From Nitrososphaerota archaeon (GTDB taxonomy: Archaea > Thermoproteota > Nitrososphaeria > Nitrososphaerales > Gagatemarchaeaceae), in the NCBI GenBank assembly GCA_029785825.1, contig JAFLYY010000003.1, forward strand, positions 1 through 37,906: a stretch of DNA of 37,906 nt. The letters run 5' to 3'. Each line of letters starts with the position of its first letter. The first letter of the stretch is position 1. The notes below the pieces were generated by a model that was not told where the DNA came from, searched no databases, and worked only from the letters and a program-made list of their open reading frames with translations. Position numbers and translations under genes: made by a program. This document shows positions 1 through 37,906 of the stretch, in pieces.

Positions 1-79
1 TCTCCGTGCCGATGGCAACGCACCACCAGAGGCTGACCTCGGTCTCAGCTTCACCTGAATCCTTGCGCTTATTGAGCAT
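1..79 (-). CDS. N-terminal fragment of unknown protein (runs off window edge)
   Basis: An ATG at 79 on the minus strand opens a reading frame that stays open to the window edge. It gives about 26 residues starting MLNKRKDSGEAETEVSLWW. A GGGGAG stretch six bases upstream could serve as ribosome binding site. No family can be named from so short a piece. The hydrophilic start followed by tryptophans and an aliphatic stretch would fit the beginning of a membrane protein, but this is a guess. It lies downstream of the zinc-finger gene at 216-551 on the same strand. Confidence 0.35.
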   Translation of the reverse strand, partial: MLNKRKDSGEAETEVSLWWCVAIGTE

Positions 80-215
80 GGGCGGCTCCCCATTCTTTGT
101 CAACGAAACAAGAAGTACGGGAACGCCAGGACGACCAGGATTGCCAACACAATCAACACCCCAACGGTTTCTGTTCCGAAGCCTGATCAGCAGCCGGGGC
201 AGGTGAGGCGACGCG

Positions 216-551
216 TCACAGCAGCGAAAGAGCGTAGAGGAGGAGGAAGACCACCACGGAGCCGATCAGCAGCGATATGAGGAAGCCAGCGACGATTAGC
301 TTCTTCCAGACAGTCTTGCCGTGAGGCGTACTGGCAGGGCCGTAGGTAACCCCCCGGTCCGGGCCCTCTATCTGCGCCGTGGCCGAGGGGACGTGGAGGG
401 ATTGGGGCTCGTGCCTGTGGGTGGTGCCGCAGCGCTGGATGTGCCTCTCGTAGTGACTCTCGCTGATCAGCTTTTGGCACTTCGGGCAGATTGGCAAGGG
501 ACGGTCGTGAGCGGCCGGAGGCCTATACGTGTTTCCGAAGCTCCGAATCAA
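216..551 (-). CDS. Small C2HC zinc-finger protein with C-terminal membrane helix
   Basis: The product has 111 residues. Near residues 22-41 it carries CPKCQKLISESHYERHIQRC, a C-x2-C-x11-H-x4-C pattern that should bind one zinc. A polar linker follows, and the last 27 residues form one hydrophobic helix (about KLIVAGFLISLLIGSVVVFLLLYALSLL), so the finger should be tethered to the membrane from the cytoplasmic side. The start is TTG at 551; no better start precedes the finger. The finger closely matches the 44-residue protein at 34356-34490 (shared CPKC, KLIS, RH, RCG, TH), so the two are paralogues or one domain used twice. The role is unknown; nucleic-acid or protein binding is the usual guess for such fingers. 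Confidence 0.65.
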   Translation of the reverse strand: MIRSFGNTYRPPAAHDRPLPICPKCQKLISESHYERHIQRCGTTHRHEPQSLHVPSATAQIEGPDRGVTYGPASTPHGKTVWKKLIVAGFLISLLIGSVVVFLLLYALSLL

Positions 552-1469
552 GCAGGTTGCCTATCGGAAGGCGACCGCAACTCATGCTCTTCCCCGCTCA
601 AGTATGACAACTTGATATTCCTGCGCCATGCGCGCTGAAGTCTATGACGGCACGGAGAGGATTGGTGAAGTAGGCCTAGCCGAGAAGCCCAGAAAGGCCA
701 GCCAGAGGACGGAATCACGAGGAACACTTTCAAAATAACAATCATAACAAGAAGAACACGGCATACAAGACTTGTGCGATATGCGGACTCAAGGTGTACC
801 CAGGGTAGCCTGAACGGGAGGACGCTTCCGGTCGAGTTCTCTTCCACCGACATCCTCGGCTTTCACTCCAATTCGACCTACCAAGTCGTCTTGCTTGTGG
901 ACGGGCGGGTTTCGAATCAATGGGTGTCTCTGAATATCGAACGACTCGACTACTGTAGCACCGCGAATACAGGACCCCCATGTTGTCCTACCGATTGTGC
1001 TACGGCGGGGGGGCCAGCTTCGGACCCCTATTGGGATGGCTCCACGAACTATCCCTACGGGTTCGGCCATACTATCGTGATTGAATACACAGCGGCCACC
1101 TGAGTTGTCATCCCAGGATCACCGAGCGGTAGCTTCGTGCAACTGTTAGCTCACGCTGTGCAACGGTTGTCTGGACTCCGGCATTCTACCGTTACTTCGG
1201 CTGTCGGTTTCAGAACCGGGCAGCTCATTGGCGCTGGGCTCGCTTGAAATTGTCGGCCGACAAGGCTCGGGCGGCCTGAATCCGTTCTGGTCCGTGTCCG
1301 GTAGGGCCTGCAGAGCTTGATTTGGGTTCTGTCTGCCAATAACGATAAGAATCAGGTTATCTGGTTGAGGGGCCAACTCGTGCAAACCCCGGCCATGGAA
1401 GATCACTTTCACTCAACTCCATTCCGTTGGACCACGTAGTAATACCGTAGACTTAAGTATTACCAAGCC
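552..1469. other. Gene-poor stretch with decayed coding remnants
   Basis: I see no convincing intact gene here. On the plus strand 628-738 reads MRAEVYDGTERIGEVGL and then stops. The frame 669-1103 has a protein-like end (LPVEFSSTDILGFHSNSTYQ, VVLLVDGRVSNQWVSLNIE) resembling the C-terminus of a secreted or pilin-like protein. A third frame near 740-809 reads a zinc-ribbon-like CAICGLKVYPG before a stop. Three plausible pieces in three frames suggest one or more genes broken by frameshifts. From 1104 to 1449 nothing is recognisable. Confidence 0.4.
669..1103 (+). pseudogene. Possible C-terminal remnant of a secreted/surface protein
   Basis: The frame is open from a stop at 666-668 to the TGA ending at 1103. 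The last 90 residues look like real protein: beta-rich, with alternating hydrophobic residues (STYQVVLLVDGRVSNQWVSL), four cysteines and an aromatic Gly/Pro-rich tail. The upstream part of the frame is basic and unlike protein, and no good start codon precedes the plausible part. I infer a degraded exported-protein gene; it may equally be a chance open frame. Confidence 0.3.
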
Positions 1470-1482
1470 ATGAAAGCCACCA
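1450..1482 (+). promoter_or_regulatory. TATA-like box of the first vapBC
   Basis: ACTTAAGTATT lies about 25 bases before the ATG at 1482, the usual archaeal TATA-to-start distance for a leaderless transcript. This favours 1482 over the in-frame ATG at 1470 as the translation start. Confidence 0.45.
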
Positions 1483-1745
1483 TGGCCGAAGCGATCGTTA
1501 CAGTGACGAAGAAGGGGCAGGCCACGATACCCAAGAAGATGCGCGAGAGGCATGGCATCGGCAGAAAGGCACTTGTTGAAGATACCGAAGAAGGAGTCCT
1601 GCTGAAGCCTCTTCCTAGCCCCTCGATGGAAAGAGGCTCTCTGCGGACCCTTTTCAAGGGGAGGCGGTCTGGAGAACTTATGGACGAAGTCAGGGGGGAG
1701 GAGTCCATGTACGAAGAGAAGGACTCGCGAAGACGAGCGAAGTAG
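1482..1745 (+). CDS. vapB: AbrB/SpoVT-type antitoxin (VapB family)
   Basis: The product of 87 residues begins MAEAIVTVTKKGQATIPKKMR, the swapped-hairpin AbrB DNA-binding fold, in which TKKGQATIPK is the family signature. The acidic/basic C-terminal half (about residues 40-87) would wrap and neutralise the partner toxin. The vapC start follows the stop by three bases, so the pair is one operon. Antitoxins of this type usually repress their own promoter as a complex with the toxin. The start was chosen for the TATA spacing; ATG 1470 would add four residues. Confidence 0.85.
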   Translation: MAEAIVTVTKKGQATIPKKMRERHGIGRKALVEDTEEGVLLKPLPSPSMERGSLRTLFKGRRSGELMDEVRGEESMYEEKDSRRRAK

Positions 1746-1748
1746 CGT

Positions 1749-2171
1749 TTGCGCAGTATTGTATTCGACACTCAAGCCCTGTTAGTCCTGTATCTGGGAG
1801 AAGCAGGATCTGGGGAGGTCGAAGCCTATCTGGAGAGTGTCTCAGAACAGAAGGTAAGGGGCTACCTGAACATCATCAACCTCACTGAACTATACTACAT
1901 TCTGCGGAGAAGGAACGGAAGCGTAGCTGAGGAGAAGGAGAGGAATCTGCTGAGCTTCGGAGTGAGAATGGTACCTGTAATTCACAATTCTCCACTGTGG
2001 AAGAAAGCTGCGGCCATTAAAGCCGGAAACGCCCTCTCGCTTGCCGATGCCTTCGCAGCCTCGACAGCACTCCTGCACAAGGGCACGCTCGTAACAGGCA
2101 GCGACGTCGAGTTCGAACAGGTAAAGGACCTGAAGATTGAACGTGTAGGCGGCAATAGGAAAGCCGAGTGA
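1749..2171 (+). CDS. vapC: PIN-domain toxin (VapC family ribonuclease)
   Basis: The 140-residue protein is a single PIN domain, a Mg-dependent RNase fold. Visible acidic sites are Asp in IVFDTQALL near residue 7, Glu in INLTELYYIL near residue 45, Asp in ALSLADAFAAS near 98 and the late Asp of VTGSDVEFEQV near 117. The start is TTG at 1749, three bases after vapB. VapC toxins cut tRNA or rRNA to stop translation when the antitoxin is lost. A copy of the dispersed repeat begins about 80 bases after the stop. Confidence 0.85.
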   Translation: MRSIVFDTQALLVLYLGEAGSGEVEAYLESVSEQKVRGYLNIINLTELYYILRRRNGSVAEEKERNLLSFGVRMVPVIHNSPLWKKAAAIKAGNALSLADAFAASTALLHKGTLVTGSDVEFEQVKDLKIERVGGNRKAE

Positions 2172-2250
2172 ATCTCCGACCAAGGAACCGGTCAGAAGTC
2201 CCAGCGACCACATTCTAGATTATCGTGCCTCGAGTCAGGCCCCTGAGAAT

Positions 2251-2349
2251 CGGACCCGCTCATTTCGATACCGCTTCTAGCTGCGAAAATGCACCGGGCC
2301 CCGTCGGGCCCGTGCTTGGTTCCGAACCCGAACGGGTTCGATTCCAGGC
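2251..2349. repeat. Dispersed repeat copy A (after first vapBC)
   Basis: The core at about 2262-2312 carries TTTCGATACCGCTTCTAGC, then GCTGCGAA, TGCACCG and CCCGTCGGGCCCG. Half a palindrome-like arm (GGACCCGCTC) precedes it. After it, 2325-2340 is a perfect hairpin word, GAACCCG and CGGGTTC around AA, running into GGTTCGATTCC, which resembles a tRNA T-arm. The other copies start near 10691, 11613, 12291, 12426, 13029 and 13737, all in this orientation. Confidence 0.8.
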
Positions 2350-2458
2350 ACTACGTTCCATAGGATGATGTTGAGGCACCTTACGGCGTCCATTCATCAT
2401 AGGCACAGTGTCAAATGAGCATGGAAAATCTTGGCCGCGTCTGGGGTTCACTGCGCCA

Positions 2459-3092
2459 TCAGGACTCTGCCGACAGCGGGTCCTTCTTCGCCATAGCATA
2501 CCGCCTTGGAACTTCCGGAGGCACCTCGGGAAAATCCTCTCCCATTCGCTGGCCCCCATCTCCCGAAACTCGGTCACAGCCACCTTCTTGCCCCGGTCCG
2601 AAAGGACGTAGCCCCGCATGAAGCCGACGATCGGGTAGACGCGCCTGCTGGGCTCGCGCCTGGGCTGGGAGATGAACCGGAAGAGGAACGTGTATGCCCT
2701 CCAGGCCATGTCGGTCCTGGGCCTGTTGCACGGAGCGTCTAACGTGCTCGGCTTGTATCCCACCTCGCAGCAGGGGAAGTCGTTCCCCTGCACGGAAGGG
2801 GCAAGGTCGACCGTGAAGCGCTTCTCGACGCCGTCGCCGTGGATGTGCGACACCGCCTGGGCCCAACCGAACATGGCTTCGTAGCCTTTGCCGCTGAAAG
2901 TGACCGCTGCCCTCATCACGGGGAACCCCTTCACCATTTCGTCGGTGAACTCTCGCCCGATGGCCGTGAAACCTGAGTCTTCGACGCCTCGGTTGGCCGA
3001 GTAGCGACAATCACTTTGCCTTTGTACGGACCCAGCATGAAGGGCATCGACAGCGTCTTCGGCGACAAAGCGCCCTTGTTCAACTCACTCAT
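2459..3092 (-). pseudogene. Frameshifted gene of unknown function
   Basis: The natural start is ATG at 3092, giving MSELNKGALSPKTLSMPFML and GPYKGKVIVAT. Near 3000 the reading must move by one base to continue as SANRGVEDSGFTAIGREFTDEM and then a long protein-like stretch (GYEAMFGWAQAVSHIHGDGV, YPIVGFMRGYVLSDRGKK, FREMGASEWERIF). Near 2510 it probably shifts again to end MAKKDPLSAES with a stop at 2459. Without that second shift the frame runs into dispersed repeat A, which is not a natural end. The restored protein would have about 205-210 residues and no domain I recognise. Two single-base changes may be decay or assembly error. No partner gene overlaps it. Confidence 0.55.
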
Positions 3093-3243
3093 CACCGAGC
3101 CTGCTGGCCGGCGACATAAGGCCGACTCACTTTCGGCGTTCGCATATCGTGGCCTCTTATCCCCGAAGGGCGGTTCAACTGTATGTGCAAGGTGGTGAAG
3201 GAGTCCCCAGGGCTGTTTTATTCATCGCTCCCCTTCTGATTCG

Positions 3244-4794
3244 TTGTCAGGCAGCAAAGACCCCGTCCGCAGGGCGCTCTCCGGCTTCTCTCTGCACACC
3301 CTCGGCGACGAACAGAGATGGGGGAACTCGGTAGCCATCCCAGGAAAGGAGATCGAACGGTACGAGGTGGGCCCGGCGTCGGTGGTCATCACCAACGAGG
3401 GGGGCATCGGAAGATACACCGTCGTCGAGCCATCGCTCACGGAGCGCGAAAGGGAGAGGCTGAGCCGGCTCCTCGACCACCTCTTCATGAGCATCTCCCC
3501 GGAGGACGCCACCGACCCCTCGAAGAGGCTCATACCCAACATGGTGGAAGCCGCCAGGAGCCTGGGGTTCCTCGACGAGGTGACCCGCTCCCTCCAGAAG
3601 TACGAGTACTACGTGAAGAGGGAGCTGAAGGGGTACGGGAGGCTGGACGTCCTGATGAACGACTTCAACATCGAGGACATCAAGTGCACAGGCCACGGGA
3701 AGCCCGTCGTCGTCCTCCACAAGAACCACAGCGAGCTGGGGTGGATCAGGACCAACGTGGTCTTCCCCACCGAGGAGGACGCCGAGGAGTCCACCCAGAA
3801 GATGCTCCAGAGGTGCGGGACTATGGCGACCAACGCGATGCCCATCGTGGACGCCAGGACTCCAACCAATGACAGGGTCGCCATGAGGTGGTCCACCGAC
3901 GTGTCTATGACCGGGACGGCCTTCACCATCAGGAAGTTCCCCGCCGAGCCGATGCCGATAACGGCGCTCGTCAGGCTGAACACCGTCTCCCCCCTCATGG
4001 TCGCCTACCTCTGGCTGATGCTCGAAGCCAGGGGGTTCCTAATGGTGGTGGGCCCGACGTCTGCCGGGAAGACGACCTTCATGAACACCCTGGCCTCCCT
4101 CATCAACCCGAACTCCGCTGTCTGCACCATCGAGGACAACCCGGAGATCAGGCTCTCCCACGAGGTCTGGGACCAGCTCACGTCGAGGCACAGCTACACC
4201 ATCGGCCAGACAAGCCTGGAGATCACGCTGCAGGACCTCGTGAAGCACTCGCTGAGGCTGACCCCCGACTTCGTCATAGTGGGGGAGGTGAGGGGGGAGG
4301 AGGTCGCGGCCCTGATCAACTCCGCGGCGTCGGGGCACGGGGCGCTGACGTCCATCCACAGCGACAGCGTCCAGAACGTCATGATCAGGATGAGCGCACC
4401 CCCCATGCTCGTCCCCGCCGGGAACATGATGCTCATCTGGGCCTTCGCCGTGATGAACAGGGTGAGGAGGGAGCACGGGAGGATGGCGAGGAGGGTCCTC
4501 TCCGTCACGGAGCTGGACCCGAAGCGGGGCGGCTTCGACCTGAAGGAGATGTTCACCTACGACATGGTGGACGACACCTTCTCGCCGTCGGCTCCCGAAG
4601 AACTGGTCCGGATGAAGACCGAGAGGCTCCAGCAGGTGATGCGCCCCTTCGGCTGGGACGAGAGACGGCTAGAGACGGAGCTCGGTGAGAGGGCGAGCTA
4701 CATCGAGTCGATGGTCACGGACAAGCGCTTCAGCCTGACGGAGGTGGGAGAAGCCGTCAGGAAGTTCTACGTGAAGAAGTATGGGCTCACGTAA
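3244..4794 (+). CDS. Type II/IV secretion system ATPase (FlaI/TadA/GspE-like)
   Basis: The 516-residue protein belongs to the archaeal type IV pilus/archaellum hexameric ATPases that power pilin assembly at the cytoplasmic face. The Walker A motif GPTSAGKTTF is at residues 270-279, the Asp-box region after it is TIEDNPEIRL, and the Walker B region is FVIVGEVRGEE from 343. The His box is GHGALTSIHSDS. An N-terminal all-alpha domain and a basic C-terminal tail (AVRKFYVKKYGL) complete it. The start is TTG at 3244; TTTTATT at 3215-3221 gives leaderless spacing. A FlaJ/TadC-type membrane partner normally follows such a gene but is absent here, as are prepilins. The same C-terminal tail recurs in the remnant at 9646-9793. 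Confidence 0.9.
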   Translation: MSGSKDPVRRALSGFSLHTLGDEQRWGNSVAIPGKEIERYEVGPASVVITNEGGIGRYTVVEPSLTERERERLSRLLDHLFMSISPEDATDPSKRLIPNMVEAARSLGFLDEVTRSLQKYEYYVKRELKGYGRLDVLMNDFNIEDIKCTGHGKPVVVLHKNHSELGWIRTNVVFPTEEDAEESTQKMLQRCGTMATNAMPIVDARTPTNDRVAMRWSTDVSMTGTAFTIRKFPAEPMPITALVRLNTVSPLMVAYLWLMLEARGFLMVVGPTSAGKTTFMNTLASLINPNSAVCTIEDNPEIRLSHEVWDQLTSRHSYTIGQTSLEITLQDLVKHSLRLTPDFVIVGEVRGEEVAALINSAASGHGALTSIHSDSVQNVMIRMSAPPMLVPAGNMMLIWAFAVMNRVRREHGRMARRVLSVTELDPKRGGFDLKEMFTYDMVDDTFSPSAPEELVRMKTERLQQVMRPFGWDERRLETELGERASYIESMVTDKRFSLTEVGEAVRKFYVKKYGLT

Positions 4795-4938
4795 CCAGAT
4801 GCACCCGTGGCTCGGACAAGCAGACTGAAGCTACAGGCAATCACTTCGAGTTCTGAAAACAACGCAGCTCTCAGGTGTGCCGTGCAAGCAATGTAGGACC
4901 GACCAGGGCTCCGCTCGAAAGTTCTGGGTCTTCTCCCT

Positions 4939-5262
4939 TCATCCGAACGTGAGAATCCGGTCCGAGTCCGCCGTGAGGTCCACCAGATCCTGCATGCTCG
5001 AGAGAGGGCAGAGCTCGGTCCCTCCTTTCTTCCTTATCTTCAGGCAGGTCCCGCACGCGAGGACGACCCCTCCCTTCTCGACGAAATCGTTCATCATCCT
5101 CCTCACGTCGAACTTGCCGTCGTCTATCTCCTCGCATTCGACTCCCCTCCCGAGCAGGAATGCCTTCGCCGAGTGCCCGCTCTCGATGGCCTTCGCCCCA
5201 TACCTGAGCGCGTTCCAGGCGAGCTCAGGCTCGTTCGTCGATATCACGATGCCTATCTTCAG
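4939..5262 (-). CDS. DsrE-family small sulfur-relay-like protein
   Basis: The product of about 107 residues begins KIGIVISTNEPELAWNALRY, followed by GHSAKAFLLGRGVECEE and GVVLACGTCLKIRK, the DsrE/DsrF Rossmann-like fold in which such cysteines can carry sulfur. It directly follows the SQR-like gene (stop at 5278), so the two are probably co-transcribed and act on the same sulfur species. The start is odd. GGAGG at 5273-5277 is a good ribosome binding site, but the only codon at the right distance is CTG at 5262. GTG at 5247 is 25 bases away and would cut the first beta strand. I therefore take CTG as start; this needs checking. Confidence 0.8.
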   Translation of the reverse strand: MKIGIVISTNEPELAWNALRYGAKAIESGHSAKAFLLGRGVECEEIDDGKFDVRRMMNDFVEKGGVVLACGTCLKIRKKGGTELCPLSSMQDLVDLTADSDRILTFG

Positions 5263-5277
5263 CTTCTTCCCGCCTCC

Positions 5278-6432
5278 TCAGAACCAGTGGCGCATCCAGT
5301 ACCTCTCGAAGAGGACCTTCTGCATGTGCCAGACCCTCCCTGGCATGTGGAACTCCATCTCCGGCTTGCCGTCGCCCAGGAAGACGCCCTTCACGAACGC
5401 GCTCTGCCCCTTTCCCGCTTCGAGGAAGCACGAGCCTTCCCCGCCCCACTCCTTCTTCTTTCCCCTCCCGCTGACCTCCCTGGCCAGGTTGCTCGCGACG
5501 ACCTCGGCCTGGCCGTGCGCGAAGACGCCCGCCTTCGGCAGGAAAGGCACATGGCCGTTCGGAGTCGGCACCGACGCGACGTCTCCCACCGCGAAGACGC
5601 CGGGATGCTTGGTCTCGAGGGTCCTCGGATCGACGGGCACCCAGCCGGTCTCGTCCGTCAGTCCCGCTTCCACCACCACGCTTGGCGCTACGTGAGGCGG
5701 CACGCAGAAGAGGAGGTCAAAGGGTATCGCGTCTCCGCCGTCGAACCGCACCTCTCCCGGCCTGATTTCCACAGCCTTCATCCTCGGATGGTAGCCTATT
5801 CCCTTCGATCTGAGAAACTCGAGGACCTTGCCCCCGATCTCCGGGCCCACTGCGGGGACGGGCATCGGCTCCGGCGTGAAGAACTCGAACCTCACCTTCT
5901 CCCTCATCCCCTTCTTTGCGAAGTAGTCCTCGAGCAGGAGAGCCACTTCATACGGGGCGGCCGGGCACTTGAAGGGCGTCCTCGAAATCCCAATCGCGAC
6001 CCTCCCTCCCTGGAACCTCTCGATCGCGTCCTTGAACCGGAGAGCGGATTCGAGGTCGTAGATATGGCGGGCGTGCTCCCTGAACCCTGGTATCGCGCTG
6101 AGGGCGTACTCTGCTCCGAGCGCCAGGACGAGGTGGTCGTAGTACAGGTCGCCGCCCTTCGTCCCCACCACTCTCTTCTCGACGTCGATGGAGGAGACCT
6201 CGTCGTTGACCACTTTGATGCCCTTCTTCCTTAAGGTGCCCAACCCCTTCTGCACCTGCTCAGGCTTTCTCATGCCAAGCATGAGCCAGGGGTACGACGG
6301 AGGGAACTGGAACTTGTCCTTCCTCTCCACGAGCGTCACCTTCGCCCTGTCTCCCAACCTCTCCGCGAGCACATTCGATGCGACCAACCCGCCGACACCG
6401 CCTCCGAGGACTAGAATCTGGTTCCCGCTCAT
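5278..6432 (-). CDS. FAD-dependent sulfide:quinone oxidoreductase-like flavoprotein
   Basis: The 384-residue protein has an N-terminal FAD site, ILVLGGGVGGLVASNVLAER, with the acidic end of the first Rossmann fold in VTLVERKDKFQF. A second nucleotide region follows, and the late FAD motif is HPGVFAVGDVASVP. The PFKCPAAPYE segment is seen in sulfide:quinone oxidoreductases and related flavocytochrome/NDH-2-like proteins. It probably oxidises sulfide or another sulfur donor and passes electrons to quinone at the inner face of the membrane. I see Cys in PFKCP and in LLFCVPP, but the full catalytic cysteine set cannot be assigned by eye, so the substrate is an inference. DsrE follows. The start is ATG 6432; TTG/GTG at 6447/6444 would add five residues. 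An operator-like word precedes it. Confidence 0.8.
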   Translation of the reverse strand: MSGNQILVLGGGVGGLVASNVLAERLGDRAKVTLVERKDKFQFPPSYPWLMLGMRKPEQVQKGLGTLRKKGIKVVNDEVSSIDVEKRVVGTKGGDLYYDHLVLALGAEYALSAIPGFREHARHIYDLESALRFKDAIERFQGGRVAIGISRTPFKCPAAPYEVALLLEDYFAKKGMREKVRFEFFTPEPMPVPAVGPEIGGKVLEFLRSKGIGYHPRMKAVEIRPGEVRFDGGDAIPFDLLFCVPPHVAPSVVVEAGLTDETGWVPVDPRTLETKHPGVFAVGDVASVPTPNGHVPFLPKAGVFAHGQAEVVASNLAREVSGRGKKKEWGGEGSCFLEAGKGQSAFVKGVFLGDGKPEMEFHMPGRVWHMQKVLFERYWMRHWF

Positions 6433-6458
6433 TTCGCTTTCCACCAAACATGAAAGAC

Positions 6459-6497
6459 TATTCGTATATACGCATATCCATCTAGCCTGTATTTAGC
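6459..6497 (-). promoter_or_regulatory. SQR promoter with ArsR-type operator-like word
   Basis: Read on the minus strand, GCTAAATAC at 6489-6497 is a TATA-like box. It is followed by TGGATATGCGTATATACG and GAATA at 6480-6459, in which CGTATATACG is a perfect palindrome. ATGCGTATATACGAATA differs in one base from the word in the arsR promoter at 8206-8222. Both lie between TATA box and start codon, where a bound repressor would block transcription. Confidence 0.55.
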
Positions 6498-6876
6498 AAC
6501 CCTTCTCATGGTGGTCCGCACATCCTTTACAGCAGAACAGCAGAACCGACCCGCCCATTGTCCTTCTGTAGACGCGCCCGGCCGTCAGGCGAAGCCCGCA
6601 GTGCCGACACCTGAAAGGGTTGCGCGTGTTCGTCGCTCCTTTCTGCGGGGCCGAATTCGGCCCACGGCGCGCAAACGGCTGCTCTCCGATGTATTCTTCA
6701 CAAATAGCCCTCACCCTTTCCGCGGCTGGCCCAGCTCCCTCGATCATCCCGTTTGAGGTCACCTTGACCCTGCCCATGACAGTTATGACACTGGCGCCAT
6801 TCGACAGCGTAACGAGGTTGGGGAATGCCCTGGTCAGCCGTCCGGCGAGTTCCGTCAGGCCGATTGGCGGTTCCAT
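6493..6876 (-). CDS. Unknown protein with C-terminal TRASH/YHS-like zinc-binding segment
   Basis: The product has 127 residues. The N-terminal 90 are unassigned (IGLTELAGRLTRAFPNLVTL, VITVMGRVKVTSNGMIEGAG). The C-terminal 38 read CRHCGLRLTAGRVYRRT and FCCKGCADHHEKGC, a cysteine pattern like that of the TRASH domain, which binds metal in archaeal metal sensors and trafficking proteins. The gene starts three bases after the short TRASH gene at 6880-7011, whose cysteine pattern it repeats. It is the last gene of the PadR-led operon. Its stop touches the SQR promoter, so read-through into SQR is possible. Confidence 0.7.
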   Translation of the reverse strand: MEPPIGLTELAGRLTRAFPNLVTLSNGASVITVMGRVKVTSNGMIEGAGPAAERVRAICEEYIGEQPFARRGPNSAPQKGATNTRNPFRCRHCGLRLTAGRVYRRTMGGSVLLFCCKGCADHHEKGC

Positions 6877-6879
6877 CGG

Positions 6880-7011
6880 TCAGTTCGCTCCCTTGCCCTT
6901 CTGATAACTGTCAGCGCAGTCGGAGCAGCAGAAGTAGTGCTCCGCTCCTTGCATCACTCTCCTGTAGGTGTTCTCTTCTGTCAGCTCCATCCCACACTCT
7001 TCGCAGTTCAA
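6880..7011 (-). CDS. 43-residue TRASH-domain protein
   Basis: The protein is a bare TRASH-like metal-binding unit: NCEECGMELTEENTYRR, then QGAEHYFCCSDCADSYQKGK. The two Cys pairs (CEEC and CCSDC) would hold one metal ion, zinc or copper-like. The start is TTG at 7011, overlapping the TGA of the thioredoxin-like gene upstream (GGTTGA), a sign of translational coupling. It could deliver metal to or sense metal for the neighbouring proteins. Its C-terminal end is five bases from the next gene, which ends in the same kind of domain. Confidence 0.75.
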   Translation of the reverse strand: MNCEECGMELTEENTYRRVMQGAEHYFCCSDCADSYQKGKGAN

Positions 7012-7259
7012 CCCTTCGTCACCCTCCTGATGGCTTCGTCACGCTCAGGCACCCCTACGAATGCGACGGTTCCATCGATTATCGTGGTGGGTACGCTCAG
7101 TATGTTGAATTCGGAAACCAGCTTCTCCCCGAGGGGAGTGGCTATGTCGACCTCGTCGTAATGGAAGTCGGCCTCCTTCCTGAGGCTCCTCCAGAGCTCT
7201 CTCGCACTCGGGCAGACCGGGCACCACTCCGCCACGACGAGCGCCACCTGGGCAGTCAT
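7008..7259 (-). CDS. Thioredoxin/glutaredoxin-like protein with CPVC
   Basis: The 83-residue protein begins MTAQVALVVAEWCPVCPSAR, a thioredoxin-fold strand leading to a C-x-x-C redox site (Cys at about 13 and 16). The cis-proline is in LSVPTTIIDG, and GVPERDEAIRRV ends it, as in short glutaredoxin-like archaeal proteins. It should be a cytoplasmic dithiol reductant. ATG 7259 overlaps the stop of the preceding gene as ATGA; an upstream in-frame extension to 7343 reads as non-protein and was rejected. Confidence 0.8.
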   Translation of the reverse strand: MTAQVALVVAEWCPVCPSARELWRSLRKEADFHYDEVDIATPLGEKLVSEFNILSVPTTIIDGTVAFVGVPERDEAIRRVTKG

Positions 7260-7576
7260 GCCGGTTCCCCCTTCAGGGCTCGCCCCAGCGTCTCCCTTGA
7301 GGGGGAGCCGAGCATTCTTCCATCGACCCTGTAAATCCTGCACCTGAGGCCGAAGTCGCTGGATTCCCTTGCGGTCTGGTCGACGTCGACCCCGTCGACT
7401 CTGACGGTCGGCGAACCCAGGAATCGGAGCTTTTTCGCATCCTCCTCAGATTCGACCCTGATGAGGACGATGCGGGCGTCCAGGTCCTCCTGCTTCACCA
7501 TCTCTTCTAGGTCTTTCAACGTTGTCTTGTAGGTTGGGCAGCCCTCGAAGTACAGCAGCTCCACAGTCTTGCTCAT
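7256..7576 (-). CDS. Thioredoxin-like protein of the MerB-like/alkylmercury-lyase-annotated family
   Basis: The product of 106 residues starts MSKTVELLYFEGCPTYKTTL and includes KLRFLGSPTVRVDGVDVDQT. This thioredoxin fold with a single active cysteine (FEGCPTY) is often annotated as related to alkylmercury lyase, but true MerB catalytic cysteines are not evident, so I do not claim mercury lysis. A further Cys is in GLRCRIY. It overlaps the next gene by four bases and follows padR by one base. The company of TRASH and CPVC proteins points to thiol or soft-metal stress. Confidence 0.75.
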   Translation of the reverse strand: MSKTVELLYFEGCPTYKTTLKDLEEMVKQEDLDARIVLIRVESEEDAKKLRFLGSPTVRVDGVDVDQTARESSDFGLRCRIYRVDGRMLGSPSRETLGRALKGEPA

Positions 7577-7577
7577 G

Positions 7578-7937
7578 TCACCACCACATCTCCCTGAGCT
7601 GCGAGACACCCTCGAGCCACTCGCCTCTGAACTTGTCGTAGTCCTTCAGCGCCTCCTTCCCCTTCGCCGTGATCCTGAACGGCCTCTTGGCCTTCTCCCC
7701 CTTCGCCTCGCTCCGCGTCTGTTCGATGTAGCCCTTCTCCTCGAGCCACGTCAGCGTCGGATATATCGCTGAGGGACCCGGCCTCCACATCCCCCTCGTC
7801 CTCTGGAAAATCTCCTCCATCATCTCGAAGCCGTGCATCGGCCTCTCGGAGAGCAGCCGGAGGATGTAGGGCTTGAGCATGCCCTGGGGCACGACGTTCA
7901 CCCTGAAGGGGCCGCACCTGCACCATCCTCCCGGCAT
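7578..7937 (-). CDS. PadR-family transcriptional regulator
   Basis: The 119-residue protein has the PadR winged helix: LKPYILRLLSERPMHGFEMM, then GPSAIYPTLTWLEEKGYIEQ, the recognition helix and wing, and KRPFRITAKGKEALK. The C-terminus is short and helical for dimerisation. The N-terminal extension with CRCGPF is seen in related PadR proteins found next to small DUF5320-like proteins. It lies six bases after the 61-residue gene and heads the thiol/metal operon, so it probably represses that operon. A candidate operator is the inverted repeat at 8152-8167. Confidence 0.85.
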   Translation of the reverse strand: MPGGWCRCGPFRVNVVPQGMLKPYILRLLSERPMHGFEMMEEIFQRTRGMWRPGPSAIYPTLTWLEEKGYIEQTRSEAKGEKAKRPFRITAKGKEALKDYDKFRGEWLEGVSQLREMWW

Positions 7938-7943
7938 CGCCCT

Positions 7944-8129
7944 CTACTCCTTCTTTTCCTTGAGTGACTGGATCCTCTTCTCCAAGGCGGTTATCTCAGA
8001 CTCCAGGCCCGCCTTGTAGTCCTCCAGCTCCTCCACCGCTTCGTCCCTGCTCGTGGGCCTAAAATAACCAGGCCCGGAGCAGCTGCAGCCGCACTGGCCA
8101 CCCCATCCGTATCTTTGCATGTTTTGCAT
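7944..8129 (-). CDS. Small Gly/Cys-rich protein with coiled-coil tail (DUF5320-like)
   Basis: The 61-residue protein has a glycine- and cysteine-rich head (GWGGQCGCSCSGPGYFRP) and a C-terminal coiled coil (EAVEELEDYKAGLESEITAL, KRIQSLKEKKE). This build matches the small DUF5320-like proteins often found beside PadR regulators and metal or redox genes in archaea and anaerobes. The function is unknown; metal or cluster binding by the three head cysteines is an inference. It is the first gene of the operon. ATG 8129 was preferred to the in-frame ATG 8120. Confidence 0.7.
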   Translation of the reverse strand: MQNMQRYGWGGQCGCSCSGPGYFRPTSRDEAVEELEDYKAGLESEITALEKRIQSLKEKKE

Positions 8130-8151
8130 CGCCTCTGACTATACTCCTCAT

Positions 8152-8169
8152 ATCAGGGATGATATAAGA
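8152..8169. promoter_or_regulatory. Inverted repeat at the PadR-operon promoter
   Basis: ATATCA and TGATAT are perfect 6-bp arms around four bases at 8152-8167. The repeat overlaps the TATA-like CTTATATC of the minus-strand operon. PadR proteins bind such short AT-rich inverted repeats, so this is the best local operator candidate. Confidence 0.5.
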
Positions 8170-8195
8170 GTTGCTTTCCGCGGTCTCGCCAAGAC

Positions 8196-8222
8196 TTTTA
8201 AGTGGATGCGTATATGCGAATA
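8196..8222 (+). promoter_or_regulatory. arsR promoter and operator-like word
   Basis: TTTTAAG at 8196-8202 is a TATA-like box. It is followed by ATGCGTATATGCGAATA at 8206-8222, the near-identical partner of the word in front of the SQR gene. The start codon at 8234 lies about 32 bases after the TATA box. Confidence 0.55.
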
Positions 8223-8233
8223 TCCTGTTAGAC

Positions 8234-8566
8234 ATGCCGGACCGGATCTCTGAACTGCACGCAGAACTCTGCAAGACGCTCGGAAGCGCGACCAGGATTG
8301 AAATTCTGAACGCCCTGAGGAGAGGAGAGAAGACCGTAGGGGAGCTCTCCGCCGCTCTTCGAGTCAGGCAGCCCAACATATCTCAGCACCTCGCCGTCCT
8401 CAGGCAGAGGGGCGTGGTGACGACAAGGAAGGACGGAGTGAACATCTACTACGGCGTTTCGAATCCCAAGATAACCCAAGCGTGCGAACTGATGAAACAG
8501 GTCCTCGTCGCGCAGCTGAAGGAGGGCGTGGAGCTGACGAGGCTCACCAGTCCGGCGAGGCGATGA
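8234..8566 (+). CDS. ArsR-family winged-helix regulator
   Basis: The 110-residue protein has the ArsR/SmtB fold: CKTLGSATRIEILNALRRGE, then TVGELSAALRVRQPNISQHL as the helix-turn-helix, and GVVTTRKDGVNIYYGVSNPK as the wing. It lacks the CVC metal site of classical ArsR but has Cys13 in the first helix and Cys84 in the last. These elements form the dimer interface, so a dithiol switch like that of SqrR/BigR-type sulfide sensors is conceivable. The same operator word lies before its own gene and before SQR, which supports a sulfur-responsive role (inference). ATG 8234 was chosen for TATA spacing. The methyltransferase gene starts right after the stop. Confidence 0.85.
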   Translation: MPDRISELHAELCKTLGSATRIEILNALRRGEKTVGELSAALRVRQPNISQHLAVLRQRGVVTTRKDGVNIYYGVSNPKITQACELMKQVLVAQLKEGVELTRLTSPARR

Positions 8567-9178
8567 ATGACTTCGGTGACAGGGAAGGAGTGCTGCGCTG
8601 CCGACAGGCGCATCCCCGCGTTCGTCACCGACAACCCCGTCCGACGTTTTCTCGCGCCCCCGACCAAGCTGGTTTCGAGGTTCCTCTCGGGAGGAGAGGT
8701 CGCCGTGGACCTGGGGTGCGGGCCTGGCTTCCACACCCTGGAGATGGCGAGGAGGGTCGGGCCGAACGGTAAGGTCTACGCCGTGGACTTCGACCGCGGA
8801 GCGATCGAGAAGCTCAGCCGGAAAGCGAAGAGGCTTGGCTGCTCCAACGTGGAGGCGCACGTCTCTTCGGCGGCAGATGTCGGGTTCGTACTGAGCTCCT
8901 CCGTCGACTTCGTCCTGGCCGGGGGCCTGCTCTGCTGCATGGCCGACCATGCGGGCGCCCTGGGTGAGATCAGGAGGATACTCAAGCCGGGCGGGTCGGC
9001 GTACCTGAGCGTCACCAGGACATTCGTCAGGAGGGGGAGGATGGGGGTGGACGGAGAGGAGTGGCGCAGGACACTTGAGGGGTTCAGGGTGGTGGAGAAG
9101 GGCAGCGGGCTGGCGGGCCGGTGGGCGGTGGTGGCTCTGGATGGCACGGCCGTCGAGGGAGGCCGAGCAAAGCGATGA
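8567..9178 (+). CDS. Class I SAM-dependent methyltransferase
   Basis: The 203-residue protein carries motif I VAVDLGCGPGFHTLEMA, motif II VYAVDFDRGAIEKL, the acidic motif SSVDFVLAGGLLCC and the post-motif LGEIRRILKPGGSAYLSV, the order of class I methyltransferases. The substrate is not visible. Early Cys residues (KECCAADRR) and linkage to an ArsR gene could suggest a metalloid or thiol substrate, but the ArsM cysteine set is not evident. It begins at the arsR stop and overlaps the next gene by four bases, so the three genes form one operon. Confidence 0.8.
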   Translation: MTSVTGKECCAADRRIPAFVTDNPVRRFLAPPTKLVSRFLSGGEVAVDLGCGPGFHTLEMARRVGPNGKVYAVDFDRGAIEKLSRKAKRLGCSNVEAHVSSAADVGFVLSSSVDFVLAGGLLCCMADHAGALGEIRRILKPGGSAYLSVTRTFVRRGRMGVDGEEWRRTLEGFRVVEKGSGLAGRWAVVALDGTAVEGGRAKR

Positions 9179-9624
9179 CCACACACGGCGACGCGCAAGG
9201 GACGGGGTCCGGCCCTCTACGGGCGGGTCTGACTGCGATGCCTGCGCTGCTCATCTTCCAATTTGCGCTGGGCATGTGGGTCAACCTCTACGTGTCAATC
9301 CCGCAGCCGGCCCCAGGATACGGGATGATGGGAGTCATGTCGGCGGTCATGTACTCCATTGGCGCGCCCGTGCTCATGCTGCACATGATGCTCGGCTGGC
9401 TCATGGCCGCTGGAGCGCTCATTGTGCTCGTGCTCTCTCTCCTCGAGGGCAGGACGACTGTAATCGGGCTGGCGGTCGTGGGTCTGGCCTCGGTGCTGCT
9501 CGCCGGCCTGGGCGGCCTGTTCTTCTTGTTCTCGGGCGGGGACAACGCCTATTCTTATTTCATGGCGCTGGCTTTCGTCTCCGCATTTTCCGCTTACTTC
9601 TCGGCGCTCGCCATCGCGAGATAG
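9175..9624 (+). CDS. Four-helix integral membrane protein, unknown function
   Basis: The 149-residue protein has four hydrophobic segments: PALLIFQFALGMWVNLYVSI, YSIGAPVLMLHMMLGWLMAAG through the following ALIVLVLSLL, VIGLAVVGLASVLLAGLGGL, and the last helices near AYSYFMALAFVSAFSAYFS. Conserved-looking polar residues include a His in LMLHMMLG, which might bind heme or metal. ATG 9175 overlaps the methyltransferase stop. I do not recognise the family with confidence; co-transcription suggests a role in the same ArsR-controlled response. Confidence 0.7.
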   Translation: MTTHGDAQGTGSGPLRAGLTAMPALLIFQFALGMWVNLYVSIPQPAPGYGMMGVMSAVMYSIGAPVLMLHMMLGWLMAAGALIVLVLSLLEGRTTVIGLAVVGLASVLLAGLGGLFFLFSGGDNAYSYFMALAFVSAFSAYFSALAIAR

Positions 9625-9645
9625 GAGGGAACCGAGGAGGCGTCC

Positions 9646-9793
9646 CCCTTCAGGTGGGACGGGAGCGAACTCGCGAATGAATCCGCGGAAGAGGACGGCG
9701 CACCTGGAACAGGTGGTCGAGAGGATGTCCTCACGCTGGCCGAGGGCGGGGGATGCGGTCAGGAAGTTCTATGCCAGGAAGTACGGTCTCTGA
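9646..9793 (+). pseudogene. C-terminal remnant of a second secretion ATPase
   Basis: The piece 9646-9690 reads PFRWDGSELANES, matching PFGWDERRLETEL near the end of the ATPase at 3244-4794. In another frame 9675-9793 reads KRTAHLEQVVERM and GDAVRKFYARKYGL then stop, matching RASYIESMV and GEAVRKFYVKKYGL of that ATPase. The order and spacing are kept but one frameshift separates the pieces, and the rest of the gene is missing. This is what is left of a paralogous FlaI/TadA-like ATPase gene, lost by deletion. Confidence 0.7.
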
Positions 9794-9853
9794 CAGGTCT
9801 GCAGTAGGCCACGCCTCCGGCTTTGTTATTAGCGACTCGCCCGTCTTCATCCA

Positions 9854-10039
9854 ATGCGGGACTTCGACGACGCCCTGGTCAAGCTGTTCCAGCCAATGGG
9901 GGCACCGATTCTTGAGGCCCGGATTCTGTCAAGGTTCTACAGGAGCCGCGGTGCAAGGTACGAAAGGGGAGACATGCTAGTCTTCGCAGACGAGATTGCG
10001 GAGGCAAGGCGCCTGTTCGGTGGTGCAATGCCAACCTGA
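9854..10039 (+). CDS. Small hypothetical protein, 61 residues
   Basis: The protein is soluble and helical (FDDALVKLFQPMGAPILEAR, GDMLVFADEIAEARRLFGGA), with no cysteine and no membrane segment. ATG 9854 lies about 28 bases after a TATA-like TTTGTTATT at 9821-9829, which supports a real leaderless gene. I recognise no family. It follows the ATPase remnant, but nothing shows that they belong together. Confidence 0.5.
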   Translation: MRDFDDALVKLFQPMGAPILEARILSRFYRSRGARYERGDMLVFADEIAEARRLFGGAMPT

Positions 10040-10149
10040 CACACCTGTCTACTCGTCCTCCATCCTCCGTTAAATCGGCCCCGGTTTCCCGAAGCATCGG
10101 GCTCCCTCGGGCGGGGAATTAAATAGGAGTCGCAGCTATTGGGTCACAA

Positions 10150-10443
10150 ATGGCCGAGAAGGTTCCGGGCTGGATAGAAAGGCTTCTTCTTCCTAGGTTG
10201 AGTTCCATAGAGGGCGAGTTGAAGGCGCTTAAGGGCGAACTAAATGGCCTCAGGGGAGAGATGAGGGGCGAGTTCAAGGCCGTCCACTCAGAGACCAGGC
10301 GGCTCGACGAGAAGATCGATTCGCTCAGGAACGAGACCCTCACCAGGTTTGACGGCATTGAAAAGCGGCTTGATTTCGCCAGGGACTTGGGAGTCCTACA
10401 GACCAAGGTTACGGAACTCGAAGCCAGGCTGCCAAAGGCCTGA
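10150..10443 (+). CDS. Coiled-coil protein, 97 residues
   Basis: The protein begins MAEKVPGWIERLLLPRLSSI, then continues as a nearly unbroken coiled coil rich in Glu, Leu and Arg (GELKALKGELNGLRGEMRGE, KAVHSETRRLDEKIDSLRNE) to the end. Similar short proteins with an amphipathic GWIERLLLPRL head occur widely in archaea with no known role. ATTAAATAG at 10118-10126 gives leaderless spacing to ATG 10150. A trimeric or dimeric rod attached to a partner through the head is a reasonable guess. Confidence 0.7.
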   Translation: MAEKVPGWIERLLLPRLSSIEGELKALKGELNGLRGEMRGEFKAVHSETRRLDEKIDSLRNETLTRFDGIEKRLDFARDLGVLQTKVTELEARLPKA

Positions 10444-10690
10444 GTCTTCCAAGGCCACCCGACGAATTGAATCCTCCTGCCCAAGAGAGGAAAGATGAAA
10501 CGACTTCGCCGGAACTAACTAGCTTCCAACCTTGTTGATGCGCCCGGGTGCGTGCGTTGTCCAACCATTGTGGTAAGCGCAGATTACAAGAATTTGAAAG
10601 TGTCATACGACCAATTCGGTCAGCAGCTTCATCTGACCAGGAGGCGACATTTGCTAGCGCTTTCGTCCTCTGAGTGCCATCGGTCCATCC
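10444..10690. other. Intergenic stretch before repeat B
   Basis: No gene, RNA or hairpin that I can support is visible from the end of the coiled-coil gene to repeat B. Base composition is lower in GC than in the flanking genes, as in the toxin-antitoxin array that follows. Confidence 0.5.
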
Positions 10691-10790
10691 ATTTCGATAC
10701 CATTTCTAGCTGCGGTTTTGCACCGGTTCCCGCCGGGCCCGCGTAGTCTGAGATAGACTCTGCATGCTAGAAATGGCTGGAATCGGGCCA
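10691..10790. repeat. Dispersed repeat copy B (before second vapBC)
   Basis: The core at 10691-10742 carries ATTTCGATACCATTTCTAGC, GCTGCGG, TTTTGCACCGG and CCCGCCGGGCCCG. Homology to copy C continues about 45 bases further (GACTCTG, then GC-GAATC-GC). AGTCT and AGACT form a small inverted repeat just downstream of the core. Confidence 0.8.
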
Positions 10791-10893
10791 TTTGATGCAC
10801 AATGTACTTCAGGCGGACTCCCCAACGACACAGCAGATTGCAACGCTTTCAGCATCCTCCCTACCACCTTCAGTAGACTCGACTGCCAGCAGG

Positions 10894-10922
10894 CTTAATA
10901 ATCTATGGACTATAGTCCATAG
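10894..10922 (+). promoter_or_regulatory. vapBC promoter with perfect 20-bp palindrome
   Basis: TTAATAAT at 10894-10901 is a TATA-like box. CTATGGACTATAGTCCATAG at 10903-10922 is a perfect 20-bp palindrome between that box and the GTG start at 10925. The position over the expected transcription start fits an autorepression operator for the VapBC complex. Confidence 0.75.
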
Positions 10923-10924
10923 CC

Positions 10925-11125
10925 GTGTCTACGACCGTAGAAGTCAAGAGGAACACGGCAAGGGTGTTGGAGGAACTGAAGAAGAAGTATGGGGCTAGGA
11001 GCATCGATGAGACAGTAAAGCGTCTGATTAGCAAGGCTGAGAACATCCCGGACTCCAAGTTCGGTTCTCATCCCGAGATGAAGGCGTTCAGGCGAGAGGA
11101 CGAGGCAAGGTTCCATGAGCTATGA
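10925..11125 (+). CDS. vapB: VapB-type antitoxin (ribbon-helix-helix-like)
   Basis: The 66-residue protein begins MSTTVEVKRNTARVLEELKK and YGARSIDETVKRLISKA, which fits a short beta strand plus two helices of the ribbon-helix-helix class. The charged C-terminal tail (PEMKAFRREDEARFHEL) would bind the toxin. The start is GTG, three bases after the palindrome. It overlaps vapC by 11 bases, so the two are translated together. Confidence 0.8.
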   Translation: MSTTVEVKRNTARVLEELKKKYGARSIDETVKRLISKAENIPDSKFGSHPEMKAFRREDEARFHEL

Positions 11126-11501
11126 ATACGTCATAGATTCTTACGCCTGGATCGAATACTTCAAGGGCACCAAGTCGGGGAAGGTCGTCCGCCTGTATGT
11201 GGAGGGTGACCGTGCCGCCACTTCGACCCTGTCCCTTGCCGAGCTCAAAGAGAAGTACCTCAGGGAGAGATGGCCTTCGTTTGAAGATGACTTGCAGTTC
11301 ATGTCTGCGCGGACATTTGTTGCCCCAGTTGACCGTTCGATAGCCCTCCTTGCTGGCGAGCTGAACCACAGGCGGAAGAAGACCGTCAAAGATTGGGGGA
11401 TGGCTGATTCCGTCATTTTGGCGACTGCCAGAAGTGCGTCGGCGAAGGTCGTGACCGGGGATCGCCACTTCGAGGGCTTGCCGGAGGCAATCATCGTCTG
11501 A
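11115..11501 (+). CDS. vapC: PIN-domain toxin (VapC family ribonuclease)
   Basis: The 128-residue PIN domain has Asp in YVIDSYAWIEYFKG near residue 8, Glu in STLSLAELKEKYL near 44, Asp in KDWGMADSVILATAR near 95 and Asp in KVVTGDRHFEGL near 114, the acidic set that binds Mg and cuts RNA. ATG 11115 lies inside the vapB end. It differs clearly from the VapC at 1749-2171, so the two pairs are independent acquisitions. Repeat copies lie before vapB (B) and after vapC (C). Confidence 0.88.
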   Translation: MSYEYVIDSYAWIEYFKGTKSGKVVRLYVEGDRAATSTLSLAELKEKYLRERWPSFEDDLQFMSARTFVAPVDRSIALLAGELNHRRKKTVKDWGMADSVILATARSASAKVVTGDRHFEGLPEAIIV

Positions 11502-11612
11502 CCCCGTCCAGTGCGTGGAAACTTCGACACTTCGGCAGGTCAAGGGTGCGAGTCCCGGCGACCCAATTTGTTCTCAAATGCACCGGGCAGGTTCGAACCC
11601 ACGGCGTAACGA

Positions 11613-11718
11613 ACCCGGTGAATTACGATACCGATTCCAACTGCGATTTTGCACCGATTCCCGTTGGGCCCGTAAAACTCAATATGAACTCTGTTTGACC
11701 GAAGAAGCCAGAATCAAG
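11613..11718. repeat. Dispersed repeat copy C (between vapBC and relBE)
   Basis: GAACCCGGTGAATTACGATA begins the unit, followed by CCGATTCC, ACTGCGA, TTTTGCACCGATTCCCG and TTGGGCCCG (to 11672). ACCGATTCC occurs twice inside the core about 20 bases apart. The downstream 45 bases match copy B. Further upstream, 11546-11573 has a tRNA-3'-end-like phrase (GGGTGCGAGTCCCGG). Confidence 0.8.
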
Positions 11719-11806
11719 CTGTTAGCCAGTCTGGAGGGCCCGGGCGGAGATCCCAGCGGTCGCACCAGGGCAGCCTTAAATACAAGTCTGCGGTGTATGA
11801 CACGTA

Positions 11807-12022
11807 ATGAGCGAAGCGGTATCGGTGCGGCTGCCCGAGGATATAGCTAAGCGCTTGGATGAGTTGTCAAAATCGCTTGATCGCCCCAAGACCTACATCG
11901 TAACCAAAGCGTTGAGGGAGTACTTGGAGGAGTACGAAGACTACCTCATAGCGTTGCATCGGTTGAACGACAAGGACGACAGGGCAGTCTCCGAGAAAGA
12001 ACTGGTCGAGCTTGGCCAGTAA
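11807..12022 (+). CDS. relB: RelB/CopG-like ribbon-helix-helix antitoxin
   Basis: The 71-residue protein starts MSEAVSVRLPEDIAKRLDEL, then DRPKTYIVTKALREYLEEYE, the typical CopG/RelB ribbon-helix-helix, with an acidic tail (DDRAVSEKELVELG) for the toxin. TTAAATA at 11776-11782 is the likely TATA box. Its end overlaps the toxin start by 11 bases. By family it represses its own operon and neutralises the RelE/ParE-type toxin. Confidence 0.85.
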   Translation: MSEAVSVRLPEDIAKRLDELSKSLDRPKTYIVTKALREYLEEYEDYLIALHRLNDKDDRAVSEKELVELGQ

Positions 12023-12263
12023 GATTCTGTACAAAGCATCAGTCCGCCATGATCTGAAGAAGATTGACAAAGGGAACCAGGAGAGGATCTTTCATCAGAT
12101 TAGAGAATCTCTAGCAGGCAGTCCAACGGGTGGTGAGCCTCTGCACGGTGAGTTTGCGGGGCTCTTCAAGCTGAGAGTTGGAGATTATCGGGTCATCTAC
12201 GCGTTGGTTGGGGAGGATGTGCTTGTACTGCGAATCAGACACCGGAGCAGGGCCTATGGTTGA
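12012..12263 (+). CDS. relE: RelE/ParE-superfamily toxin
   Basis: The 83-residue protein begins MASKILYKASVRHDLKKIDK, then GEPLHGEFAGLFKLRVGDYR and VIYALVGEDVLVLRIRHRSR, the compact RelE fold with basic residues on the catalytic face (RVGDYRVIY is the family signature). RelE toxins cut mRNA in the ribosome; ParE members act on gyrase. The RHRSRAY ending favours RelE. The start is TTG at 12012. Repeat copy D begins about 28 bases after the stop. Confidence 0.87.
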   Translation: MASKILYKASVRHDLKKIDKGNQERIFHQIRESLAGSPTGGEPLHGEFAGLFKLRVGDYRVIYALVGEDVLVLRIRHRSRAYG

Positions 12264-12290
12264 GCAGTCCGAGAGTTCGGGTCCGGTTCT

Positions 12291-12355
12291 AGCACGGTAT
12301 ACCGAGCGGGTCCCGTCGGGCCCGCGGACTTGAACCCGTTCGGGTTCGATTCCCA
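12291..12355. repeat. Dispersed repeat copy D (after relBE)
   Basis: This copy is shortened. It keeps TTCTAGCACGG and GTATACC, then GGGTCCCGTCGGGCCCGC at about 12308-12325, followed at 12332-12347 by a perfect hairpin word (GAACCCG and CGGGTTC around TT). It runs on into GGTTCGATTCC, as in copy A. Confidence 0.7.
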
Positions 12356-12425
12356 GTCCGTGTCCATTCGATTGCTCTTGTCTAACGAACGATTGCCGGG
12401 AGGAGCTCGGACTCTCCGTTGGGCC

Positions 12426-12460
12426 TGAACCCGCTCGGGTCGGTGTCCCGTCGGGCCCGC
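12426..12460. repeat. Dispersed repeat copy E (beside hicA)
   Basis: GAACCCGCTCGGGTCGGTG is followed by TCCCGTCGGGCCCGC, so only the palindromic arm and the final part of the core are left. It lies six bases beyond the hicA stop. With copy D it forms a double boundary between the plus-strand relBE and the minus-strand hicBA. Confidence 0.65.
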
Positions 12461-12466
12461 AAATGG

Positions 12467-12697
12467 TTAGCCCAACAGCTCTACGAAGGCATCTTTTGTC
12501 AGCCCAGCCTGTTCGATGATGCTGAGTAGCGTTCCCGGCTTGATTCCATCGTGCCTGGGTACTATCACTCTCCGCTTGCCGTCGGACGATGATAGAGCAA
12601 TGTGACTTCCACTCTGTCTGACTACAAAGAATCCCTTCCTCGAAAGAACCTTCAGCACATCCCGCCATGAAGCGACCGGGAGTCTCTTGTCAGACAG
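12467..12697 (-). CDS. hicA: HicA-type mRNA interferase toxin
   Basis: The protein is a double-stranded-RNA-binding-like HicA domain: LPVASWRDVLKVLSRKGFFV, then RQSGSHIALSS with the catalytic His, and the C-terminal PGTLLSIIEQAGLTKDAF. The full domain needs the segment before the only standard start, GTG 12658. In that frame the first codon after a stop that can serve is CTG at 12697, giving 76 residues and overlapping the end of hicB. A CTG start is therefore likely but unproven; with GTG the product would have 63 residues and lack the first beta strand. HicA cuts mRNA unless bound by HicB. Confidence 0.8.
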   Translation of the reverse strand: MSDKRLPVASWRDVLKVLSRKGFFVVRQSGSHIALSSSDGKRRVIVPRHDGIKPGTLLSIIEQAGLTKDAFVELLG

Positions 12698-12938
12698 TCA
12701 CTTCAACAACTTCTTTCTTTCCAGCTACTCTGTCAAGCTCCTCGACTAACTTGAGCTCCTCCGGAAAGGATTCCAGGTATAGGCCGATGGCTTCCTTGAT
12801 GTTGGCAAGCGCCTCCGCGCGTGTTTCTCCTTGGCTTATTGCGGCGGGTACTTCGACACACCTCACCGAATAACCTCGCACATCTTCCTTTCGAAGCACC
12901 ACGGTGAACTTCCGTCCTTTCACGACCGCTCTCTTCAA
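12690..12938 (-). CDS. hicB: HicB-type antitoxin
   Basis: The 82-residue protein has the partial RNase-H-like HicB fold: FTVVLRKEDVRGYSVRCVEV, then PAAISQGETRAEALANIKEA and IGLYLESFPE, the signature G-E-T-x-E/A-E-A-L-x-N-I-K-E-A. It precedes hicA, the reverse of the classical hicA-hicB order but common in archaea. The start is TTG at 12938, about 25 bases after a TATA-like CTTATAC near 12964-12970, so the transcript is leaderless. No DNA-binding domain follows the HicB fold within this short protein. Confidence 0.85.
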   Translation of the reverse strand: MKRAVVKGRKFTVVLRKEDVRGYSVRCVEVPAAISQGETRAEALANIKEAIGLYLESFPEELKLVEELDRVAGKKEVVEVTV

Positions 12939-13028
12939 GCTAGGAAAACCGCGGCTGGACGAGTATAAGGGTTCTGTGGGAGGTCGGAGCTTCTTGGGGA
13001 CCAGGCACCGGTGAAAGTGTTCCGTGCC

Positions 13029-13080
13029 GTTTCGATACCAATCCTAACTGCGAATTTGCACCGATTCCCGTCGGGCCCGC
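13029..13080. repeat. Dispersed repeat copy F (between hicBA and second relBE)
   Basis: GTTTCGATACCAATCC is followed by ACTGCGAATTTGCACCG and ATTCCCGTCGGGCCCGC. The bases after it (ACTCAC) match copy G, so F and G form a subgroup as B and C do. Confidence 0.8.
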
Positions 13081-13241
13081 ACTCACCCGAGATCGGTCCT
13101 CGGCACGGCCCTTGACCGAATCAGAGAGGCCAGGAGTTTGGGCAGGAAACAATGATGGCTCACCGGGCAGTTTCGGAGTCTAATAGCGGTCAAGAGTCGA
13201 ACGCGGATAGTGGGATTTAATTATCTCGGGTTGATGCTTTT

Positions 13242-13418
13242 GTGACGATGGCGACGACCCTTGAGAAGGAATTGAGGCTGATCCGCGAGCGCCTCGACTC
13301 CATCGAAGACGCCCTGGGAGAGGAGATGTCCGACGATGACAAAAAAGCCAGGGTTGAAGCGCTCAAGGAGCACAGGGAGGGCAGGACCGTCCCCTTCGCC
13401 AGGAAACACAATCATTGA
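13242..13418 (+). CDS. Short RelB-like antitoxin, 56-58 residues
   Basis: From ATG 13248 the product reads MATTLEKELRLIRERLDSIE, then DALGEEMSDDDKKARVEALK and EHREGRTVPFARKHNH. It is acidic and helical, like the short antitoxins that pair with archaeal RelE. The in-frame GTG 13242, two codons earlier, lies closer to the expected start of transcription after TTTAATTA at 13215-13222. The stop overlaps the toxin TTG by two bases (ATTGA). The identification rests mainly on position and size. Confidence 0.75.
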   Translation: MTMATTLEKELRLIRERLDSIEDALGEEMSDDDKKARVEALKEHREGRTVPFARKHNH

Positions 13419-13663
13419 AGGTCTACCTGTCCGCGAGAGCTAGGAAGAGCCTCGATAACACACCCCCGGAAGTCAAGACCAGGCTTGAATCAGCCATCTC
13501 TGAACTATTTCAGACGCCTTACCCGGCTGCCTGCAAGAAGCTCAAGGGCGCGCCAGACTCTTACCGGCTGAGAGTCGGAGACTATCGCATCCTATATTCG
13601 ATTCTATCCCGCGAAGAGATAGTCGTATTCAAGATCGCCCCAAGGGGCTCTGCCTACGATTAG
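13415..13663 (+). CDS. relE: RelE/ParE-superfamily toxin
   Basis: The 82-residue protein begins MKVYLSARARKSLDNTPPEV, then CKKLKGAPDSYRLRVGDYRI and LYSILSREEIVVFKIAPRGS. The signature YRLRVGDYRILY and the basic late strand match RelE. It shares the fold and key words with the toxin at 12012-12263, but the antitoxins are unrelated in sequence (helical here, ribbon-helix-helix there), so this is a second module and not a recent duplicate. The start is TTG at 13415, coupled to the antitoxin stop. Copy G follows. Confidence 0.88.
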   Translation: MKVYLSARARKSLDNTPPEVKTRLESAISELFQTPYPAACKKLKGAPDSYRLRVGDYRILYSILSREEIVVFKIAPRGSAYD

Positions 13664-13736
13664 CATAGGGAATCGACGACAAGGAGAGGCTGGCAGAACT
13701 GGATTTGTTGCTGACGGGTTCGAAACCTTCAGGGCA

Positions 13737-13797
13737 GGAACCCGCTCGTTTCGATACCGCTCCTCGCTGCGAAACTGCACCGATTCCCGTCGGGCCC
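13737..13797. repeat. Dispersed repeat copy G (after second relBE)
   Basis: GAACCCGCTCGTTTCGATAC is followed by CGCTCC, GCTGCGAAACTGCACCG and ATTCCCGTCGGGCCC. An additional GGGTTCGAAACC lies just upstream at 13717-13728. This is the last copy before the folate genes. Confidence 0.8.
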
Positions 13798-13915
13798 CAC
13801 TCACAAGTCCCCGAAGAGTTTTATTGGGTCAGACCTTGCTTGAGACTTTTACGGTCCTCATCGACCGCAAGGCGATAGGAGGAAGTCGGGTCGATTAAGG
13901 ACCCACAGGCAACCG

Positions 13916-14821
13916 ATGCCTTTACAGCACCAAGTGACCGTAGTCACGACGTTGAAAAGCACAGCCAAGTTAGGCTCTGTGAAGCTCGGTTCGGGCTTTC
14001 CGGTTCGGATAATGGCAGTAATCAACGTGAGTCCAGAGTCATTCTACGGAGGTTCCGTGGCGAACACTCCTGAAGAGATTTCAACGATGGCCTCGAAAGT
14101 CTCAGCAGAAGGGGCGGACATAATAGATATCGGCGCAACGTCAACGGCCCCGTACCTGAAGAATGAAATCTCCCAAGAGGTGGAGTTAACTCGTATAAGG
14201 ACTGCGCTGCGAACGATTATGGAAATAGGCCACGTTACGGTATCGGTCGACACATTTCGGGCATCCGTTGCCGACGTTGCTCTCAAGAACGGTGCTTCAA
14301 TAATTAACGATGTGTCAGGTCTGAAAAACGATGCCGGAATGGCACGCGTGATCAAGGACTACGGCGTTTCGCTCTTGGCGATGGCGCATTCTTCAAGAAT
14401 CTCGAAAATGGCGCCAATCGCACACGTTCGCCAAGCGTTAAGCGAGACGATGCGAATAGCAGAGAGGGCAGGCATAGACGAACAGTCTATAGTGCTGGAT
14501 CCAGGCATAGGCTTCTTCAGAGAGGAGGGAGCTGGGAGAGCATACTCTCCCCAGAAGCTAATGCCCTGGTATGAATGGGACTGCCACGTCATAGCAAATC
14601 TTCGTAAGCTGGAAACGCTTCGCAGGCCACTGTGCGTGGGCTTATCGCGGAAGTCGTTCCTGGGAAAGATTCTGAATCTTGAGAATCCCGAGGAAAGGCT
14701 GCCGGCATCACTGGCCGCCACCGCAGTTACGGTGATGAATGGCGTCCATATGGTGAGGACTCACGACGTGAGAGAGACGGTACAAGCCGTCAGAGTCGTT
14801 GAAGCAATGACTAGGAGATGA
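13916..14821 (+). CDS. folP: Dihydropteroate synthase
   Basis: The 301-residue TIM-barrel enzyme joins p-aminobenzoate to hydroxymethyl-dihydropterin diphosphate in folate synthesis. Family motifs in order are RIMAVINVSPESFYGG near residue 31, GADIIDIGATSTAP near 62, VSVDTFRASVADVALKNGAS, IINDVSGL, VLDPGIGFF, CVGLSRKSFLG and late HMVRTHDV. The second motif, DIGATSTAP instead of the bacterial DIGGESTRP, is an archaeal-looking variant and loses the Arg. ATTAAG about 20 bases upstream suggests an almost leaderless start at ATG 13916. Codons are less GC-rich than in the window's core genes. The 3' end overlaps folK tail to tail by 11 bases. Confidence 0.9.
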   Translation: MPLQHQVTVVTTLKSTAKLGSVKLGSGFPVRIMAVINVSPESFYGGSVANTPEEISTMASKVSAEGADIIDIGATSTAPYLKNEISQEVELTRIRTALRTIMEIGHVTVSVDTFRASVADVALKNGASIINDVSGLKNDAGMARVIKDYGVSLLAMAHSSRISKMAPIAHVRQALSETMRIAERAGIDEQSIVLDPGIGFFREEGAGRAYSPQKLMPWYEWDCHVIANLRKLETLRRPLCVGLSRKSFLGKILNLENPEERLPASLAATAVTVMNGVHMVRTHDVRETVQAVRVVEAMTRR

Positions 14822-15317
14822 GGCCAGCGAGCAGGCCCGGTCTCTTGATAACCTGCTCCCCACCAAGCTTCAGATTGCCAAGCAGTTCGGACGTCCTTCT
14901 CCCAAGAACAGGATGGACCAGGTCTGGTCTTATCTCGTTCAAGGGCACCAGCACGAATGGCCTCTCCGCGATTTTGGGGTGCGGTATCTCAAGCCCAGGT
15001 TCAGACACAACCTCGTTGCCATAGAACAGAATATCTAGGTCGATAACCCGTGGACCATATCTCACAGTGCGCTTCCTTCCCAATTGCATCTCCATGGCCT
15101 GCAACCCCTGGAGTAGCGCTCGCGGCCTCAATTCGGTCTCGGCGGCTACCACGCAATTGAGAAACCAATCTTGATCTTCGTAGTACATCGGCCCCGTTTC
15201 GTAAACGGATGACGCCTTGACCAGGCTCATCTTCCGACCGATCATCCCGATCGCTCTCCGGAGATTGCCCGCCCTGTCCCCTAGATTGGTACCGAGCGCT
15301 ATGATCGATTCGACCAT
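14811..15317 (-). CDS. folK: 6-hydroxymethyl-7,8-dihydropterin pyrophosphokinase
   Basis: The 168-residue protein activates hydroxymethyl-dihydropterin for FolP. Motifs seen are IALGTNLGDRAGNLRRAI at the start, SSVYETGPMYYEDQDWFLN for pterin contact, GRKRTVRYGPRVIDLDILFY with the Mg-binding DxD (DLD), and LEIPHPKIAERPFVLVPLNE. Length and motif order match bacterial FolK, whereas archaea normally use the unrelated MptE. It lies seven bases after folB on the same strand and overlaps folP at the 3' end. Confidence 0.92.
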   Translation of the reverse strand: MVESIIALGTNLGDRAGNLRRAIGMIGRKMSLVKASSVYETGPMYYEDQDWFLNCVVAAETELRPRALLQGLQAMEMQLGRKRTVRYGPRVIDLDILFYGNEVVSEPGLEIPHPKIAERPFVLVPLNEIRPDLVHPVLGRRTSELLGNLKLGGEQVIKRPGLLAGLIS

Positions 15318-15323
15318 GGCTAA

Positions 15324-15680
15324 CTATCTGCTCCTCTCGACCTCGATGCCAATTGAGGGTTCGCTCGAGTACTTTACCTTGCGCACCTGTACGGTCACCT
15401 TCTCCACACCAGCGTCTTTCAGTAAAAGAGCAGCGATTCCTTCTGCGAGGCTCTCCAGGAGCTTAAATTCCCTGCCCGCCACAAACTGCGATATTCGCTC
15501 CGCCGCATCCCTGTAATCTATTGTGTCGTCTAGATTGTCGCTTGCACCTGCTCGCCCAAGCCCAACGGTCAGACTGATGTTTGCCAGAATTTCCTGCAAC
15601 GCGCTCCTTTCCTCGTCTGTGGTGCCTACCCTGCACTTGAGTCGCAGGTTGTCGATGAAAATTCTGTCGACCACGCACAC
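15324..15680 (-). CDS. folB: Dihydroneopterin aldolase
   Basis: The product of about 118 residues carries FIDNLRLKCRVGTTDEERSA, then TIDYRDAAERISQFVAGREF, LLESLAEGIAALLLKD and VTVQVRKVKYSSEPSIGIEV, the FolB tunnelling fold that cleaves dihydroneopterin to hydroxymethyl-dihydropterin. The catalytic Glu is in LLESLAE and the Lys in VRKVKY. The start is GTG at 15680 or the in-frame GTG 15674. It is the bacterial type, not the archaeal MptD. With folK it forms one minus-strand operon convergent with folP. Confidence 0.9.
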   Translation of the reverse strand: MCVVDRIFIDNLRLKCRVGTTDEERSALQEILANISLTVGLGRAGASDNLDDTIDYRDAAERISQFVAGREFKLLESLAEGIAALLLKDAGVEKVTVQVRKVKYSSEPSIGIEVERSR

Positions 15681-15691
15681 AACCGCTCTCT

Positions 15692-16045
15692 TTACGCCGC
15701 CAAAAGGGTCAGTGCAGCGGAAACTGCTCCGATTTTGGAAGTCAATTCGTCATCGGACCCGCAGATGATAACTGCGTCCCCATCCCTGGAGTCGAGTTCA
15801 TCCCTTAGTCTTCTCCATGCGCAACTGGGGAAGTCGTTCTCACAGTCCTTGAACCGACGGGGGTCTGAAACTTGGTTCTCTTGATAACATAGGTGGTGGC
15901 ACCGGCGGCTCCTGCCCTTATTGCTGCATCGCGTTGCTCGATTCCACACAAGCGTCGGGCCAACACGTATGGGACCAGGATAGAAAGAAAAGACGGCGCC
16001 CAGACTCGTCGGTACGCCCATTACGGCTAACTTTGATGTCCTCAA
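15692..16045 (-). pseudogene. Frameshifted gene upstream of folB, function unknown
   Basis: The frame starts KLAVMGVPTSLGAVFSFYPG near 16030. It must shift near 15950 to read LARRLCGIEQRDAAIRAGAA and TYVIKRTKFQTP, then shift back near 15865 to RRFKDCENDFPSCAWRRLRD and AVIICGSDDELTSKIGAVSA, with a stop at 15692. With the two opposite shifts it gives a protein of about 115 residues that ends 12 bases before folB, so it was the operon's first gene. The shifts may be assembly errors. I do not recognise the family; a pterin-related role is only a guess from position. Confidence 0.45.
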
Positions 16046-16484
16046 TTTTTGCTGGCTAATCTGCGCAACACTTTCGTCATACTATAAAACGCTACATAAG
16101 TGATTTGTGGGACACATGCGATTATGTTTTCTCGAACAAGGTTAGAGACTGTGTGAAAATTCGATTTGGGAGATGCTTGATGCCTACAATCGGCCTTAAC
16201 GATGTGGCAGAGTCGTTCTGCTCATGAGCCTTGTTGCCTAGGTCTTCTCTTTCACTCGTGTTCCTCACGCCTTGACCAAGGCCAGTAACGTCCTCGTACC
16301 GAGTATGTCCAGAGCTCTCCTCATGTCGTAGGCCGAGACGGTGAAGCCCATCTCCCCGCTGCCCTTGCTGCCCCGGCTGTCTAGATGACCTGGCTTCGCG
16401 TCCCTCCAAAGTGCCCCTCATCGATAGCGCGAGGTCTGAAAAACGTTCGGGGGTACAGACCTGCGCCCGCTCGGGCGCACCTCC
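16046..16484. other. Intergenic region with promoter and a short coding relic
   Basis: Near 16080-16090 the minus strand has GTTTTATAGTATG, a likely TATA box for the folate operon. On the minus strand about 16270-16410 a frame reads GSGEMGFTVSAYDMRRALDI and LGTRTLLALVKA then stop. That looks like the end of a real protein, but its start and body are missing. Nothing else is recognisable. Confidence 0.4.
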
Positions 16485-17591
16485 TCAACGCAGGAGCTCC
16501 CATTGGATGAACTGCTGGATGATTTCAGCTACGAAGAGGGCGACTATGATTATCTCCAACAAGATCTCTCTCCTGTGAGACATCTGCTCCGAGACCAGCG
16601 AATAGATGTCCTCCAATATGTCGAGCTTCCCCGAAAGCGACGCGTCCCAGTCCTTCAGCCGGAGCTTTTCGGCAATGCTGCTGTAGACCCGCGCAATGTA
16701 CCACTCGCCTATGAATTTCGTGTAGTTCTTAGTGGCCTCCACAATGCTGTCAATCTCTATGCGCTGCTCCGCGACCTTCCTTGCGACCGTCCCAGAGCTT
16801 CCGAACAGCGTCCTCCTGGAGGAGCGCCTGGTCAAGTCCAGTGATGCCTTCTCTACGAGTTCGTCAAGCAGCCTGTCATAGTATCGCATCTCCAGAAGCT
16901 GGAGGTTGGCTAGCTCTATCACAAGCAGGTTGGCTCCGAAGTCGCAGGACGGGTCTACCACCAGCGCAGCGCTCCAGTCGATGAACACCGCGTCGTCGGC
17001 GTAGTACGATGTCCTGGACTTCAAGGTACTCGCAATCTGCGACTGCGACATCTGAGTGCTGCTGGTGTCTCCTGTCAATATCTTTGCGAGCATCTCGTCA
17101 GCGGTCCCGTCCAGGGGCGCGGAATCCACGCAGAAGGTGGTGTACTCCTCTGGCTCGGTGGTCATTCTCAGATTGGTCACGTATGGGCCGATGTCGCTCA
17201 ACACCTTCTTCACCGTCGACAGAGCAAGTTCCTTCACTTGGAATGTTCTGCCGCTCAACACGAGGGTCGGGCTGCTGTATTTCGTGAGATTCTCCAGGGA
17301 TTCTCCGTCCAGAGGAACCGAGACAGTAACTGATATGGCACCCACCTCGTAGGACTTGGCCGCCACTGCGACTTTGACCATGTCCTGACGAATCCCTTGG
17401 ACTTCGGCGACCTCAGAATCGGCAGTGATCAAAAGAGGCGAGGGATTGACGGCGATGTAGTTGGGCATCAGCTTTGTGTACTCGAAGCCCACAGGCTTGG
17501 TCAGCTTTGCCACGCGTTCGATCTGGGCGATGTCGATTTCGCTCCCAACATCGTAGATGTACAGGTAGTTGACGCTCCCCTTTGCTATCAA
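16485..17591 (-). CDS. DUF155/RMND1-like membrane-anchored protein
   Basis: The 368-residue protein has an N-terminal domain with beta strands (NYLYIYDVGSEIDIAQIERV) and a long helical C-terminal half. There it carries ALVVDPSCDFGANLLVIELA NLQLLEMRYYDRLLDELVE as continuous sequence, then SGKLDILEDIYSLVSEQM and REILLEIIIVALFVAEIIQQ. The last is a single membrane helix near the end. The layout, with L-D-I-L-E-D-I-Y-S, R-R-E-I-L-L-E-I-I-I and a late membrane segment, is that of the DUF155 family (yeast Sif2/Rmd8, human RMND1). Eukaryotic RMND1 supports mitochondrial translation; archaeal roles are unknown. It stands alone, divergent from arsR. The assignment rests on the C-terminal pattern. Confidence 0.65.
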   Translation of the reverse strand: MIAKGSVNYLYIYDVGSEIDIAQIERVAKLTKPVGFEYTKLMPNYIAVNPSPLLITADSEVAEVQGIRQDMVKVAVAAKSYEVGAISVTVSVPLDGESLENLTKYSSPTLVLSGRTFQVKELALSTVKKVLSDIGPYVTNLRMTTEPEEYTTFCVDSAPLDGTADEMLAKILTGDTSSTQMSQSQIASTLKSRTSYYADDAVFIDWSAALVVDPSCDFGANLLVIELANLQLLEMRYYDRLLDELVEKASLDLTRRSSRRTLFGSSGTVARKVAEQRIEIDSIVEATKNYTKFIGEWYIARVYSSIAEKLRLKDWDASLSGKLDILEDIYSLVSEQMSHRREILLEIIIVALFVAEIIQQFIQWELLR

Positions 17592-17722
17592 GGGGCAATC
17601 CCGGCCGGATGGGGACTACTATGCCTGCCGCTCAGCATGCTTGTAGCTATATAAATGAAACATGCCCTATCTACCCAGTTCCGTAAGGCTGCTTATTACA
17701 AAGTTGTTATCATAGATTGATA

Positions 17723-17736
17723 TACATCGATATGTA
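17723..17736. promoter_or_regulatory. Inverted repeat before arsR
   Basis: TACAT and ATGTA are perfect arms around CGAT, 11 bases before the GTG start of arsR at 17747. This AT-rich inverted repeat at the expected transcription start is a likely ArsR operator controlling the arsenic operon. Confidence 0.5.
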
Positions 17737-17746
17737 GACGCGAGAC

Positions 17747-18118
17747 GTGAGCGAGCAGAACTCTTCAATCCGGCGGCTTATCCAGCTCAACATCTGCCAA
17801 CCCTCTGACATAAGCGAGGCCAAGGCCGAAGCGGAGAGGCTGGCAGCCCCGGAGTTCGTCGCGAAGCTCCGCCAGGCAGAGAGGCTGTTCGGAGCAGTCG
17901 GGGACGCCAACAGGATGAAGATCCTGCTGCTCCTGTCGAAGAAAGAAAAGTGCGTCTGCGAGCTGGAGTCCGCCCTCGGCATGCCCCAGCCGACAGTGTC
18001 GCACCATCTGGGGGTGTTAGAACAGGCAAACCTCGTCAAGAGGAGCAAGAGGGGAAGGTGGGCCTTCTACGCGCTAACCGACTCCCCTGTCCTGGACCTC
18101 CTCCGGCGCCTCACCTAA
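17747..18118 (+). CDS. arsR: ArsR-family arsenite-responsive repressor
   Basis: The 123-residue protein has a helical N-terminal extension and the ArsR winged helix from about residue 44 ([20 protein letters not shown], then [20 protein letters not shown] and [11 protein letters not shown]). [12 protein letters not shown] places Cys69 and Cys71 as the C-x-C of the classical arsenite/antimonite site in the helix before the recognition helix. The start is GTG at 17747. It is followed within five bases by acr3, so it should repress its own operon until As(III) binds. Confidence 0.9.
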
Positions 18119-18123
18119 GGGGG

Positions 18124-19263
18124 ATGCGGGTCTTGAGCGACAGACTGAGAGGTCGCCTATCGTTCCTTAACCGGTTCCTGACCCTGTGGATATTCCTCGC
18201 CATGGCCGCAGGCGTCGGCGCAGGCTACGCCTTCCCAGGCCTCTCCAGCGAGTTGAACTCCCTCAGCGTCGGTTCGACCTCGATCCCCATAGCCCTGGGT
18301 CTGATCTGGATGATGTACCCTCCCCTGGCCCGCGTCAGGTACGAGGACCTCGGGAAGATAGTGGGCGAGAGAGGCTCCAGGACCATGCTCTCCGCCTCGC
18401 TGGTGTTGAACTGGGTGATAGGCCCGCTCCTCATGTTCGCGCTGGCGTGGGTGTTCCTCGCCGGATATCCAGACCTCAGGAACGGGCTGATACTGATCGG
18501 AGTCGCCAGGTGCATAGCCATGGTGATCGTCTGGAACGGCCTGGCCGACGGTGACAGCGAGTGGGCGGCGATCCTGGTGGCCTTCAACTCAGTCTTCCAG
18601 GTGCTCTTCTATAGCGTCCTCGCCTACTTCTACATCACCATAGCGAGCGGATGGATCGCGGGGCAGGCCACGGTGGTGAACATCTCGCTTCTCGCCGTGG
18701 CGCAGTCTGTCGGGATCTACCTCGGCATCCCGTTCTTCGGCGGGGTCGCAACGCGCGCCTACTTCCTGAGGCGCAAAGGGCGGGAGTGGTACGAGAAGAC
18801 GTTGGTCCCCAAACTCGCTCCGACATCCCTCCTGGCCCTTCTCTTCACAATCCTGGTCATGTTCTCGCTCAAGGGCTCGGCCATCGTCGTCATCCCCTTC
18901 GACGTCCTGCTGGTCGCGGTCCCACTGCTGATCTACTTCGTCGTCATGTTCTTCGCCGCGTTCTTCCTGGGGGTGTACTCGAAGCTGGATTATCCGCGGA
19001 CCACCACCCTAGCGTTCACCGCGGCCAGCAACAATTTCGAGCTCGCGATAGCGGTCGCCGTTTCCGTGTTCGGCCTCGCCTCGCAGGAGGCGTTCGCCAC
19101 GGTCATCGGGCCGCTCATCGAGGTCCCCGTGATGATAGGCCTCGTCAACGTCGCTTACTGGCTCCGGAAGAGATACTTCGTCAGCGCGCCGGCTCGCAAT
19201 GAGACGAGTAACCTCTTGGTCGGCAGGCCGCCCCCAGAAAAGGCAGGGCCGGGGGTCCGCTAG
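18124..19263 (+). CDS. acr3: Acr3-type arsenite efflux permease
   Basis: The 379-residue membrane protein has about ten helices of the BART superfamily. It begins [40 protein letters not shown] holds Cys130, which corresponds to the conserved Acr3 cysteine needed for As(III) transport. Glu-containing late helices ([20 protein letters not shown]) and [20 protein letters not shown] also match Acr3. ATG 18124 is preceded by AAGGGGG as ribosome binding site. It pumps arsenite out of the cell. The stop abuts the arsC start. Confidence 0.93.
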
Positions 19264-19689
19264 ATGGAGACCGTGGCGGGGCGCGGTTCCGGGACACGGT
19301 ATCTCTTCGTCTGCGTCGAGAACGCGGGGAGGAGCCAGATGGCTGAAGCGTTCGCCCGCCGCGCCGGGCTCGTGGCTGAGAGCGCCGGGACCGTGCCAGC
19401 CAGGTCGGTGAACAAGACCGTGGCTGACGCCATGTCCGAACTGGGGCTGGACCTTTCCGACAGCAAGCCGAAGATGCTCTCCATGGACATGATCGACCGA
19501 GCAGACGTCGTCATCACAATGGGGTGCTCGGTCGAGAAGGTCTGCCCGAGGCCCATGCTGAGCAGGATGCAGAAGAAGGTGGTCGACTGGGGGCTCGACG
19601 ACCCAAAGGGGATGCCGCTCCCCGAAGTAAGGAGGATCAGGGACGAGATCGAAAGAAGGGTCGGGGAACTCGTCCGGTCCAAATCATAG
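19264..19689 (+). CDS. arsC: Arsenate reductase, LMW-phosphatase/thioredoxin type
   Basis: The 141-residue protein has the low-molecular-weight phosphatase P-loop CVENAGRS (Cys17, Arg23) near the start. MGCSVEKVCP supplies Cys88 and Cys94 for the intramolecular disulfide relay, so it belongs to the thioredoxin-dependent class. VVDWGLDDPKGMPL holds the catalytic Asp. It reduces arsenate to arsenite for Acr3. It starts directly after the acr3 stop. A CPVC thioredoxin-like protein that could serve it is encoded at 7008-7259. Confidence 0.93.
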   Translation: METVAGRGSGTRYLFVCVENAGRSQMAEAFARRAGLVAESAGTVPARSVNKTVADAMSELGLDLSDSKPKMLSMDMIDRADVVITMGCSVEKVCPRPMLSRMQKKVVDWGLDDPKGMPLPEVRRIRDEIERRVGELVRSKS

Positions 19690-19707
19690 CGCCTCCCTGC
19701 CTTATGC

Positions 19708-22281
19708 TCAGCGCCGCTTCGCTCTCTCCAGTCGCGGCGCGAGTTCCGCCTTCATGGTCGCAATCTCGCTGCCTGCGATCTCGAATTCTAACCGCCTCCC
19801 CGACGGGCGGAGCCTCCTTCCTGCAGCCTCCAAGAGGTCGGTAGCCGTCGCCGTAAGAGGGGTCCATGCAAGTTTGACCGTCGCGCTGGCTGCCTTCCCA
19901 GACGTCTCGTAGAGGCGCAGGACGACGTCGTCGGAGCCTTCTGCCTTCTTGAAGACGGTCAAGATTACGTTGCCTGGATCGGCAGAGACGAAGGACATCT
20001 CCTTCGGCAGCCTCCCGCCGTGGCCTGGTTCCAGCACGGGCGTCAGAGGATAGTTGAACTCGTAGGCCTTCCTGGCTACGGCGGCCCTGTTGAAGTCCGA
20101 GGCGTGAGGATAGAGAGCGTAGGCAGCCTCGTGGCTCCCCTGGTCAGTCACCTGACCCTCGGACCCCTCGACCGGCGGGAGACCGAAGCCAGCCCGGAGC
20201 CTGAACGGGTACTCGGCGCTCCTGAGGAGGGTAATCCGCATGACGTCGTTCGCGACGTCGAAGCCATACTTGCAGTCGTTCAGGAGGCCCACTCCATAGG
20301 TCCCGTCTTCCGAAGGGTGGTCTATCCACTTCTGGCCGGGCGCCTCGTACTTCGACCTCTCCGCGAGAGTGGCGCCGGGAGAGACCGGATTCCTCCGCGT
20401 GATGTGGCCGTATGGGATTTCATACGTCGTGAAGTCGCCGTGGACGTCCAGCGGGAACGCCACCTTCGCTAGCCTATGCTCCGCATGCCAGTCCGCTACG
20501 AGCTCGAATTCGACCAGGGGCGAGCCCGCATAGAGGGAGATTTCCTGGACGAACCACGAATCCTCCCGACCCTCCTGGACGTACCTGTACCGTGACCTGA
20601 CGCGCGCCCTGACCGGACCGCTCTCGACCAGATCCACCTTCACCGGCGAGCGCAGCTCGACGGACTTCACCCCGCCTTCCTGTTGGTAGATGAAGACCTC
20701 CCAGGCGTCGAAGATCGCCGCATCAGTCCGCGAGTTGACGCAGGACCTCCCCTTGACGGGATAGTCCTCGAAGATCTGGACCACGCCTCCCGAGTCTTTC
20801 AGGACCTCCCTGTGTGCAGCCTTGTCATGGATGCGACTGACCAGGCCTGTCGTCCTGTCTATCGTTACGAATAGGAACTTGTTCTCAAGCCTAATCTCAT
20901 CTCTGCTCCCCTTGACTGAAAGGGATGTCCTCCTTTGCTTCCTACCTCGCTCCCGCACTATCCTGTATTCCTTGTACCCGATTGGGGGGACGTCGTCGGC
21001 TCTGAATATGCGCCTCCCGGGTCCGGCCTTCTGAGACGCGATTACCTCGCCCTTCGCACCCATCACCGCGCCTCCGTCCCCAAGCACGGACTCCGGAACC
21101 TCGACTATGCCGCCCCTGCTCCACGACAGCGGATTGAACACGAGGATAGACCGCCCCGCCCCTCTCGTGTCGGCCTCGCCGGCTATGGCCCTCAGCGACC
21201 CTGAGACAACGCGGTCAGCGATGGAGAATATCCGGTCGAAGTCCTTCTGAGAGTCAACATAGACTTCCGGGACGGAGGAGCCGGGGAGGACGTCATGGAA
21301 CTGGTTCAGGAGGAGCTTCTCCCAGGCCTCTTTGAGCTCGTCGGCTGGGTATGCACGGCCGAACAGGTGCGCCAGCGTCGCGAACTTCTCGGCGACCTCC
21401 AGGGCGCACTCCGCCTTCCTGTTGTTCCGTTTTGTCCTGGCTTGAGTGGTGTATGTCCCCCTGTGGAATTGGAAGTAGAGCTCGTCGGCGACCTCGGGGA
21501 GCCTGTCTCCGGCCACCTCCTTCAGGTAGTCCATCGCGGTGGTGAAAGCCCCCATGACCGGTCCCTCCCCGCGGACGAGCTTCATCGCCCTCCGCGCCAT
21601 CTCGTCGCTCACCCCGCCACCGTGGTCGCCTTCGCCGAAGAGGACCAGGAGGTCGTCGATTCGGTGGCGAGCCTTCAGGCGCTTCAGTTGCTCGAGCATC
21701 CTCTCATCCTCCACCTTCTCGTCGTAGGCCCCGACCATCTCGTGGGCCAGTATCGAAGAGCCGTCGGGGGAGGTCCATCGAAAGAAGTAGTGGGGGAATG
21801 CTATGGTGTCATTCCAGTTCAGCTTCTGCGTGAGGAAGAACTCCATCCCTGACTTGCGCATTATCTGGGGGAGCGTCCAGGGGAACCCGAAGGAGTCCGG
21901 GTACCAGGCCACCTTCACGTCGACCCCGAACTTCTCCTTGAAGTACATTTTGCCTAGGAGGTACTGGCGCACCAGGGACTCTCCCGACGGCATGTTGCCG
22001 TCCGACTCGACCCAGGTCCCGCCGACGATCTCCCATGTCCCCTCCCTTACCCTCTTCCTCACCCTCTCGAAGGCCTCGGGACGCTCCTCCTCCAGCCACT
22101 TGTAGTACTGGGCGCTGCTTTGGCAGAACGTCAAGGAGTACTTCTCCATCAGCCCCAGGACGCTCTCACACCCGTCGCCCAGGGCCCTCTTCGTTTCATC
22201 GAACGACCAGAGCCAGGCCGCGTCCAAGTGGCTGTGCCCCAGGAGATGGACCTTCCCTGGCAGCTTCTTCTGGCTCGCCAA
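19708..22281 (-). CDS. GH38 alpha-mannosidase
   Basis: The 857-residue glycosidase has the GH38 catalytic domain: VHLLGHSHLDAAWLWSFDET with the zinc ligands His18 and Asp20, WEIVGGTWVESDGNMPSGES, and the nucleophile region AWYPDSFGFPWTLPQIM with Asp129. The middle three-helix region and the large C-terminal beta domain (NPLSWSRGGIVEVPESVL, GPVRARVRSRYRYVQEGRED) are complete. No signal peptide is visible, so it should act in the cytoplasm on alpha-mannosides from glycan turnover or uptake. The start is ATG 22281. It is convergent with arsC and divergent from the Cys-rich gene. Confidence 0.93.
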   Translation of the reverse strand: MASQKKLPGKVHLLGHSHLDAAWLWSFDETKRALGDGCESVLGLMEKYSLTFCQSSAQYYKWLEEERPEAFERVRKRVREGTWEIVGGTWVESDGNMPSGESLVRQYLLGKMYFKEKFGVDVKVAWYPDSFGFPWTLPQIMRKSGMEFFLTQKLNWNDTIAFPHYFFRWTSPDGSSILAHEMVGAYDEKVEDERMLEQLKRLKARHRIDDLLVLFGEGDHGGGVSDEMARRAMKLVRGEGPVMGAFTTAMDYLKEVAGDRLPEVADELYFQFHRGTYTTQARTKRNNRKAECALEVAEKFATLAHLFGRAYPADELKEAWEKLLLNQFHDVLPGSSVPEVYVDSQKDFDRIFSIADRVVSGSLRAIAGEADTRGAGRSILVFNPLSWSRGGIVEVPESVLGDGGAVMGAKGEVIASQKAGPGRRIFRADDVPPIGYKEYRIVRERGRKQRRTSLSVKGSRDEIRLENKFLFVTIDRTTGLVSRIHDKAAHREVLKDSGGVVQIFEDYPVKGRSCVNSRTDAAIFDAWEVFIYQQEGGVKSVELRSPVKVDLVESGPVRARVRSRYRYVQEGREDSWFVQEISLYAGSPLVEFELVADWHAEHRLAKVAFPLDVHGDFTTYEIPYGHITRRNPVSPGATLAERSKYEAPGQKWIDHPSEDGTYGVGLLNDCKYGFDVANDVMRITLLRSAEYPFRLRAGFGLPPVEGSEGQVTDQGSHEAAYALYPHASDFNRAAVARKAYEFNYPLTPVLEPGHGGRLPKEMSFVSADPGNVILTVFKKAEGSDDVVLRLYETSGKAASATVKLAWTPLTATATDLLEAAGRRLRPSGRRLEFEIAGSEIATMKAELAPRLERAKRR

Positions 22282-22406
22282 CCCTCCCTCCGCGCGCTCT
22301 GTGCGCCGGCGGAGCCAGATAAACGGACCTGTGGCCGAGCCCTGCGCCTGGCACCCTTGCCCCCAGCCTACGCGCTCCGGCGGCTCATGTGGCCGGTCGT
22401 AGGTTA

Positions 22407-22571
22407 ATGAAGGGGCGCTGCTCCGAGCGCGCCATGTACGCCTGCAGGGACCACCTGGAGTGTCCGCAGAGCAGGGGCTTCGACGAGCACTACCACTCGT
22501 TCGAGAAGTGCAGCGCCTGCGGAAAGATGACCACCTGCGCCGAGTGCCTCTGTGGCTTCGGCCGCCAGTGA
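22407..22571 (+). CDS. Small cysteine-rich protein, probable zinc binder
   Basis: The 54-residue product reads MYACRDHLECPQSRGFDEHY, HSFEKCSACGKMTTCAECLC near its centre and end. Seven or more cysteines with His residues suggest two zinc sites, including a C-x2-C knuckle pair. The start may be ATG 22407 or 22434. No family is recognised. The cysteine spacing and the lack of such pattern in the other frames favour a real gene. Confidence 0.5.
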   Translation: MKGRCSERAMYACRDHLECPQSRGFDEHYHSFEKCSACGKMTTCAECLCGFGRQ

Positions 22572-22672
22572 CGATAGAGCCTGGCGAGCTTGCTCCGCCG
22601 GGACTGGGTCGTCAGGGCACTGGCCTCCGCGTCCGCAGAACCCTTATCACCTCAGGTCAGCATGCTGTTCTC

Positions 22673-23389
22673 ATGAGCAACGGACAGCCCGAAGTGATCC
22701 TTGCCCAGGAGCAGGGAACCGAGATGCGGACCGGGGGCGTTTCGAAGGGGTTGGAGGCTGAGTTCGGGGGAGGTGTGAAGGAAGGCACGCTAGTCCTCAC
22801 CAACAGGCGGCTGATATTCGTGTGCACCGACGACAAGGGCGAGGAGCTCCCCGTGGGGTACTTCGCCGAGCACCTCCTCCTCTACTCCGAGGTGGAGGGT
22901 CTGGGTGATATCCCCAACAAGGCTCCGAACGTGTTCATCCCGCTTGACTCGGCCTCGGTGAAGGGTCACAAGGGGGGGCTCGGGCGGCCGAGCCTTCGGG
23001 TCTCGTGGAGGGACGAGGGTGGAGCGCACGACGTCGTGTTCACCGAGACGCTCACCGGAAGGAGAAGGACGGATCTGAGCGACTGGGCCTCTGCCATCGA
23101 GGGGATGAGGAGCGGGACCAGGGTCCTGGTGTCTCTGCCTCCACCCCCTTCAGCCGCCACGCTCGAGGGCAAGGTGATGCACGTGCTGGCGGACATGCAG
23201 GAGAAGGGGACGCTGGAGATTGAGGAGTCTGTGGAGGACGAGTACAAGGTCGATCTGGACCCAGACCAAGTCCAGGCGGCCTGCGACCGCCTTTCCGCGC
23301 AGAAGCTCTTGGTCCGCCTGCCGGACCCGAGCGGGGACGTCTTCTACAGGAGGGCGTCGCCCCTGGGGGAAGACAGCTTCTCCAGCTGA
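22673..23389 (+). CDS. Unknown protein with PH-like N-terminus and helical C-terminus
   Basis: The 238-residue soluble protein has an N-terminal half reading like a GRAM/PH-type beta domain (GVKEGTLVLTNRRLIFVCTD, LPVGYFAEHLLLYSEVEGLG, RPSLRVSWRDEGGAHDVVFT), in which LVLTNRRLIFV is the typical strand pair. A proline linker (SLPPPPSAATLEG) leads to a C-terminal winged-helix-like part (KVMHVLADMQEKGTLEIEES, AACDRLSAQKLLVRL). ATG 22673 lies about 27 bases after CTTATCA, which fits a leaderless transcript. It may bind lipid or protein and regulate something, but no partner is evident. Confidence 0.75.
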   Translation: MSNGQPEVILAQEQGTEMRTGGVSKGLEAEFGGGVKEGTLVLTNRRLIFVCTDDKGEELPVGYFAEHLLLYSEVEGLGDIPNKAPNVFIPLDSASVKGHKGGLGRPSLRVSWRDEGGAHDVVFTETLTGRRRTDLSDWASAIEGMRSGTRVLVSLPPPPSAATLEGKVMHVLADMQEKGTLEIEESVEDEYKVDLDPDQVQAACDRLSAQKLLVRLPDPSGDVFYRRASPLGEDSFSS

Positions 23390-23598
23390 CGCGCCCTTCC
23401 AGCGCCGCGCTCTCAGTCCCTGGCTAAACTCCAAGTTCCAGGGCTCCTGCAGCGGGTGCCCTCAGGACCTGGCGTGTCTTCGGCCTCCGCGGGGCGCCTC
23501 CTGCTTCTGGGTTTGCCCCTTCAAGGGGGTTGAAGGAGAGATGCCCGGGGCTTCAACCGTGTTGCAATAAGTAACTCAGAGATTAACCAGGTGCCCTC
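23390..23598. other. Intergenic stretch
   Basis: No gene seen. CAATAAGTAA near 23565-23575 may be a weak promoter element for the cytochrome/Rieske module that follows. Confidence 0.4.
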
Positions 23599-23820
23599 AT
23601 GCAGAAGCTTTCGGTGGTGTCCATGGCGGCCCTCCTGGCCATCGCCTGCTTCCTGGCGCTCAGCATCTTCGTCCACCCGAATAGCGCCGCGCCAGCACAG
23701 AGTCCGTCCGGATCCAGCCCGGGTGTCACAAACACGAGCGGCTCGACCGGTGGCCTCCTGACCCAGCCACCTCCCACCCAGAGCGGCGGGGGCGACGGCG
23801 GCGGCGGGGGCGACAGCTAG
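23599..23820 (+). CDS. Small exported protein with Ser/Gly-rich tail
   Basis: The 73-residue protein has one N-terminal hydrophobic helix (VVSMAALLAIACFLALSIFV), then a disordered tail rich in Ser, Pro, Gly and Thr that ends in a glycine run. It is either a signal-anchored protein with its tail outside or a secreted one. It lies 14 bases before the candidate di-heme cytochrome on the same strand, so it may be a small subunit or surface tether of that complex. No family is recognised. Confidence 0.65.
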   Translation: MQKLSVVSMAALLAIACFLALSIFVHPNSAAPAQSPSGSSPGVTNTSGSTGGLLTQPPPTQSGGGDGGGGGDS

Positions 23821-23834
23821 GCCTGGGGCTCGCG

Positions 23835-24317
23835 TTGAACGGGCCCCTGATACTAGGTGAAGCCTTCGGATTCTCTGCCTTAGGGTTCACGGGCGCCTCC
23901 GCGATGATAATGGCCTTCAGGGCCAAGCTAGTCAGGACGGTGGGAGGGGCTGACAGGCTCAGGTCCATACACGTGGCGGTCTCCCTGCTGGCAGCCCTAT
24001 CAATCGCCGGTCATGTGTATGTCCTCTTCCTCCCTCCCGACGCGGTGCCGGTGGACCTGGGTTACGCGGCCGTGGCCCTGGGCCTGGCCCTCTGGATGAC
24101 CGGGGTCGGATTCCTCGAGAGGAACAGGGACTCCTTCTTCCTCCACGGGGGCTTGGCCGTCGCCCTCGTCTGCCTGGTCACAGCCCACGCAGCGGCGTCT
24201 GGGACCGACTTCCCCCTTCTGGCGTCCCTGGCTGCCCTGGGATCGGCATCTGTGGCCGCGTTGGCCAACGCCGCTTATCATGCCAGGAAGCTACTCGGAG
24301 CCCCGAGGAGAAAGTGA
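23835..24317 (+). CDS. Five-helix membrane protein, candidate di-heme cytochrome b
   Basis: The 160-residue protein has five hydrophobic helices. Helix 2 is RSIHVAVSLLAALSIAGHVY, with His46 and His60 separated by 13 residues. Helix 4 is FFLHGGLAVALVCLVTAHAA, with His104 and His118 also separated by 13. Two H-x13-H pairs on alternate helices are the arrangement that holds two b hemes in cytochrome b of bc complexes and in related ferric-reductase-like domains. The protein is far shorter than bc1 or b6f cytochrome b and has no obvious quinone-site PEWY. The start is TTG at 23835. Its stop touches the Rieske start, so the two are surely co-translated. Heme binding is an inference from the His pattern. 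Confidence 0.7.
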   Translation: MNGPLILGEAFGFSALGFTGASAMIMAFRAKLVRTVGGADRLRSIHVAVSLLAALSIAGHVYVLFLPPDAVPVDLGYAAVALGLALWMTGVGFLERNRDSFFLHGGLAVALVCLVTAHAAASGTDFPLLASLAALGSASVAALANAAYHARKLLGAPRRK

Positions 24318-24773
24318 ATGGACAGGAGGGAATTCTTCCGCAGGGCCGCCTTGGTAGCAGTCTTCGGGGCCGTCAGTGCGGTCTCCCTCTTTGAGGCGCT
24401 GGCCAAGCTAGGCCAGTCTCAGCCTGTCTCAGTCATCACGTCCGGGGGCCAGGCCCAGGCCACGCAGGCCCCCGCGGGGATGCTCTACGTGGCACCCCTG
24501 TCGGGACTGGCAGGGAAGACCTTCGCTTACTTCAATCACCCAACCAAGGGACTTTGCATACTGGTCGACTATGCCGGCCAGTGGAGGGCCTTCAGCGCCG
24601 TCTGCACCCACGCCGGATGCACGGTTCAGTTCACTGTGTCCGAGATCTTCTGCCCTTGCCACTCGGGCTCGTTCAGCCCGGTGAACGGGAGCGTTCTCGG
24701 GGGTCCGCCGCCGACTCCGCTCCCCGAACTGGCAGTGCAGATCCAGGGCGGAGACGTCTACGTGGCCCAGTAA
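24318..24773 (+). CDS. Rieske [2Fe-2S] protein with Tat-like signal anchor
   Basis: The 151-residue protein begins MDRREFFRRAALVAVFGAVS, a twin-arginine-like motif plus a membrane helix that would export and anchor the folded domain. Rieske box 1 is CTHAGC (Cys96, His98, Cys101). Box 2 is CPCHSGSF (Cys112, Cys114, His115). The cluster ligands are Cys96, His98, Cys112 and His115, with the Cys101-Cys114 disulfide. GSVLGGPPPTPLPEL is the conserved proline loop. It receives electrons outside the membrane and probably exchanges them with the candidate cytochrome encoded just upstream. Confidence 0.93.
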   Translation: MDRREFFRRAALVAVFGAVSAVSLFEALAKLGQSQPVSVITSGGQAQATQAPAGMLYVAPLSGLAGKTFAYFNHPTKGLCILVDYAGQWRAFSAVCTHAGCTVQFTVSEIFCPCHSGSFSPVNGSVLGGPPPTPLPELAVQIQGGDVYVAQ

Positions 24774-24866
24774 AACGGTCTCTCAGGCGCCTCTAGAACA
24801 GAAGAGATCAAGTACAGAGTCGCCACAAAAAACGGAGGAGTGACCCGTGGTGAACCCACGAGCCAC

Positions 24867-26195
24867 TTAGTCTTCTGACGTGTGAAGTACGCTGCAGCTT
24901 GTTGGAGCGACTGGAAGGGCGCACGACAGCTGTGCGTCGGCTCCCTGGGACGCGATGACATGGACCGCGTAGACCTGGCCGGAGAGGACGGACGGCACTA
25001 GGACGGCTCCAGACTGGCCGAGCGAGATCTTGCCGACGAAGGTCAGGACCACACACTGGCCGGCCGAGAGTGTCAGGCCGTGGGGCCCGTTCTCGCCGGA
25101 GTCGCCGGAGACCAGTTGCATCTTCAGCGCGACGCACCCGGTGCCGGATACTGTGGAGTTGACGGGGACGAAAACCAGCTGGTCCGGCCTCTCGAACTCA
25201 CAGCCATTCCCTTGGCGGCTGTCGCGGCTCTGGCTGACTGAATTGGCGTTGCCGTTCGAGCTATGGCTCTGGGTGGTGGTGCTTTGAGTGGTGGAATTCG
25301 AGGAATCTGAGCTCCCTCCATCTTGGGAGGGGCCGCTGTTGGAGTTTCCGTTGTTCTGCGTGCAGGAGAGCCCGGTGGCCGTGAAGTTGCCCTGGACCCC
25401 GATCGCGCCGAGGACCACGGAAATGCTGCCGGTGTTGTTGACCTGGACTGAGATGGTGGTCACGTTCTGGTTGACAGACAGAGCGCTGAGCTTTGCGCTC
25501 AGGTTGCCCTGGGCGTGCTGGAGCTGGCTCTGGTCCTGCGAGTCGATGTGCTGCCTGAACCCTATCTGGTCTTCGTTGCCGTTCGAAGTCCCTGCCGCGA
25601 TGATGCCCACCGAGGACGGGATCATCTGGTAGCCTGTGGAGGTGCTGACTATCACCGGGTTCAGCTGAAGCAATGCTACTCTGTTCCCGGAGAGGGGCGT
25701 TGGCCTGGCCAAGGTGACCGTCAAGGTGCTCCCGCCGGTGGCAAGGGTGACGGCGGAGGTGGTCCCATTGACATCGATCTCGATGCTGCTCACGTTGAGG
25801 GTGAACGAGTAGATGGTGGAGGCGTTGGGAAGCTTCGCCAGAGCGATGGTCTGCGAGATGTTCTGAAGGCTGAGCAGGTCGATGGTCGCCTTCCCGCCCT
25901 GGGGGGTCATCGACACTGTGGTGATGACCTGCTGGCCGCTCGACGCGGGCTTGCCTACCAGCAGGCCTATGGAGGTGTAGGTCAGGTTGAGGGAAGTCGT
26001 CCCCTTGGGGACGGTCGGCGGGTCGGTGAGCTGGATAGCCAACTGGGCGGAAGTGCCGCCCTGGGCTCCCGAAGCACCGGTGGTGGTTGGTGTGCCAAAG
26101 TTGACGCCCAGGTAGAGCGTCGATGAGACTATGATGACTGCTGCGACCGCAACGGCGGCCGCTGTGTACTTTATTGTTTGTTTTCTTACGGACAT
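24867..26195 (-). CDS. Exported DUF4382-like surface protein
   Basis: The 442-residue protein has an N-terminal signal/anchor helix (YTAAAVAVAAVIIVSSTLYL). A beta-rich domain follows (AQLAIQLTDPPTVPKGTTSL, NLTYTSIGLLVGK, then IDLLSLQNISQTIALAKLPN), resembling DUF4382, whose members start with a T/D-D/P-P strand and an I-D-L-L motif. A Ser/Asn/Gln/Thr-rich low-complexity stretch near residues 285-335 links to a C-terminal beta domain with four cysteines. Many N-x-S/T sites suggest surface glycosylation. The function is unknown. It is convergent with the Rieske gene and may be controlled by the neighbouring membrane winged-helix protein. Confidence 0.75.
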   Translation of the reverse strand: MSVRKQTIKYTAAAVAVAAVIIVSSTLYLGVNFGTPTTTGASGAQGGTSAQLAIQLTDPPTVPKGTTSLNLTYTSIGLLVGKPASSGQQVITTVSMTPQGGKATIDLLSLQNISQTIALAKLPNASTIYSFTLNVSSIEIDVNGTTSAVTLATGGSTLTVTLARPTPLSGNRVALLQLNPVIVSTSTGYQMIPSSVGIIAAGTSNGNEDQIGFRQHIDSQDQSQLQHAQGNLSAKLSALSVNQNVTTISVQVNNTGSISVVLGAIGVQGNFTATGLSCTQNNGNSNSGPSQDGGSSDSSNSTTQSTTTQSHSSNGNANSVSQSRDSRQGNGCEFERPDQLVFVPVNSTVSGTGCVALKMQLVSGDSGENGPHGLTLSAGQCVVLTFVGKISLGQSGAVLVPSVLSGQVYAVHVIASQGADAQLSCALPVAPTSCSVLHTSED

Positions 26196-26306
26196 CGGGC
26201 TGCCCTACCTGGGGCGCCCGGATATTGCTAGGCCATTGAAGCCTAGCCAAGGGGACCCAGACGGCCTTTCAAGGGGCTTGAACGCCCGCTCCACGGTCCA
26301 AGGGGC

Positions 26307-26747
26307 TCACTTCCATGAAGCGAGCCGCCGCCACACCCTGGCCGTCTCATACCATGCCACAGCCACCAATGCGAGGGATGAGGCGATCAGCAGGGGGACG
26401 TAGGACGCCGAGCCGTAAGCCATGATCGAGAAGTAGCCTACCAGCAGGGTGAACAGGACAGAGACGAATAGGAGCTGGGGGACGACCACGGCACCCACCT
26501 TCACATACCCTTCAAGGATTTCCCCCGTAGCGTCCTTCGACGCCAGATACCTCCCATAGCTGTCCTGGGTGGCATATCCTCCGTCCATCAGGCGCCTGAG
26601 ATGGTAGGATGCGAGGGACGCGGTGGAAAACCCCAGGCTGGACTGCACGTCTTTGAGCTCGCACGGGCCGTGCTGGAGGACGTACAGGTACACCCGCAGG
26701 GTGTTCCCCCTCACCTCCAGACCTGAACCGGACACCTGTTTGCTCAA
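26307..26747 (-). CDS. Winged-helix regulator with two membrane helices
   Basis: The 146-residue protein has an N-terminal winged helix (NTLRVYLYVLQHGPCELKDV, then QSSLGFSTASLASYHLRRLM and GGYATQDSYGRYLAS) and two C-terminal hydrophobic helices (VVVPQLLFVSVLFTLLVGYF, YVPLLIASSLALVAVAWYE). Such membrane-bound one-component regulators are common in archaea. The start is TTG 26747, about 28 bases after TTAAATC near 26775, giving a leaderless transcript. It lies upstream of and in line with the DUF4382 gene, which it may regulate. Confidence 0.75.
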   Translation of the reverse strand: MSKQVSGSGLEVRGNTLRVYLYVLQHGPCELKDVQSSLGFSTASLASYHLRRLMDGGYATQDSYGRYLASKDATGEILEGYVKVGAVVVPQLLFVSVLFTLLVGYFSIMAYGSASYVPLLIASSLALVAVAWYETARVWRRLASWK

Positions 26748-26869
26748 ACCTACGACGATTCCCCGACGCAGCTGCGATTTAACGTTGAAGCTTTGGGCGC
26801 GTCAAAGCGCTGGCTTTCGGCCATCCGCGGCTCCTCTTCGTCGTCTGAGAAGCCGACGGCCCGAGGCGG

Positions 26870-28084
26870 TTACGCGCCTCCCGGCGGGAGGGCGTCCTGG
26901 GGCCCGCTGGATCCCCGCAGTGCCGATGGGGGCGCGACAAACCGTCGCGCGGTGAGCACGAAGGCCACGCAGGCGACCGCGCCCCCGATCGAGAAGACCC
27001 CCTGGAGCCCAGCGACTGGTATCAGGGCCACCGCCACGACAGGCGAAAGTACCTCGGCCACCCCGGACGAAGCCTGGAAGGCATAGCTGACGTTGGTGAC
27101 GTCCTCTGCATCGACGGACCTGAACGCGAGGAAGTTGGCGACTGGGAAGACCATCGCATGAGGCACGCTGAAGAGGAGCATCCCGGCGACGAAGACCGGC
27201 CAGGAGGGGGCGAGCCCGACGCAGAGCGCCGAGACCACTAGGAAACCGACTGAGGCCAGGAGCACCTTCCAGGGGTCCATGTTCCTCCCCATGGAGGAGT
27301 AGCGGGCGGCCGCCGACACCAGGAACACCAGGGTGAAGAGGAGGAACGCTTCCCCAGGCGAGAAGCCGAACCTTGCTTCGGCGTATACTCCGCCGTAGGA
27401 CAGGAAGACTGGGAGGAGGAGCGAGTACAGCAGGTTCACTGCGAGGGCGCGTCTGACGCTTGGCTTCGCCAGGGCTCTGGCCCAGCCGACCACCGAGGGG
27501 ACCGGCGGTCTCGGGCGACCCGCTAGGCCGCCCCTCCCTGCCAAGGCCCCGACGGCTCCCAGGGCTGAGACGACGGCCAGTGCTTCAAAGACCCCCGAGA
27601 AGCCATAGACGCCATGCACTCCGTAGGCCACCAGCGGGCCGAGGACCAGCCCCGCCCCCAGAGCCGTGGAGTACACCCCGAGGCCGGTGAATGGCCGCTC
27701 AGGGGCCGAGTCCAGGTGCATGACCGCAGAGAGAAACGGCTGCGGGAGCCCCATCCCTACGCCAGACGCCAGGACCCCGAGTAGGAGGGGGATACTGGGA
27801 ACCCTCGCCCCCAGTGTGAGCATCGACGCGCCCAGGATGGCGAATCCCGCCGTCGATGAGGCTGACTGGTTTCTTATTGCAAGAGTGGCCGCGGCGGCCC
27901 CGACCCCGTTCCCGAGCCACAGGACGACCACGAACACGCCCGCCTCAGAAGGGCTCGCGCCCAGGGAGATGGCGTACAGCGGGACAAGTATCGCCAGGGA
28001 CGATGTCAGGAGCCGCAGGACAAGAGCGATGACGAACCCTGGCCGCATGTAGCTCTGGCTCGGGGCGGTCAACGGGCCCTGCAC
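26870..28084 (-). CDS. MFS transporter
   Basis: The 404-residue protein has about twelve hydrophobic helices in two six-helix halves. The first half starts GFVIALVLRLLTSSLAILVP and LYAISLGASPSEAGVFVVVL. The loop between helices 2 and 3 is short and untypical. The second half starts after the basic loop GLAGRPRPPVPSVVGWARAL. The substrate cannot be told. It begins right at the stop of the glycosyltransferase, so it belongs to the sulfoquinovose-linked operon and may export a glycolipid or sugar. Confidence 0.82.
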   Translation of the reverse strand: MQGPLTAPSQSYMRPGFVIALVLRLLTSSLAILVPLYAISLGASPSEAGVFVVVLWLGNGVGAAAATLAIRNQSASSTAGFAILGASMLTLGARVPSIPLLLGVLASGVGMGLPQPFLSAVMHLDSAPERPFTGLGVYSTALGAGLVLGPLVAYGVHGVYGFSGVFEALAVVSALGAVGALAGRGGLAGRPRPPVPSVVGWARALAKPSVRRALAVNLLYSLLLPVFLSYGGVYAEARFGFSPGEAFLLFTLVFLVSAAARYSSMGRNMDPWKVLLASVGFLVVSALCVGLAPSWPVFVAGMLLFSVPHAMVFPVANFLAFRSVDAEDVTNVSYAFQASSGVAEVLSPVVAVALIPVAGLQGVFSIGGAVACVAFVLTARRFVAPPSALRGSSGPQDALPPGGA

Positions 28085-29188
28085 TCACTCCCCGAGGCGG
28101 TACACCTCTCTGAGCGCCCGGCCGACCTTCTCCGGGGAGAAGAGCGACCCCGCCCGCGCCTTCGCGTTCCTTCCCATCCTCAGCCGCGCCTCGGAGTCGT
28201 CTGCCAGCCTCTGCATGTTGTCTCTCAGACCCTCTTCGTCCCCTACCTCGGAGAGGAGCCCTGAGACGCCGTCCTGGACCACCTCGGCGATAGCGGGTAT
28301 CCTGGTAGCCACGACAGGGATCCCTCTCCTCATGGCGTCTACTACGGCCAGGGCGAACGCGTCCGCCCTCGTGGGGAGCACGAAGACGTCCGTGACCGGC
28401 CAGACCTCGCTCTGCAGGGTGCCTCCGGGGAGGCTGTCGGACTGGCCGACCCGCGGGTCAGACCTGACGATCCCTCTCGACTCGGCCGTCCCGAGGGGGC
28501 CGACGAACACCAGCCTGCACCCGGAGCCTCCTTTCAGAGACCTGAACGCGCGGAGGGTGGCGTCTCCTCCCTTCCTCCGGAACTCCCTCCCGATGTAGAG
28601 GAAGTTGCACCCCCGGTGCTCCCTACCAGAGTCGAGGGCCTCGAAGGGGGGAGGGATCACAAAGACCTTCGAGGGGTCGACTCCGTCCTCGGCAAAGCCC
28701 CGCTTCGCCCACTCGGACCATGTAACCGCCCCGGCGCACCACCTCGAGTTCAGGTACGACGAGAACCCCTCGTTGGCCAGGCGCCTGACCGTCCCTCCGA
28801 TGTTGTTGTACCCCAGCATGAACTGGCCGAATGACTGGTCGCTTTCGTGGACCCAGCGGCGGTCGAATTTCCTGACATCCCAGAAGAACGAATGTACGAC
28901 GGCCGCCCCCTTCTGGTCTATGGGGATGATATGCTCGAGCGCGAAGCGCGCCGCCACCAGGGCGACGTTCGCGGGGTTGAACTCGTAGCTGGCGGCCCGC
29001 TTCGGGTATCTCAGCCGGTCGGTCGCCAGCTTGTACCTCACCCCCGGGGGCGGGTTCAGGAGCCTTCTCAGCGCCCCCGTCCTCGGCCCGCCAGTGAGGG
29101 GGTCTGTGGGGGCAACAACGAGGCAGTTCAAGTCGCGGGCCGGACCTCTCGGCCGCTCCCCGGCGGCCCTCTGGGGTGTCCTCTCCAA
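28085..29188 (-). CDS. GT4-family glycosyltransferase
   Basis: The 367-residue protein has a GT-B fold. The C-terminal domain carries NFLYIGREFRRKGGDATLRA (nucleotide-sugar side), RLVFVGPLG, then DVFVLPTRADAFALAVVDAM and RRGIPVVATRIPAIAEVVQD, in which the E-x7-E-like motif of GT4 appears as Asp-Ala-Phe-Ala-Leu-Ala-Val-Val-Asp. The N-terminal half holds the acceptor site. The start is TTG at 29188, four bases after the UDP-sulfoquinovose synthase stop. It therefore probably transfers sulfoquinovose to a lipid or an N-glycan (inference from context). Confidence 0.85.
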   Translation of the reverse strand: MERTPQRAAGERPRGPARDLNCLVVAPTDPLTGGPRTGALRRLLNPPPGVRYKLATDRLRYPKRAASYEFNPANVALVAARFALEHIIPIDQKGAAVVHSFFWDVRKFDRRWVHESDQSFGQFMLGYNNIGGTVRRLANEGFSSYLNSRWCAGAVTWSEWAKRGFAEDGVDPSKVFVIPPPFEALDSGREHRGCNFLYIGREFRRKGGDATLRAFRSLKGGSGCRLVFVGPLGTAESRGIVRSDPRVGQSDSLPGGTLQSEVWPVTDVFVLPTRADAFALAVVDAMRRGIPVVATRIPAIAEVVQDGVSGLLSEVGDEEGLRDNMQRLADDSEARLRMGRNAKARAGSLFSPEKVGRALREVYRLGE

Positions 29189-29192
29189 GCGC

Positions 29193-31523
29193 CTACGATG
29201 GGACCTTGGCGGCCTGGTCTTTAGCCAGTTCTATCAGCTCCATGGATGCGGGCCAGCCCGTGAGGTCCCTGGGCAGCTGGAAACCGTCCGAGGTGACCTT
29301 CTTTCGCCCGCCCCAGGCCACCGAAGGAGCAAGCAAGGTCTTCATCTTCATTGCCCGCGGCTTGTACTTCACCACCACTTGGAACATCTCCCTGATGACG
29401 TCGTCGATTTGCTTGGTCCTCGAGAATCCCAACGACGGGAGGACCTTGTGCTGCACCTTGTAGTAGTGCGCCTCGCTCTCGACCCGGGGGTTCCTGACCT
29501 TCTCGAAGCCGACTCTGTAGCCGAACTCTTCGGCGATGGCCTTCACCTTCTCCGCCAGCTGCACCGTGTCGAAGGTCTCGTCTATCTGGTTGACGACCCT
29601 GTAGTCGCCCTCGGCCGGAGGGTTGTCGAGCAGCAGCGACAGGCACTTTATGCTGTCGTAAAGCGACAGGTATCCTCTGGTCTGCCTCCCCTTGCCGTAG
29701 ATGAGGAGGCTGTTGTAGACAACGGCCTGGGCCACGTACTTGTTGATGACCGTCCCCCAGACAGAGTCCAGGTCGAACCGCGTGGCAAGCGACTCGTCGA
29801 CGATCTCACCTGTCTGGCTCCCGTAGACCACCCCCTGCATCACGTCGGTCGCCCTGAGGCCGTGTATCTTGTTGGCCAGCATCACGTTGAACGTGTCGAA
29901 CACCTTGCTCAGGTGGTACCAGCTCCCCGCGGCCCTGGGGAACATCGCCCTGTGCCTTCGCCCGTTCCTCCGGATCTCCACCGGGCCCTCAGTGATCTCG
30001 ATGTTCGGCGTCCCGTACTCCCCCATGGTGTTTCCACTGAAGGCTGACTTTCCTCTTCGCCTTACCAGTATCACTCCGGTGGGAACAGTGCAGCAGTAGA
30101 CGAGGCCGTTGTAAGGCTCCCAGGCTTGGCTTCGCCTGCGAGCCTTCGCGTTGGGGTGCCTCGAAATGCTGAGGTAATACTCGCTTGGCCCTTTGCGCCG
30201 ATGTTCACAAATGGTGGCACCATAGCCCAGTTTGGTTGCTATCTCCTGGACATCCGAGAGCAGGCGCATCGACTTGCTGTAGTAATACATCGACCCTGTC
30301 TTCTTCCAGACATGACCGTCGCCTAGCATGAGGGCATCGAAGAGTATTCGGAGCTGCCTCTTGCTCACGTTCTTGAGCGCAACCGGGATATATTTCTTGG
30401 AGGAGTCCCCGAAACGAGAAAGATAGTTGGCAAGGTGGTTATCAGAGATTTCAAGATTGAGCATGACGGTCCCACGTCGCCGGTCTGTCTCTTCGGATTC
30501 TGTGGCGTTCAACCCCAGTCCATTGACAGCATCCCTTGCCGCATCGGCCTTCCAAGAGCCCTTCTCCTGATAGGTGTAGGTCGCCGTGGGTTCGCCGCCT
30601 CTGCGTCGTACGGTGCCCTCGGCTATGAACCAGCCAAAGAATCTCAACCAGTTGTCCATCCTGAACGCTTGGGACTGGGCCAGCCTGCTATGTCCATAGT
30701 AGCTCCTCACCTGCATGGCCGGGAGTTCAAAGACATCTACGTCGGGCTGCATCCAGACCCCTGACTTTGGCACCGAGAAGTTCTTTCCGAATACCTCTTC
30801 AGAGGTTCCTACACGAATGGGTCCCGCTCTGTTCCGATATTGTGCCCCCGTATACCTGTGAATCACCCGATGATTTGGTGTTATCAGGAAGTCGATGTTT
30901 TGGGTCTTGATTCTGAGCATCCGCCCGGAGTACTGGTAGGCAACGATATTCGAAGGCCTGTGGTATTGTATCTCTTCAGTCAGAGGATCAAGGCAACAGA
31001 CCTCGTCGTCGTACTTCAGGTCGAAGAAGTGCTTCCAGCCATCCCTTGTCAGAACCTCTGTTTCTTCGTCGTAGCAACCCATCTTCAGGAGGTGGGCCTC
31101 CGGGACGTGTCTTGTCATCGAGAAGACTATGTTCAGGTTCGTGGCTACGTTGTTCAGCTCGGTGTAGAGCGCGTGCTCCTGGTCTATCATGCTGAACGGC
31201 GCGCTCCGCTGCTGGGCGAGGTGTACCACGCTCTGGGGCTGGTACTTCGAGATCACCCAGTCCACTTCCTTCGGATCCCTGGCGTCCGCCCGGACAAAAG
31301 TCAGGTTGTCCTTCCCCGAAGCGCGCTGATACGCCGCCACCCGCGAGGACGGGCTTCCAATGGGGACCAGAGAGTCCGACCCAACTGACTCCACCAGCCG
31401 CCGGGTCACCAGGTTGTCGACTATCACGACGTTCTTCTCGGTGCGCCATGCGAGGTGCAGGGAAAGGGGCCATCCGATGTAGCCGTCCCCGCCGAAGACT
31501 ACGACAGAGTCCTTCAACGGCAC
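29193..31523 (-). CDS. agl3: UDP-sulfoquinovose synthase interrupted by an intein
   Basis: The SDR-type enzyme makes UDP-sulfoquinovose from UDP-glucose and sulfite with bound NAD. Visible are VVVFGGDGYIGWPLSLHLA (NAD site with the family's GGDGYxGW), HLAQQRSAPFSMID, catalytic TMGEYGTPNIEI, and WYHLSKVFDTFNV with the Tyr-x3-Lys pair. A 349-residue intein (residues 150-498) splits the chain directly before the Thr of TMGEYGTP. The host protein after splicing has about 427 residues. GTG 31523 was chosen because a TATA-like GAATATATAC lies at 31569-31578. The longer frame from 31604 would place the start upstream of that box. The product feeds the glycosyltransferase encoded next. Sulfolobus Agl3 makes the same precursor for S-layer N-glycans. 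Confidence 0.9.
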   Translation of the reverse strand: MPLKDSVVVFGGDGYIGWPLSLHLAWRTEKNVVIVDNLVTRRLVESVGSDSLVPIGSPSSRVAAYQRASGKDNLTFVRADARDPKEVDWVISKYQPQSVVHLAQQRSAPFSMIDQEHALYTELNNVATNLNIVFSMTRHVPEAHLLKMGCYDEETEVLTRDGWKHFFDLKYDDEVCCLDPLTEEIQYHRPSNIVAYQYSGRMLRIKTQNIDFLITPNHRVIHRYTGAQYRNRAGPIRVGTSEEVFGKNFSVPKSGVWMQPDVDVFELPAMQVRSYYGHSRLAQSQAFRMDNWLRFFGWFIAEGTVRRRGGEPTATYTYQEKGSWKADAARDAVNGLGLNATESEETDRRRGTVMLNLEISDNHLANYLSRFGDSSKKYIPVALKNVSKRQLRILFDALMLGDGHVWKKTGSMYYYSKSMRLLSDVQEIATKLGYGATICEHRRKGPSEYYLSISRHPNAKARRRSQAWEPYNGLVYCCTVPTGVILVRRRGKSAFSGNTMGEYGTPNIEITEGPVEIRRNGRRHRAMFPRAAGSWYHLSKVFDTFNVMLANKIHGLRATDVMQGVVYGSQTGEIVDESLATRFDLDSVWGTVINKYVAQAVVYNSLLIYGKGRQTRGYLSLYDSIKCLSLLLDNPPAEGDYRVVNQIDETFDTVQLAEKVKAIAEEFGYRVGFEKVRNPRVESEAHYYKVQHKVLPSLGFSRTKQIDDVIREMFQVVVKYKPRAMKMKTLLAPSVAWGGRKKVTSDGFQLPRDLTGWPASMELIELAKDQAAKVPS
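30030..31076 (-). mobile_element. Intein with LAGLIDADG endonuclease in agl3
   Basis: The element codes for 349 residues from Cys (31076-31074) to Asn (30032-30030), with Thr as the first residue of the following host part. Block A is CYDEETEVLTRDGWKHF, block B is IDFLITPNHRVIHR with the T-x2-H, and the two endonuclease helices are LRFFGWFIAEGTV and LRILFDALMLGDGHV. Block F/G is VYCCTVPTGVILVRRRGK and AFSGN. The residue before the terminal Asn is Gly instead of the usual His, as in the inteins with a VP-x-G-x-x-x-VRR-x-GK ending. The base composition is clearly lower in GC than the host parts on both sides, so it arrived by transfer. Both endonuclease helices keep an acidic residue, so homing may still work. 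Confidence 0.93.
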
Positions 31524-31568
31524 GGCCCGCCTCGCAGGACTCTCAACTCGCGGAACCTCCTCGGAGGT

Positions 31569-31609
31569 GTATATATTCGCAGAGAACGTTGCGTATGAAC
31601 GCAACGTTC
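31569..31609 (-). promoter_or_regulatory. agl3 promoter with 11-bp inverted repeat
   Basis: GAACGTTGCGT (31584-31594) and ACGCAACGTTC (31599-31609) are perfect 11-bp arms around four bases. GAATATATAC at 31569-31578, read on the minus strand, is a TATA-like box just downstream. The repeat occupies the activator/BRE side of the promoter and starts 17 bases after the winged-helix gene's stop, so it is a good operator candidate for that regulator. A terminator role is less likely because no T-run follows. Confidence 0.65.
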
Positions 31610-31626
31610 AGACAGCAGGGACCGCC

Positions 31627-31911
31627 TCAGATGGACACGCCGAAAGCGGAAAGGAAGCTCTGGGCGCGCCTCACTTCGCTCACGAATTCCCTCCCCTTGC
31701 GGGTTATGGTGTAGTATCGGTTTCCACCGTTGTTCACCTCCGTGAGGAGGTCCCTCTTCTGGAGTTCGGCCAGGTGCTTCATGAGCCTGTCGTGAGGGAG
31801 GTTCGCCCTCTGGAGCAGCCTGGTCGTCTTCGCGTTGCCTTCTTCGTCGGCCGCGTTCAATATGTCGAGATAGATCCTTATGGTGCTCCTCTGCTTCTCA
31901 GACTGAGCCAA
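31627..31911 (-). CDS. Archaeal winged-helix DNA-binding protein
   Basis: The 94-residue protein begins LAQSEKQRSTIRIYLDILNA, then AKTTRLLQRANLPHDRLMKH (recognition helix) and DLLTEVNNGGNRYYTITRKG (wing), with a C-terminal dimerisation helix. This is the standard short archaeal winged helix of the type paired with membrane sensors. The start is TTG at 31911, inside the last codons of the 7-helix gene, so the two are translationally coupled. A longer frame to 32025 reads as non-protein. It probably binds the inverted repeat at 31584-31609 in front of agl3. Confidence 0.85.
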   Translation of the reverse strand: MAQSEKQRSTIRIYLDILNAADEEGNAKTTRLLQRANLPHDRLMKHLAELQKRDLLTEVNNGGNRYYTITRKGREFVSEVRRAQSFLSAFGVSI

Positions 31912-32557
31912 TTCTCCCACTCCGGACCACGAACAGGAGGAGAAGGCAGAACCCTGCAAGGTTCGCCGTCCCGCCGAGGAGGTACAGGTCTCCCGAGGCC
32001 AGCAGGCTCCCCAGCAGCTCGCCAAGGTGGGAAAGCGCTATGAACGCGAAGCCCAGCAACACATAGAGCGACAGCCTGTTCTTCAGCTCCGAGTATGCCA
32101 TGGCTCCCTGGAAGACGACGAATGAGACGAGCACGAGGATTACCAGTTCTCCGATGTCGAGGACCAGTGTGCCGAAGAGGAGCGGCGCCGCCTGCACGGC
32201 TAGGACCGCGGCACCCGTTCCCATCCCATCAGAGGATGCTCCTCTCTGGACCCGGATGGTATACCCGGTCCCGATAAGGAGGTATGCTGCGGACTGGAGG
32301 ACTAGATAGACGCCCGTGGCACCGTAAACCAGGGCCTCCCTGTCCACGAACCTGCCGACGTTGAACTCGGCCAGGAGATATATCGAGCCCTGAACCAGGA
32401 GACCGACCCCGAGCAGCATGAACCCGACGCTGAGGAGCCTGAGGAAGCTCGAGCCCGTCACCCTCCTGTACCTGAACGCGTAGTAGCTGACAGCGAGGGC
32501 CACCACGCCGCTGAAGAGGCTCAGGATGGAGTTCTCGATGAAGTACGGGTGAATCAC
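31898..32557 (-). CDS. Seven-helix membrane sensor-like protein
   Basis: The 219-residue protein has about seven hydrophobic helices: SILSLFSGVVALAVSYYAFR, LLSVGFMLLGVGLLVQGSIY, ALVYGATGVYLVLQSAAYLL, LAVQAAPLLFGTLVLDIGEL followed by VILVLVSFVVFQGAM, then SLYVLLGFAFIALSHLGELL and LLGGTANLAGFCLLLLFVV. It has no output domain of its own, but the next, overlapping gene is a winged-helix protein. This split sensor/regulator arrangement is common in Thermoproteota. The ligand is unknown. Confidence 0.78.
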   Translation of the reverse strand: MIHPYFIENSILSLFSGVVALAVSYYAFRYRRVTGSSFLRLLSVGFMLLGVGLLVQGSIYLLAEFNVGRFVDREALVYGATGVYLVLQSAAYLLIGTGYTIRVQRGASSDGMGTGAAVLAVQAAPLLFGTLVLDIGELVILVLVSFVVFQGAMAYSELKNRLSLYVLLGFAFIALSHLGELLGSLLASGDLYLLGGTANLAGFCLLLLFVVRSGRIGSV

Positions 32558-32803
32558 TTGCTAGGTTCCTCCTTTCGAAGGGGCAGACGTGTGGAATGAC
32601 TGCAGGTGTGTGAGCCCTGTTTTCAAAGAGCGCCTTGCAGTAGTTTTGGCAGGAGGTGATATAGGTTTTCAATGGCCACGAATCTCCGCCCAGCTTCTGG
32701 TTGGCCGCAGCTGGGTGAAAGGGGGCCACCCGGGGCGGCGCGCCGGACAGTCGGGCAGGCAGGCGCCAAGGATAAGTCGTGCCAGGCAAGGGCCAGGGAC
32801 CGG
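32558..32803. other. Divergent intergenic region
   Basis: This is the shared promoter region between the 7-helix gene (minus) and the aldolase-family gene (plus). GATAAGT near 32770-32776 may be the TATA box for the plus-strand start at 32804. Nothing else is seen. Confidence 0.4.
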
Positions 32804-33694
32804 TTGGCCAGGTCAGCCTCCAAGGTCAAGGGCCTCTTCACGGCGCTTCTGACCCCATTCGACGACGAAGGGCGGGTGGACACGGACCGCTTGTCGAAGC
32901 TGGTCCGCTTCCAGCTGTCGAATGGGGCCGACGGGATCTTCCCCTGCGGGAGCACGGGGCTCGGTCCGATGCTCACGGTCGAGGAGAGGAAGTCGGTGGC
33001 CGAGGCGGTCATAGCCACAGCGCGCAAGAAGGTCCCGGTCGTGGTCCAGGTCGGGGCAGCAGACACCGCGTCAGCGGTCGAGTTGGCGAAGCACGCCGAA
33101 GACGCCGGGGCATACGCCGTGGCAAGTCTGACCCCCTACTACTACAGGCCCGGAGACCGGGCCGTGGCGAAGCACTTCGAGGCGCTCGCCCAGGCTGTGG
33201 ATATGCCCGTCCTGGCCTACAACATACCTCAGTTGACCGGCAACAACCTCCAGGCGAAGACGGTCGCAGAGCTGGCAAAGAGAGGTATCATCTCGGGGCT
33301 CAAGGACTCTTCGCGGGACTTCCTGCACCTCCTGGAGCTGATGGACGCGGTCCCGGACCGCTTCCCTGTGATGAACGGGACCGAGGAGTATGGGCTCTTC
33401 GCGATCAACTCAGGCGCCTCCGGCCTGGTTTCGGGGGGAGCCTGCGCCCTCCCCGAGCTCCTCGCGTCGATGTTCTCGGCGGTGAGGAAGGGAGACCACG
33501 CCGCGGCCCTGGCCGCACAGAACCAGGTCCGGGCGTTCAAGGGACTGGTGAAACAGAATCAGATCTCGGCCTACTACGAAATACTCAGAGCGCGTGGGAT
33601 GGACTGCGGGTCCCCGAGGAGACCGCTGCTCCCGCTGGATAAGGTCGAGGCGAAGAGGATTACCGACGGCCTGAGGGCCCTGGGCCTCCTCTAA
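32804..33694 (+). CDS. DHDPS/2-keto-3-deoxygluconate aldolase-family lyase
   Basis: The 296-residue class I aldolase TIM barrel has VKGLFTALLTPFDDEGRVDT at the start and GADGIFPCGSTGLGPMLTVE for carboxylate binding. TPYYYRPGD holds the catalytic Tyr, and GLKDSSRDF holds the Schiff-base Lys167. GSTGLGP and YNIPQLTG are closer to archaeal KD(P)G aldolases than to DapA (GTTGE), and no other lysine gene is near, so cleavage of 2-keto-3-deoxy sugar acids is the better guess. TTG 32804 gives the usual family length; a longer frame to 32672 has a low-quality N-terminus. It overlaps the tag gene tail to tail. Confidence 0.85.
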   Translation: MARSASKVKGLFTALLTPFDDEGRVDTDRLSKLVRFQLSNGADGIFPCGSTGLGPMLTVEERKSVAEAVIATARKKVPVVVQVGAADTASAVELAKHAEDAGAYAVASLTPYYYRPGDRAVAKHFEALAQAVDMPVLAYNIPQLTGNNLQAKTVAELAKRGIISGLKDSSRDFLHLLELMDAVPDRFPVMNGTEEYGLFAINSGASGLVSGGACALPELLASMFSAVRKGDHAAALAAQNQVRAFKGLVKQNQISAYYEILRARGMDCGSPRRPLLPLDKVEAKRITDGLRALGLL

Positions 33695-34302
33695 GAGAGG
33701 GCCGCAATCTCCTTGTACCTGAAGCAGCCTGTGACGTGGTCGTTCACCATCCCGGTGGCCTGCATGTGGGCGTAGCATATGGTCGGCCCCACGAACCTGA
33801 ATCCCCTGGCCATCAGGTCCTTGCTCATGGCCTGCGCCTCCGGAGTAACCGCCGGGATGTCTTTGAGCGCGCGCCATCTGTTGACCTTCGGCTTTCCGCC
33901 GACGAACCTCCAGACATACTCGTCGAACGACCCGAACTCCTCCTGGACATTGACGAACGCCTTCGCGTTCTGCACCGCGGCATTCACCTTGAGGCGGTTC
34001 CTGACGATCCCCGGGTCCGCCAGCAGACTCCGGACCGCCCGTTGGTCGTAGTTCGCCACCCGCTTCGGGTCGAACCCTTCGAAGGCCCGCCTATAGTTCT
34101 CCCGCTTCTTCAGTATCGTGTACCAGCTCAGGCCAGCCTGGGCCCCCTCGAGCACAAGGAACTCGAACAGCAGCCGGTCGTCGTGGAGGGGGATCCCCCA
34201 CTCCATGTCGTGGTACTCTTGGAGGAGCGGCATGTCCAACGAAGACCAGCCACACCTCTTCACAGGCTTCACATCGCCAGACCCTCCCGTGCCCGGATTC
34301 AA
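33691..34302 (-). CDS. tag: DNA-3-methyladenine glycosylase I
   Basis: The 203-residue base-excision-repair enzyme removes 3-methyladenine from alkylated DNA. Visible are RCGWSSLDMPLLQEYHDMEW with the first zinc-site Cys and His, GIPLHDDRLLFEFLVLEGAQ, AGLSWYTILKKRENYRRAF, the base-pocket and helix-hairpin-helix region, and GFRFVGPTICYAHMQATGMV with the late zinc ligands in HVTGC. Length and motifs are complete. The ATG at 34302 opens a short extra N-terminus before VKRCGW. It ends convergently with the aldolase gene. Confidence 0.92.
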   Translation of the reverse strand: MNPGTGGSGDVKPVKRCGWSSLDMPLLQEYHDMEWGIPLHDDRLLFEFLVLEGAQAGLSWYTILKKRENYRRAFEGFDPKRVANYDQRAVRSLLADPGIVRNRLKVNAAVQNAKAFVNVQEEFGSFDEYVWRFVGGKPKVNRWRALKDIPAVTPEAQAMSKDLMARGFRFVGPTICYAHMQATGMVNDHVTGCFRYKEIAALS

Positions 34303-34355
34303 CCCTTCTGGTCAGCGAAGGAAGACGTATACGCCGCCACGGAGGGGTTGCGGGC

Positions 34356-34490
34356 GTGCCGGTCTGCCCAAAGTGCGGGAAGTTGATCAGCGCCAAGAAG
34401 TTCAAGAGGCATCTGGAGCGGTGCGGCTCGACCCACAAGCACCACACGGCGCCCCTTACTTCAGGGGACAACTTCCTCGAACGGGTATGA
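34356..34490 (+). CDS. 44-residue C2HC zinc-finger protein
   Basis: From GTG 34356, with GGAGG eleven bases upstream, the product reads VPVCPKCGKLISAKKFKRHL and ERCGSTHKHH, then a short tail ending FLERV. C-x2-C-x11-H-x4-C would bind one zinc. It is almost the same finger as in the membrane-anchored protein at 216-551, here without the membrane helix. It lies 38 bases before tRNA-Asp and is too short to be found by size alone; the conserved finger makes it convincing. Confidence 0.75.
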   Translation: MPVCPKCGKLISAKKFKRHLERCGSTHKHHTAPLTSGDNFLERV

Positions 34491-34528
34491 AGCTTAAAAC
34501 CACCCCGTGACCCAGCCCGTTTTCAGGT

Positions 34529-34639
34529 GCCCTGGTCGTATAGAGGTCAGTATGCTGCCCTGTCACCGGCTATGGGCCGGCAGAGCGGCAGCGACCCGGG
34601 TTCGAAATCGCTGAGACGAAAGTCCCGGCCAGGGCGCCA
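34529..34639 (+). tRNA. tRNA-Asp(GTC) with two introns
   Basis: The acceptor stem is GCCCTGG (34529-34535) with CCAGGGC (34629-34635), the discriminator is G636 and CCA is encoded. The anticodon stem is CTGCC (34555-34559) and GGCAG (34587-34591), with the anticodon GTC at 34562-34564. A 20-base intron (34566-34585, plus or minus one) lies after position 37 and pairs internally (CCGGC with GCCGG). The T-arm needs removal of about 16 bases (34607-34622) between positions 59 and 60 to become CCGGGTTCGAATCCCGG. The spliced tRNA has 72 bases plus CCA. Confidence 0.93.
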
Positions 34640-34672
34640 CCACATGCGCGGTAACGCCCTTACACCTTTTAG

Positions 34673-35091
34673 ATGGTGGGACGGCTGAGGACATACACTT
34701 CTACGGGAAGAAGCTCGCTTCGTACCTGAAGGGGCTCGACAGCCTGATCGGGAACCCGGAAGACAGGAAGCTGATCAGGGCCTACCTCGACCACCTGAAA
34801 GCGCAAGGACTGAGCACGGCTAGGCTTTACAAGACCACGTGGACCTTCGTCGATATCAGGAAGAGGCTCACTTCAAGGACCTTCAAAGCGGCCACGAGGA
34901 AGGACATCGAAAGGCTCGTGGCGGAGATCCACTCGCCCGAGTACACGGCCGACATGAAGTCTGACCACACGAAGATCCTCAAGAGGTTCTACAAGTTCGT
35001 GAGGTATGGCAACTGAGATAGGAAGACGCAGCACCCGCCGGAAGTCGCCTGGGTGGATACCTCGATCAAGAGGAACGAGATGAAAGAGCCC
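34673..35091 (+). pseudogene. Decayed tyrosine integrase (N-terminal part)
   Basis: After an ATG at 34673 and a one-base loss near 34688, the frame reads EDIHFYGKKLASYLKGLDSL, DRKLIRAYLDHLKAQGLSTA and FVDIRKRLTSRTFKAATRKD, the helical SAM-like core-binding domain of archaeal tyrosine recombinases. An in-frame TGA at 35014-35016 interrupts it. Beyond the stop the same frame continues PPEVAWVDTSIKRNEMKEP, the usual linker to the catalytic domain, and then homology ends. The catalytic domain with R..H.R..Y is missing. It starts 34 bases after tRNA-Asp, the kind of target these integrases use, so this is the scar of an integrated element. Confidence 0.8.
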
Positions 35092-35301
35092 CGAGGTCGA
35101 AGGCCAGTTCGTCAGGGGTCTGCCTTTCACCACATGCCAGTTCGACCAGGGTCGCCGCGACGTCGAGTTGAACACGGAAGTCGACGTATTCTTCAACGGC
35201 CTTGCCCCATTGCTTTGTCTGGCTCCTGATGAAGTCGTACACCTCCTTGGGAGCGCGAGCTTCACGGTGAAGCCCGAGCCGTCTTCAGTCGCCATCCTCA
35301 C
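35066..35301 (-). pseudogene. Frameshifted third gene of the element's small operon
   Basis: From GTG 35301 or ATG 35295 the frame reads MATEDGSGFTVKLAL. It must shift by one base near 35250 to go on as PKEVYDFIRSQTKQWGKAVE, EYVDFRVQLDVAATLVELAC and GERQTPDELAFDLG, with a stop at 35066. The restored protein of about 77 residues (LPKEVYDFIRSQ) resembles small element-borne proteins of no known role, possibly ribbon-helix-helix-like. The start overlaps the stop of the 88-residue gene upstream. The 3' end runs into the integrase relic on the other strand. Confidence 0.55.
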
Positions 35302-35564
35302 ACACCTTTCTTCGTGGCGGCGTACCCGGGGTACTCCTCTTCAAGGAACTTCGTTGCGTCGTATTCGAAGTGGTCCTTGGCTGCCTCGATTGAATCCTCG
35401 AGCATTTGCGCCAGGACAGACTCTAGGTTCGAGTTCGTAGCATCGCACAAGCTCCCGATCAGGGCCAAGTGCCCTGCTCTGATCGGTACAGTTACTTGTG
35501 CGGCCCTCGAAAAGACTTCCTCGCACCTCGTCCTGTACAACTTTTCACGCTCTTCTGCGCTCAC
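35298..35564 (-). CDS. 88-residue hypothetical protein of the decayed element
   Basis: From GTG 35564 the product reads MSAEEREKLYRTRCEEVFSR, AAQVTVPIRAGHLALIGSLC and NLESVLAQMLEDSIEAAKDH, ending EEEYPGYAATKKGV. It is helical and acidic. The GTG overlaps the stop of the HTH gene (GTGA), and its own stop overlaps the next start, so the three genes were a tight operon. It is the only intact member. I recognise no family; element-maintenance function is likely from context. Confidence 0.6.
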   Translation of the reverse strand: MSAEEREKLYRTRCEEVFSRAAQVTVPIRAGHLALIGSLCDATNSNLESVLAQMLEDSIEAAKDHFEYDATKFLEEEYPGYAATKKGV

Positions 35565-35741
35565 TCTCTCGCCCCCTGTAGGGTCCTCACAATCTCCGAG
35601 TCGGGTATCCTGTACTGTCCCGAAGGGAGCTCCACGGCATTGATCTTTCCCCCTGGTGATCCAGGCCCATATCGTCTGCCTGCTCACGTTCAGGAGCTCG
35701 GCAGCTTCGTTCGGTTTGTGCAGCCGTCTGCTGTTTGACAT
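35561..35741 (-). pseudogene. Frameshifted excisionase/MerR-like HTH gene
   Basis: From ATG 35741 the frame reads MSNSRRLHKPNEAAELLNVS and RQTIWAWITRGK, the helix-turn-helix of the excisionase/MerR-like family. The run of five C (G on the coding strand) at 35649-35653 has one base too many. With one fewer, the frame continues INAVELPSGQYRIPDSEIVR and TLQGARE, then stops at 35561, giving a complete 59-residue HTH_17-type protein. The homopolymer makes a sequencing error possible. It is the first gene of the element's operon. Confidence 0.7.
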
Positions 35742-35835
35742 ACCATAACATAAAAGACAAATCCGAACCGATCACAGCACTTCATAGGATATTTCCTAGT
35801 GGTGTCAGGTTGGAGCGTTGTCGCCCAAACATTCA

Positions 35836-35858
35836 TGCCCGGCCACATCTGCCGGGCA
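35836..35858. terminator. GC-rich hairpin between element relic and MFS gene
   Basis: TGCCCGGC and GCCGGGCA are perfect 8-bp arms around seven bases, lying 68 bases beyond the stop of the minus-strand MFS gene. No T-run follows on either strand, so termination is uncertain. It could also be an element boundary or a binding site. Confidence 0.35.
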
Positions 35859-35925
35859 GGTCTCGACCCGATGGATCAGCGCAGCCCGCTTCCATCCTCT
35901 CCTTTGCCATCCTGACGGAGGTCCC

Positions 35926-37233
35926 TCACGCTGGTGACGACACGAGCTTGGCAGATGGTGGCGTCTCCGGCCCCGCCGGGGTGGCGGTGACTCTCCCGCC
36001 GCTCATGCTTTCGTAGTCGCGCTGTATTCTCGGGCCGATCAGCACGAACCCTAAGAATATCAACATGACGAACGCCGCCAGCGAATACCACCCCCACGCC
36101 GGAGCGGATGACAACAGCTCGAAGCTGGCCGGCCCGACCGCCGCGGCCGTCGACCTCCCCGAAGAGGTCGCGGCGTAGTAGTACCCCTGGTAGGTCCCTC
36201 TGTTCCCCGACTTCGAGAACAGTGCCATCACCGTCTGCGACGGGACGGTCGCCATGACCTCCCCCAGCGTCAGGACGACCATGACCGCTTCATACTGGAG
36301 GAACCCGGTGGAGAGCCCGGCCATCAAAAAGCTGGCGACCAGCAGGAGCGGGGAGATGAGGAGGGGGAGCACCAGGGTCCTCGCCCTCTGGACCATGTTG
36401 ATGAGCGGCAACTGGAGGAGGACGATGACCCCCCCGTTGGTCGCGAAGAGGTATCCTATCTCGGTGTTGGTAAAGTGCAGGAAGTATGCCACGTAGAGGG
36501 CCAGGGGTTGGATTTCGTACCCCACGGCGAAGAACAGGCCCGCCGCCAGGAACAGGAAGCCGATGATGTTCCTGTCCTCCTTCCACGACAGCAGCCGCCG
36601 CGACGGCCCCTCGCTGGCGTCCTCCGACGCCCTGACCCCTCCAGAGATCCGGAAGGCCGTGAGCAGTATCACCGGGACGATCATGACTGCGCTGATGAAG
36701 AAGACGATCGCATAGCCGTACGCGTCCGTGATGGGCCCCCCCAGCGCAGGGCCGATGGCGAAACCCAGGTTCCCGCCTATGGTCAGCAGGTTGTAGCCGG
36801 ACCGGATCTGGTTGACAGGCTGGCCTGCGATGATAGACCCGGTGGCGGGGTGGGAGAGCCCCCTCAGGAAGGAGAACAGAGGGTACGAGACGAAGAAGTA
36901 GATGGCGGGCGAGTTGTCCAGGACCATGAAACCCAGGACGACCGAAGCTACGATCGAGGCGTAGTATCCGGCCAGCATCACCCGCCTCGGCCCCGCGGCG
37001 TCGGTCAGCCTTCCGCCGACTAGCCGGCTCAACAGGGTGAAGACTCCTGCGGCAAAGTACACCGCCCCTGTGGCCGCCAGATTGATGCCTCTGACCTCTA
37101 GGAGGTAGAGGCCGAAGAACGGCATGGCCATGGAGAAGCCGAACGAGTTCAGCGTCCTGATGGCGAAGAGCGCCCAGGCCTCCCCCTGTAGGCCTCTGAG
37201 CCCGTCGAGCCCGTACCTCGAAGAAAACGACAA
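35926..37233 (-). CDS. MFS transporter
   Basis: From TTG 37233 the product has 435 residues and about twelve helices: LFAIRTLNSFGFSMAMPFFG, LYLLEVRGINLAATGAVYFA, then the helix 2-3 loop GRLTDAAGPRRVMLAGYYAS, which keeps the MFS G-R-x-x-D-x-x-G-x-R-R signature. A central loop rich in charges (RASEDASEGPSRRLLSWKED) splits the halves. It resembles multidrug-type exporters, but the substrate is unknown. The frame is open further upstream to 37383, but that part overlaps the zinc-ribbon gene and is not MFS-like. The C-terminal 40 residues are hydrophilic. Confidence 0.82.
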   Translation of the reverse strand: MSFSSRYGLDGLRGLQGEAWALFAIRTLNSFGFSMAMPFFGLYLLEVRGINLAATGAVYFAAGVFTLLSRLVGGRLTDAAGPRRVMLAGYYASIVASVVLGFMVLDNSPAIYFFVSYPLFSFLRGLSHPATGSIIAGQPVNQIRSGYNLLTIGGNLGFAIGPALGGPITDAYGYAIVFFISAVMIVPVILLTAFRISGGVRASEDASEGPSRRLLSWKEDRNIIGFLFLAAGLFFAVGYEIQPLALYVAYFLHFTNTEIGYLFATNGGVIVLLQLPLINMVQRARTLVLPLLISPLLLVASFLMAGLSTGFLQYEAVMVVLTLGEVMATVPSQTVMALFSKSGNRGTYQGYYYAATSSGRSTAAAVGPASFELLSSAPAWGWYSLAAFVMLIFLGFVLIGPRIQRDYESMSGGRVTATPAGPETPPSAKLVSSPA

Positions 37234-37247
37234 ACTTCGCGTCGTCT

Positions 37248-37424
37248 CTACGCCCGGCTTCCCGACGCCGGGTCCTGCTGCCTGAAGCCTAGTCCAGCAG
37301 AATCCATCTTCTTCACGCAGTCGCCACAGCGGAGCCCTCGCGGGGTCCGGTAGAGCCTGATCTTGGCCCCGCACTGGGGGCACTCCTTGTACTGGCCCTT
37401 GGACTGGCGACCTGGTTCCTCCAT
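37248..37424 (-). CDS. Small zinc-ribbon protein
   Basis: The product has 58 residues from ATG 37424 (or 64 from 37442) and includes KECPQCGAKIRLYRTPRGLR and CGDCVKK. C-x2-C-x14-C-x2-C forms one zinc ribbon, flanked by basic, unstructured tails. Such ribbons are frequent in archaea and bind RNA, DNA or proteins; nothing tells which here. It lies 14 bases before the TTG of the MFS gene on the same strand, and is divergent from the helicase gene. Confidence 0.7.
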   Translation of the reverse strand: MEEPGRQSKGQYKECPQCGAKIRLYRTPRGLRCGDCVKKMDSAGLGFRQQDPASGSRA

Positions 37425-37543
37425 GGAGCCGCCCCCTCGCACACCCTCTTCTTATCCGCTGCTGAATGAGCTTCCCTGTCTTAAATATGGGGGCCGGGGC
37501 CGCTCAGCAAAGTGTCAGAATATCACTCAGATGGTGCCCGCCG

Positions 37544-37906
37544 TTGAGCGGCTTCGAGTCTTTCCCCCTGAGCCCTGCCATAAGGAAGGGGGTCGCCTCC
37601 TCAGGCTACGTAAGGCCCTTCCCCATCCAGGCCCAGGCAATAGGCCCGCTCCTGGAAAGGAGGAATCTCATAGGCCAGGCCAAGGCCGGCTCGGGCAAGA
37701 CCCTCGCCTTCGGCATCCCGCTAGTGCAGTCTGTCGACACGTCCCAGGGGCGCGTCCAGGCTCTGGTGCTCGCACCCACGAGGGAGCTCGCGGTGCAGAT
37801 AACCCTCGAACTCCAGAAGATCGGGTCCTACACGTCCGTGAGGGTGGTGACCGTTTATGGGGGGCAGTCGATGAACGTACAGCTGGACGCCCTAAGGAGG
37901 GGCGCC
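37544..37906 (+). CDS. DEAD-box RNA helicase, N-terminal part (truncated by window end)
   Basis: The visible 121 residues give FESFPLSPAIRKGVASSGYV and RPFPIQAQAI (Q-motif), NLIGQAKAGSGKTLAFGIPL (motif I, Walker A), LVLAPTRELAVQI (motif Ia) and VYGGQSMNVQLDALRRGA (the GG motif), in DEAD-box order. It unwinds or remodels RNA with ATP. TTG 37544 directly precedes the Q-motif region. The frame is open back to ATG 37487, but that codon overlaps the TATA-like TTAAATA at 37481-37487. The rest lies beyond the window. Confidence 0.92.
   Translation, partial: MSGFESFPLSPAIRKGVASSGYVRPFPIQAQAIGPLLERRNLIGQAKAGSGKTLAFGIPLVQSVDTSQGRVQALVLAPTRELAVQITLELQKIGSYTSVRVVTVYGGQSMNVQLDALRRGA

Follow-up and report, generated by a model that had tools for sequence, protein, structure and literature searches.

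The closest described relatives of the enzyme considered here are Agl3 of S. acidocaldarius and SQD1 of Arabidopsis, neither of which carries an intein. S. acidocaldarius Agl3 needs His95, Arg101, Met145, Glu147, Tyr148, Tyr182 and Lys186; Met145 is essential, E147A and Y148A impair activity, and T144A is fully active (PMC4388408). Among inteins, a phage RDF intein with a native penultimate Gly splices well, and replacing this Gly with His slows splicing (PMC5050341). Our search of the literature, limited to open papers, found no paper on an intein in a UDP-sulfoquinovose synthase, in agreement with the preliminary description of this DNA, whose author knew of none in a sulfosugar SDR enzyme.

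The window, a stretch of 37,906 nucleotides that spans the entire contig C3 of its bin, carries an Agl3/SQD1-type gene interrupted in frame by an intein (codons 177-525 of the open reading frame at 29193-31604, minus strand). The intein begins with CYDEETEVLT and ends with SAFSGN, followed by TMGEYGTP with Thr as the +1 residue. It is inserted between the Gly and the Thr of KMG/TMGEYGTP (the slash marks the insertion point), in the active-site loop of the enzyme. The preliminary description had reported 349 residues at 30030-31076 with splicing blocks A, B, F and G and two LAGLIDADG helices; the coordinates are exact and the residues are present. The features of the locus, in the order in which the gene is read, are:

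29193..31604, minus strand: precursor gene, Agl3/SQD1-type UDP-sulfoquinovose synthase with in-frame intein; single open frame of 803 codons
31077..31604, minus strand: N-extein, the NAD-binding half, ending in HLLKMG, with the His and Arg of VVHLAQQRSAP retained
30030..31076, minus strand: class 1 intein with LAGLIDADG endonuclease, 349 aa, Cys1 to Asn349
31038..31076, minus strand: splicing block A, CYDEETEVLTRDG, with the Cys1 nucleophile; C1, T6 and G13 invariant in 27 inteins
30852..30899, minus strand: splicing block B, NIDFLITPNHRVIHRY, with Thr66 (B:7), His69 (B:10) and Val71 rather than Trp at B:12
30615..30650, minus strand: first LAGLIDADG helix, WLRFFGWFIAEG, with acidic Glu153
30315..30353, minus strand: second LAGLIDADG helix, LRILFDALMLGDG, with acidic Asp253
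30057..30104, minus strand: splicing block F, LVYCCTVPTGVILVRR, with Cys328 at F:4 and no block-F His
30030..30053, minus strand: splicing block G, GKSAFSGN, with penultimate Gly348 and terminal Asn349, then Thr+1
29193..30029, minus strand: C-extein, beginning with TMGEYGTP (Thr+1) and including the Y-x-x-x-K motif in SWYHLSK
28085..29188, minus strand: downstream GT4-type glycosyltransferase (Pfam Glycos_transf_1)
26870..28084, minus strand: MFS transporter, next in the gene cluster (Pfam MFS_1)

The first possible start codon of the precursor is a TTG (803 aa), with alternatives at codon 28 (GTG) and codon 30 (TTG). According to which start codon is used, the predicted spliced product is 454, 427 or 425 residues long, and the length of about 427 residues proposed earlier holds for one of these. 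The exteins match the NCBIfam UDP-sulfoquinovose synthase model NF041015 in two pieces with 480.9 bits (E 2.7e-144), short of the cut-off of 575. Because an intein-free paralogue is also below the cut-off, at 489, the interruption is not the cause of the low score. The window Agl3 belongs to a divergent sub-family of Agl3/SQD1 below the equivalog cut-off even without an intein, and its product is for this reason graded only as likely UDP-sulfoquinovose. The exteins also match the solved SQD1 structures 1i24 and 1qrr (about 297 bits), with the break between 1qrr residues 144 and 145, and align with Agl3 and SQD1 across the full enzyme. The mutation-tested residues are kept, and all of the required Agl3 residues listed above are present, in HLAQQRSAP, TMGEYG and SWYHLSK. 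In Agl3 the equivalent of the +1 Thr is Thr144; since T144A is fully active (PMC4388408), this Thr is needed for splicing chemistry and is not shown to be needed by the enzyme. The description of TMGEYGTP as catalytic is supported for the active-site loop but not for its Thr. The gene order agl3, GT4, MFS is the same at an intein-free orthologue (L050, genome G151), and agl3 and the GT4 glycosyltransferase likely form one operon.

Judged by its sequence, the element is a class 1 intein of a phage and archaeal family with Cys at F:4 and a penultimate Gly, a family already known. It has Cys1, T-x-x-H in block B (Thr66 and His69), a terminal Asn349 followed by Thr+1, and a HINT fold. Both LAGLIDADG helices are intact with their acidic residues kept, and Pfam LAGLIDADG_3 is matched with 46.5 bits, above its cut-off of 22.5; TIGR01445 (intein_Nterm) is matched below its cut-off. 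An AlphaFold model of the intein has a mean pLDDT of 93.7, and the best Foldseek matches are whole endonuclease-bearing inteins, namely TliVMA (E 1.4e-17, TM 0.69), PhoVMA, PI-SceI and PI-PfuI. A class 3 intein, in which splicing is initiated by attack of a block-F Cys, would also have Cys at F:4, and the sole solved structure matched by sequence belongs to a class 3 intein, with an E value of 0.084 that is not significant. However, class 3 inteins require a WCT triplet (PMC5050341), and the window intein has Val at B:12, Cys at F:4 and Ser rather than Thr at G:5, together with Cys1; in addition, Cys is the second most common F:4 residue over all inteins (PMC4031507). Assignment to class 3 was rejected on this triplet, and we hold it to be very unlikely.

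The penultimate His that is common, though not obligatory, in class 1 is replaced by Gly348. In an alignment of 27 related inteins, Cys1, Thr66, His69 and the terminal Asn are invariant, and Thr+1 is not. In the same alignment, positions G:6 and F:4 are near-invariant as Gly and Cys, so that Gly348 and the F:4 Cys mark the intein family and do not indicate decay or recency. The Agl3 inteins lack the block-F His and have PTGV where many relatives have N/T/D-H; the related MCM inteins L073, L074, L076 and L079 lack this His as well. The block-F Asp is also absent from the window intein. With an F:4 Cys and neither a penultimate nor a block-F His, the order or rate of the splicing steps could be unusual.

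Intein-free orthologues from the same genus (G151, G172, G059 and G169) align to the window DNA with 81-83% identity, and the alignments stop at 30029 and restart at 31078. This clean empty site bears out the placement of the insertion directly before the Thr of TMGEYGTP. As counted from the listing for 201 genomes of the order, 29 full-length Agl3-type genes are uninterrupted and 6 are interrupted, all 6 at the same place. The inteins of G157, G059 and G066 are identical in protein to the window copy, and that of G085, from the same genus, is 71% identical. The intein of G064, from another family, is 67% identical, with exteins at only 49-50%. A scan of named genomes added a Micrarchaeaceae MAG (L062) with an intein at KMG/TMGEYG that is 59% identical, with a C-extein at 48%. 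When 400 genomes of the class were searched with a profile, in a draw that does not list G064 or G157, no additional close copy came up. The preliminary description had proposed a check of homologues for insertions at TMGEYG; those in G085, G064 and the Micrarchaeaceae MAG carry splicing motifs.

Comparison of whole-intein pairs gave pN values of 0.17-0.28 against pS values of 0.76-0.93, alike for the splicing and endonuclease domains; since most pairs are saturated at synonymous sites, dN/dS is to be read qualitatively only. Both the splicing and the endonuclease parts are maintained by purifying selection in four distinct copies. With splicing and endonuclease residues kept under purifying selection in four diverged copies at one site, chance is excluded. 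These data also bear on a reading of the element as a degenerate, non-splicing insertion that would leave the gene dead or yield cleavage products only, with paralogues supplying the enzyme. The absence of the penultimate His, the block-F His and the block-F Asp, and the paralogues present in some genomes, would be expected on that reading. However, the open reading frame is intact and under purifying selection in all four distinct copies, the catalytic residues of the exteins are conserved, a Gly at the penultimate position and a Cys at F:4 are normal in the family, and a phage intein with a penultimate Gly does splice (PMC5050341). The interrupted gene is, moreover, the sole Agl3 found in two genomes, and we consider a degenerate insertion very unlikely.

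In the tree of host genes, the nearest sampled relatives of the intein-bearing genes of Nitrososphaerota are all intein-free (L021, 91% identical to the window; L027, 81% to G085; L011, 79% to G064). Monophyly of the four intein-bearing hosts, and with it vertical descent of the intein from a common ancestor of these genes, was rejected by the AU test (p 6.6e-40), as was monophyly of the two same-genus hosts alone (p 4e-8). Parsimony requires four changes on this tree, whose long branches make the placement of the Micrarchaeaceae gene uncertain. In the intein tree, by contrast, the four Agl3 inteins form one clade with support 100/100. A single intein clade set against polyphyletic hosts with intein-free nearest relatives argues for repeated lateral homing, including between phyla; the trees imply that one intein lineage entered the same Agl3 site several times, across two archaeal phyla. 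A viral donor was sought and none was identified: four distant viral-contig matches (24-35%) were obtained, with phage at about 28% among the best listed, and phage-family profiles gave just a partial match, to thymidylate synthase, which probably arises from an intein within that profile.

The intein has a GC content of 0.54 against about 0.61 for the exteins, and a GC3 of 0.66 against 0.87. In the preliminary description, this difference and the penultimate Gly were taken as signs of a recent arrival. The incongruent trees uphold a lateral arrival, and the residue and the lower GC are both real, but neither dates it. The Gly is no oddity, for the reasons given above, and the MCM, RadA, Cdc6 and PolB inteins of the same genome (four of the five checked) have GC3 values 0.11-0.21 below those of their exteins, with intein ends placed by eye and the PolB start accurate to a few residues. 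The fifth, a PurD-like intein, has a GC3 close to that of its host. The argument for recency from low GC was accordingly rejected.

Much of the window has a second copy in the same bin, on its main contig C1 (383-399 kb and 409 kb); this copy shows 67-78% DNA identity, and its agl3 is intein-free. Stretches of G157, G059 and G066 match the window contig at 99.86-99.95% identity, whereas the PurD-like locus of C1 shares just 73-84% identity with those genomes. G059 has two PurD-like loci and looks mixed. The diverged copy on C1 and the near-identity of the window contig to the other three genomes make it likely that the contig is misbinned and comes from the species of G157 and G066; alternatively, some 30 kb would have been transferred very recently. 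The intein itself is unaffected by this question. At 17747-19689 the window encodes an ArsR-like regulator, an SBF-family (Acr3-like) transporter and an ArsC-like phosphatase, with a C1 copy 74-78% identical. Positions 694-770 and 37465-37541 match exactly the opening 77 bases of contigs C4 and C8; these matches probably reflect overlaps in the assembly graph and not biological repeats.

We put the probability at roughly 0.9 that the element is a genuine class 1 mobile intein that has invaded repeatedly and is best read as selfish and neutral to its host. The residues suggest the following course. The agl3 gene and the intein would be translated as a single precursor. Cys1 would undergo an N-S acyl shift aided by Thr66 and His69, Thr+1 would take over the N-extein, and Asn349 would cyclise, so that the ligated enzyme would regain the KMG-TMGEYGTP active-site loop. 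The LAGLIDADG domain is predicted to cut intein-free copies at the site encoding the near-invariant K-(M/L)-G-T-M-G, and repair of the cut would copy the intein in. The distribution of the intein shows several such invasions, which crossed Agl3 sub-families as well as archaeal phyla.

In G085 and in the Micrarchaeaceae genome, MAGs that may be incomplete, the interrupted gene is the sole Agl3 found and is therefore probably expressed and spliced. G157 (65% complete) likewise shows the interrupted copy only, and these three cases argue for splicing. Intein-free Agl3 paralogues exist in G064, G066 and the window's bin. This pattern touches on the earlier suggestion that splicing might depend on conditions and so control the supply of sulfoquinovose, with the intein as a switch on UDP-sulfoquinovose output that responds to metal, redox, pH or temperature. 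Conditional splicing has been published for other inteins (e.g. PMC6195587), the adjacent Cys328 and Cys329 of block F together with Cys1 could be sensitive to redox or metal, and the intein-bearing gene is the sole Agl3 found in G085 and the Micrarchaeaceae MAG. Yet the intein is not conserved with a control role: the nearest sampled relatives in Nitrososphaerota lack it, intein-free paralogues accompany it in the window's bin, G064 and G066, and its distribution is that of a mobile element. The suggestion thus found no support, and we regard a switch as very unlikely. A more elaborate version, in which the intein lineage would be a specialist for the active-site loop in sulfosugar synthases, would have spread between a DPANN archaeon and Nitrososphaerota and would gate sulfoquinovose synthesis through redox- or metal-responsive splicing at Cys1 and Cys328-Cys329 wherever its host gene is the sole copy, seems highly improbable. 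The selfish, host-neutral intein remains our preferred reading.

Several other inteins were observed alongside this one. In the window's bin, contigs C1 and C2 of G000 carry inteins (L051-L055) in MCM, RadA, PolB, a Cdc6/Orc1-like protein and a VirB4/HerA-like ATPase. C1 also carries, at 1161245-1162309 (L046, 1746-2810), a PurD-like intein at a second site, WT/CRFGYP, which has Asp at F:4 and is 28% identical to the Agl3 intein. PurD-like ATP-grasp inteins at STGEMG/T occur in Nitrososphaerota and a Micrarchaeota MAG (L068, L070, L075 and L095-L098). Their DNA site, ATGGGN/ACN, resembles the Agl3 site, AAGATGGGN/ACN, and ectopic homing between the two sites is possible.

Compared with known systems, the type of intein is a familiar one and its Agl3/SQD1 host enzyme appears to be new. 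The inteins in the gp3 nucleotidyltransferase of Bixzunavirus (e.g. phage Colt) align over the full length with 28% identity (E 9e-17) and share the F:4 Cys, the RRNGK tail of block F, the penultimate Gly and Thr+1; they differ in their phage host protein and are distant in sequence. Archaeal inteins in MCM, PolB, EndoQ-like and PurD-like proteins (from Nitrososphaerota, Bathyarchaeota, Micrarchaeota and others) align over the full length with about 28-36% identity and share the CY(D/S)E..TEVLT start, the F:4 Cys and the GN end, and the PurD-like inteins also share the MG/T site; these inteins interrupt other host proteins, named here from a reading of the exteins, and fall in separate clades of the intein tree. 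A bacterial relative from Pyrinomonadaceae (L063, 3001-3999) aligns over the full length with 36% identity and adjoins the Tyr of the YxxxK motif in a UDP-xylose-synthase-like enzyme, another sugar-nucleotide SDR; it differs in SDR family, site, bacterial host and Cys+1. A sulfosugar SDR enzyme joins the list of intein hosts, and the bacterial relative occupies the active site of a different sugar-nucleotide SDR. At least three further lineages, of which one belongs to another phylum, have been invaded at the same spot. This is a clear natural example of a single intein lineage entering one site in gene copies that are unrelated and lie in different archaeal phyla, DPANN included, and it makes the intein a marker of gene flow between such archaea. 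Lacking both the penultimate and the block-F His, it also provides a useful test of how class 1 inteins cyclise Asn without them.
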